A stretch of 64,000 nucleotides of DNA from Methanolobus psychrophilus R15 (GTDB lineage: Archaea > Halobacteriota > Methanosarcinia > Methanosarcinales > Methanosarcinaceae). The notes under the pieces were generated by a model, which saw only the letters and a list, made by a program, of their open reading frames with translations, had not been told where the DNA came from and did not search any database. Position numbers and translations under genes: made by a program. Where the stretch lies: assembly GCA_000306725.1 (NCBI GenBank), contig CP003083.1, positions 2,964,042-3,028,041 of the forward strand, given 5' to 3'. Below are positions 1 through 64,000 of this stretch, in pieces (position 1 is the stretch's first letter; every line of letters starts with the position of its first letter).

Positions 1-1
1 A

Positions 2-604
2 ACCCTCGATAATCCCACAGTTCACGATATGATCAGGAAACAGTTTGAGGCTGCCCGGAGTGCGACGGATAAATTAAGTGCTTTTGGTTATTATCTTGAC
101 AGCTCGGCACCTGACAGAATTCATTTTATGCAAGCTTTCCAGAGAGAGGCTGAAAAACATCCGGTAAGTTGGGAGGCCTTCTTGAGGGTTATAGGAGGTA
201 ATAGTAGCGAGGATGTAATTGATCTGGTAAGACAGGTTGAACAATGCAAGGCTTTTAGGATAGAACAGGCAAATGACCAGAGAGCTCTTTATGGAAGTTT
301 TGCATCGAACCGAAAGAAATCTTTGCAAACCGAAGAGGGACGAAAACTGCTTGGGGATATAGTTCTCCGGCTGGCCAGAGTCAATGAGTACAATACCGTA
401 CACATACTCAATGTCTTTGCCAATATTGATAAGATGGAAGACAAATATCACATACCTCTGGTGGGAATGCTGATTGATTTCCTGGATAAGCTTGATCCGG
501 ATCTTACACCAAGCGTGTACAACCGCATCCGGAAGATACTGCTCAATACTCCAAAAGCCATGAATAAATATGAAGAGATCTATGGAAAAATCAACCTGGT
601 GTGA
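2..604 (+). CDS. Uncharacterised protein, 5' end outside the window
   Basis: The frame is already open at the left edge, so the gene probably begins upstream. An ATG at 29 is possible but has no visible ribosome site. The visible ~200 residues are charged and look all-helical, with no Cys, signal peptide or membrane segment. The last third carries alternating hydrophobic and charged helices typical of a scaffold or adaptor fold. I do not recognise the family. It runs towards the protease gene on the other strand, separated by a 14-bp hairpin. The sequence gives no basis for a function. Confidence 0.7.
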   Translation, partial: TLDNPTVHDMIRKQFEAARSATDKLSAFGYYLDSSAPDRIHFMQAFQREAEKHPVSWEAFLRVIGGNSSEDVIDLVRQVEQCKAFRIEQANDQRALYGSFASNRKKSLQTEEGRKLLGDIVLRLARVNEYNTVHILNVFANIDKMEDKYHIPLVGMLIDFLDKLDPDLTPSVYNRIRKILLNTPKAMNKYEEIYGKINLV

Positions 605-648
605 ACTATCTACCCAAAAGGGAATGGAGTTCTGGTCAGGTTAACGTC

Positions 649-694
649 AACTACTCTTTCCTGCAAGCCTTGAAATGTCGAGGAAGGAGTAGTT
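649..694. terminator. 14-bp hairpin between convergent genes
   Basis: AACTACTCTTTCCT (649-662) pairs with AGGAAGGAGTAGTT (681-694) over 14 bp with one G-T pair, around an 18-nt loop. It lies between the stop at 604 and the convergent protease stop at 753, and a T-rich tract follows at about 716-726. It could act as a terminator on either strand or as an mRNA 3'-end structure. Confidence 0.55.
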
Positions 695-752
695 CAATTG
701 ACCAAGTAGTTTTGCTAGTTTTTTCCATAGAAATCCTCAATAAAAAAGGTAA

Positions 753-3700
753 TCATATCTTACCTTTTAATGATCCTTTCTTTCTGTATATGATGCCAAG
801 AATTCCGGCAAGGGCAAGCCCTGGTAACGTCTTTATTGCAGTGCCTTTCCAGTTGGCAGTGATGTCCTGGGCGTCCCTGTTCTGACCTGTGGCTTCAGGG
901 TCATTGCCTACGATGCTGTCCGTTCCATACTCTTCTGTATCCGGGCTCATTGCATCTGCACAGATCATGAAAGGAGAGAAACCTGTCGTTATAGCTTCAA
1001 AATAGAGATGGTTCTCATCTTCACCTGTTATTGTTGTTGGTAGCTTGTTCCAGGCGCTGTTGGAAAAATGCTGCATGTGAATGCCGTACTTATCTACATT
1101 GTTGGAAGTTATCCACTCTTTTGAGACAGCAAATCCTATTGTTGCCTCACTTACTCCTGTGGCTGAGAATGTGCTATCTCCCAGAATAATGTCCATGAAC
1201 TGATAGGTATGGGCTGAAGAAGGCTCAGGCACATCATCAGGCAGTTCGTTCAAAAGGCTGACAGATGCCATGACATAACCCTGCGTCTTTTCTGCCTCAA
1301 ACCTTATGTCAGTCACAGGTGTGCTCCTGTCGGAAAAAACATACCTTACCTCAGCGTCCCTTCCTACAAAGCGGATATCCGAATCCACAGCAGCGATGTT
1401 TGCAGGAGGTTCAGTGCTGCTTGATATCCGGACGCGGACTCCGTTACCTGAGCTATGTGTGATCTCTTCTGCAGGCACTTCGGCCTGCTCCCTGTTCTTT
1501 GTCAGCGGAAGATAGTCTATATTGTTCCCATCACCATTTATCTCATGCAGCTGACAGAAGCCGTTCCCTAAGGAAGACTTTATCTGGCTCCAGCCTGTAC
1601 CGTCCGGCCTTGCCCAGAAGTTACCTCCAATGTAGGCCCCGTCGATGATATTGTTGTCACATGTCATTGTAGTGTTCCAGCGGTTGGACGATCCACCATA
1701 GATGAGGGCATTGTTGGTGTTGTTGAAATGATTGTTATATATGAGATTATTATGGGAATTCCTGAGCACAATACCACACATATTATGTTCCGCTAATACG
1801 GAATTCGAAATGTTTGTCTCTTCTGAATTGTAGAGATATATTCCATAAGAGTTGCCATATACGTAACAGTCACTTATATTGCATCCTTTTGAAACGCCAA
1901 TGATCATCCCCATGTCGCTGCCTGAGACATTGACGCCCGCTATTGTGATATTGTCTGCCCAGATCTCGACGGCATAACCGGACGGGCAAGGAGAGATAAT
2001 GCTGACATCTGCAGGATTTCCTGTCGATGAGACAAGGCTTATGTTCTCATCTGTGAACCAGAGTTTCTCGTTATAGGTGCCAGGCTCAACAACAATGGTA
2101 TCCCCGCTCGACGCGGCAAGGATAGCCTCACGGATCGTTGTAAAGTCCGCACTTCCGCTGGTGTTCACAATTATGGTTGAGTTCAGGACGTGGATAAAAG
2201 AGCTTTTGAGGGAAGTATTGCTGCCATTGGGATTGGACACGCTCAGGGATATGTCATAGACGCCCGGACCTGCATAGCTGTGGATGGGATCCTGTTGCGA
2301 TGATGTGCAGCCGTCCCCGAAGTCCCAGGTCCAGCTATCCGGTGAGAAGAGGCTTGCATCATGGAAGTCTACTGCTTCGTTGACATGAACATACCTTTTA
2401 CCGGCAACAAAGGCAGCGAGTGGTTCCCTTTCCTCCCTGGTGAAAGCTTTTATGCATACATTCTCCCCGCATGCAGAGATATCCGTCCATTCGCTTCCGT
2501 TTGAGCTCATATAGCTCTGCCCTGCGCTTGCATATGCATTGCTGCTATAATCAGGTACAGCTTTCTCAATAGCTAAAGGATAGGCATACTGAGGTGTCGT
2601 AAAGGCCACAACCACAGAGAAGTTCTGCCCCTCAAGCAATGGAACGCTGCAGTCCAGGTCAATGGTGTGATATCCTGCGAAGGGGATGCTTCCGTTCTTT
2701 ACGGATGCGGGTCCGGAGAGGCTGACAGGACCGTCAGTGGGGTCCAGATATATGGAAATATTGTAGAATGAATTGGAGTCTACCGTGTAAAAGCTTACAG
2801 CTTCCAGTGTTCCGTCAGCTACTGCAGCGAACACATTTGCCCCGTATGCAGTGCTATTGTTGTAACCAGCGCATGCGGTCCAGCCAAGCGGATCATACTG
2901 GTAGATGCGGTCATAATTATCAACGTCCTCTGCGGTAAAGAGGAAATTGCCTGCATAGGGTTTTGTATCAAGCCCACTCATGCCTTCATTGTTCCCCATG
3001 ACGGTGTCATGATAAGAGATGTAGAAATAGCCATCTTTTCCCCATTTGCTACCCCAGGAGTTCTTGATGATGAAAGCCCCGTTCCCGGGAGCTGCAGGGG
3101 TGAAATTGTATCTGCTGTAGGTGTCATCCCAGCCTACAAGGGTCACTGCGTGATTTGCGAGCTGTACCTCGTCGCAGTAATAGAAGCTGCTGTTTGTGGA
3201 ATTGTAATAGGCATCGTCATAGTAGAAGGCTACCGAGATGCCGCCATAATTGGTGATCATCCATTTGTAAAGGGTGTCAGATGCATTGAATCCCGGAAGT
3301 ATGAGGATCTTCTGGACATGTTTTGCTATGACCGGATCAACAGGTGAGATGCCAGAATAGGAGTTATAGGGGTCGTCTGTTTCAATTACCGGACCACTCC
3401 ACCTTGTCAGATAGGCGGCTGTGAACAGGTCGAATCCCCCTTCATCATGAGAATTGCGATCAAATCCGTCCTGATAGGAGGTTACAAGCATGTTCTTGAC
3501 ATTATTCTCGGAAAAGTCCCATGTCTCTGATCTGCTGTGCAGGAGGAATGATTCCAGGGAAGACAGGGTCGAATGCGCCCAGCAGCTTCCGGCAAAACCC
3601 TGGTCCCTTACCGCTGTCACACCACCGGTGTCCCTCAGGTCATAGCGGGAAGGGATCTCCGAGCCAAAGGGCTTAGTGGACATCAGGCTAAACCCTTCAT

Positions 3701-4064
3701 CTGCCATCAGGTCTTCCATGCGCACGGGAGATAAATGGGAAAGGTCCACAGGGGATGGGATAAGCCCTGTTGGGCGAACTGGGTCATTCAATAGGGGAGA
3801 TTCCGTTAACTGATCAATTGATAAGAGTGTAATGGGACTCTTTACCAACATTTCATTTGAGGAGATTGTTGTATCCGTACTGGCAGAAATCTCTTTTTGG
3901 TACTGGATGAATGCAGGATTTAGGGGAGCTATTGATATTTGAGGCTCCGTAGTATTATCTGCTGTGCCAGGAACAACGGCCACTGCATTACAGGAACTGA
4001 AGACTAAGATCAATGCAAGGCAAAATATGGTCAACAAGTTTTTCGATGTGAATGGGTTTTTCAT
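753..4064 (-). CDS. Secreted papain-family (C1A) peptidase with PKD, beta-helix and PGF-pre-PGF domains
   Basis: A large exported cysteine protease of 1103 residues. Domains in order: signal peptide (about 1-30), propeptide-like stretch, papain-like domain (about 135-360) with the visible triad Cys161 (GSCWAHS), His305 (NHAVTLVGW) and Asn335 (IKNSWG). Next come a beta-sandwich region (about 370-545), a PKD domain (about 550-630; WDFGDG), a NosD/CASH right-handed beta-helix (about 635-830), a PGF-pre-PGF domain (about 880-1040) and a C-terminal hydrophobic helix with a basic tail. The tail (TLPGLALAGIL) resembles an archaeosortase-type anchor, so surface display is likely. Many N-x-S/T sequons fit glycosylation. 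Substrate unknown. It shares the PGF-pre-PGF module with the S-layer protein at 5585. Confidence 0.9.
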   Translation of the reverse strand: MKNPFTSKNLLTIFCLALILVFSSCNAVAVVPGTADNTTEPQISIAPLNPAFIQYQKEISASTDTTISSNEMLVKSPITLLSIDQLTESPLLNDPVRPTGLIPSPVDLSHLSPVRMEDLMADEGFSLMSTKPFGSEIPSRYDLRDTGGVTAVRDQGFAGSCWAHSTLSSLESFLLHSRSETWDFSENNVKNMLVTSYQDGFDRNSHDEGGFDLFTAAYLTRWSGPVIETDDPYNSYSGISPVDPVIAKHVQKILILPGFNASDTLYKWMITNYGGISVAFYYDDAYYNSTNSSFYYCDEVQLANHAVTLVGWDDTYSRYNFTPAAPGNGAFIIKNSWGSKWGKDGYFYISYHDTVMGNNEGMSGLDTKPYAGNFLFTAEDVDNYDRIYQYDPLGWTACAGYNNSTAYGANVFAAVADGTLEAVSFYTVDSNSFYNISIYLDPTDGPVSLSGPASVKNGSIPFAGYHTIDLDCSVPLLEGQNFSVVVAFTTPQYAYPLAIEKAVPDYSSNAYASAGQSYMSSNGSEWTDISACGENVCIKAFTREEREPLAAFVAGKRYVHVNEAVDFHDASLFSPDSWTWDFGDGCTSSQQDPIHSYAGPGVYDISLSVSNPNGSNTSLKSSFIHVLNSTIIVNTSGSADFTTIREAILAASSGDTIVVEPGTYNEKLWFTDENISLVSSTGNPADVSIISPCPSGYAVEIWADNITIAGVNVSGSDMGMIIGVSKGCNISDCYVYGNSYGIYLYNSEETNISNSVLAEHNMCGIVLRNSHNNLIYNNHFNNTNNALIYGGSSNRWNTTMTCDNNIIDGAYIGGNFWARPDGTGWSQIKSSLGNGFCQLHEINGDGNNIDYLPLTKNREQAEVPAEEITHSSGNGVRVRISSSTEPPANIAAVDSDIRFVGRDAEVRYVFSDRSTPVTDIRFEAEKTQGYVMASVSLLNELPDDVPEPSSAHTYQFMDIILGDSTFSATGVSEATIGFAVSKEWITSNNVDKYGIHMQHFSNSAWNKLPTTITGEDENHLYFEAITTGFSPFMICADAMSPDTEEYGTDSIVGNDPEATGQNRDAQDITANWKGTAIKTLPGLALAGILGIIYRKKGSLKGKI

Positions 4065-4593
4065 CTCAGCTTCCCTCTATACTCGATTTAAACTATCTTA
4101 TAATATATTATTCATTAATATATATCTATTTACGAATAGTACAGGAGTGGCCTTGCAGGAAGGGGTAAGCTGACTGCTTTCATAAGTGAGGGGGCTGTAA
4201 TTGAAAATTCCAAAAATGCTTAAATTACATTTACAATGATTTAACAGCGTTACTCATTAAATTAAATATGATAGAGGTTAAATAATAGAAAAGCCAATTG
4301 TAAAATACGGGCATAGTATTGATGCGCGTAGGTTCTTAGCAGAAAACCCAATACGGGATAAAAAATATTCCAAAGACCGGGTCGCCCTTTGGTACCCTTA
4401 CAGGGTGCCTCGGTCTAATCTAATCAGAAACTTTCTGATTTTTAAAATTTATCCGGTTAGCAGAAGCATTATGTGTGCTCTGTTATTATGGCAAGCTCTG
4501 AAGCTTTATAGAACGACAAAAAGACTTTCAGGATATCATAGTCGTATCCAGATAATATCAGACATTACAAAGCCAAGGATAATTTTGCAAAAT
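4065..4593. other. Intergenic region, AT-rich, with a structured segment
   Basis: Gap of about 530 bases between two minus-strand genes. I see no convincing gene. The protease promoter should lie near 4090-4130, which is very AT-rich. The segment at 4374-4440 can fold (separate entry). Confidence 0.6.
4374..4440. ncRNA. Possible small structured RNA or 3'-end element
   Basis: AGACCG (4374-4379) pairs with CGGTCT (4411-4416). Inside it GGTACCCT (4391-4398) pairs with AGGGTGCC (4402-4409), one G-T pair, around TAC. Immediately after, AATCAGAAA and TTTCTGATT (4422-4440) form a 9-bp perfect palindrome followed by a T/A-rich tract, like a terminator. No protein is encoded. Whether it is transcribed is unknown. 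Confidence 0.35.
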
Positions 4594-5205
4594 TTAATAG
4601 AAGATCATTTTGATATCTTCATCAAATACGATTTCCATCTTGTAACACTCCTTTCCAAGACCGCATATGTCCCTTCTCTCTTCTGTTATCTCAAATCCTA
4701 CCTTCTGATAGAGGTTGATTGCAGCTTCATTGTCTTTTGCAACATACAATATGACGCTGTCGATGGAATTCAATTTCATTTCTAGTATACTTTTTTGCAA
4801 CAGCCTGACCCCAATCCCCTGTCCTCTGCATCTGGCATCAACCGTGAATGAATAAAGTGTTGCGGTTTTCTTCAGCCTGCCGGATGAGATGGAGGGTATT
4901 ATGAAATATAGGCAGTAGCCTTTAATCTCATTATGATCAGTATACACATATGTAGTCTTATTAAAAAGATGGATATATCTTGAGAATCTTTTTTCATTTA
5001 TTTCTACAAAATTTTCATTATAGAGCCTGATGACCTTACTCAACATCCCGCCGCTTATATTATCTACATACATGTCGGATATCTTGACCCATTTCCGTGT
5101 TATAAGGCTGCCAACTGTCAACTTGAATGCCGTAATCGACTGCCTTTTGATAACATGTAGTTTACAAATGATTCCTCTTGTAAATATTGCCGCTGCCATT
5201 ATCAC
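4594..5205 (-). CDS. GNAT-family N-acetyltransferase
   Basis: 203 residues with a RimI-type acetyltransferase domain. The acetyl-CoA loop is visible as RCRGQGIGVRLLQ at about residue 135, followed by the family pattern of a late strand and helix (NEAAINLYQKVGFE). The N-terminal ~45 residues are an extension conserved in a paralogue at 23793-24410 (shared KRQS and GSL(I/M)T(R/K)KW segments), which supports a start well upstream of the domain. Target unknown. It stands alone on the minus strand. Confidence 0.8.
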   Translation of the reverse strand: MIMAAAIFTRGIICKLHVIKRQSITAFKLTVGSLITRKWVKISDMYVDNISGGMLSKVIRLYNENFVEINEKRFSRYIHLFNKTTYVYTDHNEIKGYCLYFIIPSISSGRLKKTATLYSFTVDARCRGQGIGVRLLQKSILEMKLNSIDSVILYVAKDNEAAINLYQKVGFEITEERRDICGLGKECYKMEIVFDEDIKMIFY

Positions 5206-5584
5206 ATCACAACGTATAGAGTAGAAATGAATCGAAATCCTTATTAACGCTGTTAACAGACTGATATTCGTGTTTACTCTTAAAGTCTTTGCGGCACTAT
5301 GTTCCGAAACATGGCACGAGATTTACTAAACCCTGCGACACCTGGTTCAAAGTTGATACTCTTGTTTTCTCATGGAAAAATTAATATTAGTATTAAAAAA
5401 GTGCTTTTATAAGCCGCATTTTAAAGGCAGGAAATCATGCGTTCTTCCTACCTTTACTAAGATATCATTTTTGTAGGAATGTGTCCTGACTGGAATAATC
5501 TTTCTAATATATTATAACTTTATACAATTCCAGCCGAAGTACTTAAATATCTTATTAAAATATTTCTATTAGGTGGTATGAACA
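5206..5584. promoter_or_regulatory. Intergenic region with promoter of the S-layer-domain gene
   Basis: Gap of 379 bases. Near its right end CTTAAATATC (5542-5551) is a TATA-like box about 40 bases before the ATG, and AGGTGG (5571-5576) is a ribosome site 8 bases before it. The left side presumably holds the GNAT promoter. I see nothing else. Confidence 0.5.
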
Positions 5585-8500
5585 ATGGTTCTTTTTAAAA
5601 AATTATTGATGAAAATCTTTCTTATTTTATTTGTCTTTTTTCATGTGCAAGGTCTTGGCAGTGCAGTAGAGTATTCATCATTCTCAGCAGATGTTACTGC
5701 AGGCAGTGCTTCTTTAGCAGTTGGTCTAACAGACCTGTCGATCATCTATTTTGAGCCTGCTTCCGATTGCAAGATATCGATCATTGATTCTCAAGAGTTC
5801 AATGTACAGACCAATAAAGAATGTACAGTTGAATGGTACCTTGATAATATCCTGGTCCAGTCTGATGCAAACGTGACATCTTCACGTTTTATTTTTGATT
5901 CCTTTATTGGCAATTCCACATTCCCTGCACAGCATCGGATCAAGGCTGTCGTATTTAATGCAATCGGGACTGATGAAAAAGAGTGGAAGTGCTCTGTCAC
6001 CAGGAAGGTACTTCGCTCTGGGCAAAAACTGGAATTAAAAGACGGGTATGAACTAACTTTATCCTTGATCGATACAGTGGGCAATAAAGCTCTGGTCAAT
6101 TTAAGTAAAGATGGAGAACTTGTCGATCAGGATATAATCAATGTCGATAAGCCCAATGATCGCTATTATTATAACAGGACACTTGAAGGTAATAGTGAGG
6201 TTATCGTATATGCGCATATTTCAAATGTGTTCCAGGGTCAAGTTGAGTCTGTAGCCGTTTTTGAACGCATTGAACAATATTCTGATTTGGGTACATTGAG
6301 TATTGATCCGGACATACTATTGAAATTTGAAGATACATGGGATCTGGGAAATTGCTATTCTTTGAAAATAATAGATATAGCTACCAACGGAAAGTCCTGT
6401 CTGATCTCCCTTGACAAAGACGGAATAATTGTAGATAGACGTATACTTGCTGATGATAATCTATATATCTATCAGAGGGTAAACAAAGATACACAGGACA
6501 TTAAACCAATTCTGCAAATTAAGGTTCTGGACATATTTAATTCAGCTGACGAGGACTATGCCCAGTTTTCCGCTAATTACACTCTAAACCCGGATGTTAA
6601 TACTGTTGATATAGATCCTTTTACGTTAATAGGATCAGGTAGTCTCTGGACCCTAAGTAATGGATATATAATTCACGCCAATGAGATCTCTTCGAACCAA
6701 AAAGCATTTATTACTCTTAAAAAAGATGATATTACTGTTGACCAAGCCATAATTGATGAGTACGGTGCATACACCTACAGCAGACTGAACCCGGTCAATG
6801 GAACTATTTCCCAGATACTACATGTGAACTCATCGAAGATACTTGAGGGAGAGCATGGCGACTATATTGAATTTGACCCCTCCTATCTGATAAATCCTGA
6901 TAGTGACACTTTGCCTCTTGACCAGAAAAGGATAGTCTCTGTGGGAGAGACCATTGAATTAGAAAACGGATACTCACTTAGTTTACTTTCCATTTCCATT
7001 CAAGATAAAAGCGCACTCATAGGTCTGAGTAAAGATGGGAGGACAGTTGATGAGCACATACTAAAACCAGGGGAGAATTACTATTACAACCAATCGGTAG
7101 AAGGCAACGATAAGATTGTTATTAGTTTCCTTCTTGACAGAGTTTTTTCAGCTGAAGCCAACAAGCTCATGATCATAAAGGATCTTGTTCAGAATTCATA
7201 TGAGACTCCAGAGGAACCTGTAATTAGGCCTATTACCAGAAATACAGCCATAATCAGAGGTTTGGTGTATAACGGCACCAGTCTTGATGAGATCACAGGC
7301 CCTCTTGACTTTGATCGTATAGAGATAAATGCGTCGAATTTTGCCGGTTTCTACTATGATGTGGACACAGGGATTTCGACTGAGAGCATTTGGATTTATA
7401 GCGAGACTACGACCAGTGTTAATATCATTGCTCCGGAAGGACTTACTTATACAACGAGGATCTCGCCTGTTGATTATAAGAGCCGCAATTTATACGGCCA
7501 ATACAACATAATAGGATTTCTGGGTGAAAAATGTGTTCCACTGGGTGAAAAAACGCCAGATAAGTTCTCCAGATTGCTTTTGGACAGTGATGAAAAATTG
7601 GTATTAAGATTAGGTCAGCCTCTTGAGCTTCCAGAAGGCTATGCTCTTGAAGCAAAGCAGATCGATGTCGAAGGTGATAAGGTCTGGATGGAGTTCTCCA
7701 AGGATGGAGAGTTCATAGAAGACGAGATTCTCGACTTATCCAACGGCACAATTGTCTGGACCTATGAGGCAGATGATGTTGCGGACGAGGACGATGTACC
7801 TGTAATGAAGGTCGCAGTCACAGGTCTCCTACAGGATCAGGCAGTTGGCTGGGTCATGATCGACGGACTGTGGCTGACTGATGTCGGCAATATCATACAA
7901 GTACATTCCCAAAGCCAGTTCGGGAAAATGGAGGTAGTTTGCATTGGATACAACGAGCTTTATTTAGCCAATCCAAGGTCTATCACTCTAAAAAGAGGTT
8001 CATCGATAGAGATCATGGACAATTTCTCTATAAGAATAGCTGCAGATGACAATTTAAGGTTCTATATTGAGAAAGAGGATCAAACTGAAGATGTGTGTGA
8101 ACTTCGCGGAGAAGTTGCAGAGAATGTGGCTACATTCCAGTGGAGTTCTGCTAACTTTGAAGGATTCTATTATGAGTTTGATGAGGGAGCCGGGGCTGAA
8201 AAGCTGGAACTGAAGGAGATAAACGGCAGGATCATACTGGAGAACAAGTTAGTCTATAACTCAACTCCTGAATACATACCCTTCAAACACACTCCGTGGG
8301 GGAAATACAAGGCAGTTGGCTTTATTACAGAAAAGTATTTTGTAGGATACCCCTCAAACCCCTTTGGGACCGGTAGTGATGCTGTAGACATACTTTCCAG
8401 TGGCATGCTTTCCAAGATCCTTGTCGACGAAAGTAATACACGATCTATATATTCAGGCTCATCACTCTTTCTTGAACAAGGATACAGGCTTGACATTCAT

Positions 8501-9898
8501 GTGGATGATGATACTTGCATGGCCCTAGTGATTCTCGCAAAGGACGGCAATGAGATTGACACAGCGGTCATTACTGAAAACAGCACTTATATATATAAAG
8601 AAGATCTTGGAAATTTCCAAAACGTTCCGCTAATAGCAGTTTCCTTCGGCCCCATAATAAATGGTATTGAACCCTATGCATCAGTCAATGGTGTTTTTCA
8701 GGTATCTGAAGACTACCTTGTACTTGAGCAGGGAATTACCATTGGAATGATGGAAATTACAGGCAGCAGTGGAAGCATCATAATGTCCAACAAGTATCCT
8801 GTTTCCCTGACAAAAGGTGCCTCTTTTCCTTTTATGGGTGATGTCTGCTTTAAGGTCGCTGACTCTTCTTCACTCAGGTTTTATCCGTTTGTGAATACTA
8901 GAGCACCCATGTCACCATCTTTAGATATCATGACCTTTAGCCCGGCTGATATAAACATTCAATCTGCTGAAGATGAGCAACAGACCTTTGAAGTAAGCAC
9001 TAATGAGATTTGTGATTTTCTATGGCTGATTAACGGAGTCGAAGCACAGGCTCATAATTCATGCAGATCAGCATCTTATTCCATTACGCCTGCATCTGCA
9101 GGATTTTATAATATAACCGTGCTTGCTGTAGGTTCAGGTGAAACTGTCAGACAAACGTGGGATATGCGTGTTGTTAGCTCCGTTTATGATGGTGGAAAGC
9201 CATCGGCCTCCTCAGGCGGCGGTGGAGGAGGTGGAACTGCTTCTGGTGAAAAGTACGAGAATATTCAGGTGAAAGAAGTAAAGCAGCAGAATGTTAACAG
9301 GGACTCTGTAGTTGTTTACGAGTTCAAGGGTGAGAAGAACGCAATTGGATCCATTGAGTTTACCGCTCTTAAGAACTCTGGCACCGTTTCAGCAACCATA
9401 GAAATCCTGAAGGGAAAATCCTCTTTTGCAATAAGTGATGCTCCTGGTAAGATTTACCAGAACATGAACATCTGGGTAGGAAAGACAGGGTTTGCAACAC
9501 CTGAGAATATCAGAAATGCCACTTTAAGCTATAGGATAGATAGATCCTGGATTGAGGAGAATGGTGTTGATGAGTCTTCAATAAGGATGTACAGGTTCCA
9601 CAATAACGAATGGAGCTCTCTTCCAACGCAAAAGGTAGGCGAAGATTCCAGATACGTTTACTTCGAATCTGAAACGCTAGGCTTCTCGCCATTCTCTATT
9701 GCAGCGTATGCATCTGAAGAGCTCACTGACAAGGATTACCAGGTGTCTTTAGAGTCCGAGCCACTCTACTCCACGGAGGATGCGTTTAAGGACACTGAAG
9801 TTGTTGCAGACACGCACAAAAGGACACCAGGTTTAGGCTTCATGTTTAGCTTGGTGATCATGGTCTGTGCTGTTCTGGTTATGAGGAAGAGAAGCTAA
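5585..9898 (+). CDS. S-layer-domain surface protein with PGF-pre-PGF module
   Basis: 1437 residues. A signal peptide (about 1-27) is followed by repeated beta-rich units of roughly 100 residues. Each carries an L-x-x-G-Y ... (S/D/A)KDG motif, at about residues 173, 276, 378, 481, 704 and 985. Two longer segments (about 550-830 and 840-1110) match the S-layer duplication domain of Methanosarcinales envelope proteins, with repeated 'FxGFYYxxDxG'. A Gly-rich linker (about 1207-1216), a PGF-pre-PGF domain (about 1220-1385) and a final TPGLGF-helix-RKR tail suggest archaeosortase processing and anchoring. It is longer than the two-domain S-layer proteins known from Methanosarcina, so it is probably an accessory envelope protein rather than the main lattice protein. 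The start is supported by AGGTGG. Confidence 0.85.
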   Translation: MVLFKKLLMKIFLILFVFFHVQGLGSAVEYSSFSADVTAGSASLAVGLTDLSIIYFEPASDCKISIIDSQEFNVQTNKECTVEWYLDNILVQSDANVTSSRFIFDSFIGNSTFPAQHRIKAVVFNAIGTDEKEWKCSVTRKVLRSGQKLELKDGYELTLSLIDTVGNKALVNLSKDGELVDQDIINVDKPNDRYYYNRTLEGNSEVIVYAHISNVFQGQVESVAVFERIEQYSDLGTLSIDPDILLKFEDTWDLGNCYSLKIIDIATNGKSCLISLDKDGIIVDRRILADDNLYIYQRVNKDTQDIKPILQIKVLDIFNSADEDYAQFSANYTLNPDVNTVDIDPFTLIGSGSLWTLSNGYIIHANEISSNQKAFITLKKDDITVDQAIIDEYGAYTYSRLNPVNGTISQILHVNSSKILEGEHGDYIEFDPSYLINPDSDTLPLDQKRIVSVGETIELENGYSLSLLSISIQDKSALIGLSKDGRTVDEHILKPGENYYYNQSVEGNDKIVISFLLDRVFSAEANKLMIIKDLVQNSYETPEEPVIRPITRNTAIIRGLVYNGTSLDEITGPLDFDRIEINASNFAGFYYDVDTGISTESIWIYSETTTSVNIIAPEGLTYTTRISPVDYKSRNLYGQYNIIGFLGEKCVPLGEKTPDKFSRLLLDSDEKLVLRLGQPLELPEGYALEAKQIDVEGDKVWMEFSKDGEFIEDEILDLSNGTIVWTYEADDVADEDDVPVMKVAVTGLLQDQAVGWVMIDGLWLTDVGNIIQVHSQSQFGKMEVVCIGYNELYLANPRSITLKRGSSIEIMDNFSIRIAADDNLRFYIEKEDQTEDVCELRGEVAENVATFQWSSANFEGFYYEFDEGAGAEKLELKEINGRIILENKLVYNSTPEYIPFKHTPWGKYKAVGFITEKYFVGYPSNPFGTGSDAVDILSSGMLSKILVDESNTRSIYSGSSLFLEQGYRLDIHVDDDTCMALVILAKDGNEIDTAVITENSTYIYKEDLGNFQNVPLIAVSFGPIINGIEPYASVNGVFQVSEDYLVLEQGITIGMMEITGSSGSIIMSNKYPVSLTKGASFPFMGDVCFKVADSSSLRFYPFVNTRAPMSPSLDIMTFSPADINIQSAEDEQQTFEVSTNEICDFLWLINGVEAQAHNSCRSASYSITPASAGFYNITVLAVGSGETVRQTWDMRVVSSVYDGGKPSASSGGGGGGGTASGEKYENIQVKEVKQQNVNRDSVVVYEFKGEKNAIGSIEFTALKNSGTVSATIEILKGKSSFAISDAPGKIYQNMNIWVGKTGFATPENIRNATLSYRIDRSWIEENGVDESSIRMYRFHNNEWSSLPTQKVGEDSRYVYFESETLGFSPFSIAAYASEELTDKDYQVSLESEPLYSTEDAFKDTEVVADTHKRTPGLGFMFSLVIMVCAVLVMRKRS

Positions 9899-9927
9899 GG
9901 CTTCACTTTTTAACAAGAGGATGTATT

Positions 9928-10401
9928 ATGAAAGTAATGAGCACTTCAAAAGGCATAGGCGGTCAGCTCACGGATTTCAGGAAACTGGTGGAAACCTCCA
10001 AAAGGATAACGTTTGTCGGATCCGCAGGATTCTGCACTCCATTTGCCGAGCTGATGGCGTATGTGATCCGGGGCAGTGCCAGGGAAATTAATTTCGTGCC
10101 TGATGCAAGGCTGGAGGAGGCAAGGTCCATAATTTCAACGCCTTCAGGTATGCAGCTTGGGGAGCCGGCTGACTTCCATGCCGATACAGTTGTCCTGCTT
10201 GGCGGGCTTGCGATGCCAAAAATAGGTGTTGAACCATTAAAAGCGAAAGAAATGATCGATTCCATTCTTGAAGGCTCTGAAAAAAAGCTCATTATCGGAG
10301 TATGTTTCCAGTCTATCTTCCAGAATCAGAACTGGCCGGACACAATAGATTTCGACTTTATTATTAATGCAGACCTCACAAGTGAAGTTAAACAATCCTG
10401 A
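9928..10401 (+). CDS. DUF2124 family protein
   Basis: 157 residues, small soluble alpha/beta protein of the methanogen-restricted DUF2124 family. Visible features are a Gly-rich strand-loop near the start (TFVGSAGFCTPFAELM, about 29-44) and a second one (VVLLGGLAMPKIG, about 91-103), giving a Rossmann-like look. It is only 29 bases after the S-layer-domain gene and on the same strand, so co-transcription is possible although no functional link is known. Biochemical role unknown. Confidence 0.8.
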   Translation: MKVMSTSKGIGGQLTDFRKLVETSKRITFVGSAGFCTPFAELMAYVIRGSAREINFVPDARLEEARSIISTPSGMQLGEPADFHADTVVLLGGLAMPKIGVEPLKAKEMIDSILEGSEKKLIIGVCFQSIFQNQNWPDTIDFDFIINADLTSEVKQS

Positions 10402-10442
10402 AAAGACTTGAGATCACTTTCATTATCGCATCAGTATATAGA

Positions 10443-11465
10443 TTATTCTATCCAGGCATCGACCACTATGTGCCAGACACCAGGAGAATACTTCTTCACC
10501 TTGCGGCATTCCATGATCTCCACCTGTCTGCCCTCGCGCAGCGCGGCTTCCGTTATCCTGGAAATGGGCCTCTTGAACATCAATTTTTCGGGTGTTGTCT
10601 CATGATAGTGCAGCATGCCACCGGTACTTTTGATGGCCCTTATACCATACTCCAGATATTCATGGGTCGTGCCTACATATCCCATCAGTACCCTGTCTGC
10701 AACACCCTGCGGAGTAAGTACCGCACAGTTCCCGTTCAGGGCTTCAACAATATGTTCCACTTTGTTCAGCCGGATATTTTCCTGCAGGTATTCGAAGGAT
10801 TCCGGGTTCAATTCTATTGCATATATCTTCGAGGGTTTTGAGTGGACTGCGATGGGTATTGAAAAATAGCCGATGCCTGCAAACATGTCAACTATTATCT
10901 CATTTGAACCTGCCTTGCTCATGATGCTCTTTTCATATAGGTTGCCTTTTGAGAACATCACCTTTGTAACATCGAGCCTGAAAAGACAATTATTTTCCTT
11001 GTGAGTGGTTTCCGTGGATGTTCCTGCCAGGATTTCCCTTTTGGGTTTTCTGAACTGTCCCTCAATTCCAAGATCGCGTACAACTGTATGGCAATAAGGG
11101 TATATCCTGAGAAGTTCCCGGGCTATGAGGAGCTTATGCCCTTCTATACGCTCATCTATGCTAACGACAATTATCTTTCCTACTATATGCCAACCTGAAG
11201 GGATAAGCTTCAGGTCTGTCTCAGGAATGAGTCCCTCAAGGCGTTCCCGCAGAGGCTGGGACTTGCCGTAGTATTCGGGGCTGTGCTGTTCAATGGTATC
11301 CATGCCTGTAATTTCGCAGATGACCGGTATTTCCAGGAAATCTTTTCCATCCAAGGTGCTTTCCTTTATCTTTCTCTCATGGTCCAGCATCCCATTTTTT
11401 AAGAGTTCATTCCTTATGGCCTCTGCCTCTGAAACAGGCACGACAACTGCTCTTTTAACACTCAT
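10443..11465 (-). CDS. taw2: tRNA(Phe) 4-demethylwyosine aminocarboxypropyltransferase (Taw2/TYW2)
   Basis: 340 residues, Trm5/TYW2-like SAM-dependent enzyme. An N-terminal substrate-recognition region (about 1-150) precedes a Rossmann domain with motif I DMFAGIGYFSIPIA (about 194-207) and an acidic AIELNPE strand. Where Trm5 methyltransferases carry an NPP/NLP catalytic loop, this protein has LMGYVGTTHEYL. I take this as the TYW2 type, which transfers the 3-amino-3-carboxypropyl group of SAM in wyosine formation at G37 of tRNA(Phe). A Trm5-type methyltransferase is the alternative. It is divergent from the MsvR-like gene, sharing a 107-base intergenic region. Confidence 0.78.
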   Translation of the reverse strand: MSVKRAVVVPVSEAEAIRNELLKNGMLDHERKIKESTLDGKDFLEIPVICEITGMDTIEQHSPEYYGKSQPLRERLEGLIPETDLKLIPSGWHIVGKIIVVSIDERIEGHKLLIARELLRIYPYCHTVVRDLGIEGQFRKPKREILAGTSTETTHKENNCLFRLDVTKVMFSKGNLYEKSIMSKAGSNEIIVDMFAGIGYFSIPIAVHSKPSKIYAIELNPESFEYLQENIRLNKVEHIVEALNGNCAVLTPQGVADRVLMGYVGTTHEYLEYGIRAIKSTGGMLHYHETTPEKLMFKRPISRITEAALREGRQVEIMECRKVKKYSPGVWHIVVDAWIE

Positions 11466-11522
11466 GATCCACCTGTCTGATTGACGTTGTTATGCAAATA
11501 CTTTATGATGCCTAGAGTATTA

Positions 11523-11548
11523 TTCGCTACTCAGCGAACATTTATATA
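11523..11548 (+). promoter_or_regulatory. MsvR-type operator overlapping a TATA box
   Basis: TTCGCT-ACTC-AGCGAA (11523-11538) is a perfect 6-bp inverted repeat with a 4-bp spacer. It matches the TTCG-N8-CGAA style of reported MsvR boxes. A TATA element TTTATATA follows directly (11541-11548), about 25-30 bases before the ATG at 11573, so bound regulator would block TBP/TFB. This implies autoregulation. Confidence 0.7.
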
Positions 11549-11572
11549 GATTGTTTATTAATTACGTACTAC

Positions 11573-12307
11573 ATGAATAATGGAGACAGTACTGCTATTT
11601 TTTCCACAGAAGCTGGTTTCATTGCACTGAACGGTTCTGTCAAAATAAAGATTCTGGATTTCTTAAAAACGGGTCCTCGCTCTTTTGATGAAATTGTCAC
11701 CCACACCGGGAAAGCAAAGGCCACTATATCTGTCCACCTCAAAGACCTCAAATCCTGCAACCTTCTGGAGGAACAGATAGACCCTGATGACCGGCGTAAA
11801 AAGATATATTTCCTGAAGTGCCAATACCTTGCATATTCCCAGGAACCGGGGGTCAGGCACTACACGGATATGCTGGATATCATTGCATCCCGTGACATTG
11901 GGAAATATGGCAGCCTCACATGCATATTCTATGCAGTGCAATACGGTTTCCTTGCTCACGGCATCAACTGCACTCCTATAATGAGGGATATTGGCAAGGA
12001 TGTTGGAAAGAGCCTTTCACATAACCTTACTTCAATATACCCTGATGACCTGTTCGAGGAAATGATGGTTTTCTGGGAGACGAACAATATAGGCAGGTTC
12101 TCAGTTGTAGAAAAAGAACCACTGAAAATCGCTGTCTATGACTTTTTTGACTGCAGGTCGCTTCCCATAAAAGCCAAAGTGATCTGCTCTTTTGTACAGG
12201 GCGTCTTTGAAGGTATCTTCAGCGACAAATTCGAAGTACAATGCACCATGGAAATAATCTCTGATTGCACTCAGGACTGCGAAGCCTGTCTTTTTGTCAT
12301 GCGCTGA
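11573..12307 (+). CDS. msvR: MsvR-like redox-sensing transcriptional regulator (HTH plus V4R)
   Basis: 244 residues. Residues ~15-85 form an ArsR-type winged helix (DEIVTHTGKAKATISVHLKD). Residues ~110-244 form a V4R domain ending in a cysteine cluster (C..DCTQDCEACLF). This is the layout of MsvR, a methanogen-specific regulator known from Methanothermobacter and Methanosarcina that binds its own promoter in the reduced state through V4R cysteines and controls oxidative-stress genes. A matching operator overlaps its own TATA box. The transcript is probably nearly leaderless. Convergent with DUF2110, the stops only 2 bases apart. Confidence 0.82.
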   Translation: MNNGDSTAIFSTEAGFIALNGSVKIKILDFLKTGPRSFDEIVTHTGKAKATISVHLKDLKSCNLLEEQIDPDDRRKKIYFLKCQYLAYSQEPGVRHYTDMLDIIASRDIGKYGSLTCIFYAVQYGFLAHGINCTPIMRDIGKDVGKSLSHNLTSIYPDDLFEEMMVFWETNNIGRFSVVEKEPLKIAVYDFFDCRSLPIKAKVICSFVQGVFEGIFSDKFEVQCTMEIISDCTQDCEACLFVMR

Positions 12308-12309
12308 AT

Positions 12310-12996
12310 TTACGCTGCTTTGATAACTCCCAGTTCCCCTTTTATATGCCTGCCAATGGCTGCAACAATGCCCGGGCCGTCCGTGCCCTCACGACAGGTT
12401 ATTATATGCTCCATCAGCCCAAGGCGCTCAATACCGAAAATATCCCTTGCGTGGCCTGTCTTTTTAATAGCTGCCTTGAGTTCTGATCGGGTCACTGAAT
12501 TGGCAGTCACATGATCAAAACCTGACTTCTTCCAGTTCCACAGGATATCAAGTTGCTTTTTCGACAGGTGACCGGTGATATTTTTTGTGTCCTCTATCTC
12601 TATTTCCAGCGGGACATGAAGTATAATGCCAAAGCGTGAGGCTACCTGCTGTGCGTCTCCGGTCCCAAGTGTTCCTAGACTCTTCTGCATAATGGTCACC
12701 GGTACTCCGATATCGATTATAATGTGGTCTTTTTCGATAGAACTCACATAACCTTTACATATATCGCCTTTGTTTACTTTCTTCAAAGGTGAACCATATT
12801 TGTCAACAAGGAAATTAGCAGCAAATTCTTCATCCTCACCACTTATCTCCAGAGTGAGCCACCCTTGCTCTGATATCGATATCTGCGATTTTGCATCAAG
12901 CTCCTTCACATCGTTATCAATAAGGATCTGTGCAGCATGGATGGCACGCTCCCTGGTGCCATAGACTTTGATCAATAATTGGATATTTGTCATCAT
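12310..12996 (-). CDS. DUF2110 family protein
   Basis: 228 residues of the archaeal DUF2110 family. The middle (about 85-130) looks like a small beta-barrel resembling an S1/OB element (GDICKGYVSSIEKDHIIIDI), and the C-terminal half is helical. This suggests nucleic-acid or ribosome contact, but the function is not known. Its ATG overlaps the TAA of the upstream winged-helix gene by one base (TAATG), so the two are translationally coupled. A second in-frame ATG follows immediately at 12993. Confidence 0.8.
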   Translation of the reverse strand: MMTNIQLLIKVYGTRERAIHAAQILIDNDVKELDAKSQISISEQGWLTLEISGEDEEFAANFLVDKYGSPLKKVNKGDICKGYVSSIEKDHIIIDIGVPVTIMQKSLGTLGTGDAQQVASRFGIILHVPLEIEIEDTKNITGHLSKKQLDILWNWKKSGFDHVTANSVTRSELKAAIKKTGHARDIFGIERLGLMEHIITCREGTDGPGIVAAIGRHIKGELGVIKAA

Positions 12997-13577
12997 TACC
13001 CGGATTTTACTTTCTGCTTCATAACAGTATCGAATATATCCTGTATCCTGGACAATCTGTCCAGTGAAGTATCATCGATCTCATTTTCAGACTGTTCGAT
13101 ATTCGTAATTAGTAGCTGGATGTCACGGCTGAAAGGACCGATTTTTCTCTTCACGGCATCATAATCTGCACCATTATGCTTTATTTCTTCATAAACAGAG
13201 CTTATGTTGCCATAAAGCCTTAATATCCTGTCTTCAAGGGAGTCGGAATTAAAAGATACTTCCGTTTCCTGCTCTGCCATATCCTCTTCCAGGTTCTCAG
13301 CCATCTCGCCCTCAAGTGCTATTATAAGGTTTTTGAGCGCATCCACTACCTTATACCCATGCTCTGTCAGCTCTACGTATTTTACCCGTCCCTCAACAGA
13401 GAACCTGACCAGATCATGCTCTTCCATTTTTGAAAGTATCTTGGTGGTATGGGCGAACGTTGAATTAATTTCCTTGGTTATTACCGAGGCATAGGTCTTC
13501 TGGAAAGACCAGATAGCAAGCAGTGCAAGTACCGGTTTCTCCTGTAAAAAAAGTTGTTCAGCATATTCGTTTGTCAT
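12996..13577 (-). CDS. Winged-helix (MarR-like) transcriptional regulator
   Basis: 193 residues from the ATG at 13577, which is preceded by AGGGGAT at a good distance. An earlier ATG at 13592 lacks this. The N-terminal ~75 residues are a winged helix (ALLAIWSFQKTYASVITKEI, then a HTTKILSKMEEHDLV helix and an EGRVKYVELTEHG wing). A long acidic C-terminal part with predicted coiled coil follows (about 80-190) and likely dimerises. The first member of a two-gene operon with DUF2110. Target genes unknown. Confidence 0.78.
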   Translation of the reverse strand: MTNEYAEQLFLQEKPVLALLAIWSFQKTYASVITKEINSTFAHTTKILSKMEEHDLVRFSVEGRVKYVELTEHGYKVVDALKNLIIALEGEMAENLEEDMAEQETEVSFNSDSLEDRILRLYGNISSVYEEIKHNGADYDAVKRKIGPFSRDIQLLITNIEQSENEIDDTSLDRLSRIQDIFDTVMKQKVKSG

Positions 13578-13686
13578 CAGTATCCCCTGCAAGCCCAGGA
13601 TAGGAGCTTATGAATGTAATGCTTAATATTAGATAATCAATTATATATTAATGTATATATCATTATTGGAAAAATAGTATATATGC

Positions 13687-14850
13687 TTATCGGAGTGAGA
13701 GCAATACATTCTCTATCTCACATATGTCTGCGTCCGTTTTGAACGAAGTCCCGCTGAAGTGTGTCCGTGATGCAGCAAATCCCCTGTCCCCCAGCACTGT
13801 TAAAAAACCTTCTATTGCGGTTGGTGAGACACCAATTTTTTTGCACATGATATGCTGGTCATAGAACATCGGTATCTCGAGCTCATCCCGGCAGAGTTCT
13901 ACCAACTTCCTTGCCTGCTCCTTTGTGCCCAGGTTACGAATTTCTATCTCCGCAATGATCTCATTGCAGAAATCCGGCTGGTGCAATCTGCCAAGCCAGA
14001 GTGGTCCTGCAAGCATTCTTTCAGAAGGGCACCTTGGACATCCTTTATCTATAAATGTGGCAATTCCCGCAAAGGCCTGTCTGGAACCGCATGACGGGCA
14101 ATGAGCTATATAACCGACCTGTTCCAGCATGCTGTCGGTTTTCTTTGCTCCCTTCTCTATCTTAAGGTAGGTGCGTACATAATGGCGCGTTGCATGTGAC
14201 AGCAGCGGATCCATGACCTTGTCATTGACAGCCAATTCCCTGGCTATCTTTCCCAGCAGGATGCGCACTCCCATCTCGTTATGATATTCGTTGTTGAAAG
14301 GAATTGAAGCATACTTGCGGATGCCTGAATGCAAGTGTGCACCACACAGCGGAGCGGTATCGGTTGCAGTTACTTCGAGTAAGTGTACCACAGACCGTGC
14401 AGCTGCAGCCAGGAAGGGTGCAGGTGTCCCGAATGGGTCGATATCCACGATGTTGAACCTGTTCTCATGAAGAAGCACATTGGCATTTTTACGTGTTGCT
14501 TCAACCCTGTGTTCCAGGTTAAGATTATTAATATTTTGAAGGATGAGTTTGTAAGCATCTTCACTCCAGTCATTCAGAGTTGCATGGATGCCTGTTTCAT
14601 TGGCAATCCTTAGTCCGCGGATTCCTGACGCTGAGAGTGCATCAACGTATCTTATATCCTCCAGGGCCATATCGCGACGGACAGACAGGTCTCTGGCAAA
14701 AACAGATGTAGCAGCCACGGAAATATCCCGGTTAAGTTCCATGGCAGGATTATAAAAAACAGGAGCCTGGGAAGGTGGAAAAGATACTCCTTCCTCATGT
14801 ACCGGAACGAGTATTTCGGTTTCACCTTCTCTTACAGCTCTTATATTCAT
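13687..14850 (-). CDS. trm1: tRNA (guanine26-N2)-dimethyltransferase
   Basis: 387 residues, about the usual length of archaeal Trm1. The N-terminal SAM-binding half shows [16 protein letters not shown] (motif I) and the catalytic D-P-F signature [15 protein letters not shown]. The C-terminal half contains a zinc-binding pair C-P-S-C and C-P-R-C (about residues 255-280) and a helical tail. The enzyme dimethylates G26 of tRNAs. It is monocistronic, downstream of the cupredoxin lipoprotein gene on the same strand with a 22-base gap. Confidence 0.93.
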
Positions 14851-14872
14851 CCGGTTCCCAGAAGGTACTTTG

Positions 14873-15379
14873 TTATATAACGTTAATGGTTCCTTTCATC
14901 CTTTCTTCATAACCCTGTATCTTGTATGTATATGTACCGGTCTCGTTGAAAGTATGTACATACCTTCCTCTGTATCCTATGGTCTGGTCCTCCCACAACT
15001 CTTCATTGCTTATGAGCACAAAGTTCCTTGTAGGACTGTTAAAATTGATCCAAACAACCGAATCGCCAGAGTTTATAGTCAGGTTCGCTGGCAGAGCGAG
15101 GAAATTCTCCAGGCGCACAGTATATGTGCTGGGGTCTGTTGACGGGACAACAGTGACTCCGCTGCCGGTCCCAGTTGCAGGTGTTCCATTGTCAACAACC
15201 GGAGTCTCCTCATCTGCAGGTGTTTCGTTATCAACTGCAGGAGTCTCCTCATCTATCATTTCGTTTTGTTCTCCCTCTGAGATGTTTTCGTCCGTGTCGT
15301 CCAGATCATTATCTGACACGCAGCCGGTAACAAGAAGAGAGAATAATATCATTAGTATAGCAATCCATTTCAGATTCAT
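14873..15379 (-). CDS. Lipoprotein with a cupredoxin-like domain lacking copper ligands
   Basis: 168 residues. A signal peptide with a lipobox (LLVTGC, Cys20) is followed by an acidic Thr/Pro/Glu-rich spacer (about 22-75) with repeated 'TP(A/V)(V/D)(D/N)' units. A cupredoxin fold follows (about 85-168; [20 protein letters not shown] and [18 protein letters not shown]). In amicyanin-type proteins the last loop is YHC-x-x-H-x-x-M. Here the equivalent is YKI-x-x-Y-x-x-x-M, and the first His is also replaced, so type-1 copper binding is unlikely. Exported and membrane-tethered; role unknown. Confidence 0.8.
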
Positions 15380-15436
15380 GACATCACCTCAATTAAATAG
15401 GGTTTTGAGAGTATAATAGTTTCCTATTGTTTCCTT

Positions 15437-16096
15437 TCAGGCCTTTATGAGCATGGCATTGATCTTTGTTCCATCCGTGGGATCATCTGGATCATTTATA
15501 TGAATAAGGGCTGCAAAACCTGCTGCAGCCATTCCGGGGTTGACGACAATGGTCCCGTCATGCTCCTCGACACCTCTTGCCTCATGGATATGCCCGCAGA
15601 CCACCAGGCTGACCTTTCCTAGGTACTTTGCCAGCGGTCTGCATCCAACATGTGTATCCCTGACAGCATCCAGTACGCCATAAGGAGGGGCATGGGTAAG
15701 AAGCACTATTGGCTGTTTGTATTCCTGAGCATCCGACATGAGCTTTTCAAGTTTCTCCCCGATGTCACATTCTTCTATCTCAAAAGGTGTGCAAAAAGGT
15801 GTAGGGTTTGATCCGCCAAACCCCACAAAAGTGATCCCTCCGAAGGTTTCCAGCTTATTATGAAGGCTGACAGAGGAGTTATCAAGGATTTCCATAGTTG
15901 ACAGCGGGTCACAGTTCCCGGGTACAGCCATAACTTTCTGACTGAACATGCCAATGAGTTCTAATGCCTTTTCAGAGGGGCCGAAATTGGTGATGTCCCC
16001 TGCGATGAGCACTGCATCCACATTGCCTGCCTTTTCAAGCAAGTCTTTGATAAAGGAGTAATTCCCATGGGGGTCTGCTATTGCGAATATTCTCAT
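15437..16096 (-). CDS. Calcineurin-like metallophosphoesterase
   Basis: 220 residues starting at the ATG at 16096 (MRIFAIADPHGN). The longer open frame to 16180 only overlaps the upstream gene. All metallophosphoesterase motifs are present: D-x-H (ADPHGN), GD (IAGDITNFG), GN-D (VPGNCD, Cys replacing the usual His), the histidine strand (LLTHAPPYG) and GHxH (VCGHIHEARG). It binds two metal ions and probably hydrolyses a phosphodiester; substrate unknown. It lies 31 bases downstream of the AIM24-type gene and probably shares its transcript. Confidence 0.87.
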   Translation of the reverse strand: MRIFAIADPHGNYSFIKDLLEKAGNVDAVLIAGDITNFGPSEKALELIGMFSQKVMAVPGNCDPLSTMEILDNSSVSLHNKLETFGGITFVGFGGSNPTPFCTPFEIEECDIGEKLEKLMSDAQEYKQPIVLLTHAPPYGVLDAVRDTHVGCRPLAKYLGKVSLVVCGHIHEARGVEEHDGTIVVNPGMAAAGFAALIHINDPDDPTDGTKINAMLIKA

Positions 16097-16127
16097 GTCA
16101 ATCTGCTTCTTTATGTCAGTTTGTCTC

Positions 16128-16880
16128 TTAGAAAGACCTGTCGCCTCCAATGAGCCCTCCCAATCCTCCCCTAGACTCATCCCTGCGCTGATAAGATGCT
16201 GCAGCCATTATCCTGTCCGCAAGACGTGAGAACGGCAGGCTCTGCAGATATACAGTGCCAGGACCTTTCAATGTAGCAAGCACAAGCCCTTCTCCACCGA
16301 ACAGGGCATTCTTGAAACCGCCTACCAATTGAATATTGTAATCTACTTTTTCGGAGAACGCAACGATACATCCTGTATCGACCCTTATTACTTCTCCTGC
16401 CTGAAGGTCTTTCTTAATGATCGTGCCTCCTGCATGAACAAAGGCCAGCCCGTCACCGGTCAGTCTCTGCAGGATAAAACCCTCTCCTCCGAAAAGGCCC
16501 GCACCTATCTTTTTAGTAAGGGCTACTTCAATCTCTATACCTTTTGCCGCGCACAGGAAAGAGTCCTTCTGGCACAGGAAGCGTCCACCCACTTCTTTCA
16601 GGTCAAGGGGTATTATTTTTCCCGGGTAGGGTGCCCCGAAAGCCACATATCCTTTTCCTGTTCCTTCGTGGACATAACTGGTAATAAAGAAACTTTCACC
16701 TGTGAGTGTGCGTTTCAACCCCTTGAGCAGCCCTCCGCCGGTGGATGTTTCCATTTTGATCCCGGGCCCCATGTACATCATAGCGCCTGCTTCGGCTCTT
16801 ACAGACTCGCCGGGATCGAGCTCGATCTCAACTAGCTGCATATCATTTCCGATAATCTGGTAATCAATCTCATCTGCCAT
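16128..16880 (-). CDS. AIM24 / TIGR00266 family protein
   Basis: 250 residues of the AIM24-like beta-sandwich family. Visible repeats are the pseudo-symmetric glycine-rich strands GGGLLKGLKRTLTGES, FGGEGFILQRLTGDG and FGGEGLVLATLKGPGTV, ending in a Gly/Arg/Ser-rich tail (GGLGGLIGG). In yeast the namesake is a mitochondrial inner-membrane organiser. In prokaryotes no reaction is established and the proteins are usually cytosolic. No signal peptide here. First gene of a likely two-gene operon with the phosphoesterase. Confidence 0.85.
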   Translation of the reverse strand: MADEIDYQIIGNDMQLVEIELDPGESVRAEAGAMMYMGPGIKMETSTGGGLLKGLKRTLTGESFFITSYVHEGTGKGYVAFGAPYPGKIIPLDLKEVGGRFLCQKDSFLCAAKGIEIEVALTKKIGAGLFGGEGFILQRLTGDGLAFVHAGGTIIKKDLQAGEVIRVDTGCIVAFSEKVDYNIQLVGGFKNALFGGEGLVLATLKGPGTVYLQSLPFSRLADRIMAAASYQRRDESRGGLGGLIGGDRSF

Positions 16881-17062
16881 TTTTGTTCCTCTGTGGGATA
16901 GTTTATCTATTATTAAGTATTCCGGAATTAATCATTCCTAGCTTAGTGAGCCAACTTTATTAATTTATCTGCATTGGCACTGAACTCTACCCGGAAAATC
17001 CTCTTTGTCAATACAGGCAATACATAACATTTGGTGAAGTGCGCAACTGAACTTGAATACCT

Positions 17063-17102
17063 TAATATATGTCCTGTGCCTAAACAGTTGTTGATTATTG
17101 TG
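17063..17102 (+). promoter_or_regulatory. TATA box and GTG start of the cob operon
   Basis: CTTAATATATG at about 17061-17071 is a TATA-like element roughly 30 bases before the GTG at 17100. No ribosome site precedes that GTG, in keeping with a leaderless mRNA. The next CobD copy has the same arrangement (TATTTATAAAA, GTG at 18668), and from these GTGs both proteins are exactly 497 residues, which decides the starts. Confidence 0.55.
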
Positions 17103-18593
17103 TCTGAAGATGAAAACCAGCTTCCGTTTAAACACTATCCACTGGGTTTATCTGCCTGCAAGCACGGTGGGCAGTTAGGTCAGGTTTCCGAAGAAGCAAA
17201 AATCCCGGAATCAGATATTCTTGATTTCAGCGCGAGCCTGAACCCTCTTGGAAGTCCGTTCAGATCTAAAGAAAGCGGCCTTGATATTGAAGCTCTTCTA
17301 GAAAAGGCAATCGGCAAGCTGGAACAATATCCGGATAACAGGTATATCGAATTAAGGACCGCAGCCTCCCGTTTTGCAGGGAGCGGGGTAGAGCCGGACA
17401 ATATAGTACCCGGTAACGGTTCATGTGAACTGCTCAGGCTTATACTTGAATCTGTTGTCGATGAAGGTGACATGGTCATAGTTCCTATGCCCTGCCCTGC
17501 CGAATACTACCGAACCTGCGAAGCTCTCGGTGCTGTGCCTCACAAGATCAAACTGAACGAAATACTCCAACTGCCCAAGAGGACACTTGAAAGGGCAAAG
17601 GCAGTCTTCTTCTCAAATCCCAACAATCCTTCAGGTGACCTGGTATCCCGCGAAAGGATACGTGAGTTTGCCATAAGGTGTGCTGAGCAGGACACCTTGC
17701 TTGTAGTGGACGAGTCTTTTATAGAATTATCCGACCCGTCCCAGAGTGTTGCAGATCTTGCTGCAAAGAGAGATTATCTTTTTGTGACCCGCTCGATAGT
17801 GAATGCCTTTTCCCTGCCGGGCATCAGGTTCTCCTACGGCATCACTTCTTTGGCTATGGCTGCAAGGCTGAATGCCGCACGACTTTCCTGGAACATAGGT
17901 TCAATAACTGAGGAGATTGCCACTGCTGTTCTTAGTATGGAAGGAGGTGTGAACAGCAGTTACCTGGTTAACTCCCGCAGGTTCATCAGGGAGGAAAGGC
18001 AGTACCTAATCGAGCGCCTGTCTTCATTATATGGTTTCAATCCTCTCAAAAGCAATGCCAACTTCGTTCTGGTGGATATGAAAGAGCATTTTATGGATTC
18101 GGAGCATTTTACAAATTGCTTCGCATCCCGCGGAATCTTTTTCCGGGAGTGCAGTGATTTCTTTGAAGGGCAAAAGCACTTTATCCGCATATCAGTGCGC
18201 TCAAGAGATGACTTTGAGAAATTAATATCCCGGTTGGATGATGTCTACGCAGAGTTTAGCAGGGAAGAAGCCAGGGAAAAACTAGTGGAAACCCTTGAGC
18301 AAGGTCTTGAGAGGGTTGCAGCAACCCGTGGCACATGTGGATACTACCCGTGCCATTTTCTCGGCCAGGACTGCACTTTCTGTTTCTGTCCTTTCTATGC
18401 CTGTAGCGATGAGAGAACAGGCGGGAAATGGATAGATAGTGCTATTGGCGGCAAGGTGTGGAGCTGTGAGCATTGTACACTGCTGCACCAGCCGAAAGTG
18501 GCAGAGAAGATACTGGATGTCCTTATGGAGGATGAGGATACGGATGAGAATATCCGTAAAGCATGGATCGAGGTTATCCTGCCTCTATTGTGA
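17100..18593 (+). CDS. CobD paralogue lacking the PLP lysine (probable pseudo-decarboxylase)
   Basis: 497 residues from the GTG at 17100. It aligns along its full length with the CobD that follows, including NPNNPSG, the DESFIEL aspartate and the Cys-rich tail (about 415-470: YYPCHFLGQDCTFCFCPFY ... WSCEHC). At the Schiff-base position the paralogue has SLTK235AFAIPG. This copy has SIVN235AFSLPG, and the following RMGFG phosphate/Arg loop is RFSYG. Without the lysine, PLP chemistry should fail. Since the M. mazei CobD is a reported bifunctional Thr kinase/Thr-P decarboxylase, this copy may retain a kinase, regulatory or subunit role. First gene of the cob operon. Confidence 0.85.
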   Translation: MSEDENQLPFKHYPLGLSACKHGGQLGQVSEEAKIPESDILDFSASLNPLGSPFRSKESGLDIEALLEKAIGKLEQYPDNRYIELRTAASRFAGSGVEPDNIVPGNGSCELLRLILESVVDEGDMVIVPMPCPAEYYRTCEALGAVPHKIKLNEILQLPKRTLERAKAVFFSNPNNPSGDLVSRERIREFAIRCAEQDTLLVVDESFIELSDPSQSVADLAAKRDYLFVTRSIVNAFSLPGIRFSYGITSLAMAARLNAARLSWNIGSITEEIATAVLSMEGGVNSSYLVNSRRFIREERQYLIERLSSLYGFNPLKSNANFVLVDMKEHFMDSEHFTNCFASRGIFFRECSDFFEGQKHFIRISVRSRDDFEKLISRLDDVYAEFSREEAREKLVETLEQGLERVAATRGTCGYYPCHFLGQDCTFCFCPFYACSDERTGGKWIDSAIGGKVWSCEHCTLLHQPKVAEKILDVLMEDEDTDENIRKAWIEVILPLL

Positions 18594-18638
18594 CCGAAAA
18601 GTGTCTTGATGGAATCATTATATCAAAAAAACGAATAT

Positions 18639-18670
18639 ATATTTATAAAATAGAGTTTGTGATCATCGTG
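18639..18670 (+). promoter_or_regulatory. Internal TATA box and leaderless GTG start of cobD
   Basis: ATATTTATAAAA (18639-18650) lies about 25 bases before the GTG at 18668, the spacing expected for transcription starting at the start codon. It suggests a second promoter inside the cob cluster, driving the intact cobD and the downstream genes separately from the pseudo-copy. Confidence 0.55.
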
Positions 18671-20161
18671 ACAGAAAATACGCCCTCTCTCCCGGTAAAA
18701 GAGCATCTGTTAAAATTCGAGCCCAGTACTCATGGTGGATTGATACGTAAAAACTCCCAGAAATACGCAATTCCGGAGAGCGAGATCCTTGATGCGAGCG
18801 CAAGCCTGAATCCCTTTGGGACTCCCTTTGAGTATCCCTATACAGGCCTGGTGCTTCGTACGTTACTTGACAGGGGGCTTCAGAAAATGGAGCAGTACCC
18901 CGACAACCGCTATCTGGAATTCAAGGAGGCTGCGGCAAAGTTCACAGGCATGGGCATCCGGCCTGAGAACATAATCCCCGGCAATGGTTCTACCGAGATA
19001 ATCCGGCTTGTCGCGGAATGCGTTGTAGGAAAAGGCGACATCGTACTGATCCCGCAGCCGACCTTCAGCGAGTACGAAGTCCAGTGCAGGGTGCTTGGTG
19101 CGACTATAAAGTACATCCGCCAGGAAGACCTTCCGGATATTAGTGGTGATGTCCTTGAAGAAGCAAAGATGATCTTTGTGTGTAATCCTAACAATCCCAC
19201 AGGAAAACTCCTTAACCGCGAGCAGGTAAGAGAACTTGCTCAAAAATGCGCCCGTCACCACACTATTCTTTTCCTCGATGAGGCTTTCATAGAACTTGCC
19301 GACCCATCACAGGGTGCCGCAGATATGGTCGAAGGTAATGAGTATTTTTTCATACAGCGCTCCCTCACAAAGGCTTTCGCTATCCCGGGTATCAGGATGG
19401 GTTTTGGTATCGCATCCAGCAGGTTTGCAAAGGTGCTTGATAACGCAAGGCTTTCCTGGAACCTGGGCTGCATAGCTGATACTGTTTCAACGGCTCTGCT
19501 CAATATGGAAGGCGGGATAAACAGCAAATATCTGAAGGATTCCAGGGATTTCATTAAGGCCGAAAGGGAATACCTTATGGAAAAACTGGATCGCCGTGGG
19601 TTCAAGCCAATCGAGAGCACAGTAAATTACATTTATGTGGATATCTCCGAATTTTCCATGGATTCTACCGAACTGACAGAGCGTATGGCTGCACATGGTG
19701 TGCTCATCCGGGATTGCAGCTCATTTCAGGAGTCGGGCAAAGACCACATCAGGGTCGCTGTCAGGACCAGGGAGGAGAACAAGCGCATAGTGGACACTGT
19801 AAGGCAGGTGATATCGGAATGGGGAAGTGAGCAGGCAGAATCCATGCTTCACGATAACCTTGCAAAAGCCGCGACCTGTGGAAGGCTTGGCAGCAATCTG
19901 AGCTGTGATTATTATCCCTGCCACTTCGAGGGCCAGGACTGCACTTTCTGCTTCTGTCCATTCTACCCGTGTAATGATGAGCGCACCGGTGGCCAGTGGA
20001 TAGAGAGCTCAGGAGGCGGGAAGGTATGGAGCTGCCTCTATTGTGAAATGGTCCACAGACCCGAAGTGGTCGATGATATGCTTTCTGTCCTGACAAAGGA
20101 AGGTTGCAATAAGGAAAGCGTAAAGGAAGCCTGGAAAAAAGCCATGGAGATCCGTTTATGA
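18668..20161 (+). CDS. cobD: L-threonine-O-3-phosphate decarboxylase with Cys-rich C-terminal domain
   Basis: 497 residues. The N-terminal ~385 residues are a fold-type I PLP enzyme of the HisC/CobD group with NPNNPTG, DEAFIEL, the PLP lysine K235 (SLTKAFAIPGIRMGFG) and the C-terminal substrate Arg region (IRVAVRTREE). The tail (about 410-475) carries eight or more Cys (YYPCHF, DCTFCFCPFYPC, WSCLYC), a putative metal site. It makes (R)-1-aminopropan-2-ol O-phosphate for the nucleotide loop of cobamides. The homologue from Methanosarcina mazei (MM2060) is reported to be also an L-Thr kinase. Its stop overlaps the cbiB start (ATGA). The longer frame to 18563 overlaps the upstream gene and is not favoured. 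Confidence 0.9.
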   Translation: MTENTPSLPVKEHLLKFEPSTHGGLIRKNSQKYAIPESEILDASASLNPFGTPFEYPYTGLVLRTLLDRGLQKMEQYPDNRYLEFKEAAAKFTGMGIRPENIIPGNGSTEIIRLVAECVVGKGDIVLIPQPTFSEYEVQCRVLGATIKYIRQEDLPDISGDVLEEAKMIFVCNPNNPTGKLLNREQVRELAQKCARHHTILFLDEAFIELADPSQGAADMVEGNEYFFIQRSLTKAFAIPGIRMGFGIASSRFAKVLDNARLSWNLGCIADTVSTALLNMEGGINSKYLKDSRDFIKAEREYLMEKLDRRGFKPIESTVNYIYVDISEFSMDSTELTERMAAHGVLIRDCSSFQESGKDHIRVAVRTREENKRIVDTVRQVISEWGSEQAESMLHDNLAKAATCGRLGSNLSCDYYPCHFEGQDCTFCFCPFYPCNDERTGGQWIESSGGGKVWSCLYCEMVHRPEVVDDMLSVLTKEGCNKESVKEAWKKAMEIRL

Positions 20162-21144
20162 TCATGCCTGTGATGCCGGGGGCAGAGGATCTCATAATCA
20201 TCCTTTTCCTGGCCTATGCCTATGATCTTATGCTCAACGAGCCTCCTTCTGCCGTTCATCCCGTGGTCTGGATTGGGAAGCTCATTTCCAGGCTTAAGGA
20301 TGCAGCTCCTGCAAAGCACAGGAAACTGTACGGCATATTCCTTGCTCTGGTCACTATTGGCTTTGCATCTGCCCTGGCATATGCAGTGATGCTTGTCCTG
20401 AGCGTCGAATCAATACCGCGGGTCCTGCGTTTGCTGGTGGCTGCGTATTTCCTTAAGGCGACCTTTGCTGTCAGGTGCCTGTTCGAGGCAGGCAACAAGG
20501 TACGCAGCAGGCTTGAGGCAGGTAAGCTTGATGAAGCACGCCGGGAAGTATCCATGTATGTTAGCAGGGACACCTCCCGGCTGGATGAGAACCATGTGTC
20601 TTCCGCTATAATCGAGACAAGCTCCGAGAACTATGTGGATGGGATACTAAGCCCTCTGATGTTCTATTCGTTCTTCGGTCCATTCGGACTTGTCGCTGCT
20701 TACGTCTTCAAGGCTGCCAGCACCCTGGACTCCATGGTCGGTTACAAGAACGAAAAGTACCTGAAGCTGGGCTGGTTCTCTGCAAGGACTGATGACGTGT
20801 TCAACTGGATACCTGCACGCATCTCGGTCATTTTCATCTGTATAGCGGCTGTGGTCGTGAACTTGTTTTCAGGAAACAGGAAAAAGCTGAGTGCATCGGA
20901 TGCACTCAAACTCGGGCTGGCAGAGGGACTGATGACCCCTTCCCCGAATTCCGGGTTTCCCATGGCTTCCACAGCAGGCGCTCTCAGGGTGAAGCTTGAG
21001 AAACCGAACACCTATCTTCTGGGGGGACGATATAAGTCGTATCCCGTGGCAGAGGATATATGGCTTACCTCAAGGCTTATACTGACCGCTTCGTTTATGG
21101 CGGTTGGCGCATCTGCATTGATGATCTATTTTATCCTTGGATGA
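20158..21144 (+). CDS. cbiB: Adenosylcobinamide-phosphate synthase
   Basis: 328 residues, polytopic membrane protein of the CbiB/CobD-Pseudomonas family. Visible marks are the N-terminal DLMLNEPPSAVHPVVWIGK, the SRDTSRLDENHVSSAIIET cytosolic stretch, SENYVDGILSPLMFY, the STLDSMVGYKNEKY segment and the late TPSPNSGFPMASTAGAL. It joins aminopropanol phosphate to adenosylcobyric acid in the membrane. Its ATG overlaps the cobD stop by four bases, implying translational coupling with the enzyme that makes its substrate. Immediately followed by cobZ. Confidence 0.95.
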   Translation: MIMPVMPGAEDLIIILFLAYAYDLMLNEPPSAVHPVVWIGKLISRLKDAAPAKHRKLYGIFLALVTIGFASALAYAVMLVLSVESIPRVLRLLVAAYFLKATFAVRCLFEAGNKVRSRLEAGKLDEARREVSMYVSRDTSRLDENHVSSAIIETSSENYVDGILSPLMFYSFFGPFGLVAAYVFKAASTLDSMVGYKNEKYLKLGWFSARTDDVFNWIPARISVIFICIAAVVVNLFSGNRKKLSASDALKLGLAEGLMTPSPNSGFPMASTAGALRVKLEKPNTYLLGGRYKSYPVAEDIWLTSRLILTASFMAVGASALMIYFILG

Positions 21145-21167
21145 GTTGGCAGGTACATAAATAACAA

Positions 21168-21782
21168 ATGATAAAAGTGATGGCAATGAAATTATCGGAC
21201 ATAGAATCAAAGAACCTCAAGGAAGGACAGCCTGAGGAACTGGAAGGCGATATCACCCATGATATCATTGATATACTCAGGGATGAGGGTATTACCGTTG
21301 AGATGCTTGTTGATACTGCGCTGGCACTGTATGCTCCGCATCCGGGTATCGAGACCAGGGAGCTTGCTGAGGAAAGGTTCCTGGAAGAATTGCACATAGC
21401 CCTTTCAGACCCAAACCTTTGCATGCTTGTCTATGCAGGCGTATTGCTCGAAAAGGAAGGCGTTGCAGGCACTCTTCCGAATATAAGCAAGAGTTCCTAC
21501 GAAAAAGACCTGACATTCCTGATAGTTGACGAGGTCATAGGGATGAGTATTGCCAAGTACATAAGTGGTGATAAGGGCATATTCGAATTTGTACGTTTTG
21601 ACAAGCAGAAACCTGGTATCCTTGCGGATCTCGGCCCTTTCATGGATGATGTGATAGGAGGGCTCATTGGTGGTGTATCTGCCAGCATGTATACACGAAG
21701 CATGGCCGAAGCCGCCAGAAAGGATGCGGCTGAGAAAAAGAAGAGGCATGACAGCAACCCGGGTGGTGTGATCGCAGGATGA
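21168..21782 (+). CDS. cobZ: Alpha-ribazole-5'-phosphate phosphatase, archaeal type
   Basis: 204 residues. The C-terminal ~100 residues resemble phosphatidylglycerophosphatase A (FLIVDEVIGMSIAKYI and LADLGPFMDDVIGGLIGG), and the N-terminal half is a helical extension. This is the layout of CobZ, the archaeal non-orthologous replacement of CobC first shown in Methanosarcina mazei, which removes phosphate in nucleotide-loop assembly. Alternative starts at 21180 or 21186 are possible. Its stop overlaps the cobS start (ATGA). Confidence 0.88.
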   Translation: MIKVMAMKLSDIESKNLKEGQPEELEGDITHDIIDILRDEGITVEMLVDTALALYAPHPGIETRELAEERFLEELHIALSDPNLCMLVYAGVLLEKEGVAGTLPNISKSSYEKDLTFLIVDEVIGMSIAKYISGDKGIFEFVRFDKQKPGILADLGPFMDDVIGGLIGGVSASMYTRSMAEAARKDAAEKKKRHDSNPGGVIAG

Positions 21783-22591
21783 ACAACTTCTTACTGGCTG
21801 TACGCTCCAGTTTTGGTTTCCTTTCCACCATCCCTGTCGGGATAACGATGGAAGGGCTTGACGAGTTCTTCAAGAGGACCTATCTACACATACTTGTAGG
21901 TATTGTGCTTGGTCTTATCATAGGTGCAGTGGCCTTTGGTCTGCAGTCTTTCCTCTCTCCCCAGTTGAGCGCTGTTTTCATTATAGTGTTTGTCTATTAT
22001 ATGACGGGACTTAACCACCTTGATGGCATTGCCGACATGGGGGATGGTCTGACAGCCCACGGTTCCCGCGAGAAGAAACTCAAGGCGCTCAAGGACATGT
22101 CTCTTGGGATTGGAGGAGTGGCCTTTACAGCTCTTGCACTCCTGGCATTCTATGCTGCCATCATATCTCTTCTTACGGGTGAATTCCTGCTCCCTGAAGG
22201 CGTGAGCACTGCAGCGATCATCTTTCTTTCCCTGTTCGTTGCCGAGGTCAGTGCCATGCAGTGCATGCTTACGATTGCAGCATTCGGGAAGTCCATACAT
22301 GAAGGTCTTGGTTCCATCCTGGTAAAGAGCACCACTCTTCCAAAGTACCTGACAGGGTTTGCCATGGGTATTGTTGCCTGCACGCTGGCTTTCTGGTACA
22401 TAGGTCTCCCTCTGGTCGGACCCATAGCTTTTGTTGCATCCATTGCATCAGCCATGGTGCTTATCAATATCAGCAACAGGCACTTTGGTGGTGTCAATGG
22501 CGATATCATCGGTGCTTCCAACGAGGTTGGCAGGACCATTGCGCTGGTAGCCATCTTCCTTGCGCTTAAATACGGTTTTGGAGGTGTCTGA
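21779..22591 (+). CDS. cobS: Adenosylcobinamide-GDP ribazoletransferase (cobalamin synthase)
   Basis: 270 residues, hydrophobic with about six or seven membrane helices. The CobS signature is seen at NHLDGIADMGDGLTAHGSRE (Asp-rich active site), followed by KDMSLGIGG, and near the end NRHFGGVNGDIIGASNEVGR. The enzyme couples adenosylcobinamide-GDP with alpha-ribazole (phosphate) at the membrane. ATGA overlap with cobZ and a single base before cobY show tight coupling within the operon. Confidence 0.95.
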   Translation: MNNFLLAVRSSFGFLSTIPVGITMEGLDEFFKRTYLHILVGIVLGLIIGAVAFGLQSFLSPQLSAVFIIVFVYYMTGLNHLDGIADMGDGLTAHGSREKKLKALKDMSLGIGGVAFTALALLAFYAAIISLLTGEFLLPEGVSTAAIIFLSLFVAEVSAMQCMLTIAAFGKSIHEGLGSILVKSTTLPKYLTGFAMGIVACTLAFWYIGLPLVGPIAFVASIASAMVLINISNRHFGGVNGDIIGASNEVGRTIALVAIFLALKYGFGGV

Positions 22592-22592
22592 T

Positions 22593-23216
22593 ATGGATGC
22601 CATAATCATGGCCGGAGGATTCGGGAGCAGGCTCGGGATGGGTGAAAAGCCAACTGTAGAACTGCTTGGCAGGCCTCTCATCTCCTATGTCATCGATGCC
22701 CTGGAGAGAACGCCAGAAGTCGGGAAGATCCATGTTGCCGTCTCGCCTGCAACGCCTAACACTGGCAGTGTCATCCTTAACCGCTACAATGGCAGGGTGG
22801 GAGTTATAAACACAGGCGGTGGCAACTATGTGGCAGATATGGTCTATGCGGTCCGGGATGCAGGCATAACAGAACCTGTGCTGATCATGATGTCGGACAT
22901 ACCCCTGCTTGATCCGGAGATAATCGGGCATATCATCAGAAAATATGAGACTTGCGGAACGCCTGCGATGTCCGTGTTCTCTCCCATATGGGTGTGCAAA
23001 GGGCTCGGTATCAGGCCGGATACGGTCTTTAACTGGGAAGGCAAGCTTATAGTTCCTGCCGGGGTAAATATCCTGGACGGGAAAGATGTCGAACGCGAGC
23101 AGGCCTATGTCAGCCTTGTGCTGGAAAACGTCGAGCTGGCTCTGAATGTTAATACTGCAGCCGACCTTGAGAAGTGCAAAGAGGTACTGCTGGAAAAAAT
23201 AGCCGGGAAAGAGTAG
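22593..23216 (+). CDS. cobY: GTP:adenosylcobinamide-phosphate guanylyltransferase, archaeal type
   Basis: 207 residues from the ATG at 22593, one base after the cobS stop. The longer open frame only overlaps cobS. Nucleotidyltransferase fold with the loop MDAIIMAGGFGSRLGMGEKP and the metal-binding MMSDIPLLDP. CobY is the archaeal replacement of CobU and transfers GMP to adenosylcobinamide phosphate; it lacks a kinase activity. Last recognisable gene of the cob operon. Confidence 0.93.
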   Translation: MDAIIMAGGFGSRLGMGEKPTVELLGRPLISYVIDALERTPEVGKIHVAVSPATPNTGSVILNRYNGRVGVINTGGGNYVADMVYAVRDAGITEPVLIMMSDIPLLDPEIIGHIIRKYETCGTPAMSVFSPIWVCKGLGIRPDTVFNWEGKLIVPAGVNILDGKDVEREQAYVSLVLENVELALNVNTAADLEKCKEVLLEKIAGKE

Positions 23217-23292
23217 TACCGGACCGGGATGATCTATTGTCGGCCGGATTAGTTCAAAAGGATGTGTTCATATCGATCGCCATATTACTATA

Positions 23293-23637
23293 ATGAACCG
23301 GAGTTATTCTCTGGAAACTCTGATGCTGATCACCGGCAAGCTTAGCCCTGAAACTTCCGTTGAGGTTATCCCTGAGGAGTCACTGATGCTATGTGAAGTG
23401 ATAGAGCATCCTCAAAAACTGCCTTTTTACATTGAGGCCTTCTACAACATGGATATCAAAGAGGTGGATGCTTTTCGTTTTGCGCTCATGAGGATCCAGA
23501 TAGATTCCGACCTGCGGATGAACGAAGACATACAGAAGCATCAGCACCGCAGGTATGTTGCGCGCACCATTGAGAAGTTGCTGTTCTCTGATATCCTTCT
23601 TGAACAGGTTCAGGGCGTTGTGCTTGAAGGCGAGTGA
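23293..23637 (+). CDS. Uncharacterised small protein
   Basis: 114 residues, soluble, acidic, mainly helical. No recognised domain or motif. It follows cobY by 76 bases on the same strand and has an ATG at 23293. It might be the distal gene of the cob transcript or an independent unit. I cannot propose a function. Confidence 0.65.
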   Translation: MNRSYSLETLMLITGKLSPETSVEVIPEESLMLCEVIEHPQKLPFYIEAFYNMDIKEVDAFRFALMRIQIDSDLRMNEDIQKHQHRRYVARTIEKLLFSDILLEQVQGVVLEGE

Positions 23638-23792
23638 TGCCCTGCTTATCGGAAGCCCCTGCAAAGGGTGCAGCGCATACAAATAGATATATGGACCGGT
23701 CCTGTCTTCAGGACCTCAATTCCAATTGATTTATACCCTGTTAATCAAATGTCTATTATCAGATTTGTATCCAGATTATTTTTTTCTAAAGG

Positions 23793-24410
23793 ATGCCTGT
23801 CTGGGTGCAGGATCAATGCGTTGTGGTGTCAGTGGTCGATCAGTTTGTCAGGAAGGTATGTACAGGCAAAAGACAGTCATTAAAAGCCTCAAGGCTGGCT
23901 TTTGGCAGCCTGATGACTAAAAAATGGAGAACGGTCGCAGACCCTGACATAATCAGAATAAACAATGATCTGATGGCTGATGTCCTGAGAATCTATCATG
24001 AGAACTTCACCGGGATAAACGACCGGATGTTCATGATGTACTGCCGTTTTTTTAACGAAACATGCTATGTATTTCTTGACCGGGGCAAGGTTGTGGGGTA
24101 CTGCATCTTTTTCGTGAGACCTGTATTCTCCTATTCGCACATCTACAAAACCGCCACACTTTATTCTTTGGCAGTTGACAGTGATCACAGGGGATATGGT
24201 ATAGGTAAAAGACTGCTTCAGAAAGGTATCCGCGAAATGAAGCTCAATTCCGTCAGCTGCATCTCTCTCTATGTGGCCACCGAGAATATGCCAGCCATCA
24301 GCCTTTACAAAAAGGCGGGTTTCCGTATCCTCGGGGAGCTTGAGGATGTCTGCGGCCCGGGACTCAAATGCTACGAGATGGATTTGGGGCTAGGGCATGA
24401 TTCCCCTTGA
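23793..24410 (+). CDS. GNAT-family N-acetyltransferase, paralogue of 4594-5205
   Basis: 205 residues with a RimI-type domain: acetyl-CoA loop DHRGYGIGKRLLQKG at about 142-156 and MPAISLYKKAGFRI near the end. It aligns with the protein at 4594-5205 from the KRQS segment onwards. The shared EMKLNS and KTATLYS(F/L)(A/T)VD stretches make this a clear paralogue. The homology upstream of the domain supports a start near 23793 rather than the internal Met of GSLMTKKW. A TATA-like TTTATA lies near 23730. Substrate unknown. Confidence 0.78.
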   Translation: MPVWVQDQCVVVSVVDQFVRKVCTGKRQSLKASRLAFGSLMTKKWRTVADPDIIRINNDLMADVLRIYHENFTGINDRMFMMYCRFFNETCYVFLDRGKVVGYCIFFVRPVFSYSHIYKTATLYSLAVDSDHRGYGIGKRLLQKGIREMKLNSVSCISLYVATENMPAISLYKKAGFRILGELEDVCGPGLKCYEMDLGLGHDSP

Positions 24411-24589
24411 GTGGTTCTCTTCTTTTGGCAGGGTGCAGTATTTCCTCAAGATTGGGTTTTATCTTCGGATGAGGATTTCTATAGAGCCGAAAAATGTATA
24501 TTATAAGTTTAGCACATTATTGCTAATAAGGAAGGGTTTACGTTATTGACAAGAGTTTCACTTCCTTAAGGAGGCAGGAGATCAGAAAA

Positions 24590-24846
24590 TAAGCCATGGT
24601 ATGATACTATTCTCTTCAATCCTGATTCTGGTTCTAATGATGATGGCTTTCCTATTCTGACCTTGAAAGGTTCGCTGAATCGCCGGTTAAATGTCTTCGT
24701 GGGCGCGGTCTTTGCTGTCCTGTGTAATTGAAGCTATATGGTCTGCATACTGGGGTGGAGCACTAATGACGCTTTCAGCTGCTATAGCTTTGGCATTAAT
24801 TAATTGTATGATGCATGGAAGCACCTTAGAGTATCGTAATCAATAA
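24590..24846 (+). pseudogene. Remnant of a small integral membrane protein (possibly DUF6326-like)
   Basis: Three reading-frame pieces together read like one broken membrane protein. They are a hydrophobic helix at 24601-24660, then in another frame TLKGSLNRRLNVFVGAV (about 24663-24713), then a third hydrophobic piece in the frame of the ATG at 24691 to the stop at 24844. The order helix, basic loop with N-R, helix reminds me of DUF6326 proteins, but this is from memory of the pattern only. Frameshifts make a functional product unlikely. Confidence 0.35.
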
Positions 24847-24914
24847 AGTGTTGACTCCGTTTTGACCTACTTTTCGATACTAACTCTAATAAAATCTCTT
24901 GGTGAGCTCAGTTC

Positions 24915-25304
24915 TCAGCCCACTGCTTTTTTCACAAGTGCTGCAATCATTGCCTCTTCTGTAGCCGTTAACTCCTTCAGCGCAAAGGAGGTCGGCCACA
25001 GGTTGCCGTCGTCGAGGTTCGCATCCTCGTCGAAGCCAAAGGTCATATATCTCTCGTCCTTCGTGCCGCGGAAGAAGCAGACGACCTTGCCGTCCCTGGC
25101 ATACGCGGGCATCCCGTACCAGGTTTTCGGCGAGAGGGATGGCGCACTGGCTTTGATGATTGCATGGAGCCGCTCGCCCATGGCGCTATATGGTTCCGGC
25201 ATCTCGGCAATCTTCGCGAGCACGGCACTTTCCCCGTCCGTTTTGTCCGCGTGCGGGCCGAGCTTGTGTTGACTGTGAGTTGATTTCCTTGTTGTTTCTT
25301 TCAT
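24915..25304 (-). CDS. DUF1801 domain protein
   Basis: 129 residues with a DUF1801 (YdhG-like) domain. Visible marks are the helix [20 protein letters not shown], a [15 protein letters not shown] strand pair and an [14 protein letters not shown] turn, ending in a helix with [12 protein letters not shown]. The fold is related to frataxin-like iron chaperones but the function is not established. The gene is clearly GC-richer than its AT-rich surroundings and sits between a broken membrane gene and an IS remnant. This fits recent transfer, probably from bacteria. Confidence 0.82.
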
Positions 25305-25362
25305 AAGTTGCTATTGATTGTTAATGTTTAATATACGCTTTGATATTAATAATACAAATTAC

Positions 25363-26104
25363 GGCTCTGTAGAAAACCTATTTCCTGCTGAAAACTACTT
25401 GGTATTTTAAAAAGGATAAAACCCCAAAGTGTTAGTTGCCTACGAAAACACAAAGGGGATGATTAGTGTTTTGTTCCATATCTTTGATCTGGAACTCCCA
25501 TTGAATCTCTGATTTAATGGCATGCCTAACAAGGAACTCATCTTAAAACTATAAACACCATCTCTTATACTTGTATTATGAGGATGTTAATGGAATTCAG
25601 AGAACTCCTGATGAACAATGGAAGTTCATTAGACCACATTTACCACCACAACCTATTGTCGGTAGAAAGAGAGCTGAGAACTTCATTTATCAGCTGTATT
25701 CTCTTTGTCCTTATAACTGGTTGTAGGTGGGGAGATATGCCGCAATGTTATGGTTCCTGTGTAACTGCATGGAGAAGGCTAAAAAGGTGGTCAGAAGAAG
25801 GAATCTGGGACGAGATAATGGAATCCCTTCGGAATTCCGCTTACAATGATGCTAAGTTCTCTATGGACATTGTATGTGTTGATAGTACTTTTGTCGAAAC
25901 TAAAAAAGGGAGAAGATACCGCATACAACGGTCATAAGAGGAGGAATGGAATAAAGATCCATGCCTGTGTAAGCTGTGAAGGATTTCCTTTGACCATTCA
26001 AGTATCTAATGGAGCAGAGCATGATAGGAAACATTTCATTGAAGTTATGGAAGATATCAGGGTCAAGACTAGCAGACAAGGCTATTATTCAATACGAAGG
26101 AATT
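25363..26104 (+). mobile_element. Decayed IS5-type insertion sequence
   Basis: The left end is GGCTCTGTAGAAA at 25363-25375, the same end sequence that bounds the unit at 61841-63287. The transposase region follows, frameshifted. The right end is missing: homology stops at about 26100 against the 3' end of the antiporter gene, so the element was truncated there. Confidence 0.65.
25575..26104 (+). pseudogene. IS5-family transposase, frameshifted and truncated
   Basis: At least two frameshifts. The N-terminal DEQWKFIRPHLPPQP segment (about 25605-25655) is in one frame, LITGCRWGDMP ... AWRRLKRWSEEGIWD and the first Asp region VCVDSTFVE in the next (to about 25915), and NGHKRRNGIKIH ... NGAEHD in a third. 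The last recognisable residues are the ...YYSIRR stretch near 26090. The C-terminal catalytic Glu region is absent. Not functional. Confidence 0.8.
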
Positions 26105-28118
26105 TCATGTCATTCACTTTTTCAGTAGTTGCAGGGCGTACTATTATGAGGTTACCCCTAGAGAGGGAATAAGTCGTGTTCGGGAGCTCATTAAGCTCAT
26201 GTTGCCATCCGGGTGTGTTTTTGTAAGCTTTGATATAAATAATAAGTTCACTCTTGCTCTCAGCTTTTGTGCGCAACACCTTCAACACATTTTTCCAGCC
26301 CTCTACTCTCATGAAGTTAACCTTCACAGCAGGTTTCATGGCATTGAAAAGATCTTCATACCTTTCAGGGTAGTCTTCTACGACAATTGCCATGACGTTT
26401 GACCCGGTCTCTTCTGCCAATCTTATAATTACTTCTAGAACTTCGTAGATTCCAGGATTATAATAGATACTTGTGGGCAGTAGCACTGTTATATTCTGTG
26501 TATTGCAAAGAGGAGTTTCGATGTGAGAGAGCAGCAGCATTTTCTTAATCCTGCCGGACACTTGCTCAGTAATGGAACCTACTACGCTTTCAGTTAATGA
26601 ACGGTCCTCTTCCCAACCCATGATAATTGTTGATATTCTGTTCTCTGTTGTTGCCCGGATTATCCCCGACGCTATGTTGTAATTTAAGCCGACATGGGTA
26701 GTCATCGGCACCTCGGCACAAGAAGTATAAGCTGTTAAGTCTTCCAGCATTTTCTCGGCCTGTGCTACCTTTCTGTCGGGTTCCGAAGAAGGACTTACTA
26801 CACAAAGTGCATGTAATGGTTCCTCTGAATCCTTCGCTCTTATCATTATGGCCAGATCAAGCAGTTCCTTCTTGTAGATGGATTGCACTGAAAAGGGCAC
26901 AAGTATTCGCTGAGGTGTCTCGGGGGGAGCAGAAGGTGCCTGGTCAGAGAGGGCCATTTTAGTCCCATATCGCTCTACAATGATGGGGCTTACAATTCCA
27001 ATAACAAGGATCATCACGATGGTCCCATTTATCATATTCTGGTCAAAGAGCCCTGCATCGAATCCAATAATCACAATCGCAAGGGCGGCAGCTGCCTGAC
27101 CCACTGACAGCCCGAACATGCTCATTACCTGATTGATGTTATACCCGTAAATTCTTCCAGTCAACCATGCCGCTGCTATCTTTGTTATGAGCACAAGGAA
27201 AATGAGCCAAAGTGCTAGCATCAGATTATTTCCTTCTTCAAAGAAAATAGTGACATCAACAAGCATTCCTACTGACAGCAGAAAGAAAGGTATGAAAAAG
27301 GCATTGCCTATGAACTCGATCCTGTTCATAAGTACTCCGGTATTTGGGATTAGTCTGTTGAGCACGAGGCCTGCAAGGAATGCACCTATGATCGGTTCCA
27401 CACCTACAACCCGTGAGAAATAGGCACATGTGAACATCACTGTCATTACAAAAAGGAACTCGAAATAGCTCTCATCTGTGAGGTTGCTGAAGAACCACCT
27501 GGAAAGGCGTGGTACTATTGTCCAGACAGCGACAAAGAAAATGATAAGTCCTATAGCAAGTTGTGCCCAGAATTGCATGTCTATAGCTTCCTCTCCAGAT
27601 GAAATGACAACTGCAAGGACCAGAAGTGCCAGGGTATCTGTAAGTATAGTGCCTCCTATGGTAGCCGTAATAGCTTCGTCCTTTACTATACCTAGCCGCC
27701 TTGCAACAGGATAGGCAAGCAGAGTATGCGAAGCAAAGATGGATGCAAAAAGGAGTGCTGTGGGCAGTGACATACCAATAGTGTACACGCCGATCAATGT
27801 ACCTGCAGCTTGGGGAATTATGAATGAGAGAAAACCAAAAACAAAGCTTCGATCCATTTTCTCAATAAACTTGTTGATGTTTATCTCCAATCCGGCGATG
27901 AACATCAGATAGATAACCCCAATCTCGCCAAACAGGACAATTGTTTCACTGCGTTCCAGCAAGTTCAATGAGTTTGGCCCAATAATTGTACCTACAATAA
28001 TTATTCCTATGATGCCAGGAAGCCTATATCTATTAAGCAATAAAGGAGTAGTCAGAAAGACAAACATAGCAATGGCAAATATAAGCACTGAATCGGTAAA
28101 CGGAAGCTCGAATAGCAT
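26085..28118 (-). CDS. CPA2-type cation:proton antiporter with C-terminal Usp-like domains
   Basis: 677 residues from the ATG at 28118, chosen because a TATA-like GGATATATTTTA lies about 30-40 bases before it. The frame extends to 28205 but adds a non-homologous stretch. Residues ~1-400 form about 12 membrane helices of the NapA/KefB group (GPNSLNL, FIAGLEIN, ILTDTLALLVLA with the exchange Asp, EPIIGAFLAGLVLNRLIP). Residues ~410-670 hold two universal-stress-like regulatory domains (RILVPFSVQSIY; TVLLPTSIYYNPG). It exchanges Na+ or K+ for H+ across the membrane. Its last residues abut the IS5 remnant, so the natural C-terminus may have been trimmed. Confidence 0.88.
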   Translation of the reverse strand: MLFELPFTDSVLIFAIAMFVFLTTPLLLNRYRLPGIIGIIIVGTIIGPNSLNLLERSETIVLFGEIGVIYLMFIAGLEININKFIEKMDRSFVFGFLSFIIPQAAGTLIGVYTIGMSLPTALLFASIFASHTLLAYPVARRLGIVKDEAITATIGGTILTDTLALLVLAVVISSGEEAIDMQFWAQLAIGLIIFFVAVWTIVPRLSRWFFSNLTDESYFEFLFVMTVMFTCAYFSRVVGVEPIIGAFLAGLVLNRLIPNTGVLMNRIEFIGNAFFIPFFLLSVGMLVDVTIFFEEGNNLMLALWLIFLVLITKIAAAWLTGRIYGYNINQVMSMFGLSVGQAAAALAIVIIGFDAGLFDQNMINGTIVMILVIGIVSPIIVERYGTKMALSDQAPSAPPETPQRILVPFSVQSIYKKELLDLAIMIRAKDSEEPLHALCVVSPSSEPDRKVAQAEKMLEDLTAYTSCAEVPMTTHVGLNYNIASGIIRATTENRISTIIMGWEEDRSLTESVVGSITEQVSGRIKKMLLLSHIETPLCNTQNITVLLPTSIYYNPGIYEVLEVIIRLAEETGSNVMAIVVEDYPERYEDLFNAMKPAVKVNFMRVEGWKNVLKVLRTKAESKSELIIYIKAYKNTPGWQHELNELPNTTYSLSRGNLIIVRPATTEKVNDMKFLRIE

Positions 28119-28205
28119 GGAAATGTCTCTTTCTGAATATAACTGTTTTAAAATATATCCACTTTTAGTGAGAGGATTGAAGTAGCTTATTCTCGGCCGA
28201 AGCAA

Positions 28206-28465
28206 TAAACATGTCGTTCTTTAAGGATTACTTTTAAAAACGGATATTCACAACATCCGCTTGAAAGAGATTGCAACCTCTTTCATGTGTATTCCGGGAG
28301 TATATTCACTTAATTTGAGCGGATGCCATTCATTTTAATGAATAGGTGTTAACTTAAGTCCTATGTAAACAGAGAAATGATGCATACTGATCTACGATAT
28401 TGATAAAAAAAGGTCTGGCCATGAAAGCCAAACTGTTGCAACAAAAAGTAGTGCTAAATATGAAA
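28206..28465. other. Intergenic region
   Basis: 260 bases between two minus-strand genes. No gene is visible. An AT-rich stretch near 28330-28400 and the T-rich 3' side of the lipoprotein gene are all I see. Confidence 0.4.
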
Positions 28466-28723
28466 TTATTCCACAACAGGATTTTCTTCAGATACTGTTA
28501 CATTCCCATCTTCAACAAGATTTGCATTTCCATCTACAGTAGTATTTTCTGCATCAACAACTGTTTCTTCTGCTACTTCGTCAGAGGATTCCACATTAGT
28601 AACATTTTCATCGTCAACGATTGCCTCGTCTTCAGTTACTTCGTCAGCTGTGTCAGTACAACCGGAAACTGCAACCAGTCCGATCATAACAAAAACCAAA
28701 AGTATGCTCAGTATTTTCTTCAT
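28466..28723 (-). CDS. Small acidic lipoprotein
   Basis: 85 residues. A signal peptide with lipobox (VAVSGC, Cys22) is followed by about 60 residues almost entirely of Asp, Glu, Val, Asn and Thr with a repetitive 'DE(N)VT' pattern and N-x-T sequons. No folded domain is evident. Such short acidic lipoproteins are common on methanosarcinal cell surfaces; its role is unknown. A ribosome site AGGTGA precedes the ATG. Confidence 0.75.
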   Translation of the reverse strand: MKKILSILLVFVMIGLVAVSGCTDTADEVTEDEAIVDDENVTNVESSDEVAEETVVDAENTTVDGNANLVEDGNVTVSEENPVVE

Positions 28724-29001
28724 GACAATTCACCTATATTTATAATGTTAATACGGTTGAGAACATAACACATATTTTATTTAAGTTTTTCTATTTGATA
28801 TTGCAACCATATTTGATTTTTGTAAAAATGCACGTAAACCCCCCACAAAAAGAGCACTCCTATAAAGAATCTATCCAGGGATTTAAAAATAGAAATACAC
28901 TGAAGCGAAACTCAAAATTGAAAACAAATGATATCAAAGGGAATGTAATCTGGTAAGGCTCCAAAATACACTACCCATAAATAAAACCGTATAACCTGAA
29001 A

Positions 29002-29544
29002 TTACTCGATAAATACCAGGGCAGCTACCACAGTCGTCCACTTGCCTTCAGCATCGCCATGGGCTGTCTGGCAGTAGTGTGTTGTGTCGATGATGTGACC
29101 ACTTGCCTTGTACACCTGCTCTCTCTCGTGCCAGGCTGAATCAACATCAAACTCAACACCAAGAGTTGTTGCCAGCATTGTTGCTGCCAGGTCTTCTGCA
29201 TACTCTCCTGCCTTAGTCTCATCTTCACCGTAGGAGTGGTGTTCGGATATGTAGCCATAGTTCTTCTCATTCACAGGAACTGCTGTGCCTACTGCAGCTG
29301 AAACTAACCTATGCGGCTCATTTGTATCATTGCGTGCCAGAACACAGTGTACTATCTCGCCGGCTGCTATCTCGCTAAGTCCTTCCTCCTTTGATACTAT
29401 TTTGCAGTTGGGGGGGAGTATACTGGAAACAGTAACGAGGTTATATTTCTCAATTTGTGCAGCCCTTAAAGCCAACTCAAAAGATGCCAACCTGTCCTTA
29501 TGTACTCCAAAACCTTTAGTCAAAAATGCTCTTTTAGGTGCCAT
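29002..29544 (-). CDS. pdaD: Pyruvoyl-dependent arginine decarboxylase
   Basis: 180 residues from the ATG at 29544 (MAPKRAFLTKG), the start typical for methanosarcinal PdaD. A frame extension to 29577 is less likely. The self-cleavage site is Ser40-Ser41 in VTVSSILPPN, which yields the beta chain and the pyruvoyl-bearing alpha chain. The active-site glutamate region GYISEHHSYGEDE and the terminal GKWTTVVAALVF are present. It converts arginine to agmatine for polyamine synthesis. TATA-like CATATATATAG lies near 29605. Monocistronic. Confidence 0.93.
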   Translation of the reverse strand: MAPKRAFLTKGFGVHKDRLASFELALRAAQIEKYNLVTVSSILPPNCKIVSKEEGLSEIAAGEIVHCVLARNDTNEPHRLVSAAVGTAVPVNEKNYGYISEHHSYGEDETKAGEYAEDLAATMLATTLGVEFDVDSAWHEREQVYKASGHIIDTTHYCQTAHGDAEGKWTTVVAALVFIE

Positions 29545-29771
29545 GTCAATCACTTTGTATATACAATGTTTAATCACAATATGAATGTAATTTGATTCAT
29601 TTCTATATATATGCCTGTTTTATCAACCTAGTGGTTGAAAAGAAGGCTACAGGTCTGATCAAAGTTCCTCTGCAGGATCTGTAGTCAAAAGAACATATCC
29701 TACAAACATTTGAGTGTCAATGTAGTATAGGCCCCTGCTATAAATACTTTAAGCTTCTCATGCATGCTATC

Positions 29772-32700
29772 TCATGTGGTTATTCTCTTATACAGCAACG
29801 GAAGGCTTTCAGGCAGCACCCGTGCATCGTCGATTATTGTATATCCAACATCAGAGAAGATATTGTCCAGGTACTCTCCGGGGTTATTATCGACTGTAAT
29901 GCAGAAGAAATGCATTTCCCTGGACCTTACTTCCTGGATAGCGATCCTTGTGTCCTCTTCTGCAAGCTGACCCTGATAAGCGCCTTCCCCAGTACATGTG
30001 TCATAGGGCTCCCCGTCAGAGAGCAGCATCATTATTTTTGTCCTTGCGTTGACCTGTTCAAGCTTCGTGATGGAATGCCTGATGGCAGGCCCCAGCCTGG
30101 TATTGGCTACAGGTTCCAGAAGGCTTATCCTGCGTGCCACATCTCCTGAGAGTTCCTCTTCGAATTCCTTAATGACAAAATATTCTACATCTTCTCGGGT
30201 ATTGCCTGAGAAAGCGTATATTGCGTATTTGTCCCCTATGCTCTCAAGTGCCTGTATCATCACAATTAGTGCGTCCTTTTCCACATCCACGATGCTTCTG
30301 CCGTCCATACCCAGTACCTTGCGAGTGGAAGCGCTGACATCCACCAAGAAAAGGGTAGCTACATCCCTTTCGTGCTTGTCCCACCTGATATACAACCTGT
30401 CCTCCGGGTTAATACCGCCCTTTTTGTCGATCAGTGCTTCTAGAAATGCATCAATATCGATTTCCGTACCATCGACCTGTTTGCGCATCCTGTGAAATGC
30501 CTCAGGTCTCATCCTGCTGAACACGCGCTTTATAAGGGCTATCTCGTTCCTGTAACGCTCGGAAGCATCCCTGTAATAGTCTGCAGACACGCCCACGGGC
30601 TCTACCTCTTTAACGGTGCACCAGTCAGTTTTATAATCACTGATGGAAGTGTCCCACTCATCGTACCTGTAACTTCCAAGTATCTTCCAGTCTTTGTCTT
30701 TAGCATAGCTGGATTTGCTCTTGACCTTTTCTTCTTTTGGTCGTTCCTTCTCTGCAGTCAGGTCTGTCTCACTTTCAGGGATAAACCTCTTGATCACATT
30801 CTCATATGCCCTGCTGGAAAGCGGTTCTTTATTGCCATAAGCTCCGAGGCCCATACCCCTGTACTCTATGTTCTTCAGGATCTCATACTCTCTTGCTCCA
30901 AGAGGTCCAAACTGGTTGTCAAGAATTTTATATATGTCAAAGGTGACTTCCAGACAGTCAAGTATCGATGAATCTTGCCTTAAGATATTTTTATCCAGGG
31001 AATTCCGCACATTCTCCGTCATCTCTGCCGTAGTTCCTGTAAGAGCAAAAGCAGGTTCATGACCTGTTGAGAGCCAGAGCAGTGCCTCCATGAACTTCTC
31101 AAGTCCATCCTCCGGCACCGGTCTTTCCATAAGCATCTGGTGCCTGATGTTTTCAAGGTCTGAACGGACACCTCTATAGGAATCCATGATCATGTACTCG
31201 ACCCTTGCATCCTCCAGCACCCCTAGTATGCTTGCCGCCAGAGGTTCATTGGGAAAAAGAGCAACGATGTCCGATATGTCTACAGTGTCCGAGGAGTCCC
31301 GGACCTTCTCCAGATGTACCTGGTCCATATAGGTACCATCTTTCTCCCGGCCGTATTTTTCCATGATAGCTTCAATGAGTCCCGATGATTCCCGGGAAGG
31401 GATCTCCATGGAGCTGAACTGAACATGACCCACTTCGTGCATGACGCTTAGCTTATATATCCTGAAGTTATCATCAAAGCCACGATATTTCTTAATCCGC
31501 GGAGCGAGGTAGATAGTCCGGCCTGCTACAACCGGGTTGATAGTATCCGCATCCTCTTCAAGTTGCAGGACCTTACGTGAAAGGATGCTGAAGTTGACCC
31601 CAGAGAGCCCGAGTGCATAGTATCGAAGGATGGCGGCTACTTTTTGAAGAGCTACAGAACCTGTCAGTTCTTCTATGAAATCTCTTGAGCTTTTAGACCT
31701 CAGAGAAAAATACGGCCTTCCAAGGAGTGGATTATCATCCATTATCTTGATTCCGTTAAGGGCCCATTCTTCCAGTTCGCAGACACCGAGATCCTTCATG
31801 AGCATGGGGGAATGGGAGAAGTAGTCCACAGCCAGTTTTTGAGTGTGTTCATATACCCTGATCCCTGTGCCTGCCCATCTCCTTATATCCTCAACTCCGA
31901 TCTTTTCAATCACCTGGGGGAGATTATCAAAAAAAGCCCCCGCTAGGAGCCAGTCCTTTTCAAGCAGGTTGCGTGAAGTCCTGAAAATATCACCATGATA
32001 CGAAGGAGCTATTATTCTCAGGGATGAAACCGAATTTTTGAAATAACTGGATCCATAGGTTGAACTCTGCTCTGAGATTGCAATCCCTATGCTTACCCAT
32101 TCCCCGAAGTTTTCCTTTTCAAGCATTTTAAAGGCATCAGGAGCGTTTTCAAAGTATTTTTCCAGACATTCAGGATTTACTAGCGCAAGTTTGGCTCCTG
32201 TATCCAGTAAAAGGGATCTTTCATCCCAGCCGAGATGATCTGAATTCCTTCCCATGCCCTTAAAACTGCCGTAAACATATGCACGAAAAGCATGCTTGTC
32301 AGAGAGTGTATCTATTCCTTTGTTCACCCAATCCTCGATCTCGTCCATTTCCAGGTAACTGAGTATCTCAGGACTCCAGTTCATAAAAGATACAGAAGCT
32401 TCTGTATCTCTTTTTGAAATCTCGGAGGCTATGGATGCCCATCTGTGCATATTCCGGTCATCAAGTTTCCCGATAGCATAAGGAGCGTTCCTGAACAGCG
32501 CAAGTATAGCCGTTCCTCCGTGAACAATGAACGCATCCAGCTCCTCCAGAACTATTCTCCTTCTATGAACAGGCACATCCGAAAGCACCCCAGGCGTCGC
32601 ATTTATGATGTCCACTGCAGCTAGCCAGTATATTTTGAGAATACGTTCTATGATACCACACCATAGAACAAAGTCTTGGGCTGATAGCAGGGTCTGCAGA

Positions 32701-33254
32701 AGGGGCAGGTTCTTGAAATATTCCTCTGCAACGTTCACATTCGAGTCTGCAAAATCCCTGCCTATCGTAACTAACTGCTTGAAATTGTCAAAATCCGTTG
32801 AACCAACGACGACACCTGTGTATTTGAAATAAGCGATAGCTAGCCATTTACTTTTTTCTGCATAAGATATTCCCTTATCTGCCCATCTTTCAAGCAAAGG
32901 CAGGTCCCCTCTGCTAATGACGCCTGCTGAGGAATCAAAGAACCCCTCACAACAGGATACACTCAGGACAGACACTTTCTGTGCAATAAGGAGCCACTTA
33001 TAGAAGTCCTCCTCAGCAAGAAGCCTGTAAACTCCAGGCGATGCTTTCAGGTAAGCCATGAGGACCCTTAGGCCCCTCTTCAACACCCTGGCCCCGGGAG
33101 TAAGGATAGCCTCGAGCTCATGCTTCTCAAAAGCCTCAAATCCTCCTGTCAGCCTTAAAATATCGGTGCTGTCCAGTTTTGGGAAGTGAGAGCTTATCAG
33201 TTCTGAAATCTCTTCTTCCGTGAGATGATCCAAAGTACCTGTATCCTTCCCCAA
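29772..33254 (-). CDS. CbbO/NorD-like VWA protein with long helical-repeat N-terminus and HExxH motif
   Basis: 1160 residues. Residues ~60-540 hold repeated ~34-residue helical units, most with a 'W-x-x-x-G-I' core (EWVSIGIAI, RWAGTGIRVY, EWALNGIKIM). Residues ~560-700 carry a peptidase-like segment with H606-EVGH610, and a VWA domain fills 964-1160 with MIDAS D972VSAS. CbbO/NorD proteins work with a CbbQ/NorQ AAA+ ring as a chaperone or activase: the VWA part grips a target enzyme and the ring remodels it. The partner ATPase is 9 bases upstream in the same operon. The target is not encoded nearby. Longer than typical CbbO. Confidence 0.85.
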   Translation of the reverse strand: MGKDTGTLDHLTEEEISELISSHFPKLDSTDILRLTGGFEAFEKHELEAILTPGARVLKRGLRVLMAYLKASPGVYRLLAEEDFYKWLLIAQKVSVLSVSCCEGFFDSSAGVISRGDLPLLERWADKGISYAEKSKWLAIAYFKYTGVVVGSTDFDNFKQLVTIGRDFADSNVNVAEEYFKNLPLLQTLLSAQDFVLWCGIIERILKIYWLAAVDIINATPGVLSDVPVHRRRIVLEELDAFIVHGGTAILALFRNAPYAIGKLDDRNMHRWASIASEISKRDTEASVSFMNWSPEILSYLEMDEIEDWVNKGIDTLSDKHAFRAYVYGSFKGMGRNSDHLGWDERSLLLDTGAKLALVNPECLEKYFENAPDAFKMLEKENFGEWVSIGIAISEQSSTYGSSYFKNSVSSLRIIAPSYHGDIFRTSRNLLEKDWLLAGAFFDNLPQVIEKIGVEDIRRWAGTGIRVYEHTQKLAVDYFSHSPMLMKDLGVCELEEWALNGIKIMDDNPLLGRPYFSLRSKSSRDFIEELTGSVALQKVAAILRYYALGLSGVNFSILSRKVLQLEEDADTINPVVAGRTIYLAPRIKKYRGFDDNFRIYKLSVMHEVGHVQFSSMEIPSRESSGLIEAIMEKYGREKDGTYMDQVHLEKVRDSSDTVDISDIVALFPNEPLAASILGVLEDARVEYMIMDSYRGVRSDLENIRHQMLMERPVPEDGLEKFMEALLWLSTGHEPAFALTGTTAEMTENVRNSLDKNILRQDSSILDCLEVTFDIYKILDNQFGPLGAREYEILKNIEYRGMGLGAYGNKEPLSSRAYENVIKRFIPESETDLTAEKERPKEEKVKSKSSYAKDKDWKILGSYRYDEWDTSISDYKTDWCTVKEVEPVGVSADYYRDASERYRNEIALIKRVFSRMRPEAFHRMRKQVDGTEIDIDAFLEALIDKKGGINPEDRLYIRWDKHERDVATLFLVDVSASTRKVLGMDGRSIVDVEKDALIVMIQALESIGDKYAIYAFSGNTREDVEYFVIKEFEEELSGDVARRISLLEPVANTRLGPAIRHSITKLEQVNARTKIMMLLSDGEPYDTCTGEGAYQGQLAEEDTRIAIQEVRSREMHFFCITVDNNPGEYLDNIFSDVGYTIIDDARVLPESLPLLYKRITT

Positions 33255-33263
33255 AGCAGCCTC

Positions 33264-34094
33264 TTATTCTATGATAGCTGATATTATTTCGTCGATACTC
33301 TTTTGCAGATCGGCATTATCGGTTATCGGCCTTGCCATCGCTGTCCTGCATGCTTCCCGTGGGTCAATTCCTTCATGTATCAGCTTGCCTGCATAGATCA
33401 TAAGACGGGTACTTACTCCCTCTTCCAGGCCATGATGCTTGAAATTGCGTATTCGATGGCCTATTTCTACCAGGAACCCTGCCGTCCTTTCGTCTACCCC
33501 GCTTTCATGGATAACTATCTGCCTTTCAAGGTTCGCCGGAGGATAATCGAATTCTATTGACACGAATCGCTGCCTGGTACTCTGCTTAAGGTCTTTTACA
33601 GCACTCTGGTATCCGGGGTTATAGGATATAGCAAGCATGAATTCGGGTGATGCTTTCATAATGACACCCAACTTGTCGATAGGAATAATGCGCCTGTTAT
33701 CTGTGAGTGGATGTATGACCACAATGGTATCCTTCCTGGCTTCTACCACTTCATCAAGATAGCAAATAGCTCCACTCTTTACAGCTTTTGTCAGAGGGCC
33801 GTCATTCCATTCCACAGAATCTCCTTTTATAAGGAATCTACCTACAAGATCTGTCGCAGTAAGATCCTCATGGCAGGCAACAGTTATCAGGGGGCGTTTT
33901 AATTTGTAGGCCATATATTCCATGAAACGAGTCTTCCCACATCCTGTCGGTCCCTTGAGAGTAACAGGCAGCAGGTTCTTGTAAGCTGCCATGAATATTT
34001 CCACTTCATTGCCAACGGGAATGTAGTATGGTTCCTGATCTATAACATACTCTTCCACAGGCAGCTCTTTGGATAATGAATCTTTTATTGTCAT
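33264..34094 (-). CDS. MoxR-type AAA+ ATPase of the CbbQ/NorQ/GvpN group
   Basis: 276 residues. Walker A GPTGCGKT (48-55), Walker B AICYLDEV (about 108-115), a sensor 1 Asn (AISYNPGYQ) and the second arginine region ([12 protein letters not shown]) mark the CbbQ/NorQ subfamily, and the length is typical. It forms a hexameric ring that remodels a client protein with its VWA partner, encoded directly downstream. In bacteria clients include Rubisco or nitric oxide reductase and, for GvpN, gas vesicles; none is present here. First gene of the two-gene operon. Confidence 0.88.
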
Positions 34095-34354
34095 AGGATC
34101 ATTTCCCTTTCAGCCATATAATCTATTTTTCTATTACTCGATTTTATCCATTATGCTATTTCTTTATATTTACTCCGGGAATGATAAAACCTGAGTATCA
34201 TTCAAAAGTACATATTAATTTTTATCAATAAGCATGTTCCAGCAAGTTTAGTTAAGGAACAATGTTTCCAAAGCAACAAAAGCCTATAGGCACAATATCT
34301 AAATTATCAATTCGGGTCCCTGAGAAGACCTGAATTCTCCGGGAGTGTAAATAA

Positions 34355-35362
34355 GTGAAACTGAGAAAAAGTATAGTAATTTATTCTCTGATAGTTCTGT
34401 TCCTTCTTTCCATGGGTGCGGCAGTGGCAAACATGGCCGAAGGCATTGAAACGCAGATAGAGTCTAACGGGACAGGGCAATGGTATCCTGCCATCCATGA
34501 GGACAGGATAGTATGGACCGATACCCGTAATGAGACTTTTGACATCTATATGTACAATATCTCATCGCAAGAAGAAGTGCAGATAACATCAACTCCGTTT
34601 ATCCAGATGACTCCTGACATATACCGGGATATTATCGTATGGGAGGATAATCGTAATGGTGACTGGGATATCTACATGTATGACCTTTCTTCCGGTGAGG
34701 AGAGGCAGGTAACGGTCCACCCGGCTGACCAGCGTGTTCCGGCAATAAACGAAGACAGGATAGTTTGGAGTGACATGCGCAATGGTAACATGGACATCTA
34801 CATGTACAATATCACTTCAGAAGAGGAAACACAGATCACAACCAATGAAGCGGATCAGTGGTATCCTGGTATCTGCGGGGATACAATTGTCTGGGAGGAT
34901 GCCCGCAATGGAAGTTCCAGCGTTTATATGTACAATATATCGTCCGGTGAAGAATCAAAACTGACGCAAACCGAGTCTGAGCAATATCTTCCTGCAATAG
35001 ATGATGACAGGGTAGTATGGACTGATTACCGCAATCTCAATCAGGACATATACATGTATAACCTCTCGACTGGTGAGGAAATACAGGTGACAACAAATGA
35101 ATCCTGGCAGGTGGATCCGGCTATCAGCGGCAACCGTATAGTCTGGATGGATGACCGCAATCAGGAGGGAGACATGCCCGGAAATTGGGACATTTATATG
35201 CATGACCTCTTAACAGGTGAGGAACTGCAGGTAAGTTCCAACGTGTCAAACCAGGTGTATCCTGCCGTATATGGTGACAGGATAGTCTGGACGGATATGC
35301 GTAATGAGGAAGCAGCTATCTATATGTTCGAGCTGGTGACACAAAATATTACAGAAGAATGA
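34355..35362 (+). CDS. Exported TolB-like beta-propeller protein
   Basis: 335 residues from a GTG preceded by GGGAGTG. A signal peptide (about 1-27) is followed by seven near-identical repeats of about 43 residues, each with (I/V)VW-x-D-x-RN followed by IYMYN-S-GEE-Q(I/V)T. This pattern is the TolB/WD40-like propeller blade, so the protein should form a complete seven-bladed ring outside the cell. N-x-S/T sequons are frequent. No anchor is seen, so it may be secreted or held by partners. Ligand unknown. Confidence 0.88.
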   Translation: MKLRKSIVIYSLIVLFLLSMGAAVANMAEGIETQIESNGTGQWYPAIHEDRIVWTDTRNETFDIYMYNISSQEEVQITSTPFIQMTPDIYRDIIVWEDNRNGDWDIYMYDLSSGEERQVTVHPADQRVPAINEDRIVWSDMRNGNMDIYMYNITSEEETQITTNEADQWYPGICGDTIVWEDARNGSSSVYMYNISSGEESKLTQTESEQYLPAIDDDRVVWTDYRNLNQDIYMYNLSTGEEIQVTTNESWQVDPAISGNRIVWMDDRNQEGDMPGNWDIYMHDLLTGEELQVSSNVSNQVYPAVYGDRIVWTDMRNEEAAIYMFELVTQNITEE

Positions 35363-35379
35363 AAAACATTTCTTTTTCA
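35360..35379. terminator. Bidirectional hairpin between propeller and cupin genes
   Basis: TGAAAAA (35360-35366) pairs with TTTTTCA (35373-35379) around CATTTC, starting at the propeller stop codon and followed by TTTTTCC. Because both flanks are A- or T-rich it can end transcripts from either strand of this convergent pair. Confidence 0.6.
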
Positions 35380-35398
35380 TTTTTCCTTAAGCTGATAT

Positions 35399-35758
35399 CT
35401 ATTCCGTGAGGCAGAGCAATATTGCCAGATCTTCATCTGCTTTCAGGGAATGGGGCGCATCTGCCGGCATGAAGATGAAAATACCCGGCTTCATTTCAAT
35501 ATCTCTGTCAAAGAGCCTGAATATTCCGCTTCCTTTAAGCACCTGAACTACCCCGTTCTTTGATGATGTGTGGGTGTCGATGTCAGTGCCTTTAGCAAGG
35601 CACATAAGCGTATAATTGTATGTTTTTGATTTTGCAAGCACGGTGCTGAATATACCTTCAGGAGGAAACTGCAGGATGTAAAACAGATCTTTTGTAAAGC
35701 CTTTGTCCTGCGCACCACTACCCATAATCTCGATTGTCGTCAATTTACACACCCTCAA
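35399..35758 (-). CDS. Small cupin-domain protein
   Basis: 119 residues forming a single double-stranded beta-helix. Cupin motif 1 is weak: G-T-D-I-D-T-H-T-x(5)-V-V-x-V-L-K-G-S-G keeps one His and lacks the full H-x-H. Motif 2, MPADAPHSLKADEDL, keeps the His. A metal could still bind with fewer ligands. Stand-alone cupins of this kind have many roles; none can be assigned. Starts at the ATG at 35758, or at a TTG at 35743. Confidence 0.75.
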   Translation of the reverse strand: MRVCKLTTIEIMGSGAQDKGFTKDLFYILQFPPEGIFSTVLAKSKTYNYTLMCLAKGTDIDTHTSSKNGVVQVLKGSGIFRLFDRDIEMKPGIFIFMPADAPHSLKADEDLAILLCLTE

Positions 35759-36000
35759 TCCTATTTAGTTCTGATTTAATAATAATTGTATCCTTTCCTT
35801 ATATTACTTTAAGCCATCATCCTTATAACATTGCTTCCGGTTGGCCCCTTTGATATCGGTATCATCACATCGAGCTATATTTACACAGCGTTCTTATTTT
35901 TTACTTACAAACAGAACAAAATAGCAATGTTTAAATATCAAATTTACTTGTTCTTTTCAATTCTGGGTGAAGTAGAATAGCAAATAGAAAGGGTATTGAC

Positions 36001-39000
36001 ATGAGAATAAAAACGGGAAGATGCATGTGTTCTTTTGTTCATGATACCCGCGCCTACATTCCCTTCGCTGTCATCGGCATCTTCGTGCTCCTCTTTTCCA
36101 TAACATCTTCCTTCTATCTAATGAAAATGGACTACGAGCTCGCTGAGACCATATACCAGACCGACGGCATCAGTATGGAGAAGGCTGCAGAGGACATCGC
36201 TTCAGCAGACCTTGCACGATGCCTGAACTATGCCGGCATGCAAGCCCTCAAATGGCAGGGAGAACATCCTATAATCAAGTCGGAGGGAACCACATATGAA
36301 GAATGGGGTGAGGACAGGTTCTCAGTGTTCTCAAAAAGCAAGGATGCAGAACCGGGCGAAACGATAGAAGTGAACGTAAAACTGCCATCCAATATACTTG
36401 AAGCCATAGTCAACATATTCTCTGCAAAACCAAGAACTCTTATTGTGAAAGGATCATCAGGAACGGTCTATGAAAAAATCGTGTATGACGAAACCCACTC
36501 CTTCTGGAGCAAGTCCGAGTTCAATGAAATGATCACCATCCCGGAGAATGCTACCGATGAGTATGGCTACCTTATCCTGATGTATGGAAACGATACTAAA
36601 GCAACGAACTGGTTCCATATGGGTACAAATCCTGTCAAGGATATCACGGCCCATCACTTCAACCGTTTCCTGCAGAGCAATTACCAGAGGAACGTACACA
36701 CATTCAACAATTATGCAATAAACGTAGTTCCTGATGTGCAACCTTCACAGATAGAAATAGGCAAGATCAACGGCACACTTTCACGCCAGCTCGAAAGGTC
36801 GCAGGGCGACGATTACACTATTTACTACACCCTAACCATAAAGGACCTTAATTACACGCTTGTGGACCTGTCCACTGGTACAAGTGTGAACCGAAGTATG
36901 GATATCTCGACCCTGGTAACCTCCAGGGAGCCGCTGCTGGCCCAGCTGACCACCGAGTACGAGCAGGCCCTGAGCAGCAGGACGAATTCGGATGTCGTGC
37001 TTGGAGCCACGAACATACGGACATTCACATACGGCCCCTGGCAGCATTATCTCAACGGCCCGCTCAACATCGTCACCGGTCCGGCCCTGACCTCATCCGT
37101 GAACGCAGGCACGCTGTACACGCAGAAGCGCGTGTTCGACTCCGTGGACCCTTGGGCAGCGGCTTACACCACCTACTACAACGGAAAAGTGCTTTACACG
37201 GATATCTCCAGGGACAGTTCCGGCTATGAGGATGAGAAGCAAAGCAACATCAACACATCCTACGCCAATCTGTCTTCAACCGGCTCTTTCAATGTCGATA
37301 TCGATAAAGGCATCAACGAGTCGATGGCAGACGCCAGTACAAGCAGGGAAGAAGTTGCAAACAACTCCAAACTGATAGTCTCGGTCTCCAACTATACCGA
37401 CAGTGTTTACTACGGTTGGGTCTACAATGATGATAAATGGAGCAGGGCGGACCCTGACCTGCTGCACGATGTGACCCGTGAGGTTTACAGTGCTACGATA
37501 CAGGGGCAGGTATTCAGGGACGGGTTCGATGAGCCACAGATAATCAGCGACTATGGCGGATACGGTAGTCATGGTTCCACATCTGCTTCAGGACACACTG
37601 TAACATGGAAAGGCTACTATCCTGTCCTTGTAACCCATACAAGGGCCCTTGGGGACAATTTCACTTATACAGGCACCGTTCTCTATCATTCTGCAAAGCT
37701 TTCCACTGGCAAAAGCAGCTGGAGCCTGACAGGTGCAACAGTTTCCCACATTGGCACGGATGTAACATGCACTAACATTCTTGCAACCTATAATTACATT
37801 GGGAATGATGCTCTTTTGAACGAAACCCGCGTTGATGGCTATCTTGAAAATGAAAAGCGCAGTTTCGACTGGAAGGTAACATACATAATGGATTTTGAAG
37901 TCGAATCTGAATGGGATATTGATTATTCCTTTGATTATACTTCTACGTGCTATGAAAATGTAAATGGCACTCTAGTCCCCTACCCGTGCACAAGATCATC
38001 ATCAGGAAGCGATACAGTAACTCTCGTGAACTCAGGTAAAGCATCCCACACCCAAACAGAGACCGAGAACATCACCATCATCTACCACCAGTATCTCCCA
38101 TCAGGCGGCTATTCAGGTGTCACCCGCAACTACAGTCCCGGCAGTTCCTATGATTACCGCAACACCACAGTTTCTTTGAATGGCCTGGAAAGGCCCGACA
38201 CGGACTGCTCGGACGCCGCCGATAAGTACCGTGATCAGTACGTTATTCCCAACATGCTGAGCATCCAGAGCCAGTACCTTGCCTATCCCGATGAGAAGGA
38301 GCTTTCTGTCGAAAAGGTCTATTGCGACATACCAGACTGGTTGCACAAGGTCATGGCCGAGGAGATGCATGTCATGTTTGACTCCATCACCGGGGAAAAT
38401 CCTACCCGTGAAGTTCCCCTGCTTGGCAAGAACCTTGGCAAGGACCCCACCCTGCTCATCCAGGATGCTGCTTTCGATATCGTTGCAGAGATGGACGATT
38501 CTATCAAGAAGGAAGCCTTCGCAAAGCAGGACCAGCACTTCACGGGCACCATGTACACAACAAGCAGTGACGCCGCCCGCGCCATAGCCAGAAGCGAGGC
38601 CTACGACCAGCTTTTGAAGTACATTGTAGAGCGCAACCAGAACGATACTTCGGCTTTCGGCGCCTACGTGGATGAGGCCTTCAGCAAAAAGCAAGGTTCA
38701 TCCCTTTCCCTGCTGCTTGGCGGCGATTCTTCTCTCCTCTTCAACAACCCCGCCATGCAGAAAGCCTCCACCGCCCTTGCCAGGGAAATGGGCGTTATCG
38801 GCACCATGACCATCACGGGTGAGCCCCAGAGCAAATACAACTGGACCGAGAACATGACACTGCTCATCGACCAGTATCCCGACTATCTTTACCATGACCC
38901 GGGGTTTGATTTGCAGACACAATACATGTGGGAAGATGAATTGTCGGCGGGAAAGGTTCTCTATCCGCTTGGAGTGCGCAATGTCTGTGTATTCTCTACC

Positions 39001-40038
39001 GGCATAGGTGCTGATATCGCAGAAATACTGGAAAATAGCATGGAACCCCTAAAAGATTCCATCTCCCAGTCAATGAGTCAGAGTATTTCAGAAATGAACA
39101 CAGAGGTAAATTCACTGATAGAGGATATTGGTTCAGAGAGCGCGGCACTTATCGCTAATGGCACGTCCGCAGACACTACTCTTATCCAGGAGAACCGCAC
39201 AAGGCTGATGACTAATTACAGTGCCAGCATCCGAAGTCAGGTTCCGGACATGGTTGCTGATGAAGTTGCGAATGACCCTGTGCTGAGTACACTGATCAGT
39301 AAATCCGAGGTAAGAACAATAACCGACTCTTACATTTCCACCCTATCAGATGATGAGCTTGTCAGTATGGTTGCAGACAACACTCTTCAGGAAGAGATTC
39401 TTCTCCACTTGAACTCCGCTATAGTTTCAGAAAATCCTTTGATAAGCAGTGACGAGATGGAGGCTATTACGTACCGCCTCGAGGCTGACTTGAGGATAGG
39501 AATTGCAAACGGGGTTTCCGAGGCGATAATCCTCAGCCAGGCTGTCATTGACGAGTGTTTCGCAAATATTAACGGTGAATTGCAAAAAATGCTTGACGAT
39601 TCCACTGAGAAACTCACTGGACAGCTAGCCAAGAAGATGGAGCAGAGGCTGCAGAGAGCGATGAAGTACGTACCTTGTGGGTTGCCGGTGCTGCCGCCAA
39701 ATTGGGTATGTACTGTGAATGTGTGGGAGTATGAGGTGATTGGGAAATACAAAATGTTCAAGGTCATCGATAATGACAATGAATGTATGTTCAATCCCTA
39801 TCTGGGGCATGAGGCGCAGATTTATGTGAGAAAATATGATTTAATATCCCACCCCTTTAAAAAGGACATCAGTGGGAACCCAATATGGATTGGGTCAAAT
39901 GAGCCAATTAAATTCAGATTCAGCGGCTATGCTGCTACCATAGTAGGACCGGGACCGAAAGGTGTTGGCGATAAGATTAGTGAAAGAGATGAAAAATCAG
40001 AAGGTTACAATGACTTACTAACGGAATGGGTTGATTAA
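36001..40038 (+). CDS. Very large membrane-anchored extracellular protein, uncharacterised
   Basis: 1345 residues. One N-terminal membrane helix (about 18-42, AYIPFAVIGIFVLLFSIT) follows a short basic cytoplasmic head, and the rest is outside. Residues ~45-760 are beta-rich with many Tyr, Ser, Thr and N-x-S/T sites. Residues ~990-1210 are predicted coiled coil and helical (IAEILENSMEPLKDSIS onward). A Cys pair near 1235-1245 precedes a C-terminal beta region. The pilin-like placement of the helix resembles proteins found with archaeal pilus or secretion loci, but I cannot name the family with confidence. It is followed directly by a sarcinarray-type gene, suggesting joint function at the cell surface. 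Confidence 0.75.
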   Translation: MRIKTGRCMCSFVHDTRAYIPFAVIGIFVLLFSITSSFYLMKMDYELAETIYQTDGISMEKAAEDIASADLARCLNYAGMQALKWQGEHPIIKSEGTTYEEWGEDRFSVFSKSKDAEPGETIEVNVKLPSNILEAIVNIFSAKPRTLIVKGSSGTVYEKIVYDETHSFWSKSEFNEMITIPENATDEYGYLILMYGNDTKATNWFHMGTNPVKDITAHHFNRFLQSNYQRNVHTFNNYAINVVPDVQPSQIEIGKINGTLSRQLERSQGDDYTIYYTLTIKDLNYTLVDLSTGTSVNRSMDISTLVTSREPLLAQLTTEYEQALSSRTNSDVVLGATNIRTFTYGPWQHYLNGPLNIVTGPALTSSVNAGTLYTQKRVFDSVDPWAAAYTTYYNGKVLYTDISRDSSGYEDEKQSNINTSYANLSSTGSFNVDIDKGINESMADASTSREEVANNSKLIVSVSNYTDSVYYGWVYNDDKWSRADPDLLHDVTREVYSATIQGQVFRDGFDEPQIISDYGGYGSHGSTSASGHTVTWKGYYPVLVTHTRALGDNFTYTGTVLYHSAKLSTGKSSWSLTGATVSHIGTDVTCTNILATYNYIGNDALLNETRVDGYLENEKRSFDWKVTYIMDFEVESEWDIDYSFDYTSTCYENVNGTLVPYPCTRSSSGSDTVTLVNSGKASHTQTETENITIIYHQYLPSGGYSGVTRNYSPGSSYDYRNTTVSLNGLERPDTDCSDAADKYRDQYVIPNMLSIQSQYLAYPDEKELSVEKVYCDIPDWLHKVMAEEMHVMFDSITGENPTREVPLLGKNLGKDPTLLIQDAAFDIVAEMDDSIKKEAFAKQDQHFTGTMYTTSSDAARAIARSEAYDQLLKYIVERNQNDTSAFGAYVDEAFSKKQGSSLSLLLGGDSSLLFNNPAMQKASTALAREMGVIGTMTITGEPQSKYNWTENMTLLIDQYPDYLYHDPGFDLQTQYMWEDELSAGKVLYPLGVRNVCVFSTGIGADIAEILENSMEPLKDSISQSMSQSISEMNTEVNSLIEDIGSESAALIANGTSADTTLIQENRTRLMTNYSASIRSQVPDMVADEVANDPVLSTLISKSEVRTITDSYISTLSDDELVSMVADNTLQEEILLHLNSAIVSENPLISSDEMEAITYRLEADLRIGIANGVSEAIILSQAVIDECFANINGELQKMLDDSTEKLTGQLAKKMEQRLQRAMKYVPCGLPVLPPNWVCTVNVWEYEVIGKYKMFKVIDNDNECMFNPYLGHEAQIYVRKYDLISHPFKKDISGNPIWIGSNEPIKFRFSGYAATIVGPGPKGVGDKISERDEKSEGYNDLLTEWVD

Positions 40039-40039
40039 C

Positions 40040-40639
40040 GTGAGGATTAAATTAACTTTAATTATATTTATAATATGTATTATTGCAACAACTGCAACAG
40101 TTTCTGCGGCCAGCAAATACGGTTCTGTAGATGTATATTATAATGATAAACTGTATCCTGGGAATCTTACCCCTAAACCTCTAGTGAAAATAGATGAGCC
40201 CTTCAGAGTCAGGTTTGACATTACTTGCTATCGGAAAGTATATTTGTCTGTTCGATTAGATGAACTTGGAGACGGTAGCACTTTTATAATAACCGACGGT
40301 CCAACGATGAATATAGATAAATATCACACTCGAATAGTTGAAGCAAATGAAACTGTTTCTTATGAATGGACCCTTAAACCGACTGACCGATGGGCAGGGG
40401 GAAGTATGCCTCTTAACTTCATTTATCAAATGACTGATCATGACAGGCATATAACTCTAACCCAAGGAGAGTTCACCGCCGCCTACGTCACCATTTCCAA
40501 CGAATACTACGAACCTCCAGCAAGCACCAAGCCCGGCGCACAGTCTTCTAGTGACACTCCCTTGCCCGCTCTTCCTGCATTCACAATGCTCGGCGCAATG
40601 ACAGCAATTTACATGATGTATGTGCTGAAGAAAAAATAA
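40040..40639 (+). CDS. Sarcinarray-type exported protein with C-terminal sorting helix
   Basis: 199 residues from a GTG at 40040, one base after the stop of the preceding gene; a TTG at 40031 is the alternative. Signal peptide (to about 24, TATVSAAS), then a beta-sandwich domain of the methanosarcinal 'sarcinarray' type (VDVYYNDKLYPGNLTPKPLV, EPFRVRFDITC), then a Ser/Pro linker and PALPAFTMLGAM-helix-KKK. The end resembles archaeosortase-processed PEF-type tails. Probably a surface-exposed partner of the 1345-residue protein, with which it is translationally coupled. Confidence 0.78.
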   Translation: MRIKLTLIIFIICIIATTATVSAASKYGSVDVYYNDKLYPGNLTPKPLVKIDEPFRVRFDITCYRKVYLSVRLDELGDGSTFIITDGPTMNIDKYHTRIVEANETVSYEWTLKPTDRWAGGSMPLNFIYQMTDHDRHITLTQGEFTAAYVTISNEYYEPPASTKPGAQSSSDTPLPALPAFTMLGAMTAIYMMYVLKKK

Positions 40640-40653
40640 ACACTTTTACGGGG

Positions 40654-40684
40654 GGACCCTTGAAAATAGATTGTTCCAGGGTCC
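40654..40684. terminator. Hairpin between convergent genes
   Basis: GGACCCT (40654-40660) pairs with AGGGTCC (40678-40684) around a 17-nt AT-rich loop. It lies between the sarcinarray stop and the convergent AlbA_2 gene's stop. Confidence 0.5.
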
Positions 40685-40717
40685 TTCTGGCTTATGCCAA
40701 AATGTGGCTGAAGAGTA

Positions 40718-41890
40718 TCATTTTCCGTAAGATACAATGCCTTCCTGCTCTTCAAAGAGTCTTGAGTTCCAGAGACCGTAATAGTTGCTGACCTCATCCA
40801 TGATGTCCCTTGCTATCAATACATGGTCTTCCTCGAGTTTCCAGGAGTCCCATTGTCTTTCTATGGAGATCTCTTCGGAATCGCATTTTCTGGCTTCAGT
40901 GGATTTGATCTTTCCGTCGGTCAAAAAAGAGTCGGTGCAGTTGAAGACTTTTACCATTATCTTGACTTTACCCATATAGCTGATCTTTGAATAGAAGGAT
41001 GCTGTGAACCTGATGGTCTGCAATAGGTTACATGCAAGCGAATCGTCGTCCAGTTCCTTACTGCCTTCGGGCTTATAGGAACCGCATCTTTTCATCGAAT
41101 GGACGAGCCCGTTCCTGTGAATTTCTACCTTGTTGACGGAGTCCTTGTTCTGCAGATAGTGTTCGTCATCCCATTTGATGCCGAACTTTGAAGGCATGAC
41201 TGGACCGCTCAGGTAATCTGTGCAGCCACTCGTCCTATTGGAGTGCAGGTCGGTGAGCCCATGTCCGAAATCTGGGGAGGGATCGAACATCTGGCCATCT
41301 ATCTTCAGGGGGGTTATGATCACATGTCCCTCCATCCCGTTAAGTTGAATCTCATGAGGGATCCTGTTCTGGCTAAGGAATATGGCTTCCTCCACGTATC
41401 GGTCTAGCTTGCTCATACCGAAAAAACGTGACTGGTACAGCCATTCGATCTCATTCTCATCCATGGGAGTGGCAGAGAAGTTGTACCTCTTGTAGTATTT
41501 CTTGTCGTGGTTGTTGTAGTAGGGCTTGTTCTGCCCCTCCGGTATCTGGACCACGAGTATGATCCGGTCAGTATCCGGGATAGGTATCTTCTTCATCTGG
41601 ACGCTGACCCTTGGTACGATATTGCTCAGGATTATCTGCTCCAGCCTTTCGGTATTTGTCTCCCTGTCGATGCCTTTGATGGATTCGGGATGGCCGCCTT
41701 TACCGGTTTCTGCAATCCCGTAGACAAGGTAGCCTCCCTTGGTGTTTGAAAAAGCGGTGACCTGTTTAATGATACTGGTATCAATGAGTTCCTGTTTGTA
41801 GTCCAGAAGCATGGATTCATCTATCTTCTCATAGCTCAGTTCCTGAATATCATTATAGGTGACATCAGAAAGTAATTTGTCAAACAACAT
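40718..41890 (-). CDS. AlbA_2 / Schlafen-type putative DNA-binding protein
   Basis: 390 residues. The N-terminal ~150 residues are an AlbA_2 (divergent AAA_4, Schlafen-core) domain: LLDYKQELIDTS, then ITAFSNTKGGYLVYGI (the conserved A-F-x-N-x-x-G-G-x-L-x-x-G motif) and the IPEGQNKPYY strand with a tyrosine-rich KKYYKRYNF. The C-terminal ~240 residues are unassigned mixed alpha/beta. Prokaryotic AlbA_2 proteins are often transcription regulators or defence-associated nucleases. No defence genes are adjacent, so a regulator is the milder guess. Confidence 0.8.
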   Translation of the reverse strand: MLFDKLLSDVTYNDIQELSYEKIDESMLLDYKQELIDTSIIKQVTAFSNTKGGYLVYGIAETGKGGHPESIKGIDRETNTERLEQIILSNIVPRVSVQMKKIPIPDTDRIILVVQIPEGQNKPYYNNHDKKYYKRYNFSATPMDENEIEWLYQSRFFGMSKLDRYVEEAIFLSQNRIPHEIQLNGMEGHVIITPLKIDGQMFDPSPDFGHGLTDLHSNRTSGCTDYLSGPVMPSKFGIKWDDEHYLQNKDSVNKVEIHRNGLVHSMKRCGSYKPEGSKELDDDSLACNLLQTIRFTASFYSKISYMGKVKIMVKVFNCTDSFLTDGKIKSTEARKCDSEEISIERQWDSWKLEEDHVLIARDIMDEVSNYYGLWNSRLFEEQEGIVSYGK

Positions 41891-42002
41891 ATTGCATCAG
41901 CAGGTTCCGTGATTCATCAAACTTGTTAGTTTAAAGTGAATCAGCAACCTGATAAACCTTTTGGGTTTTTCATGATGCTTGAGACTCTTAAAAGGAAGAT
42001 GA

Positions 42003-43151
42003 TCACAACATGCCGGCATTCACCCTTATCATCCTGTCGTCACCGCTGACAGGCCGACCCCTGCCGTCCTGATTGCTCGTGAGGATATACAGGTTGCCGT
42101 CAGGTCCGGCCACGACATCCCTCAGTCTTCCGAACTCCCCATTGAAATGTTCCTGCATTTCCATGGAAACCAAGTCCTCATCCGGGCCGATGGAGACTTC
42201 ATACAGGCTCTGGCCCCGGAGTCCTGCAAAGAAAACAGAGCCATTAAGGTACGCAGCCCCGGATGGAGCCCAGGTCTGACTGCCACTGTGAATGACAGGT
42301 GATTCCATGTTAGAGGCTGTGTCATCACCGGTTATTTCAGGCCATCCGTAATTATTCCCGGCTTCGATCAGGTTCAACTCATCCCTGGCGCTGGGACCAT
42401 GTTCTGTAGCCCACAATCTTCCCTGTTCGTCCCATGCAAGCCCCTGTGGGTTGCGGTGGCCAAGAGTATAGACAGGTGAATCCTGAAATGGGTTATCCTC
42501 CGGGATATCACCTTCATCAGTTACACGCAGTATCTTTCCTGCAAGGGAACCAAGGTCTTGTGAAAGGGATGATTCACCTGCATCCCCTGTGGTAATGTAC
42601 AAAAGACCGTCAGGCCCGAAGCTGATCCTGCCCCCGTTATGATTGCCGCCTCCTGGAATACCGTCTATGATCACTTGGGCATCTGCCAGTTGCCTGTTCT
42701 CTTCGGTGTACCTAACCACTTTATTGTATAGGCGGCTGTCTTCCCTATACGTATAATAGACATAGATGAAATGATTATCTCCAAAATCAGGGTGCACGGT
42801 TATGCCAAGCAACCCTCCCTCACCGGTATGTGCCACTTCGCCTATGGTTGCCACAGGCTCAGAGAGCAGACCTTCCTCAGCATCTATGAGGCGAACTCTC
42901 CCGGGCCTTTCTGTGAGAATGATACTGCCGTCGGGAAGGAAATCCAGTGACCAGGGAATCTCAAGGTCATCTGCAACAAGCGATGCCAGAGGATAATCCT
43001 CACCGGGCTCGGAGGAAAAGTTATTGGCCTGGGGAAGGTCCGTTTCTCTCTGGGTACCGAGGCACCCACAAGCAAGTATGATGACAAACAAAAGAGCAGC
43101 TGCCAGCAGTATAAAAGATGAAAAAGCTTTGCTCGATGACCTGACCTTCAA
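42003..43151 (-). CDS. PQQ-type soluble aldose sugar dehydrogenase lipoprotein
   Basis: 382 residues. A hydrophobic N-terminus (about 12-30) ends in a lipobox (LACGC). The rest is a six-bladed propeller of the GSDH family: DLEIPWSLDFLPDG, VAHTGEGGLLGITVHPDF, GGGNHNGGRISFGPDGLLY (the catalytic His sits in NHNGGR), LGHRNPQGLAWD and ATEHGP. These bacterial-type enzymes oxidise sugars outside the cell using PQQ; a methanogen is not known to make PQQ, so the physiological cofactor or activity is open. Stands alone. Confidence 0.85.
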   Translation of the reverse strand: MKVRSSSKAFSSFILLAAALLFVIILACGCLGTQRETDLPQANNFSSEPGEDYPLASLVADDLEIPWSLDFLPDGSIILTERPGRVRLIDAEEGLLSEPVATIGEVAHTGEGGLLGITVHPDFGDNHFIYVYYTYREDSRLYNKVVRYTEENRQLADAQVIIDGIPGGGNHNGGRISFGPDGLLYITTGDAGESSLSQDLGSLAGKILRVTDEGDIPEDNPFQDSPVYTLGHRNPQGLAWDEQGRLWATEHGPSARDELNLIEAGNNYGWPEITGDDTASNMESPVIHSGSQTWAPSGAAYLNGSVFFAGLRGQSLYEVSIGPDEDLVSMEMQEHFNGEFGRLRDVVAGPDGNLYILTSNQDGRGRPVSGDDRMIRVNAGML

Positions 43152-43356
43152 TACAATTTCCCCAATATAAAAAAGTCGTCACCATATATAAAATATCTAC
43201 ATCAGCACAATGAATTCGGGGATGAGCAAAAGGTTTTTGAGACATAAGGGCGAGGTCTTGCCGTATATAAAAACGGGCCTGCTGGCTGCTGATCAGCTGA
43301 AGGCGAATGCAACGTACATATCAATCCTATATCCTGAATAACGGAGCTTTTCCATA

Positions 43357-46146
43357 ATGGATATCCCTGAACTCATCAACAGACTCAAAGCATCAGGAAG
43401 ATATGAAGGACAGATAGTACATGTAGAGAAACTACCTGCCAGGGAGCCTGTTCACAGTTCCCTTGAACTCAAACCCCTGATAAGTTATGCATTGGGTGAG
43501 AAGGGAATCAGACAACTCTATACCCACCAGACCGAAGCTGTGACCAAGGTGCGTGAAGGGAGGAACATTGTACTGTCCACCAGCACGGCCAGCGGTAAGT
43601 CCCTGTGTTATATGCTTCCTATATTTGAAACGCTGCTTGATGACCCGAAGGCAACTGCGCTGTACCTTTCTCCGCTCAATGCCCTTGTGAACGACCAGCT
43701 TCAGACCTTCAGGGATCTCAGTGACATGATGGGGCTGGACATCAGGATAGATAAATTCATTGGCACGATGACACAGGCAGAAAAGAGTTCCGTGAAATAT
43801 GGGAATCCTCGCATACTATTTACCAACCCGGACATGCTTCACATGAGTTTCCTTGCATGGAAGCATCAGTGGAGGGGATTCCTGTCAAACCTGAAGTTCA
43901 TAGTCCTGGATGAAAGTCATTCATATAGCGGAGTGATGGGCAGCCATATGGCAAACCTGCTCAGGAGGCTTAATCGGGTGTGTGAGCTGTATGGGTCAAG
44001 CCCTCAGTATATCTGCTGCACTGCGACCATCGGGAATCCGGTGGAGCACGCAGCGGCCCTGATAGGAAAGGAGGTATGTCTTGTAGACAGCGACAGCTCC
44101 GGCAGGGGAGCGCAGAGTTTCATCTTCTGGAACCCCCCCATGTACAAGAAGTCACGCAACTTCACTATCCGTAAGTCCAGTTTTGGCGAGACAGTGGAAC
44201 TTTTCACGAACTTTGTCCAGAGCAGTTTCCAGACGATTGTATTTGCCAGGTCCCGGCAGAAAGTGGAACGGATGTATGTCGAGTCCAGGAACATACTTGC
44301 CGGCAGAGGGGTCAGGAAGACCATTAGTTCCTACAGGGGCGGGTATCAGGGACATGAGCGCGAAGCTATTGAGAAAGGGCTTTCAGGCGGGGAAATCGAT
44401 GGTGTGATCTCCACGAATGCCCTTGAAATGGGTATCGACATTGGTGGGCTTGATGCCTGCATAATGGACGGTTTTCCGGGTACTATAATGAGTGCCAGGC
44501 AGCAGGCGGGCAGGGCGGGCCGCGGGAGCCGGGAAAGCATTGTGGTCCTTGTAGCGGATTCGAATGCTCTTGACCAGTATTATATGCGTAATCCTAAAGA
44601 CTTCTTCAGAAGGAACTGTGAAGAGGCAGTCATCAACGTATCCAACCGCTACATCCAGGCCGGACATCTGTTATGCGCTGCCATGGAAGTACCTCTGAAG
44701 GCTGAAGATGCCCGGCATTTTGGCAGTGAGTATGAAACTATTGTAAGGGTGCTTGAAGAAGAAGGACTGCTTGGTGGCCTGGACGCTAAACAATGTCTTG
44801 ATCCTAATCCTCACAGGAATGTTTCCATCCGCAATATAGACAGTGACTCTTATAACATGGTAGATAAAGCTACCAAAAAGCCTCTGGAAAGGGATATGAC
44901 CAGGCTGCAGGCCTACAGGGAGGCTTTTGAAGGCGCGGTCTACATCAATAAGGGAGTGCCTTATTGCGTCACAAAACTGGACCATGAGAAAAAGCAGATC
45001 CTTGTGGAGCAGGCAGATGACGGATATTATACGCGTTCTATGGTGTCCTCGGATATTATGATCAAAGACACTGTTCACAACAAGATCCTCTCCACCTGTA
45101 AGGATGTTAAGGTTGGTTTCGGGGATGTGGATGTAACACAGCAGGTAACCGGGTATAAAAAGATACGGCAGCGCACCGATGATGACCTCGGGCAGTATTC
45201 CCTGCAGATGCCAAAGTTCACCCTCAGCACGGAAGCTCTCTGGCTGGAGATGCCTGTTCAGTTTGCTCAGGCAGTGGAAACACATGGCTGTGACTTTGCA
45301 GGCGGCATCCATGCTATCGAGCATGCAATTATCGGGATGTATCCCTTGCACCTGCTTGCCGACAGGAACGATGTTGGTGGAGTGTCAGCCACCGAGCACC
45401 CGGATCTTGAAGGCAAAAGCGGGATATTCGTGTATGATGGACATCAAGGTGGGGTGGGGTATGCTGAGAGCGGGTATGGGAAGATCGTGGAGATGCTTGA
45501 GGTCACCCTGCGGTCTATCGAAAGCTGTCCATGCTCTGAAGGATGCCCCTCTTGTATCCAGTCCCCAAAATGCGGGAACAATAACAATCCACTGGACAAG
45601 GATGCTGCCATCATTATGCTCAGGAAGATGCTTGGAAAGCCAGAGTATATCCCACAGAAGAAAAAGACAAATCTGAGACCCAGAGAGCATCAGGCATCAC
45701 CCGCCATCGAAAGATCGAGGGAAAAACCCTTCGATACCGTAAGCGCCCTTGAGAGGGCAAGACGCAAGCTCCGGCAAAGGGGCAACAGGAGCGCAGCAGA
45801 ATGGATCAATGAAGGGATCACAGCAGGAAAGGAAAAGAAAGATCATGTCGCTGCCTATGAGTGTTTTGAAGCCGCGTTGCAGCTTGAGCCCGATAACGGC
45901 CTTGCTCTCATGAACAAGGGCATAACATACATTCACCTGCGCAGGTACCAGATCGCCCTTGACTGCTTCAACAGACTTATTGCCACGGGACGCCGGCAGA
46001 GTTCGGTCTGGGTGCAGAAGGGTATTGCATTGTACTATCTAGGGGATTACCGGAATGCTATCGCAGCCTATGATGAGGCTTTGAAAATAAATCCAGAGGA
46101 TAAGAAAATAATAAAATACAGGGAAATGGCACAGGGGAAAGTGTAG
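43357..46146 (+). CDS. MrfA/Hrq1-type DNA helicase with C-terminal TPR repeats
   Basis: 929 residues. Superfamily 2 core: Q-like LYTHQTEAV, Walker A TSTASGKSL, DEAH-type LDESHSYSGV, SFRGGY-type middle, then TNALEMGIDIGGLD and motif VI QQAGRAGRGS. Residues ~640-770 are the DUF1998/MZB zinc region with the four-Cys group CPCSEGCPSCIQSPKCGN. This is the MrfA/Hrq1 family of 3'-5' helicases used in crosslink or bulky-lesion repair. Residues ~830-925 add two or three TPR units (AYECFEAALQLEPDNGLAL), absent from the bacterial MrfA described, so a protein partner may be recruited. Monocistronic. Confidence 0.9.
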   Translation: MDIPELINRLKASGRYEGQIVHVEKLPAREPVHSSLELKPLISYALGEKGIRQLYTHQTEAVTKVREGRNIVLSTSTASGKSLCYMLPIFETLLDDPKATALYLSPLNALVNDQLQTFRDLSDMMGLDIRIDKFIGTMTQAEKSSVKYGNPRILFTNPDMLHMSFLAWKHQWRGFLSNLKFIVLDESHSYSGVMGSHMANLLRRLNRVCELYGSSPQYICCTATIGNPVEHAAALIGKEVCLVDSDSSGRGAQSFIFWNPPMYKKSRNFTIRKSSFGETVELFTNFVQSSFQTIVFARSRQKVERMYVESRNILAGRGVRKTISSYRGGYQGHEREAIEKGLSGGEIDGVISTNALEMGIDIGGLDACIMDGFPGTIMSARQQAGRAGRGSRESIVVLVADSNALDQYYMRNPKDFFRRNCEEAVINVSNRYIQAGHLLCAAMEVPLKAEDARHFGSEYETIVRVLEEEGLLGGLDAKQCLDPNPHRNVSIRNIDSDSYNMVDKATKKPLERDMTRLQAYREAFEGAVYINKGVPYCVTKLDHEKKQILVEQADDGYYTRSMVSSDIMIKDTVHNKILSTCKDVKVGFGDVDVTQQVTGYKKIRQRTDDDLGQYSLQMPKFTLSTEALWLEMPVQFAQAVETHGCDFAGGIHAIEHAIIGMYPLHLLADRNDVGGVSATEHPDLEGKSGIFVYDGHQGGVGYAESGYGKIVEMLEVTLRSIESCPCSEGCPSCIQSPKCGNNNNPLDKDAAIIMLRKMLGKPEYIPQKKKTNLRPREHQASPAIERSREKPFDTVSALERARRKLRQRGNRSAAEWINEGITAGKEKKDHVAAYECFEAALQLEPDNGLALMNKGITYIHLRRYQIALDCFNRLIATGRRQSSVWVQKGIALYYLGDYRNAIAAYDEALKINPEDKKIIKYREMAQGKV

Positions 46147-46239
46147 GATGGAAATATGCTTTCAAGGGTTCTAATTCCTCTTCTACCTCCCCAAACAGAT
46201 GTCCACAAGTTGAGGTCAAAAAGTGTTAAGTTTCCTTAT

Positions 46240-46638
46240 CTACGCTTCAATGACCTTTATATTGAAATTCAAGGCCTTACCTGCAAGGGGATGATTCATA
46301 TCAAGTGTGACCTGTTCATCGCCGACCTCAGCTACCTTTGCAGGTATTTCCTGTCCATCAGGGGTTTTAACCAATAACATCATTCCCTCCTGGATTTCCA
46401 TGTCTGAACGAATGACCGTTCTTGGAATCTGTTGTGTAAGGGCTTCATCGTACTCACCATAAGCTTCTGATGGTTCGATCCTGAACTCCTTCTCTTGCCC
46501 TTCTTCCATACCTCTTACAGCTTCCTCAAAACCTGATATGACCTGGCCCGCACCGACTGTAAACTGGAGAGGTTCTCGCCCGTCTGAACAATCGAACACT
46601 GAACCGTCATCCAAAGTACCGGTGTAATCTATCTTTAT
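46240..46638 (-). pseudogene. FKBP-type peptidyl-prolyl isomerase, 5' end lost at an integration junction
   Basis: About 133 residues of a SlyD-like archaeal FKBP remain (GSVFDCSDG, GAGQVISGFEEAVRGME, AYGEYDEAL, the insert-in-flap region and NHPLAGKALNF). Reading back in frame the homology continues as IKIDYTGTLDDG, the normal second half of the first strand. It stops there: the usual 'M-x-I-x-x-G-D' start is replaced by unrelated AT-rich DNA leading to the integrase gene. A TTG at 46614 could start a shortened protein lacking the first strand. The cut is the expected result of site-specific integration into this gene. Confidence 0.72.
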
Positions 46639-46690
46639 AGACCAAACTAATAGGTATAGTTTTTTATACTTTGTTAGTATAGATTAGCAT
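46615..46690. other. Candidate attachment site (attL) and integrase promoter
   Basis: The FKBP coding homology ends around 46638 (ATAAAGATAGATTACACC on the minus strand). Beyond it lies AT-rich DNA with an imperfect inverted pair (CTAATAGGTATAG and CTATACTAAC when read inwards) and a TATA-like TTTTTATAC near 46660, about 30 bases before the integrase ATG. This places the crossover inside the FKBP 5' end and the integrase promoter at the element's edge. Confidence 0.5.
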
Positions 46691-46695
46691 GTGAT

Positions 46696-48060
46696 ATGAT
46701 GTACTATAAAGACGTTACAAAATTTGACTCCGTTAAATCTTGGTTTGCAGAGGTCAGACCTTCAGCCAACAGCAAGCGAAATCACATGGTAGCCCTAAAC
46801 CAATACGTCGAATTCACAGGTATAAATCCCGATGAACTGATAGCGGAAGCTGAATTAGAAGAAGAAAGCATCTCTAAGTATAAAAGCAGGAAAATAAAAA
46901 AGCACCTAACAGACTTTAGAAACTTCCTTGAAGGTAACGATGAATATGGAGAACCTGACCCAAGCCTTAAAGCATACGCACCTAACACAGTCCGTCTCTA
47001 CCTTCATTCAGTACATTCCTTCTACAACTCCCACGAAATAACAACAAAGAGCATCAAGAATGACAAAAAGGCAATACCACTTGAAGAAAACACAAAACGT
47101 ATTGAAGACAACACTCTTGTTGCCGACGTGCTCAAAAAATCCTCTCTAAAACAAAAAGCAATCATTCTCTCCATAGTCTCATCAGGTCTAGCATCTATCG
47201 ATATACGCAATCTTCCACTAAAGAAATACATCGAAGGTTACAACCCCGAAACCGAAGTATGCACCCTCAAACTTCGTCGCCATAAATCAGGCGTAGACTT
47301 TGTAACTTTCTTTAACCCAGAAGCGACTCGGGCCATAAACGATTATCTCGATGACCGTCGCAAGTCAAAAGACCCAGCCCAGCACATCTACAACAATGAG
47401 GGCTATCTTTTCATCGTTGATATTATTGAAAATTCCAACATCTACCTTGACCCTGAATACGATTCAAAGCGCATGGAATGTCACAAGCTCTTAAAATCAA
47501 AAAAACCCATTCCCGACCATCTTAAGCACTATCAGAAACCGCGTGAAGACCACCGCCAATATAGTGTTCAGGGCTTTGTCAAAATGTTCCGTGACCTCTC
47601 GATGAGGTGTGGGATACACACTGAGGGCGCACATAACGTATTCAGAGCGCACAACCTCAGGAAGCTCTTTAAACAAATCCTTGAAAACAACAACGTGAAC
47701 CACAACCTCATTGAGATGTGGATGGGACACGAAATAGGCGCGGTCAATGATGCCTACTCATCATATTCCCCTATTCAACTGGAGACTTACATAACCGTAA
47801 TGCATTACCTCTACATAGACAAAAACTTTGAGATTACCGGAACCCTGCAAGCTGAGATAAAGAAATTGAAGAAGGAGAACGAAACACACCTCATCAATCA
47901 GGTAAACATTGACAAGCTACAAAAGAAGAACGATGAAATCATGCGCGAACTTGATGAAATAAAGAAAAAAGAAGCACTCAAAAAGGAAGGTTTAGAAGTG
48001 CTCTCTCCAGAAATTTTAGAATATATCCAGCAAGAAATAGCAAAAGTAGCTCATAAGTAA
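46696..48060 (+). CDS. int: Tyrosine recombinase (integrase) with C-terminal coiled coil
   Basis: 454 residues. N-terminal SAM-like DNA-binding region (about 1-120), then the catalytic domain (about 140-365). The box II motif H-N-L-R is at about 319-322, the MGH motif at about 345 and the nucleophile in AYSSYS at about 354-357. The first catalytic Arg is not in the usual GLR position (SSGLASIDIRNL), as in some archaeal integrases. The last ~80 residues are a Lys/Glu-rich coiled coil. It should catalyse integration and excision of the element whose edge cuts the FKBP gene. Confidence 0.87.
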   Translation: MMYYKDVTKFDSVKSWFAEVRPSANSKRNHMVALNQYVEFTGINPDELIAEAELEEESISKYKSRKIKKHLTDFRNFLEGNDEYGEPDPSLKAYAPNTVRLYLHSVHSFYNSHEITTKSIKNDKKAIPLEENTKRIEDNTLVADVLKKSSLKQKAIILSIVSSGLASIDIRNLPLKKYIEGYNPETEVCTLKLRRHKSGVDFVTFFNPEATRAINDYLDDRRKSKDPAQHIYNNEGYLFIVDIIENSNIYLDPEYDSKRMECHKLLKSKKPIPDHLKHYQKPREDHRQYSVQGFVKMFRDLSMRCGIHTEGAHNVFRAHNLRKLFKQILENNNVNHNLIEMWMGHEIGAVNDAYSSYSPIQLETYITVMHYLYIDKNFEITGTLQAEIKKLKKENETHLINQVNIDKLQKKNDEIMRELDEIKKKEALKKEGLEVLSPEILEYIQQEIAKVAHK

Positions 48061-48487
48061 CTCTCGCAGTGCTACCTATAAGAAATGAAAAACATATGAA
48101 TTATTTTTTATTTTTTTGTTAGGCCTTTAGGGAGTGGGCGCACCGTTGGAATTTGGCATTTGGCAGGTGTCGCGGCAGGTGGACAAAATCTGCGAAATCA
48201 AATGAAAAACATAAGTAACTTTTTTATAATTTATTTATCATTAATAAGAAAAATACACAGAATCGACAGATAACGAAAATATTAAAATAAATACCAAAAT
48301 ATTATTATTTTTGGTTATATATACAGCAAATGCATATCGCTATCAGCAGACATTGAAAAATCCGTGCACTCTGTAAATAAATAATAACACTTGAGTATCT
48401 CGCCGGTGATTTTGGTATTGAGTTTATATACCATTAGTTCTCATACTGATTGCAGATGCTAAATAAATGCATCTCAGAGGACCGACT
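48061..48487. other. Intergenic region, AT-rich
   Basis: 427 bases. A T-run at 48106-48118 may end the integrase transcript. The phrase AAATGAAAAACATA occurs twice (about 48086 and 48205). A TATA-like TTTATATACC near 48424 could serve the small RHH gene at 48488. No other gene seen. Confidence 0.5.
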
Positions 48488-48628
48488 ATGAACAAAACTG
48501 TCAACAAAATAAGCGCTGGTTTTACCCTTGACCAGGATATAGTCAGCCGCATCGAAGAAAACCGCGGAATCGCAAAGCGATCAACCTATGTGAACGAAGT
48601 ATTAAGAAAAGCACTAATGAAAGAATGA
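48488..48628 (+). CDS. Small ribbon-helix-helix protein
   Basis: 46 residues. The pattern is strand-helix-helix: KISAGFTLDQDIVSRIEEN then KRSTYVNEVLRKALMKE, as in CopG/Arc-type RHH repressors, which form dimers and bind operators through the strand. Such proteins control copy number or early genes of archaeal plasmids and viruses. It stands between the integrase and the replication cluster. Confidence 0.72.
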   Translation: MNKTVNKISAGFTLDQDIVSRIEENRGIAKRSTYVNEVLRKALMKE

Positions 48629-48793
48629 ATAGGAAGCCACACTCCGTACGCCAATACGAAGCGTGACCATACCTTAAACAGTCTGCAAAGACAGCATCTG
48701 TTACATATAACAATGAAACTTACGCTGTCCTCTTATAAAAAACATACTGTTTAATTTTGGTCGCGATGTGGCTCTCCTTTCAAGGAGAATAAC

Positions 48794-48934
48794 ATGCAAA
48801 AGAAATCAATAGCTTGGGCTCTGAGAGTCCACACCGAAAACCCCGATATCGTTAAGCACTGGTCACAGTCATCCGATATCATTGAGAAAGCATTAGCGAA
48901 CGCCATAAGAGAAGCAGTGGAGGGTCAGAGGTGA
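48794..48934 (+). CDS. Small helical protein, uncharacterised
   Basis: 46 residues, starting at an ATG 8 bases after AAGGAG. Short basic N-terminus (MQKKSIAWALRV) and two predicted helices (SDIIEKALANAIREAVEG). It may be another small DNA-binding protein, but no fold can be assigned. Its stop overlaps the next gene's GTG start (GTGA), so it heads a tightly coupled four-gene chain ending with the replication protein. Confidence 0.6.
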   Translation: MQKKSIAWALRVHTENPDIVKHWSQSSDIIEKALANAIREAVEGQR

Positions 48935-49443
48935 CTGAAAATACGACGCCTCAATTATCTGGATTTACAGAAATCATATACTCGAAGACAGCAAAAGCAC
49001 GCTTTAAAATACTTGAACTCAGGATTGCAACAATCGATTGCACTGATTCCACCGACTTACACAAAGAGTTCACTGAATTAATGAGAAAAGTATGCACCAT
49101 GGAGAGCATTGACGAACTCTTGAAGGAAGCAGGCATAAACAATGCGGTAATCACAAGCGAGCCCCTTGGATACATTATGAGTGAATCCAGAAACAAGATA
49201 GCGCCACTTTATCAGCAAAACTACCAATACGTCGGTTCATCTCTAGAGGATATTAACGATATTAGGACAATTTTAAGCCATCATGGATACGACCTGACAG
49301 ATGAAGAGTTTGAAGCTTTGGAAGCAAGATTAGTGTATCGCGAATCTTTCTATCGGCCGGATTGTGTCGCTGATGAAGAGACTCCAAAAGAGACCAACAC
49401 AAAAAAAACTGGCAGGAACAGCAAGAAGGGAGGCCAGAAATGA
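48931..49443 (+). CDS. Uncharacterised protein of the replication operon
   Basis: 170 residues from a GTG overlapping the preceding stop. Predicted mostly helical, with a basic Lys/Arg/Gly tail (TKKTGRNSKKGGQK) that could touch nucleic acid. No family recognised. The stop overlaps the following ATG (ATGA). Confidence 0.65.
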   Translation: MTENTTPQLSGFTEIIYSKTAKARFKILELRIATIDCTDSTDLHKEFTELMRKVCTMESIDELLKEAGINNAVITSEPLGYIMSESRNKIAPLYQQNYQYVGSSLEDINDIRTILSHHGYDLTDEEFEALEARLVYRESFYRPDCVADEETPKETNTKKTGRNSKKGGQK

Positions 49444-49592
49444 AACAAGATTATATCTCCTCCCACACCCCTTTTTTTACACCCAAGGAGTGCAGGAAGG
49501 CCATAAGTAACGTATCATCACGTATGAGCAACCATACGTTATCCTTAAAGCATATAAATCTTTCTGATAGGTGCCTCGGGGTGGTCGTATGA
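49440..49592 (+). CDS. Small protein overlapping both neighbours
   Basis: 50 residues, ATGA overlaps at both ends (with the genes at 48931 and 49589). Contains two Cys and a Ser/Asn-rich middle; no fold recognised. The double four-base overlap, rather than the sequence itself, is the reason to call it a gene. Confidence 0.5.
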   Translation: MKQDYISSHTPFFTPKECRKAISNVSSRMSNHTLSLKHINLSDRCLGVVV

Positions 49593-51241
49593 GTGCAGAA
49601 TCCTCCACACAGCCTGCCTTTGCTGAAAAGGATGTTTGCATAAGGCAGCAACTGACCGCAATAGCAAACAAGACCATGGAAGAGACTTGGGACTGGGATA
49701 AGGTCAAATTTGCTATCGCTGACTTTAATATGGAATCAGAGGAGTCCCTCAGTCCCGAAGAACTGACCGCATTTGCGGACGACTTTGAACGGGAAGTTTT
49801 TGCGAAGAGCATTGAGGCGCTTTTTGGAATCAAAGACTACAAAGGCAAGAGCCCAGATGCTGACGCCGAAAGCTACGAGATAAAAGTGAGCGCTGCCGAC
49901 ATTGGCAGAATGGTAATCCGCACCCATAATATCTACGTACTTTCGACATCCAAGGAGTTCCTAATATATGATCCAAAATTGGGCCATTACATCAGTGATG
50001 GAACCAAGCTCCTCTATTGTCACCGAGTCAGAAAAGCCATCAGACAAACTTATCGTGCGGTCTACGTTGGGGAAGATGGGAAAAGAGGCTACGACCCGTC
50101 CCCATCTTTCATCGAAGCCGTCCTGCGGTTTATCATAGATGAGCGTACTGTCGACAAGGCTACCCATTTCCCTATTCGCTTAGATATCTTGCCTCTCAAG
50201 AACGGGGTTCTTGACCTAGCGACAAGGGAACTACACCCACACGGTCCTGCCAATATGCTCCTATATACTCTGAACGTCGAATATGACCCAACTGCCGAAT
50301 GTCCCGTGATTGTTCAATATCTGGAGGACCTTGAAAAGAGAGGCATAATTGATGCTGTCACTGTGCAGAGTCAACTGGAATTTTTTGGCTATTGCCTAAC
50401 ACCCGACAAGAGCTTGGAAGCGATGATGATACTGGTTGGTGAACCTGGATGTGGCAAATCTACCCTCATCGAAATGTTAATGGAGTTGCTGGGTTTATCC
50501 CTGTATTCAGCCGAAACCATGCATGACCTTGAGGAATATCCATTCTCTCCTGCCAATCTCGAAGATAAGCATCTGAACGTGTGCACTGATATTGGTTCCC
50601 GCAAAATCAAAGACTGTCCAAACCTCAAAAAAGCAATCAGTGGCGAACCTCTCAACGCTAACCGAAAAGGGATACAGCCCTATCAGTTCAGGCCCTACGC
50701 GCGCATGCTTTTCGCAGCAAACAAGCTCCCGGAGCTCAGTGATGAGGATGAAGCAATATATCGCCGAATACTTCTGGCGGTTTACAAGGGCAAGATCCCC
50801 CTTGCAGAAAGAGATCCCACATTAAAAGACCGGCTCAAAGCGCCTGATGAAATGTCCGGATTCCTCAACATGCTGCTCGATGCGAGAGATGTGCTATATA
50901 AGAGAGGTAACTTTATAAACCGGTTCGATATTGAGGAAAATAAGAGGCTTTATAAAACAGTCCAAGACCCACTCAAAATGTTTGTCAGCGAATGTTTTTC
51001 TGAAGCAGAAGGTATGGATATAGTCAAGGACGAAGCTTATACCTTCTACAAAGACATCTGGTGCCCCCTCAGAAGTGTAAAGCCAGTCACAATCAACAGC
51101 TTCAAGAGCAGCATAACCAAGAACGAACAGCACAGGTTCCCCAGTGGCAGGGGCAAGAAGTCAGTGTATGGCGACAATCGACCTCAGGTGTGGACAAATT
51201 GTGAGCTACTGCCTGCAACAAGTGGAAAATGCGGGAGTTAA
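49589..51241 (+). CDS. rep: Replication protein with D5/P4-type SF3 helicase domain
   Basis: 550 residues from the ATG at 49589, which overlaps the preceding stop. A longer frame to 49571 has no better site. Residues ~100-230 fit a D5_N-type region (FLIYDPKLGHYI, FIEAVLRFIID). Residues ~265-440 are an SF3 AAA+ helicase: Walker A GEPGCGKST (about 284-292), Walker B-like HLNVCTDIG, sensor RMLFAANKLPELSD and ...IYRRILLAVY with the arginines. A C-terminal winged-helix-like part follows. P4-type helicases start and drive replication of plasmids and viruses. A cluster of iterons lies directly downstream. Confidence 0.88.
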   Translation: MSAESSTQPAFAEKDVCIRQQLTAIANKTMEETWDWDKVKFAIADFNMESEESLSPEELTAFADDFEREVFAKSIEALFGIKDYKGKSPDADAESYEIKVSAADIGRMVIRTHNIYVLSTSKEFLIYDPKLGHYISDGTKLLYCHRVRKAIRQTYRAVYVGEDGKRGYDPSPSFIEAVLRFIIDERTVDKATHFPIRLDILPLKNGVLDLATRELHPHGPANMLLYTLNVEYDPTAECPVIVQYLEDLEKRGIIDAVTVQSQLEFFGYCLTPDKSLEAMMILVGEPGCGKSTLIEMLMELLGLSLYSAETMHDLEEYPFSPANLEDKHLNVCTDIGSRKIKDCPNLKKAISGEPLNANRKGIQPYQFRPYARMLFAANKLPELSDEDEAIYRRILLAVYKGKIPLAERDPTLKDRLKAPDEMSGFLNMLLDARDVLYKRGNFINRFDIEENKRLYKTVQDPLKMFVSECFSEAEGMDIVKDEAYTFYKDIWCPLRSVKPVTINSFKSSITKNEQHRFPSGRGKKSVYGDNRPQVWTNCELLPATSGKCGS

Positions 51242-51324
51242 TCTTGCAATTTCCATTTCCCTCCTTTTTTGCCAGTATGCATTGATCCCTTTAAATAAAA
51301 CCTACCTCATGTTAATCCAATTCC

Positions 51325-51688
51325 TGTCTGAGTTGCATAATGCGTCTATTGATAGCGAATGTCTGCCCTGCTAGGTCTCTTGTCTGACTTATGTCTGACC
51401 TATTTACAATGTTAAATTAGTGTAGTGGCTATGTGTTTTTTATTCATTTTATTCTCTATGTCTGACTATAGCTTAAGGTGAAATGTGAATGAAGAAAAAG
51501 AAGTAATGCAAAATAATAAGAATAATATTGAACTGCGAATTCGAAGACAAGTCAGACAACTGTCTAAAAGAGCTCTTCCATCATTGTTTTTTAGCAATTT
51601 TCGAACTTTTTCATCTCAGACAAATGGTGCAAATCGAGTGTGGGAGTCACTAAGCTAAAGTCAGACACGCTTCTCAACTATGTCTGAT
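51325..51688. repeat. Iteron cluster TGTCTGAC, candidate replication origin
   Basis: Exact TGTCTGAC at 51381, 51392 and 51459, and exact reverse complement GTCAGACA at 51551 and 51660. Near copies are TGTCTGAG (51325), TGTCTGCC (51360), TCAGACA (51616) and TGTCTGAT (51681). Nine sites fall in 364 bases, first in direct then in inverted orientation. The intervening DNA is AT-rich (51410-51530). Position just after the SF3 helicase gene matches plasmid or viral origins. Confidence 0.7.
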
Positions 51689-51740
51689 AAAGGTATCATA
51701 ATACAGTGGAGCTGTCTATACAAGGTTTAATGTTTAGCCT

Positions 51741-51764
51741 CCACAGTTCCCTGCCTGCGGTTTG
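51741..51764 (-). repeat. Hairpin repeat copy 1 (CAGGCAGG family)
   Basis: Read on the minus strand: CAAACCGCAGGCAGGGAACT then GTGG. Core GCAGGCAGGG followed by CTGTGG; the stem pairs CGCAG with CTGTG through a G-T wobble. Confidence 0.6.
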
Positions 51765-51923
51765 TTTTTCATCCAGTCGAAAATCGATTTTGAGGGCTTC
51801 TGTCAAACAGACATACTTGCATATCGACCATGAAGAGAAAACCCTGCTTAGACCCTTCTCATGCCCTCAATTCAACAACAAAAGACTCATTTTGAGCATC
51901 TCTAACGTGTGGTAGGGCTTCAT

Positions 51924-51940
51924 CCACAGTTCCTGCCTGC
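51924..51940 (-). repeat. Hairpin repeat copy 2
   Basis: Minus strand GCAGGCAGGAACTGTGG. Same core with one base fewer in the loop; lies in a stretch without genes. Confidence 0.55.
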
Positions 51941-52084
51941 ATTGCCTGCTGTTTAATATGCTTTGCCGAGATGTGCAGCCCTTTTGAGGGTCAACAGTTT
52001 TCAGGGGTGTAAGAACCTTAACCATGTGGTGTGAGGGCTAGGAAGGGCAAGGATAGGGCTTTGAGGGCTGTTTTTTCATATTAC

Positions 52085-52188
52085 GAAACAATAGCCGCAA
52101 ATTCAATGCTCCGCCTCGCTGCGCTCGTCGCCGCATTAGCTCGGTTCCGCTACGCGGAGCCTCCTCGCATTTGTGCGGCCATTGTTTC
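52085..52188. repeat. GC-rich 104-base imperfect inverted repeat
   Basis: GAAACAAT (52085-52092) pairs with ATTGTTTC (52181-52188), then GCCGC with GCGGC. Within it AATGCTCCG faces CGGAGC and GCATT. The inner part is far richer in GC than the surrounding DNA and includes GGTTCCGC-TAC-GCGGAGCC. It could be a replication or transfer structure, or a folded RNA. It lies about 400 bases after the iterons. Confidence 0.55.
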
Positions 52189-52213
52189 TCCCAACCCTAA
52201 AACTCCCAACTAA

Positions 52214-52243
52214 AACACAGGCAGGGCCCCTGTGGGCGGAAAT
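52214..52243 (+). repeat. Hairpin repeat copy 3
   Basis: ACACAGGCAGGGCCCCTGTG followed by GGCGGAAAT. CACAGG pairs with CCTGTG. Confidence 0.65.
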
Positions 52244-52319
52244 AGCGATATCAAGAGCCGCAAAATTATAAATAGCAGCGCTGCGGATTGTTTTTAATAA
52301 TATTCGAGGAGCTGAGACT

Positions 52320-52604
52320 ATGCAAAGTCGATTACGTGAATTCGATAACTCTTACAAGCTGGGACACATTAAACCATCAGTAAAAACATTCCCCATAAAA
52401 GAACAACGATTTTTTATAAGGGACTGCATTGCTTTTATCAAGCAAAATGAGCATGCTGAGCAATTGCAGGAAAAGGTCGATGAATGGATTGCTGACCGGA
52501 TTCGAAGGTATGGGATGCCATTGAATGAAGTGGAGCTTCATGATTTTGAGGAGCACGTTGCTGGTCTTTATTATCCAAGATTAACGCTTAGCTTGAAAAA
52601 ATGA
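52320..52604 (+). CDS. Uncharacterised small protein of the element
   Basis: 94 residues, helical and highly charged, with a TATA-like ATTATAAATA near 52264 and GAGGAGCTGAG ahead of the ATG. No Cys, signal or recognised domain. The clear promoter and ribosome site make it a credible gene of the plasmid-like element. Confidence 0.68.
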   Translation: MQSRLREFDNSYKLGHIKPSVKTFPIKEQRFFIRDCIAFIKQNEHAEQLQEKVDEWIADRIRRYGMPLNEVELHDFEEHVAGLYYPRLTLSLKK

Positions 52605-53070
52605 TCCCAACGATAAAAGGGTCTGTTTTTTGGGAGTCTGCTTCAGAGTGAACCTCCCAGGCAGGGCCCTGTGGACTTTGTATTGCTTCTAAGGAGGGCT
52701 TAGGTAGGGATATTATCAGTGTATCTGATGAGGCCGAGGTTCAGTAGGATAAGAGTAGAACAGGTGGGCATAAAAAATGGTTCAGGTAGCCAGAGAAAAT
52801 CAAGACATTCGGAATTTATGGGCAGAAACCAAATCACCTGAACCTGTTTAGAAGTATGCACTGAAAGAATATAAACTTTTCATATAATTTCCAATAGTTA
52901 TTTTGCATACGATGTTTGATTTTCCACCGCGAGTGTTTTTTAATGCTAATAGGGCGCTGCATGGCGTTTATGGCTAAAAGGTTTATATGCGTTGCTTGCA
53001 TAGTATATTTGATGATTATCAGCAAGCTTCGACTTGATGGTAATGAAAAATAAGACGGAGAAAATCAAAA
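52605..53070. other. Intergenic region with hairpin repeat and inverted pair
   Basis: 466 bases. Hairpin repeat copy 4 lies at its start. GGTTCAGGT (52779) and ACCTGAACC (52836) form a 9-bp inverted pair. The 24-codon frame between them, 52777-52851, ends with TAG and is too short to support. A promoter for the next gene is likely near 52980 (TTTATATGCG). Confidence 0.5.
52656..52680 (+). repeat. Hairpin repeat copy 4
   Basis: CCCAGGCAGGGCCCTGTGGA then CTTTG. One stem position is mismatched compared with copies 3 and 7. Confidence 0.6.
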
Positions 53071-53769
53071 ATGAACAATGAAAATAAAGTTGATGGAAGA
53101 ATAAAATTTGTGAAATGTTTGAACTCGGAGTATGTTGGGCCGAATGAGTCTTGCGCTTCGTGCACAGATAATAGACGTTGTTTGACCATAAGACCACGAT
53201 TGGCTGCAAAGGTTGATGACTATGTGAATGGCATTAGAGTCCCGAGTGCTGAAGAGGTTGGGATGCTGAAGCAGGATTATCCAGAGTTGCTTGACTTCAA
53301 TAAAAAGGCCTCCTGGTCGCAGATGAAAGCTCCGCATGGGGTAAAGGTCGCTTATTGCGTTTCCCCGGAACCGTTGAAGGAGGGGGAATGCGATGGGTGC
53401 AGGTTGAAAGGGTGCTGCTTGCTGGTTAACCCGGAATTGGTAAAGTTTGTGGACAAGAGGAAAAAGGACGGTCTGTATAAATTCAGTATGAAAGATATCG
53501 ATGTTTTGGATAAAAAGTATCCTGAGACAGTTTGGATTGAGGATGATGGCTCTTCTATATGGCCCGAAGCGAAGGCACAATATTTGATAGATTATTATCA
53601 ATCATCAAAAATATTAAAGGAAATTGTTGATAAAGGTATTTTTGACAGACTGATTGACGGGCGCTACAGGGATTCCGAAATTGAATTTTTGTATCTGGGA
53701 ATCAATGCAAAATGGGAAAAGATAGAAAAGGTTTTCCAGGAGATTGTGCCGAGAGAGCCTCCCCTCTAA
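53071..53769 (+). CDS. Cys-cluster protein with an internal duplication
   Basis: 232 residues. Two tandem halves align: KCLNSEYVGPNESCASCT...C (Cys 16, 28, 31, 37) followed by a helix and PSAEEVGMLKQDYPELL; and YCVSPEPLKEGECDGC...CC followed by a helix and SMKDIDVLDKKYPETV. Each half has four or five Cys in a C-x(9-11)-C-x2-C-x(4-5)-C pattern and so could hold a zinc ion or an Fe-S cluster. The last ~80 residues are helical. Good ATG with GGAG upstream. Role unknown; DNA binding within the element is plausible. Confidence 0.75.
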   Translation: MNNENKVDGRIKFVKCLNSEYVGPNESCASCTDNRRCLTIRPRLAAKVDDYVNGIRVPSAEEVGMLKQDYPELLDFNKKASWSQMKAPHGVKVAYCVSPEPLKEGECDGCRLKGCCLLVNPELVKFVDKRKKDGLYKFSMKDIDVLDKKYPETVWIEDDGSSIWPEAKAQYLIDYYQSSKILKEIVDKGIFDRLIDGRYRDSEIEFLYLGINAKWEKIEKVFQEIVPREPPL

Positions 53770-53797
53770 TTTTTTTGTTCTGGAAACGACAACGTCA

Positions 53798-53825
53798 TAC
53801 AGGCAGGACGTGTGGGTCAGAAATT
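53798..53825 (+). repeat. Hairpin repeat copy 5
   Basis: TACAGGCAGGACGTGTGGGT then CAGAAAT. Same core as the other copies; the 3' flank resembles copy 3 (G-AAAT). Confidence 0.55.
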
Positions 53826-54062
53826 TTTTAAAATGAATTGTGCTGTCGAGATATACTCGAATAGCAGTCTATGTAAAGATATGGTTTGACCTTTCAGGTG
53901 CCCTTTGAGGGTCGAGGAAGGGTTTTTATCGAGAGATTGATGTTGCTGTGTCAGGTACTGGTTGACTGCAGTGCAGGGCATCTGAAAATGAATCGATTCG
54001 GGTGCATAGGCTGTTTTTTGTTAATCGAGGTTGATATCTACTCTGGAAGCGTCTGCACCAAA

Positions 54063-54087
54063 CTGGCAGGCACCTGTGGGTTTTAAT
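54063..54087 (+). repeat. Hairpin repeat copy 6
   Basis: CTGGCAGGCACCTGTGGGTT then TTAAT. The first arm is diverged (TGGCAGG) but CCTGTGGGTTT and the spacing are kept. Confidence 0.5.
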
Positions 54088-54525
54088 CCTCTTACTTCTT
54101 GTGCGATGAGTGCACGCAGCAGCGCAAGGCTGTGCGTGGGATTCGGGGGCGGCGGGGGATTGCATGTTTTTGAGGGACATATCGCGCGTGCGTACCTTTT
54201 TAACTTTGAGATTATTTTCTTACATCCTATACTCGTCATCTAGGGTGCTCTTTCCAGATTGTGCACGCACTTCACTCTATTCCTCGGATTGGTTCCCTTT
54301 TTGGAGATAAGGAGATCGTTAGTGGGGTGAAAGAATTTTCATATGGCCCAATTAAAAGTATTTCATTTATACTGAAATACCCTTTTATAGTTAAACACCT
54401 TTGGTTTGTAACATTATGAGTTCTAAAACTATGTCCTGTTGACAGTTATGTCAATACCATAAGTTTCAAATAATCGGTTCTTAACTATAATTAATAAATT
54501 AATTGCAATAACCGTTCCTATAAAG

Positions 54526-54693
54526 ATGCCTTGCGGAGATTTATCAGGAGTGCCTAAAAACGAATTAAATAGAAGCAAATATTTGGAAGATTCATGGCTT
54601 TGTTACTATCACTGCCCAAATGAGAGTTATAATTCACAGGAATGTGATAGATTTCCGAAGGAGAAAATATTTGGGATGGTGCTTAGTTTATGA
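54526..54693 (+). CDS. Small Cys-containing protein
   Basis: 55 residues with four Cys, including LCYYHCPNESYNSQECDRF, which could form a small metal site. Its stop overlaps the ATG of the next gene (ATGA), supporting both as a two-gene unit. No family recognised. Confidence 0.55.
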   Translation: MPCGDLSGVPKNELNRSKYLEDSWLCYYHCPNESYNSQECDRFPKEKIFGMVLSL

Positions 54694-54959
54694 TATTCGA
54701 TGATTGTCCTCATGACTATGATTCTTTGAAATCTTTGAAGTTCAAAATTAATAATCGCTTTCCACATTTAGACGAGAGCAACGAACGAATGATGAAAGCA
54801 TACAACGGATTCATGTCCTTTGCGGTTGCTTCTTGTGCTCGATTTAATGCTTACTGCCAACAACCATCCAAAAAAGAAGAGCGTTTAAGGAAATATCAAG
54901 AAGCAGTACCAGATCATGATTTGGGATTGGGCTTCTTTATTGCTTCCTTACCTATGTGA
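54690..54959 (+). CDS. Uncharacterised small protein
   Basis: 89 residues, helical, with four Cys scattered and no motif known to me. Starts at the ATG overlapping the preceding stop. Probably belongs to the plasmid-like element. Function unknown. Confidence 0.6.
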   Translation: MIFDDCPHDYDSLKSLKFKINNRFPHLDESNERMMKAYNGFMSFAVASCARFNAYCQQPSKKEERLRKYQEAVPDHDLGLGFFIASLPM

Positions 54960-55109
54960 ATAACAGAATCAGCATGAATGTGCTTTATTTCACAGAAATA
55001 AAGAGTTAGCGATGTTTAATTAACAATGCCGTTTTGTTCTCTCCCCGGATCATCACAAGCCTAATCCTATTGTCCTGACATTCTGCACACTCTAGCCTCT
55101 TTCCGTTTA

Positions 55110-56087
55110 TCATTTTCTTGACTCCACTTTAAGCATGTAGAAGAATAACGACATTATCACCGCTATAAACATTATATCGATGGTCACCATGCTTGCCGGA
55201 ATCCAACCCGTTACAAACATGTGGAATAAACCTGCGAGTGAAACTAGTATTGCACCTATGTAAGCATTAACTGACCCGAATATAACCGCGAAGAATATCA
55301 GGCTTAAAGATGCAAGGAAAGCAGACTGCCAGGGTGCAGAGAATCCCATGTCAAACGCTGGCCTGGCCCCATCAGTAAAAGTTATCATATGGATGTGTAT
55401 GCCTGTTTCAGGCAATCCACCGGAGTGCACTTTTAACTCTACAATATAGATTATGTTCTCGCTTGCGTTCACTGTCTGCAGTAAGTAGCCTTCGCTGTCT
55501 GTTGAGTTAAGGTAATATGCTGTACTTCTATCACGGTTCTTTATCGTGACCTCTACCAAAGAAGTTAAGCGGCTGGTGTCATTCCATGTCACATTAAGCT
55601 CGTTACCATTCACATGCATTTCATACAAGACCATACCCGCGTCTGCTTGGTTGTCTGCTTGGTTGGTGTTATTGCTCGCATAACCTACAATCCCGCCAAC
55701 GTCGCCCTGTCCTGTTATCTGTACATTGACAACACTAACATTCTTAATGACTGAACCGGACTCGACATGCCCGAAAAGTCCTACATTGTTTGTCAGTGGG
55801 CTGTTAATGTAGAGATCAGAAATTACAATGTCTTGCCCGTCAAAGCTCCCGGTGAAGGTTGTTATCGGCACAAAGCCCACTCCACTATTCCAGGTGCTTG
55901 TTATGCTCGCGTCAATGATGTTATTTATCAAGATGTAATGAGCACTAAGCCCACTCTGCACCGCTTGGAGCTGTGTTACATTGCTTATCTGATAATGGTT
56001 TGCTGCTGTTCCTGTTCCTCCGGCAAATGCACTAGCAACCGACATCATTAAAGTTAATATAACTATAAAAATTAATAATTTACGAAT
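55110..56087 (-). CDS. Exported membrane protein with GLUG motif and C-terminal helices
   Basis: About 325 residues if translation begins at ATT 56087, which gives a full signal peptide (RKLLIFIVILTLMMSVASAFA). The first ATG, 56048, would lack most of it. The exported part holds a GLUG-type beta-repeat (VGLFGHVESGSVIKNVSVVN, GDVGGIVGYA), then a beta-sandwich-like stretch with N-x-S/T sites. Three or four membrane helices end the protein (about 240-320). GLUG repeats occur in adhesins. On a mobile element it may serve as an envelope or attachment protein. Last gene of a minus-strand group that starts at 56809. Confidence 0.7.
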   Translation of the reverse strand: MRKLLIFIVILTLMMSVASAFAGGTGTAANHYQISNVTQLQAVQSGLSAHYILINNIIDASITSTWNSGVGFVPITTFTGSFDGQDIVISDLYINSPLTNNVGLFGHVESGSVIKNVSVVNVQITGQGDVGGIVGYASNNTNQADNQADAGMVLYEMHVNGNELNVTWNDTSRLTSLVEVTIKNRDRSTAYYLNSTDSEGYLLQTVNASENIIYIVELKVHSGGLPETGIHIHMITFTDGARPAFDMGFSAPWQSAFLASLSLIFFAVIFGSVNAYIGAILVSLAGLFHMFVTGWIPASMVTIDIMFIAVIMSLFFYMLKVESRK

Positions 56088-56199
56088 TTATAATTCCACC
56101 TTCAACTGAATACAACAAGTCGCTGCCATCTGGATTATGGTTATATGGCTTGATACCATCAACATCCGAATAATTCCCGGTTAAATTTCCCCGTCTCAT
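56080..56199 (-). CDS. Short open frame upstream of the GLUG protein
   Basis: 39 residues from the ATG at 56199, with ordinary protein-like composition (RRGNLTGNYSDVDGIKPYN). It overlaps the start of the next gene by a few bases, as coupled genes do. In-frame sense codons continue upstream to about 56255, so the true start may be a TTG there. Identity unknown; could be the tail of a decayed larger gene. Confidence 0.35.
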   Translation of the reverse strand: MRRGNLTGNYSDVDGIKPYNHNPDGSDLLYSVEGGIINS

Positions 56200-56352
56200 G
56201 ATCTGTTCATTCTGTGGTTCAATGAATGCAATTTCGTTGGGTAAAGTACCCAAACTATTCTATGAGCAGCATCACCCTGAAAAAGTGCGCAAAGCCCTGC
56301 ATCGATGTCATTGTTCTTTAAATGCCCTTGGTGCTTCGGCTTGTGCGTTGTA

Positions 56353-56523
56353 CTATGCCGGGGTTATCATCGAAGTGGATAAACTCGCAGCTTTAGACGC
56401 AGCTATCTTGGCATCACCGCTTCCTGTGCTCTTAGTGGGTGTTGGCATTGGTGAGCTTCTGTTGCTTACTGCTTTAACGGCGGTATGATACCGGATTCCA
56501 CTTGCGGTTGTTGCAGTGCTCAT
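56353..56523 (-). CDS. Short Ser/Thr/Ala-rich open frame
   Basis: 56 residues, start overlapping the preceding stop as TAATG. Low-complexity Ser, Thr, Ala and Pro. It ends at TAG, and the frame continues for 14 more codons to TGA. The opposite strand also has an open frame here, so coding is uncertain. Confidence 0.35.
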   Translation of the reverse strand: MSTATTASGIRYHTAVKAVSNRSSPMPTPTKSTGSGDAKIAASKAASLSTSMITPA

Positions 56524-56633
56524 TACACCGCTCTCCTGCTCCCTATCGTTTTGTTTTTATATGCCAGATATGCCAGGACTGCCACTGCTGCAAATGCTAC
56601 AAAGATAATTATTGCAACACCAGGAGTAATCAT
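56523..56633 (-). CDS. Small single-helix membrane protein, coat-protein-like
   Basis: 36 residues from ATG 56633: a short polar head, one strong membrane helix (VAIIIFVAFAAVAVLAYLAY) and a basic tail (KNKTIGSRRAV). The frame has further sense codons upstream (GELINGITIGSA) that would lengthen the head if a non-ATG start is used. Size and layout recall filamentous-phage or archaeal viral major coat and small envelope proteins. It lies between an RHH gene and the GLUG gene on the same strand. Confidence 0.5.
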   Translation of the reverse strand: MITPGVAIIIFVAFAAVAVLAYLAYKNKTIGSRRAV

Positions 56634-56659
56634 TGCGCTGCCTATTGTAATTCCGTTTA

Positions 56660-56809
56660 TTAACTCACCTTCTTTGAACTATGTTTCCTGAACATCTCGT
56701 ACAATGCTGATTTTACAACATCTGAATTAGTGTTGAAGTGGCCGGACTTCTCCAGGACATTAAGGTTTTTATTCATTTCAGGTAGAAGATCGATGCATAT
56801 CTTTGTCAT
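56660..56809 (-). CDS. Ribbon-helix-helix (ParD/CopG-like) regulator
   Basis: 49 residues: MTKICIDLLPEMNKNLNVLE forms the strand and first helix, and NTNSDVVKSALYEMFRKH the second, a classic RHH layout. It starts a minus-strand small-gene group, and its upstream DNA carries several CTATATA-type palindromes, likely its own operators. No toxin gene is evident beside it, so a repressor is more likely than an antitoxin. Confidence 0.7.
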   Translation of the reverse strand: MTKICIDLLPEMNKNLNVLEKSGHFNTNSDVVKSALYEMFRKHSSKKVS

Positions 56810-56889
56810 CTATATATTACACGCCTCAACCTATATAGTATTATATTAGTTAGTAAACTATATAGTCTTTGTGGATAATCTATATATTA
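56808..56889. promoter_or_regulatory. Iterated AT-rich palindromes, candidate RHH operators
   Basis: ATCTATATATTA occurs at 56808-56819 and again at 56878-56889. CCTATATAGT lies at 56830-56839 and the perfect palindrome ACTATATAGT at 56857-56866. The array spans the region upstream of the RHH gene and also provides TATA-like boxes. Confidence 0.5.
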
Positions 56890-56951
56890 ATAAAAAAACT
56901 ATTTTGTCAAATCAGATATACATATATCAGAGTTATATATATGGTGATAGC

Positions 56952-57041
56952 ATGACAGCGTACAACCTACAGAAGCTTAGAATATTGGGTGCAGTTTGCA
57001 TTCTAACTATAGTGTTCAACGCAACTTACTACACGTATTAA
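56952..57041 (+). CDS. Possible 29-residue single-helix peptide
   Basis: ATG at 56952 after GGTGAT, with TATA-like TTATATATATG just upstream. Encodes a short basic head, a hydrophobic helix (ILGAVCILTIVF) and a tyrosine tail. Ends 15 bases before the transposase start. Too short to be sure it is translated. Confidence 0.3.
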   Translation: MTAYNLQKLRILGAVCILTIVFNATYYTY

Positions 57042-57056
57042 TGTTTATCTTGTCTT

Positions 57057-58094
57057 ATGGTGGGGAAAGAACAAATTCTGATTGACCGAAAGGTAACTCT
57101 CGACGAGATTAACGATTTGATTACACACGAGAACAATTCAAGAGTGCTGAAAAGGCTCTATTTTGTTAAATTTAGATATTTAGGGGATTCTGTAGAAGAA
57201 GCTGCTACTAAAGTAGGGGTGACTAAGAAAACAGGATATTGCTGGCAAGAAAGTTGGAATAAAGGCGGCTATGCCGCCTTAATGCCAAATTTTGGCGGAG
57301 GTAGGAAATCCAAACTTACTGATGAACAAAAAAAGGAATTAAGAGCTTTGTTGGAAAATAAGGATTACTGGACTACAAGAGAAGTCTGGAAGTTAATAAA
57401 GGAAAAATATGGCGTAGAATATTCAGAGAAACAAGTAGGAGTTATACTTCACAGTTTTAACATGTATCACTCAAAGCCATATCCCCTTGACTACAGAAGA
57501 CCTAAAAACGCTGAAGAGATCTTAAAAAAACTAACCGAAGCAATTCCAAAACATATTGGTCAAGATGAGCAGTATATCATAGGTTTTCTGGATGAATCTT
57601 CACCACAAACAAAAGCAAACACGCAAAGATTATGGTCATTTAAAAAACCGTTGATAATAAAAAATACGGATTACGTTAAAGCAAATGCATTTGCGTTTTA
57701 TTCGATCAACGGGAACAGTATCATTGATTTTATGAAAAGCTCAAAAACAGAAGATGTGTGTGAATTCCTGGAAAAAATTGTAGAGCAAAACCCAGGGAAA
57801 AGAATAATTCTTGTTCTCGATAATGCAAGATCGCATCATGCAAAGAAAACGATAAGTAAAGCGAGAGATTTAAAAATAACACTTGTGTTCCTACCACCTT
57901 ATTCACCTGATCTAAATCCAGTAGAATTTGTCTGGAAAACAATCAAAAGAGAAGTGTCAGTCAAATTTGTCAAATCAAAAGAACATTTGAGGAATATTAT
58001 CAAAATGGAATTTATGAGGATAGAGAGCTCATTATCGTTTGCAAAAAAATGGATAGAAACATTTAATGCACAAATAAAAAGTGTGATTTGTTGA
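57057..58094 (+). CDS. IS630-family transposase
   Basis: 345 residues, intact. N-terminal helix-turn-helix domains (about 35-125: EEAATKVGVTKKTGYCW, KLTDEQKKELRALLENK) are followed by the DDE domain. Catalytic residues are visible as GFLDESS (first Asp), LVLDNARSHHAKK (second Asp) and PPYSPDLNPVEFVWKTIK (Glu). It moves DNA by cut-and-paste into TA sites. Full length and unbroken, so probably recent. Confidence 0.92.
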   Translation: MVGKEQILIDRKVTLDEINDLITHENNSRVLKRLYFVKFRYLGDSVEEAATKVGVTKKTGYCWQESWNKGGYAALMPNFGGGRKSKLTDEQKKELRALLENKDYWTTREVWKLIKEKYGVEYSEKQVGVILHSFNMYHSKPYPLDYRRPKNAEEILKKLTEAIPKHIGQDEQYIIGFLDESSPQTKANTQRLWSFKKPLIIKNTDYVKANAFAFYSINGNSIIDFMKSSKTEDVCEFLEKIVEQNPGKRIILVLDNARSHHAKKTISKARDLKITLVFLPPYSPDLNPVEFVWKTIKREVSVKFVKSKEHLRNIIKMEFMRIESSLSFAKKWIETFNAQIKSVIC

Positions 58095-58201
58095 GTTAGG
58101 GACTATATAATTGTATTCCAAGAGATTCTAATGCCTATTATTCTGGCAAATTATATCTTAAAATAAAAATTATATTTAAAAGCTAAGTTTCCAGAACCAA
58201 T

Positions 58202-58267
58202 CGTGGCGCAGCAGTCAAAAAATGGTTGGTTGGTATTTTTTGAAATCATTCGACCTGCCGCGCCACG
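58202..58267. repeat. 13-bp GC-rich inverted repeat
   Basis: CGTGGCGCAGCAG (58202-58214) faces CTGCCGCGCCACG (58255-58267), 12 of 13 positions paired, around a 40-nt AT-rich loop. It lies between the IS630 and the lipoprotein gene, where no protein is encoded. Could be a terminator, a transposon end remnant or a folded RNA. Confidence 0.5.
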
Positions 58268-58342
58268 CTTCATATGACAGTCATATGATTATTTAAACTT
58301 TTCTAAATAGAGTTAGCACTTGCATGAATAATTAATGACTTT

Positions 58343-59395
58343 ATGTTCATATCTCCATGCTATATTTATAAAGTAAACAAGATATATGGGACATGGTTTC
58401 AAGGGGATGATACTATAAAAACAAAACAGATAATCATACTTGCACTGATAATAGTCGCTGCTTCAGGTTGTGTATCGACAGAACCTGTTAATGAAGATTA
58501 TATTGAAAGCGATTTACAACCAGATATTCCAGACTCCACTATAAATGATCCTTCAAATGGTTCACAACCATCACTGCCTAACATCAACCAGAGCATCCTA
58601 ACGGTTCATTTCATTGATGTTGGCCAGGGCGATTCTATCCTTATCCAGATTAACGATAAGAACATGCTCATCGATGCCGGAGATAACAGGGCAGGAAACA
58701 CTGTAGTATCCTACCTTAAAGATAATGGTGTTACAGAGTTGGATGTGGTGGTAGCTACACATGCACATGCTGACCATATAGGCGGCATGGTGACTGTTTT
58801 GAACAACTTCAAGGTAAATAGGTTCATTGACAGCGGAAATCCTCACACTACAAAGACCTATGAGAACATGCTGATAGTTATCGATGAAAAAGATATACCT
58901 TTCAGTCTTGCAGAAGCAGGTCAAGCCATAGACCTTGACACATCCACCACCATCACTGTCCTAAATCCAGGAAAGCTCACAGGTGACCTCAATGATGACT
59001 CTGTTATCCTCAAGTTGACCTATGAAGATGTCTCATTCCTGTTCACAGGGGATGCGGAAACACACGCTGAAAACAAAATGATTGCTTATGATATTAGCAG
59101 TGACATTCTCAAGGTTGCTCATCATGGCAGCAGGTCATCAACCAGTTCTGACTTCCTGAAAAAGGTCAATCCAGATATCTGCATAATTATGGTTGGTGTA
59201 GATAACCGCTATGGCCACCCACATCAAGAAATTATCGATAGGCTCAATCTCTTTGGATGCGAAGTCTACAGAACTGACCTTGACGGCAATATCATAATCA
59301 AGACAGATGGAAGAGAATACAGTATAGAGACTCAAACCAGCGGATTGGTATTTCCATTGACCACTATGACCTTTGCACTCATGGCAGAAGCATAG
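58343..59395 (+). CDS. ComEC-like MBL-fold hydrolase lipoprotein
   Basis: 350 residues as given, but the natural start is unclear: the lipoprotein signal (TKQIIILALIIVAASGC) begins near residue 31, after a TATA-like TATTTATAAA at about 58364, and no ATG, GTG or TTG lies just ahead of it. After an Asp/Pro linker the metallo-beta-lactamase fold shows HFIDVGQGDSILI, THAHADHIGG, LLFTGDAE-type SFLFTGDAE and VAHHGSRSSTS. This is the stand-alone ComEC/Rec2 hydrolase type, probably a nuclease or phosphodiesterase on the outer face. Next to a DUF3006 gene, its usual neighbour. Confidence 0.85.
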   Translation: MFISPCYIYKVNKIYGTWFQGDDTIKTKQIIILALIIVAASGCVSTEPVNEDYIESDLQPDIPDSTINDPSNGSQPSLPNINQSILTVHFIDVGQGDSILIQINDKNMLIDAGDNRAGNTVVSYLKDNGVTELDVVVATHAHADHIGGMVTVLNNFKVNRFIDSGNPHTTKTYENMLIVIDEKDIPFSLAEAGQAIDLDTSTTITVLNPGKLTGDLNDDSVILKLTYEDVSFLFTGDAETHAENKMIAYDISSDILKVAHHGSRSSTSSDFLKKVNPDICIIMVGVDNRYGHPHQEIIDRLNLFGCEVYRTDLDGNIIIKTDGREYSIETQTSGLVFPLTTMTFALMAEA

Positions 59396-59403
59396 GGGGA
59401 ATT

Positions 59404-59631
59404 ATGACAAGCTTTAAAGTATCACTTGACAGAATTGAAGGCGATATTGCAGTGCTTCTTGTGAGGGATGAGGAGTCGATTAAACTCGACATTCCTTTGT
59501 CCCTTCTTCCAGATGGCTCGAGAGAAGGGGATATTCTGGATATCAGTATCTTAAGGAATGAAAAGGAAACTGAATATGCCAAGAAGCGAGTGTCAGCTTT
59601 GATAGAGAAGCTGAAGAATAAACACGCATAA
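59404..59631 (+). CDS. DUF3006 family protein
   Basis: 75 residues, a small beta-barrel with a helical end (FKVSLDRIEGDIAVLLVRDE; IPLSLLPDGSREGDILDI). DUF3006 proteins usually follow a ComEC-like MBL protein; here the gap is 8 bases. Probably an accessory subunit. Function unknown. Confidence 0.85.
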   Translation: MTSFKVSLDRIEGDIAVLLVRDEESIKLDIPLSLLPDGSREGDILDISILRNEKETEYAKKRVSALIEKLKNKHA

Positions 59632-59743
59632 TATAACTGCTATCTACAAAGTCAACTTTGCACACAAGGAATCACAGGGTTTTGATATTCATCTAACGTG
59701 ACATTGTGAATACTGTGTTTACAGGTTTTACTTTTGCATACAC

Positions 59744-59836
59744 ATGGCACAAGAACAGACGGTTGCAGTATCTGACCATTATCCCGTATTTGCGATTTGC
59801 TATTCAGAAAGATACCGAATTTTAAACTTAATATGA
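59744..59836 (+). pseudogene. C-terminal remnant of an endonuclease/exonuclease/phosphatase protein
   Basis: Thirty codons that read EQTVAVSDHYPVFAIC, the conserved C-terminal S-D-H-x-P-V active-site strand of the EEP nuclease family. The rest of the gene is missing. It follows the MBL/DUF3006 pair, so a nuclease gene may once have completed the group. Confidence 0.5.
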
Positions 59837-59894
59837 ATAGTAGAATTGCAACTATCAGATGTTAAAGAAAAAGGCGATAGATATCACCTTATCT

Positions 59895-60110
59895 CAAACC
59901 AAGGTGTAGATTCAAGTGGATTAGTAGGGTGAAAAGCAGAAGTGTAAATTTTTCGGTTTCTTATTACAAACCAATTGGTAGGTTCAAGGGGATGTGTTGG
60001 ATGAAAATAAGAGTTGAAGATTTTGTTATCTCTTATTTCAAACCAAGGTGTGGGTTCAAGGGGGTTCGTCGGGTGAAAAGTAGAGTTATAAATTTTCATA
60101 ATAGAAGTTA
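59895..60110. repeat. Three tandem copies of a 72-bp unit
   Basis: The marker CAAACC recurs at 59895, 59967 and 60039, exactly 72 bases apart, with GGTTCAAGGGG-like and GGGTGAAAA-like segments in each unit. Because 72 is a multiple of three, the array is open on both strands: the minus strand reads as three 24-residue repeats with FHPTNPLE(P/S)TPWFEIR. I see no start site or domain, so I call it a repeat rather than a gene. Confidence 0.65.
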
Positions 60111-60193
60111 ATGTCATCACCCCATATAACTTTTCACGTTATAGAGATATGATTAAAAGCAGTTCATTTTATCATGTAATAAAGTCGTACACT

Positions 60194-60620
60194 TCATTTT
60201 TTATAACAACATGTTGCTTCAACCTTTATGTAAAGATAATTAATCAAACTGAGAACATCCAATGCATCTTCTCGTGACATCTTCCAATAAAGCTCAGGTT
60301 CATGACCATGTGGATTTCTTATCGCTTTCATCAGACCAGTGCAAAGATGCATCAATCCTTCCTGCTCATTGCGTTCAGTTTCACTCTCTTGTTTATTGAG
60401 CTTCAGACACCCATTGACTGCAAGAGCTGCACCCATTAATGCAACACCATGCTTATCCATCTCTGCTTTCGCACCCACATATTTATCAAAGGATTTACAA
60501 CACTCAAATACCGCATGGAAGTATAGGCCATCACTGAACAAACCGGATGCATGTTTTTTAATTTCCGGATGGTAATTGCGAGAATTGAATAGTGAAGCAT
60601 CCTCTGTGACTTTGGATTTA
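60194..60620 (-). pseudogene. TIGR02391-family protein, degraded 5' end
   Basis: The readable part covers the conserved YHPEIKKHASGLFSDGLYFH and AVFECCKSF, MGAALAVNGCLKLN and GLMKAIRNPHGHEPE. These are hallmarks of the TIGR02391 (Ymh/Abi-like, HEPN-related) family often found beside type I restriction genes. There is no normal start: the frame merges with the HsdS remnant upstream, and only a TTG at 60541 could begin it. Likely inactive, or translated only as part of a fusion. Confidence 0.65.
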
Positions 60621-60835
60621 AGAGTGGGTTTGATTTGAGAGCTGCCAGTGATGATTGATTTATTCGTATTTCCAGTTCATTACACAAAGTCATGAGCTGG
60701 TCAACCTTGGCGACGATGCGTTTTTGTTCTTCAAGGGGCGGGAGCGGTAAAAGAATGGTTGATATTTGAGGTTGGTTATTGAAGCTTGAACATATGTTTG
60801 TTTTGCATCTCCTTCGAAAACTTTGCGTACGTGAG
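60615..60835 (-). pseudogene. Type I restriction specificity subunit (HsdS), C-terminal fragment
   Basis: Two frames joined by a frameshift: KVFEGDAKQTYVQASITNLK (about 60775-60835), then LPLPPLEEQKRIVAKVDQLM and CNELEIRINQSSLAALK. These are the standard end of a target-recognition domain and the following conserved helix of HsdS. No hsdM or hsdR is present in the window. A relic of a restriction system. Confidence 0.75.
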
Positions 60836-61017
60836 ATGTTTACTTAATACAGTGCCTATTGTATCAACAGAAATTTGAGATAGTACGTTGCACATTTACG
60901 ATTTATTCAGATATTGTATATATTATAAAAATTCGATTTAATTCAATATAAATAGCAATAACATTATAATCGATGATTAAATTTTTGAAGAAACAACTAC
61001 TTGTATGGAGTGTTTAA

Positions 61018-61803
61018 TTGAAGCAACTACTACTTGATGTGATGTTTGCCTCTGATAAGAGAAAAGAGGTTTTATTGCTGTTAAATGAGTGCCCTCAGGA
61101 GATGGAATATCTCGTAAAATGTCTTGGTACTAATAGACAGGCATTACTTCCTCAGGTAAAAATACTTGAGGGACATTATCTTATTTCCCATCAAAAAGAT
61201 GTCTACGAGCTGACATCTATCGGAAAACTTCTAGTTGATGAATTCATCCCTTTGCTAGGTACAATTGAATTTTTTAATGTTGATATTGAATACCTGGGAA
61301 CTCAAAAACTCAAGTTCATACCTCCTCACCTTTTGAAAAGGGTAAAGGAAATTGGAAGCAGTGAGGTTATAACTCCTGAGCTAGCAGAAATGTATGACCT
61401 TAATGAAAAGTTCCATGAAACCTCAAAAAATTCCAAGTCAGTATATATAGTGTCTTCATTCATATACCCAAATTTCTCTGAATTATCTCTTGATCTTATA
61501 CGTAGCAATGTAGAAGTGCACTTTATCATTTCTCATGGATTGTTGGACAAACTGAAGGGACATAAATATGTTAATGTTAATAAACTTCTAGAGAGCAATC
61601 TGATTCATATTTATGTATATTCAAAAGAGTTAGATTTCCTTTTTATGGGCTACAATGATTATTACCTGATAGTAAACCCTCTGTCACAGGATGGGACAAC
61701 TGACCGTAAATATATTATGTCCAGTAAAAAAGAGGCTCTTATATGGGGACACGATTTCTTTGAATATTATCTGAAAGACTCAACGCCAATCACAGAACTT
61801 TAA
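61018..61803 (+). CDS. Winged-helix regulator with FilR1 (DUF1724) domain
   Basis: 261 residues from a TTG at 61018; the region upstream is very AT-rich with TATA-like TATAAATAG near 60945. Residues ~10-80 are a winged helix (EVLLLLNECPQEMEYLVKCL, then TNRQALLPQVKILEGHYLI). Residues ~120-255 form the FilR1/DUF1724 domain (SKSVYIVSSFIYPNFSELS; VHFIISHGLLDKL; LDFLFMGYNDYYLIVNPLS). This family controls methyltransferase and methanogenesis genes in Methanosarcinales. Its targets are not adjacent. Confidence 0.85.
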   Translation: MKQLLLDVMFASDKRKEVLLLLNECPQEMEYLVKCLGTNRQALLPQVKILEGHYLISHQKDVYELTSIGKLLVDEFIPLLGTIEFFNVDIEYLGTQKLKFIPPHLLKRVKEIGSSEVITPELAEMYDLNEKFHETSKNSKSVYIVSSFIYPNFSELSLDLIRSNVEVHFIISHGLLDKLKGHKYVNVNKLLESNLIHIYVYSKELDFLFMGYNDYYLIVNPLSQDGTTDRKYIMSSKKEALIWGHDFFEYYLKDSTPITEL

Positions 61804-61960
61804 TCAAAACATTGTTGCTCTAAAAAATTATTGGTTTACGGGCTCTGTAGAAACCTATGAAATTACTATCTATAACTAAAATTTGGAAAAAACAATCACT
61901 ATTCTGGACAAAGTATAGAAGTTTTACTGACTTGTATAATCGCTTGAATTTAGAGGAATT

Positions 61961-62272
61961 CTACAGAGCTTTGGTGATTTCACCAAGGATTTCCGGTTTG
62001 GAAGTCAACGCGAGGAGCTCCAACTCGTCTTTCGGATTAAAACCATAAGAGTGGAAGTTCAGAATCTTACCGTTGGCGACCAGGCGAGCCTTGTTGTTCC
62101 ATGGGTAGGCGGCAGTAAACTCGAGGGTGTCCTGCTTGATCTTTTTCGTTGGGTCATCCATTGAAGGGATGAAAGAAAGCAGATTGTACATGCAGACGTG
62201 ATTCGCCTCGAACATGCGCTCACCACGACGTAACCCTTTTCGAGAGCTCCGCCCGGTAAACTCGTATAGTTT
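61961..62272 (-). pseudogene. Gene fragment ending in the internal transposon end
   Basis: About 100 codons of protein-like sequence (EFTGRSSRKGLRRGERMFEA, FTAAYPWNNKARLVANGKIL, GFNPKDELELL). The frame has no start at its upper end, and its stop codon TAG is supplied by the CTACAGAGCT transposon end. Family not recognised. Looks like an internal slice of a bacterial-type gene caught in the element. Confidence 0.5.
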
Positions 62273-62318
62273 TTACTTCTTCAGCTAACTTTCTTTCATC
62301 TATTTTCCAATTCATCTA

Positions 62319-62371
62319 TAGGATCCGTCGTATATTTTTTCCTCGTTGTCAAAAACTACGACCAACATTCA
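62319..62371 (-). pseudogene. Duplicate of the first ~17 codons of the DUF1269-type gene
   Basis: Minus strand encodes MLVVVFDNEEKIYDGS, nearly the same as the start of the gene at 62385-63143 (MLVVVFDNEKKAYDGS). About 50 bases match, and the similarity then stops. It shows that two copies once lay in tandem and all but the 5' tip of the downstream copy was deleted. Confidence 0.7.
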
Positions 62372-62384
62372 TCCAAAACTTGTC

Positions 62385-63143
62385 CTAGTCTTCCGAGGTC
62401 TTTTTCAATTTATCTTTAATCTCGGCGATTCTTTTTTCAATAGCTGCCTTTGCCTTACCCTTATCCTCTGCTGCTCTCTTCTCTAAAGCCTTCACCTTAG
62501 CTTTGGCCTCTTTTTCCCGCTGTTCCGACCACTGTTTTGCCTGCTCTGCCTTAGCATCCAGCTTCTGATTCAAATCGTCAATCTTGGTTTGAAGCTTGGC
62601 TTTATCTTCTGCCAGCGATTTGGCTTGCTCTGCTTTCAACTGAGCAACGTCCGCCTTGATAGCTGCCACTTCCCGAGCATTTTGTTCGTCAACAACATCC
62701 CTTCGTTCGATGCGAAATACGGTGCCTCCTAACGCTTCCATTTTGGTATCAACAGGAATTACCCATTCTTCGCTGATTTCTGAAACTATCGCCCATTTGC
62801 CAGGTGTTAGTTTGGCAGACACATCATCAAGGAATTCTGCGTTGACTCCTGCTCGACTCATGTCCCAGATGCTCCCCGCAAAGGTTCCCCCAACAGCGCC
62901 AACGGCAACGCCGATTGGTCCTCCGAGAAGTCCGATTAGAGCACCGATTGCGGTTCCGCTAACTGTACTGATCGGAAAGTCTTCCCCCATCTGCTTTATG
63001 ACAACTGTGCCATCATCATTTTTCTCTATTACGGCTTCGGAATAAACGGAAATGCTGCCTTCGAAATCAAGTGTCTTCAATGCTATGGATCCGTCGTATG
63101 CTTTTTTCTCGTTGTCAAAAACTACTACCAACATTCTTTCCAT
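62385..63143 (-). CDS. DUF1269-type glycine-zipper protein with coiled-coil tail
   Basis: 252 residues (start at 63143, or at 63134). Residues 1-155 match the DUF1269 layout: MLVVVFDNEKKAYDGS, YSEAVIEKNDDGTVVIK, a Gly-zipper membrane hairpin (TAIGALIGLLGGPIGVAVGA), then LTPGKWAIVSEISEEW. Residues 160-252 are a Lys/Glu/Ala coiled coil. The family is common in bacteria; composition here differs from neighbours, fitting transfer. It is the only intact gene in the transposon-like unit. Function unknown; membrane association likely. Confidence 0.8.
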   Translation of the reverse strand: MERMLVVVFDNEKKAYDGSIALKTLDFEGSISVYSEAVIEKNDDGTVVIKQMGEDFPISTVSGTAIGALIGLLGGPIGVAVGAVGGTFAGSIWDMSRAGVNAEFLDDVSAKLTPGKWAIVSEISEEWVIPVDTKMEALGGTVFRIERRDVVDEQNAREVAAIKADVAQLKAEQAKSLAEDKAKLQTKIDDLNQKLDAKAEQAKQWSEQREKEAKAKVKALEKRAAEDKGKAKAAIEKRIAEIKDKLKKTSED

Positions 63144-63346
63144 TGTTTGTTCTCCCCCTTATGTACTATATTCACTGGATCATTCGCCCCAGTGGTATCT
63201 ATGCAACATAGCTTTTTTTTGATAGATAGAAACCTACAAGTCCTATCAATAAAATCTTTGCGAAACATTTAGGATATCTACAGAGCCGGTTTACGAGAAC
63301 GTTTTATACGAGAAAAACCTTTTCTCACTTGATTAAGAATTAGGAT

Positions 63347-63437
63347 GAGGCGCCTGGAAACCACCACGCTTTAAGGCGCCTCTCTCCTAACGAATCCGAG
63401 ACTGCTGTACCGTACATCCGCCTTGGCCGTACAGCAG
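63347..63437. ncRNA. Two consecutive 9-bp hairpins with 18-nt loops
   Basis: GAGGCGCCT (63347-63355) pairs with AGGCGCCTC (63374-63382), loop 18. CTGCTGTAC (63402-63410) pairs with GTACAGCAG (63429-63437), loop 18. Both stems are perfect and equally built, 19 bases apart, in otherwise AT-rich DNA. No protein frame crosses them. May be a structured RNA or a recombination or protein-binding site. Confidence 0.5.
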
Positions 63438-63816
63438 ATTTCTCTGAATTCCACGACCCGCAACACATACTAAGTCAGTGTTCTTATTTAACCAAACCCG
63501 ATTTTAATATCGGACAGAGCTTTATTTTTGCTAAGAAACATTTTTTCTACAGGAAGCTTATTTTGGCAAAGCAGGTTATTTTCTTATCACATGCTATTTT
63601 CAGATGTCTTTATAATTTCAAGTTCCATCGTTTAATCCCCTAATCTATGTCTTGCAATAAGCGAAGTTCAATTGCCGCACCTTGCAGCCCTTTTAACCCC
63701 CCTACAAGCACTTGAAAACTTCAAACATACGATACCATCAAAACAACAAATGAAGCCCTATCAGAGCGATTGTAGGGATCATAAGCTGAAAATCTACTCA
63801 CTTTCAACGAGTAGCA

Positions 63817-63840
63817 CCCACAGCCCTGCCTGTGGTTTGG
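63817..63840 (-). repeat. Hairpin repeat copy 7
   Basis: Minus strand CCAAACCACAGGCAGGGCTG then TGGG. CCACAG and CTGTGG form a perfect 6-bp stem. Confidence 0.65.
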
Positions 63841-63897
63841 TTTGAACTGAGCAGATATGAGAATGTCTCAAGATAATGCGCTATGCTTACGAGGAGG

Positions 63898-63924
63898 GCG
63901 CAGGCAGGGTCTGCGGGTTTCAAT
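63898..63924 (+). repeat. Hairpin repeat copy 8
   Basis: GCGCAGGCAGGGTCTGCGGG then TTTCAAT. CGCAG pairs with CTGCG: both arms changed together compared with copy 7. Confidence 0.65.
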
Positions 63925-64000
63925 AATGTCAATACATCAACCTGAAAGAGAGAGCATTGTAGGGCATTTTAAAGAGAATAGAGCAGGGATTATCAGAAGT

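Follow-up and report, generated by a model that had tools for sequence, protein, structure and literature searches.

Results

A tandem pair of CobD paralogues heads a pathway gene cluster

The window, meaning the whole 64,000-nucleotide stretch of Methanolobus psychrophilus R15 DNA analysed here, is part of a complete 3,072,769-bp chromosome. It carries two CobD genes in tandem, which we call c1 and c2, at the head of a cluster encoding CbiB, a CobZ-like phosphatase, CobS, and a CobY-like nucleotidyltransferase, which act in the steps that consume what CobD makes. The names CobZ and CobY are ones that we take from pathway knowledge. The features are as follows.

16128..16880, minus strand: AIM24-family gene (PF01987), divergent, the conserved left neighbour of c1
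17062..17069, plus strand: TTAATATA box upstream of c1, a putative promoter element
17100..18593, plus strand: c1, lysine-less CobD paralogue with a Cys-rich tail (497 aa, GTG start, from translation)
17325..17345, plus strand: QYPDNRY of c1, residues 76-82, which includes Y77 (invariant in 32/32 c1 proteins)
17802..17804, plus strand: Asn235 codon AAT of c1, at the position of the PLP Schiff-base lysine
18327..18533, plus strand: Cys-rich tail of c1, PF04071, type 1 (R410 and M476 in c2 numbering)
18634..18650, plus strand: A/T-rich stretch before c2, putatively TATA-like
18668..20161, plus strand: c2, lysine-bearing CobD with a Cys-rich tail (497 aa, GTG start, from translation)
19370..19372, plus strand: Lys235 codon AAG of c2, the PLP lysine, equivalent to S. 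enterica K216
19892..20092, plus strand: Cys-rich tail of c2, PF04071, type 2 (N410, T476)
20158..21144, plus strand: CbiB (PF03186), the next step, which attaches aminopropanol phosphate
21168..21782, plus strand: CobZ-like phosphatase with a PgpA domain (PF04608)
21779..22591, plus strand: CobS (PF02654)
22560..23216, plus strand: CobY-like nucleotidyltransferase (PF12804)

The preliminary description had read both copies as 497-residue proteins from GTG starts, with Asn at position 235 in the first and Lys in the second, an altered loop just beyond (RFSYG in c1 versus RMGFG in c2), and a conserved Cys-rich C-terminal domain. Translations from 17100 and 18668, the AAT and AAG codons, and PF04071 matches in both copies bear out each of these points, and all 114 proteins compared have the tail's 8 Cys and 2 His. 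The equal length is incidental, as CobD relatives span about 494-501 aa. c1 and c2 are identical at 231 of 488 residues (47%), and Pfam assigns both a class I/II aminotransferase body (Aminotran_1_2) in addition to the tail. c2 passes the curated CobD model for L-Thr-O-3-P decarboxylase, TIGR01140, at 291.2 bits against a cut-off of 290.55, whereas c1 falls below it at 243 bits. A profile of Lys-type relatives aligns K235 of c2 to K216 of S. enterica CobD (1LC5), the PLP lysine of that enzyme. Judged by sequence, c1 is homologous to CobD yet lacks what defines an L-Thr-P decarboxylase, and very probably is unable to be one.

The AlphaFold2 model of c1 (pLDDT 82.5, the Cys-rich part of the tail being poorly predicted) has its best PDB matches in S. 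enterica CobD (1LC7, 1LKC, 1LC8, and 1LC5; E 6.7e-28, target TM 0.86-0.88, 24% identity) and thus a CobD fold. This closest solved structure differs from c1 in lacking a tail and in having K216, the equivalent of which is missing in c1. For the tail, modelled at pLDDT 75, the searches gave neither a PDB fold match with E <0.001 nor a reliable match by sequence.

c1 apparently has a promoter of its own, because the TTAATATA box precedes it in 27/27 Methanolobus genomes; the exact box also stands before c2 in 16/27. A search for riboswitch control gave no Rfam match at 15000-24500.

c1 loses PLP contacts and keeps other pocket residues

Active-site residues were compared across 114 proteins, among them 76 Lys-type relatives and 32 c1 proteins. 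Invariant in the Lys-type proteins are K235, F133 (ring stacking), N176, A206, R243, and G245. The c2 pocket is complete (K235, F133, N176, D204, S232, R243, and R362), and the full PLP site is kept in c2 and in all single-copy Methanosarcinaceae CobDs. The c1 proteins have lost K235, F133, A206, and G245, and they drift at S108, N176, and F207. Loss of the PLP-stacking F133 (32/32 c1) extends to all lysine-less copies, as does replacement of A206 by Ser or Thr, and residue 235 in these copies is N, R, D, G, H, T, or Y. Of 83 body sites invariant in Lys-type proteins, 32 are kept in every c1.

Two sets of residues persist. D204, E205, R231, S232, and R362 (carboxylate-binding) are retained in 32/32 c1 proteins, as are Y77, R261, and W264, with N265 kept in 27/32. 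In fold-type I dimers the partner subunit contributes contacts to the active site, as with Y70 and R292 of AspAT and Y63 and H279 of KAT I. By homology, c1 Y77 corresponds to S. enterica Y56, expected to reach the PLP phosphate of the partner subunit, and what is generally known of such dimers would place Y77, R261, and W264 in the active site of the partner. The partner residues are lost in two Methanohalophilus lysine-less copies and in third copies.

Lysine-less copies recur in several genera

In each of 27 Methanolobus genomes (that of the window and 26 relatives) and at each of the five Methanomethylovorans loci that were read, a Lys copy is immediately preceded by a lysine-less one (27/27 and 5/5). 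Recurrence next to a Lys-type copy, which the preliminary description had asked about for the Asn-type paralogue, thus holds for the lysine-less copy in every Methanolobus genome, and absence from relatives was not seen. Residue 235 of the first copy is Asn in 24, Arg in one, Asp in one, and Gly in one of the Methanolobus genomes, and His in all five Methanomethylovorans loci, so Asn235 is not a sequencing error; a private mutation is likewise rejected, as the lysine-less copy recurs in two genera. Gene order (AIM24 gene, then c1-c2-cbiB-cobZ-cobS-cobY) is the same in both genera wherever the contig reaches.

Other genera are arranged differently. Methanosarcina, Methanosalsum, and Methanimicrococcus have a single Lys copy, Methanococcoides has two copies that both carry Lys, and beyond the family nearly every genome has one match only. 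In Methanohalophilus, a solitary Lys copy lies ~20 kb from a lysine-less copy (T, T, Y, or D at 235) that precedes cbiB-cobZ-cobS-cobY. Two genomes hold an additional lysine-less copy (L116, L117), and a third copy in Methanomethylovorans lies near CbiZ and BtuC/F-like genes. A more distant genome of the same phylum (G321) encodes a tailed CobD with Asn in place of the lysine (L249), next to genes for Btu-type transporters; neither CbiB nor CbiZ nor a Lys-type CobD was found in it. As this genome lacks CbiB and CbiZ, its gene content shows at least one lysine-less CobD that would work outside aminopropanol-phosphate synthesis. Haloarchaeal CobDs were considered as a parallel case and rejected, since they keep the lysine wherever the motif is readable.

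Both tail types persist whichever copy carries the lysine

Single-copy CobDs have a type 1 tail, with R410 and M476; the type 2 tail has N410 and no M476. All two-copy genomes compared combine a type 1 with a type 2 tail, irrespective of which copy has the lysine, and the lysine is never absent from both copies. In Methanolobus and Methanomethylovorans the type 1 copy is without Lys and the type 2 copy has it. Methanohalophilus is reversed: Lys is in the type 1 copy and missing from the cbiB-linked type 2 copy. Methanococcoides, Methanohalobium, and the genus g3 carry Lys in both. On this comparison of sequences, the dispensable part is the lysine, not the tail.

The Methanohalobium pair has bodies that are 94.6% identical and tails that are 52.8% identical and still of type 1 and type 2, a pattern such as gene conversion of the bodies alone would leave. 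Full-length trees therefore mix histories; on them, a single clade of all type 2-tailed proteins is rejected (AU p 0.0005). In a tail-only tree one branch, weakly supported (75), parts type 1 from type 2. PF04071 also turns up in fusions with CbiZ and with a GDPD-type phosphodiesterase, and by itself next to a CobD that has no tail, so the tail module is not kinase-specific.

c1 is under purifying selection with shifted constraint

Pairwise dN/dS is about 0.08-0.15 for c1 in close pairs (about 0.09-0.2 for its body alone) and 0.04-0.12 for c2. The relaxed selection on copy 1 that would have spoken against the preliminary description was not seen. Over one shared set of 29 genomes, the body of c1 evolves ~1.7x faster than that of c2, and the tail/body rate is 0.35 in c1 versus 0.80 in c2, a ratio of ratios of 0.44 (bootstrap 95% interval 0.29-0.79). 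Constraint on c1 is strongest in the tail, where 23 of 24 sites that are invariant in Lys-type proteins are kept in every c1. Constraint in c1 is shifted relative to c2, and c1 can be taken neither for an error nor for a gene in decay.

On a maximum-likelihood tree of 84 proteins, built with column 235 left out, the Lys state needs three changes, two of them forced by well-supported branches. A single loss, tested by forcing the lysine-less copies to form one clade, is rejected (p-AU 0.004). At least two separate losses of the lysine are indicated, and a total of three or four is probable.

Discussion

Our comparison gives good support to the view that c1 has lost PLP decarboxylation and retained another role, and suggests that the lysine-less copy is a working partner or the keeper of a second activity rather than a decaying spare. 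The preliminary description had offered kinase, substrate-gating, or subunit function for copy 1. Loss of decarboxylation with another role kept stands, and some weight shifts from a division of kinase and decarboxylase between the copies to the subunit reading. The weight moves in this direction because, in different genera, either paralogue can lose the lysine while both tail types stay, and because the residues predicted to face the partner persist even though several PLP contacts decay.

We tentatively propose, as the best of the explanations weighed here, that c1 is a decarboxylase-dead partner subunit working with c2 in a mixed CobD complex. The two would most likely assemble into an oligomer that makes (R)-1-aminopropanol O-2-phosphate for CbiB. 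c2 would supply the only competent PLP lysine, and c1 would provide the partner-facing side of the active site through Y77 and probably the R261/W264 segment. c1 would also add a type 1 tail that is not interchangeable with the type 2 tail of c2, so that one catalytic body would be enough and both tails would be needed. In favour of this reading count the constant pairing in one gene order, the purifying selection and shifted constraint on c1, its fully conserved tail, the reciprocal losses of the lysine, and the distinct tails of the Methanohalobium pair. c1 may in addition bind a ligand of its own, since its own-subunit pocket residues D204, R231, S232, and R362 are kept. A fixed 1:1 ratio of c1 to c2 is probably not enforced, because each upstream region has TATA-like boxes.

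Precedents exist for such an arrangement. In eukaryotic serine palmitoyltransferase, the partner of LCB2 is LCB1, a subunit believed not to bind PLP (PMC5519370), and a trypanosomatid deoxyhypusine synthase is activated 3000-fold by a dead paralogue (PMC3663545). LCB1/LCB2 resembles c1/c2 as a fold-type I pair, and the constancy of a paralogue pair with one lysine-less member in all Methanolobus and Methanomethylovorans cases extends the likeness. Serine palmitoyltransferase is, however, another enzyme with another reaction, and the CobD complex is a predicted one.

Several observations count against the partner model, among them the kept own-subunit pocket residues and the TATA-like boxes in front of each gene. 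The partner-contact argument uses three to four residues placed by homology, whose conservation could reflect folding. The same residues are missing, as noted above, from third copies and from two lysine-less proteins of Methanohalophilus, and the presumed Methanohalophilus partners are not adjacent.

With rather less confidence, we extend the partner model to the methylotrophic methanogens at large, which may share a two-tailed hetero-oligomeric CobD with both tails obligatory and one catalytic body. The two tail types would stem from an old duplication, and PLP chemistry would have been switched off independently in opposite paralogues, depending on the genus, because only one body needs catalysis. 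Some lysine-less CobDs would have passed to corrinoid uptake or salvage.

A division of activities is the main rival, and the less likely of the two. The ancestor would have been bifunctional, with c1 now only an L-Thr kinase, using a PLP-free pocket and the tail, and c2 the decarboxylase. It has to be taken seriously, since M. mazei MM2060 has been reported to be a bifunctional L-Thr kinase/L-Thr-P decarboxylase whose C-terminal metallocentres are needed for optimal activity (Tavares 2018, 2019; 10.1021/acs.biochem.8b00546 and 10.1021/acs.biochem.9b00268, cited in PMC9986279), and since no PduX-like kinase was found in this genome. Its four GHMP proteins are mevalonate, shikimate, and pantoate kinases and beta-RFAP synthase, none of the PduX type. 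The L-threonine kinases PduX and BluE, which would supply the same Thr-P substrate, are GHMP-type and unrelated to the CobD fold. The pocket residues kept in every c1, from D204 to R362, would fit a remaining kinase site, and splitting a bifunctional ancestor also predicts reciprocal loss across genera. However, no site parts a kinase half from a decarboxylase half: six residues are kept in c1 and lost in c2, mostly with conservative changes. In Methanohalophilus, R410/M476 belong to the Lys copy and not to the lysine-less one, the tail module is found on CbiZ, on a phosphodiesterase, or alone, and one lysine-less CobD sits in a genome without CbiB. The two readings are compatible should c1 contribute the kinase to a mixed complex.

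It is more doubtful that c1 serves mainly to carry the Cys-rich, reportedly iron-binding tail, with a part in regulation, in the supply of metal, or in the sensing or salvage of corrinoids, its aminotransferase body being a degenerate platform. The strong constraint on the tail would be expected of such a carrier, as would the G321 protein beside Btu-type transporter genes, the Methanomethylovorans third copy near CbiZ and BtuC/F-like genes, and the other contexts of PF04071. Set against these are the low dN/dS of the c1 body and its 32 retained Lys-type-invariant sites, more than a carrier needs.

ColD-type sugar dehydratases carry out PLP/PMP chemistry with a His and no Schiff-base lysine. 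We consider it very unlikely that c1 does lysine-free PLP/PMP chemistry on another substrate. The His of all five Methanomethylovorans copies and the retained D204 and S232 would suit it, but residue 235 varies widely and F133 is lost throughout, so no common catalytic residue has been selected. A functionless, decaying duplicate is scarcely credible: the faster c1 body and a Methanolobus MAG (G050) without an in-frame c1 N-terminus are outweighed by dN/dS far below 1, by presence in all 32 genomes or loci of two genera with the tail intact in each, and by the conserved upstream box, and with neither relaxed selection nor absence in relatives a pseudogene is rejected.

The CobD fold, the pathway, and the tail are already known. 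M. mazei MM2060 has the same Aminotran_1_2 plus PF04071 architecture and operon partners as c1 and c2, whereas Methanosarcina CobD, unlike the window, is a single copy whose type 1 tail goes with the lysine. In the open literature searched, which comprised neither of the two key MM2060 papers, we found no earlier report of a conserved lysine-less CobD paralogue. The pair bears on archaeal threonine phosphate synthesis and on the role of the iron-rich CobD tail. If the partner model is true, a prokaryotic cofactor-pathway case would join the few known "dead partner" PLP enzymes. Natural pairs from which one activity was removed repeatedly, in opposite directions, amount to ready-made separation-of-function mutants. 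Annotation calls for caution too, as c1 will be called a decarboxylase, very probably wrongly.

Lysine-less CobD proteins in other genomes

The complete 1.5-Mb genome G321 encodes a tailed CobD with Asn in place of the lysine (L249, 4767-6131), adjoining Btu-type transporter genes. CbiB, CbiZ, and a CobD retaining the lysine are all absent from this genome, and the role of its lysine-less CobD must lie outside aminopropanol phosphate synthesis. Very diverged, lysine-less third CobD copies are found in two genomes: in one Methanomethylovorans (L230, 7441-8886) the copy has CbiZ and BtuC/F-like genes nearby, and in Methanolobus vulcani B1d (L229, 8660-10168) it adjoins an RNase HII-like gene.

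Evolution of CobD pairs and their tails

The Methanohalobium CobD pair (L079, L080) is 94.6% identical in the aminotransferase bodies but only 52.8% in the Cys-rich tails, which suggests gene conversion ending at the tail. In Methanococcoides (L065-L069, L095), a second CobY-like gene lies between the two CobD copies, and a cobD-cobY unit may therefore have been duplicated.

The tail module, PF04071, also occurs outside CobD. Several other archaea of the phylum carry it fused to a CbiZ-like protein (adenosylcobinamide amidohydrolase; partner named from sequence), and in family f7 its fusion partner is a glycerophosphodiester phosphodiesterase-like protein.

PF04071 fusions outside CobD
L236 826-1755, CbiZ-like
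L239 1465-2373, CbiZ-like
L244 4805-5803, CbiZ-like
L247 5326-6213, CbiZ-like
L240 6142-7164, glycerophosphodiester phosphodiesterase-like (f7)
L248 1520-2437, glycerophosphodiester phosphodiesterase-like (f7)

At L241 (5372-5608), PF04071 stands alone as a 78-aa protein directly adjoining a tail-less cobD on one side and cbiB on the other, which argues that the CobD tail can act in trans.

Start and upstream neighbour of the first CobD copy

In one Methanolobus MAG (G050), the opening codons of the first CobD copy are out of frame near an A7 run, with in-frame TGA and TAG (L057, 6112-6145), reflecting either an assembly error or a real N-terminal change. The divergent neighbour of the lysine-less paralogue in the window is conserved across Methanolobus and Methanomethylovorans:
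16128-16880, (-), AIM24-family gene

What the first reader, a model, noticed from the sequence alone, without database searches (positions are those of the whole stretch)
61833..63295. Passenger transposon: IS5-type ends and 8-bp target repeat around a bacterial-type DUF1269 gene
Inverted ends GGCTCTGTAGA bound 1447 bases, flanked by perfect GGTTTACG repeats, with no transposase inside. The same end starts the decayed IS at 25.4 kb, so a related transposase could have moved it. The internal extra ends at 61961 and 63227 suggest a mini-element that captured foreign DNA by using a distant end.
Basis: partly seen in the sequence, partly recalled or inferred. Interest (0 to 1): 0.72.

Follow-up and report, generated by a model that had tools for sequence, protein, structure and literature searches.

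The report
Gene-carrying mini-transposon in a methanogen
A 1.4-kb piece of DNA carrying a bacterial-type gene was moved as a unit into a methanogen chromosome by borrowed transposon ends, one from a complete miniature transposon and the other a solitary distant end; two similar elements turned up, one in the same genome and one in another species of the genus.

Summary
Window 61841-63287 has perfect 11-bp inverted ends and a perfect 8-bp repeat GGTTTACG; a 90%-identical paralogous locus in the same genome is the precise empty site, with a single GGTTTACG. The matching autonomous element exists: an IS5-type IS (1001 bp, own 8-bp repeat, apparently intact transposase) with the same two end types. 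The first 130 bp are a complete miniature element (MITE), widespread in the genus, whose inner end is altered at its terminal base. The target repeat flanks only the outermost ends, so MITE + passenger + solitary right end moved as one unit. The passenger is an intact DUF1269 gene (nearest full-length relatives 51-59%, Acidobacteria), a relic of a second DUF1269 copy and an oleate-hydratase fragment. A relative carries the right end plus gene start at another locus. Two more elements of this design were found: 2943 bp with peptidoglycan-binding and phospholipase-D-like genes (same genome) and 2110 bp in another species, both with empty sites in relatives. It works like a mobile insertion cassette or MITE-bounded composite, a kind known in bacteria; I found no archaeal description in the papers searched. 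Transposition itself was not tested.

The parts
61833..61840 (.). left target repeat GGTTTACG
61841..61970 (+). complete MITE (130 bp); outer end R-type GGCTCTGTAGAAACCTA at 61841
   Evidence: aligns over its whole length with MITEs of the same and other genomes
61953..61970 (-). inner L-type end of the MITE, first base altered (AGCTCTGTAGAATTCCTC), not followed by the target repeat
61971..62260 (-). frameshifted fragment of an oleate hydratase (MCRA) gene
   Evidence: PF06100 E 4.6e-9, profile 62-137 of 495; frames
62316..62370 (-). relic of the start of a second DUF1269 gene (MLVVVFDNEEKIYDGS)
   Evidence: 91% over 55 bp with 63083-63136, frame
62385..63143 (-). intact passenger gene, 252 aa, DUF1269
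   Evidence: PF06897 E 1.7e-9; full-length Acidobacteria relatives 51-59%
63144..63287 (-). right arm: upstream region of the passenger gene and solitary L-type end GGCTCTGTAGATATCC (63270-63287)
   Evidence: right arm plus gene start, 182 bp, 90% identical in G009 at another locus
63288..63295 (.). right target repeat GGTTTACG
61018..61803 (+). target context: FilR1-type regulator gene; the insertion begins just after it (target repeat about 30 bp past the stop codon)
   Evidence: PF08350 E 1.5e-20; paralog at G000:C1:601040
25363..25473 (+). remnant (R-type end) of the same IS family elsewhere in the window
   Evidence: 87% over 111 bp

Best explanation
This is a transposase-less passenger element. 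Its ends are the outer R-type end of a complete MITE and a solitary L-type end 1.3 kb away, which together imitate the two ends of an IS5-type IS. The transposase of such an IS, acting in trans, moved MITE, passenger DNA and distant end as one unit into the region just downstream of a FilR1-type gene and made an 8-bp target repeat (the insertion is shown by repeat and empty site; the enzyme is inferred from the ends). Inferred too: the altered terminal base of the inner MITE end weakened it, so that the distant end was used and the adjacent bacterial-type DNA became cargo. Which IS copy supplied the enzyme, and whether the element can still move, are not shown.
For: Exact empty site with one GGTTTACG in a 90%-identical paralog of the same genome. 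An IS5-type IS with the same L and R ends and its own 8-bp repeat TGTCATTA. The left 130 bp belong to a genus-wide MITE family. The target repeat flanks the outer ends and not the MITE alone. The right arm with the gene start occurs at a different locus in G009 with the same outer boundary. Two further elements of the same plan: G000:C1:1575121-1578063 (MITE, PG-binding and PLD-like genes, 80-bp IS end, repeat 7/8, empty site in G022, cargo 97% identical at another G022 locus) and G005:C1:176321-178430 (two MITEs, 401-aa gene, repeat 7/8, empty site in G025).
Against: No transposition was observed. The empty site of the window element is a paralog, not an allele of another strain. No second complete copy of the window element is known. 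The right arm beyond about 18 bp is unlike the IS or the MITE. In the 2110-bp element one inner end is intact, so the lost-inner-end idea is not general. The repeat of that element is A-rich and imperfect.
Confidence: 0.86

Rival explanations
1. In-place growth: a MITE inserted downstream of the FilR1-type gene with GGTTTACG, and the cargo came later, into or next to the MITE, by recombination, so that the repeat now flanks both.
For: Repeat and empty site cannot by themselves tell a one-step insertion from later growth inside the ends.
Against: The left MITE is complete with both ends, so a MITE that was merely split would leave no inner end. The right arm is linked to the gene start at an unrelated locus in G009. 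Two independent elements have the same plan, and the cargo of one lies elsewhere in G022.
Confidence: 0.1
2. Remnant of an autonomous transposon: a longer IS or transposon whose transposase gene was deleted, so that the DUF1269 gene was always an accessory gene of a complete transposon.
For: Transposons with accessory genes exist; the ends are those of an IS.
Against: No copy of the IS with these genes was seen among the copies examined; no trace of transposase inside the element; the cargo differs between the three elements, while the MITE is shared.
Confidence: 0.04
3. Chance: unrelated end-like sequences and a fortuitous 8-bp repeat.
For: Degenerate matches to the 11-mer are common in the window (27 with up to 2 mismatches against 15 expected), and end pairs without repeats are common.
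Against: Exact 11-mers, exact repeat and an empty site cut at exactly the repeat.
Confidence: 0.005

Closest known systems
Mobile insertion cassettes (MICs)
   Same: IS ends and target repeats around passenger DNA without a transposase; can be activated by a cognate transposase of a related IS (as described in PMC3129680)
   Different: One end is a whole MITE, the IS is of IS5 type, and the host is a methanogen
TIME-COMP elements (composites bounded by Tn3-derived miniature elements)
   Same: Miniature elements at the ends move intervening DNA; the 2110-bp G005 element with two MITEs in the same orientation has the same layout as TIME-COMP2 (PMC4133298; PMC13367494)
   Different: Ends are of IS5 type with 8-bp repeats and not Tn3 type with 5-bp repeats; in two of three elements one side is a solitary end; mobility not tested here
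IS5-family insertion sequences (NCBIfam NF033579)
   Same: The L and R ends and the 8-bp target repeat are those of the IS at G000:C1:636138-637138
   Different: The window element has no transposase
Transporter ISs (IS copies with passenger genes)
   Same: IS ends carrying genes unrelated to transposition (PMC3129680)
   Different: Transporter ISs are IS copies with added genes; here the transposase is absent and a MITE is present

Membership tests
Mobile insertion cassette (MIC) | terminal inverted repeats of a known IS | tested here: met
   R-type end at 61841 and L-type end at 63287 as in the IS at 636138-637138
Mobile insertion cassette (MIC) | passenger gene and no transposase inside | tested here: met
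   DUF1269 gene; no transposase ORF or IS body inside
Mobile insertion cassette (MIC) | target-site repeat and empty site | tested here: met
   GGTTTACG on both sides, single in the paralogous empty site
Mobile insertion cassette (MIC) | mobilised in trans by the related transposase | not testable with these tools
   A candidate transposase is present; no assay
MITE-bounded composite (TIME-COMP-like) | a MITE at each end | tested here: not met
   Window element: complete MITE at the left only. Met by the G005 element
Transporter IS | transposase of the IS present together with passenger genes | tested here: not met
   No transposase inside
IS5-family origin of the ends | an IS5-family transposase between the same ends elsewhere | tested here: met
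   NF033579 227.6 bits, cut-off 140, in the 1001-bp IS
IS5 family, ISH1 group | 8-bp target repeat and group-specific transposase | tested here: inconclusive
   8-bp repeats met; the link of 8-bp repeats to this group is from memory and no group models were run

The most novel reading that the evidence does not exclude
IS5-type miniature elements that pair one of their ends with a distant end are a recurrent route by which methanogens of this genus pick up and shuffle single bacterial-type genes, which would help explain why transferred bacterial segments in related archaea are about one gene long.
Probability: 0.25. Interest if true: 0.65.

Novelty: new member of a known kind. Interest (0 to 1): 0.47.

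Why it matters
Many bacterial genes have entered Methanosarcina-type genomes, in segments of typically 1200-1300 bp, and what limits the segment length is open (PMC4455057). Three cargo elements of 1.4-2.9 kb with target repeats and empty sites give a concrete, testable vehicle for moving such genes within and between archaeal genomes. They do not show how the DNA crosses from bacteria to archaea.

Tried and rejected
A complete second copy of the window element: none in the own genome or the relatives searched. Cargo donor: only 51-59% relatives in Acidobacteria, no DUF1269 match on plasmids, no oleate-hydratase relative in viral contigs. End pairs first taken as candidates and dropped: G002 3165-bp pairs are IS copies with a group-II-intron-like insert; G007:C2:2219516-2222359 holds transposase-like ORFs and not cargo; end pairs in G013:C12 around a FilR1-type and other genes, in G026:C8 and at G000:C1:1719428-1721369 lack target repeats. 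The inner end at 63227 was not upheld. No Rfam match near the insertion.

Full report
What is there. The window belongs to a single-contig 3,072,769-bp genome.

Empty site. Window 60902-61840 and 63288-63401 match G000:C1:601040-601978 (90%) and 601971-602085 (86%). The two matches overlap by 8 bases, which are one GGTTTACG. The alignment runs through the joint without a gap. The insertion is therefore exactly 1447 bp plus one 8-bp repeat. The empty site is a paralogous regulator locus of the same genome, not an allele of another strain.

The ends have an owner. G000:C1:636138-637138 is a 1001-bp IS with its own repeat TGTCATTA and a transposase with PF01609 that passes the NCBIfam cut-off for an IS5-family model. 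Its ends differ slightly: L-type GGCTCTGTAGAAATCCTC and R-type GGCTCTGTAGAAAACCTA. Relatives hold further copies, some with perfect 8-bp repeats. Short elements of about 132 bp carry one end of each type and occur widely in the genus.

The window element is one of these MITEs plus cargo plus a distant end. 61841-61970 aligns with the MITEs over its whole length. Its outer end is R-type. Its inner end is L-type but begins with A instead of G and is followed by TTGGTGAT, not by the repeat. The L-type end at 63287 takes the place of the inner end, so the outer pair has the R plus L arrangement of the IS.

Cargo. The 252-aa DUF1269 protein has full-length relatives at 51-59% in Acidobacteria MAGs. 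In 294 genomes of the same phylum the best other match is 37% over half the protein. Next to it lie a relic of a second DUF1269 start and a frameshifted oleate-hydratase fragment; that family has no other match in the own genome or in any of 59 relatives. G009 has 182 bp of right arm and gene start at an unrelated place, 90% identical and ending at the same base, so gene start and right end have been linked at more than one locus.

Two more elements. G000:C1:1575121-1578063 (2943 bp) has a MITE at the left with a decayed inner end, a peptidoglycan-binding gene and a 575-aa phospholipase-D-like gene, 80 bp of the IS at the right, and repeats GCTTTTTG and ACTTTTTG. G022 has the empty site, and its copy of the cargo, 97% identical, lies elsewhere, next to a FilR1-type gene. 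G005:C1:176321-178430 (2110 bp) has two MITEs around a 401-aa gene without a Pfam match, repeats AAAAAACT and AAAAAATT, and an empty site in G025. In none of the three does a single MITE have its own target repeat.

Chance. Over the loci in hand, left and right flanks taken from all ends agree with at most one mismatch in under 1% of combinations, whereas 8 of 41 long cis pairs do so. Of those eight, four are IS copies with an intron-like insert, one is another transposase-bearing element and three are the cargo elements. Pairs without a repeat are common, so ends alone prove nothing. Many loci were fetched because they held end pairs, so these rates are only a guide.

Mechanism. Shown: insertion of the unit with an 8-bp repeat, ends of an IS5-type IS, and a complete MITE at one side. 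Inferred: mobilisation in trans by such an IS, and weakening of the inner end as the reason for using the distant end. The second inference fits two of the three elements; in the G005 element one inner end is intact.

What is known. Transposase-less cassettes moved by a related IS are the mobile insertion cassettes named in PMC3129680. Composites of two miniature elements were shown to transpose for Tn3-derived TIMEs (PMC4133298; PMC13367494). A review of prokaryotic MITEs lists archaeal MITEs and mobilisation of genes in bacteria (PMC10969869). In the paper searches made I saw no archaeal example of cargo mobilisation, but most subscription papers are not held, so priority cannot be claimed.

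Verdict. The element is a new member of a known kind. What adds interest is that the design recurs with different cargo, in an archaeon, with bacterial-type genes in at least the window element.

Noticed in passing
L058:2139-3139 and L112, L113, L115, L116, L117, L119: The transposase frame of this IS5-type IS has no stop codon inside the element: it reads ...RISTEP through the L end and stops 3-105 codons later in target DNA, in seven copies from six genomes checked.
   Followed up: partly
L100, L101, L102, L104 (G002): Several copies of the IS in one genome carry what looks like a 2.15-kb group II intron (514-aa reverse-transcriptase-like ORF) in the transposase near codon 267; four have their own perfect 8-bp target repeats.
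   Followed up: partly
window 63341-63399: A stretch with GAGGCGCC...GGCGCCTC arms downstream of the FilR1-type gene is up to 95% conserved in several genomes of the genus; no Rfam match. The insertion lies between the gene and this stretch.
   Followed up: no
window 63173-63194: Inverted repeat CACTGG/CCAGTG upstream of the DUF1269 gene, kept in the G009 copy (L054); possibly an operator.
   Followed up: no
window about 54384; L069:2881-2998: A repeat family of about 118 bp, found in many genomes of the genus, lies next to the IS end in the 2943-bp element and also in this window.
   Followed up: no
L097:3550-6793 (G022:C26): The PG-binding/PLD gene pair sits directly downstream of a FilR1-type gene in G022, as the DUF1269 element does in the window; whether regions 3' of FilR1-type genes are preferred targets is open.
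   Followed up: no
L124:3643-3994; L122:517-3360 (G007): A second miniature family of about 350 bp with L-type ends on both sides, and a 2844-bp element with related ends, a perfect 8-bp repeat and transposase-like ORFs.
   Followed up: partly
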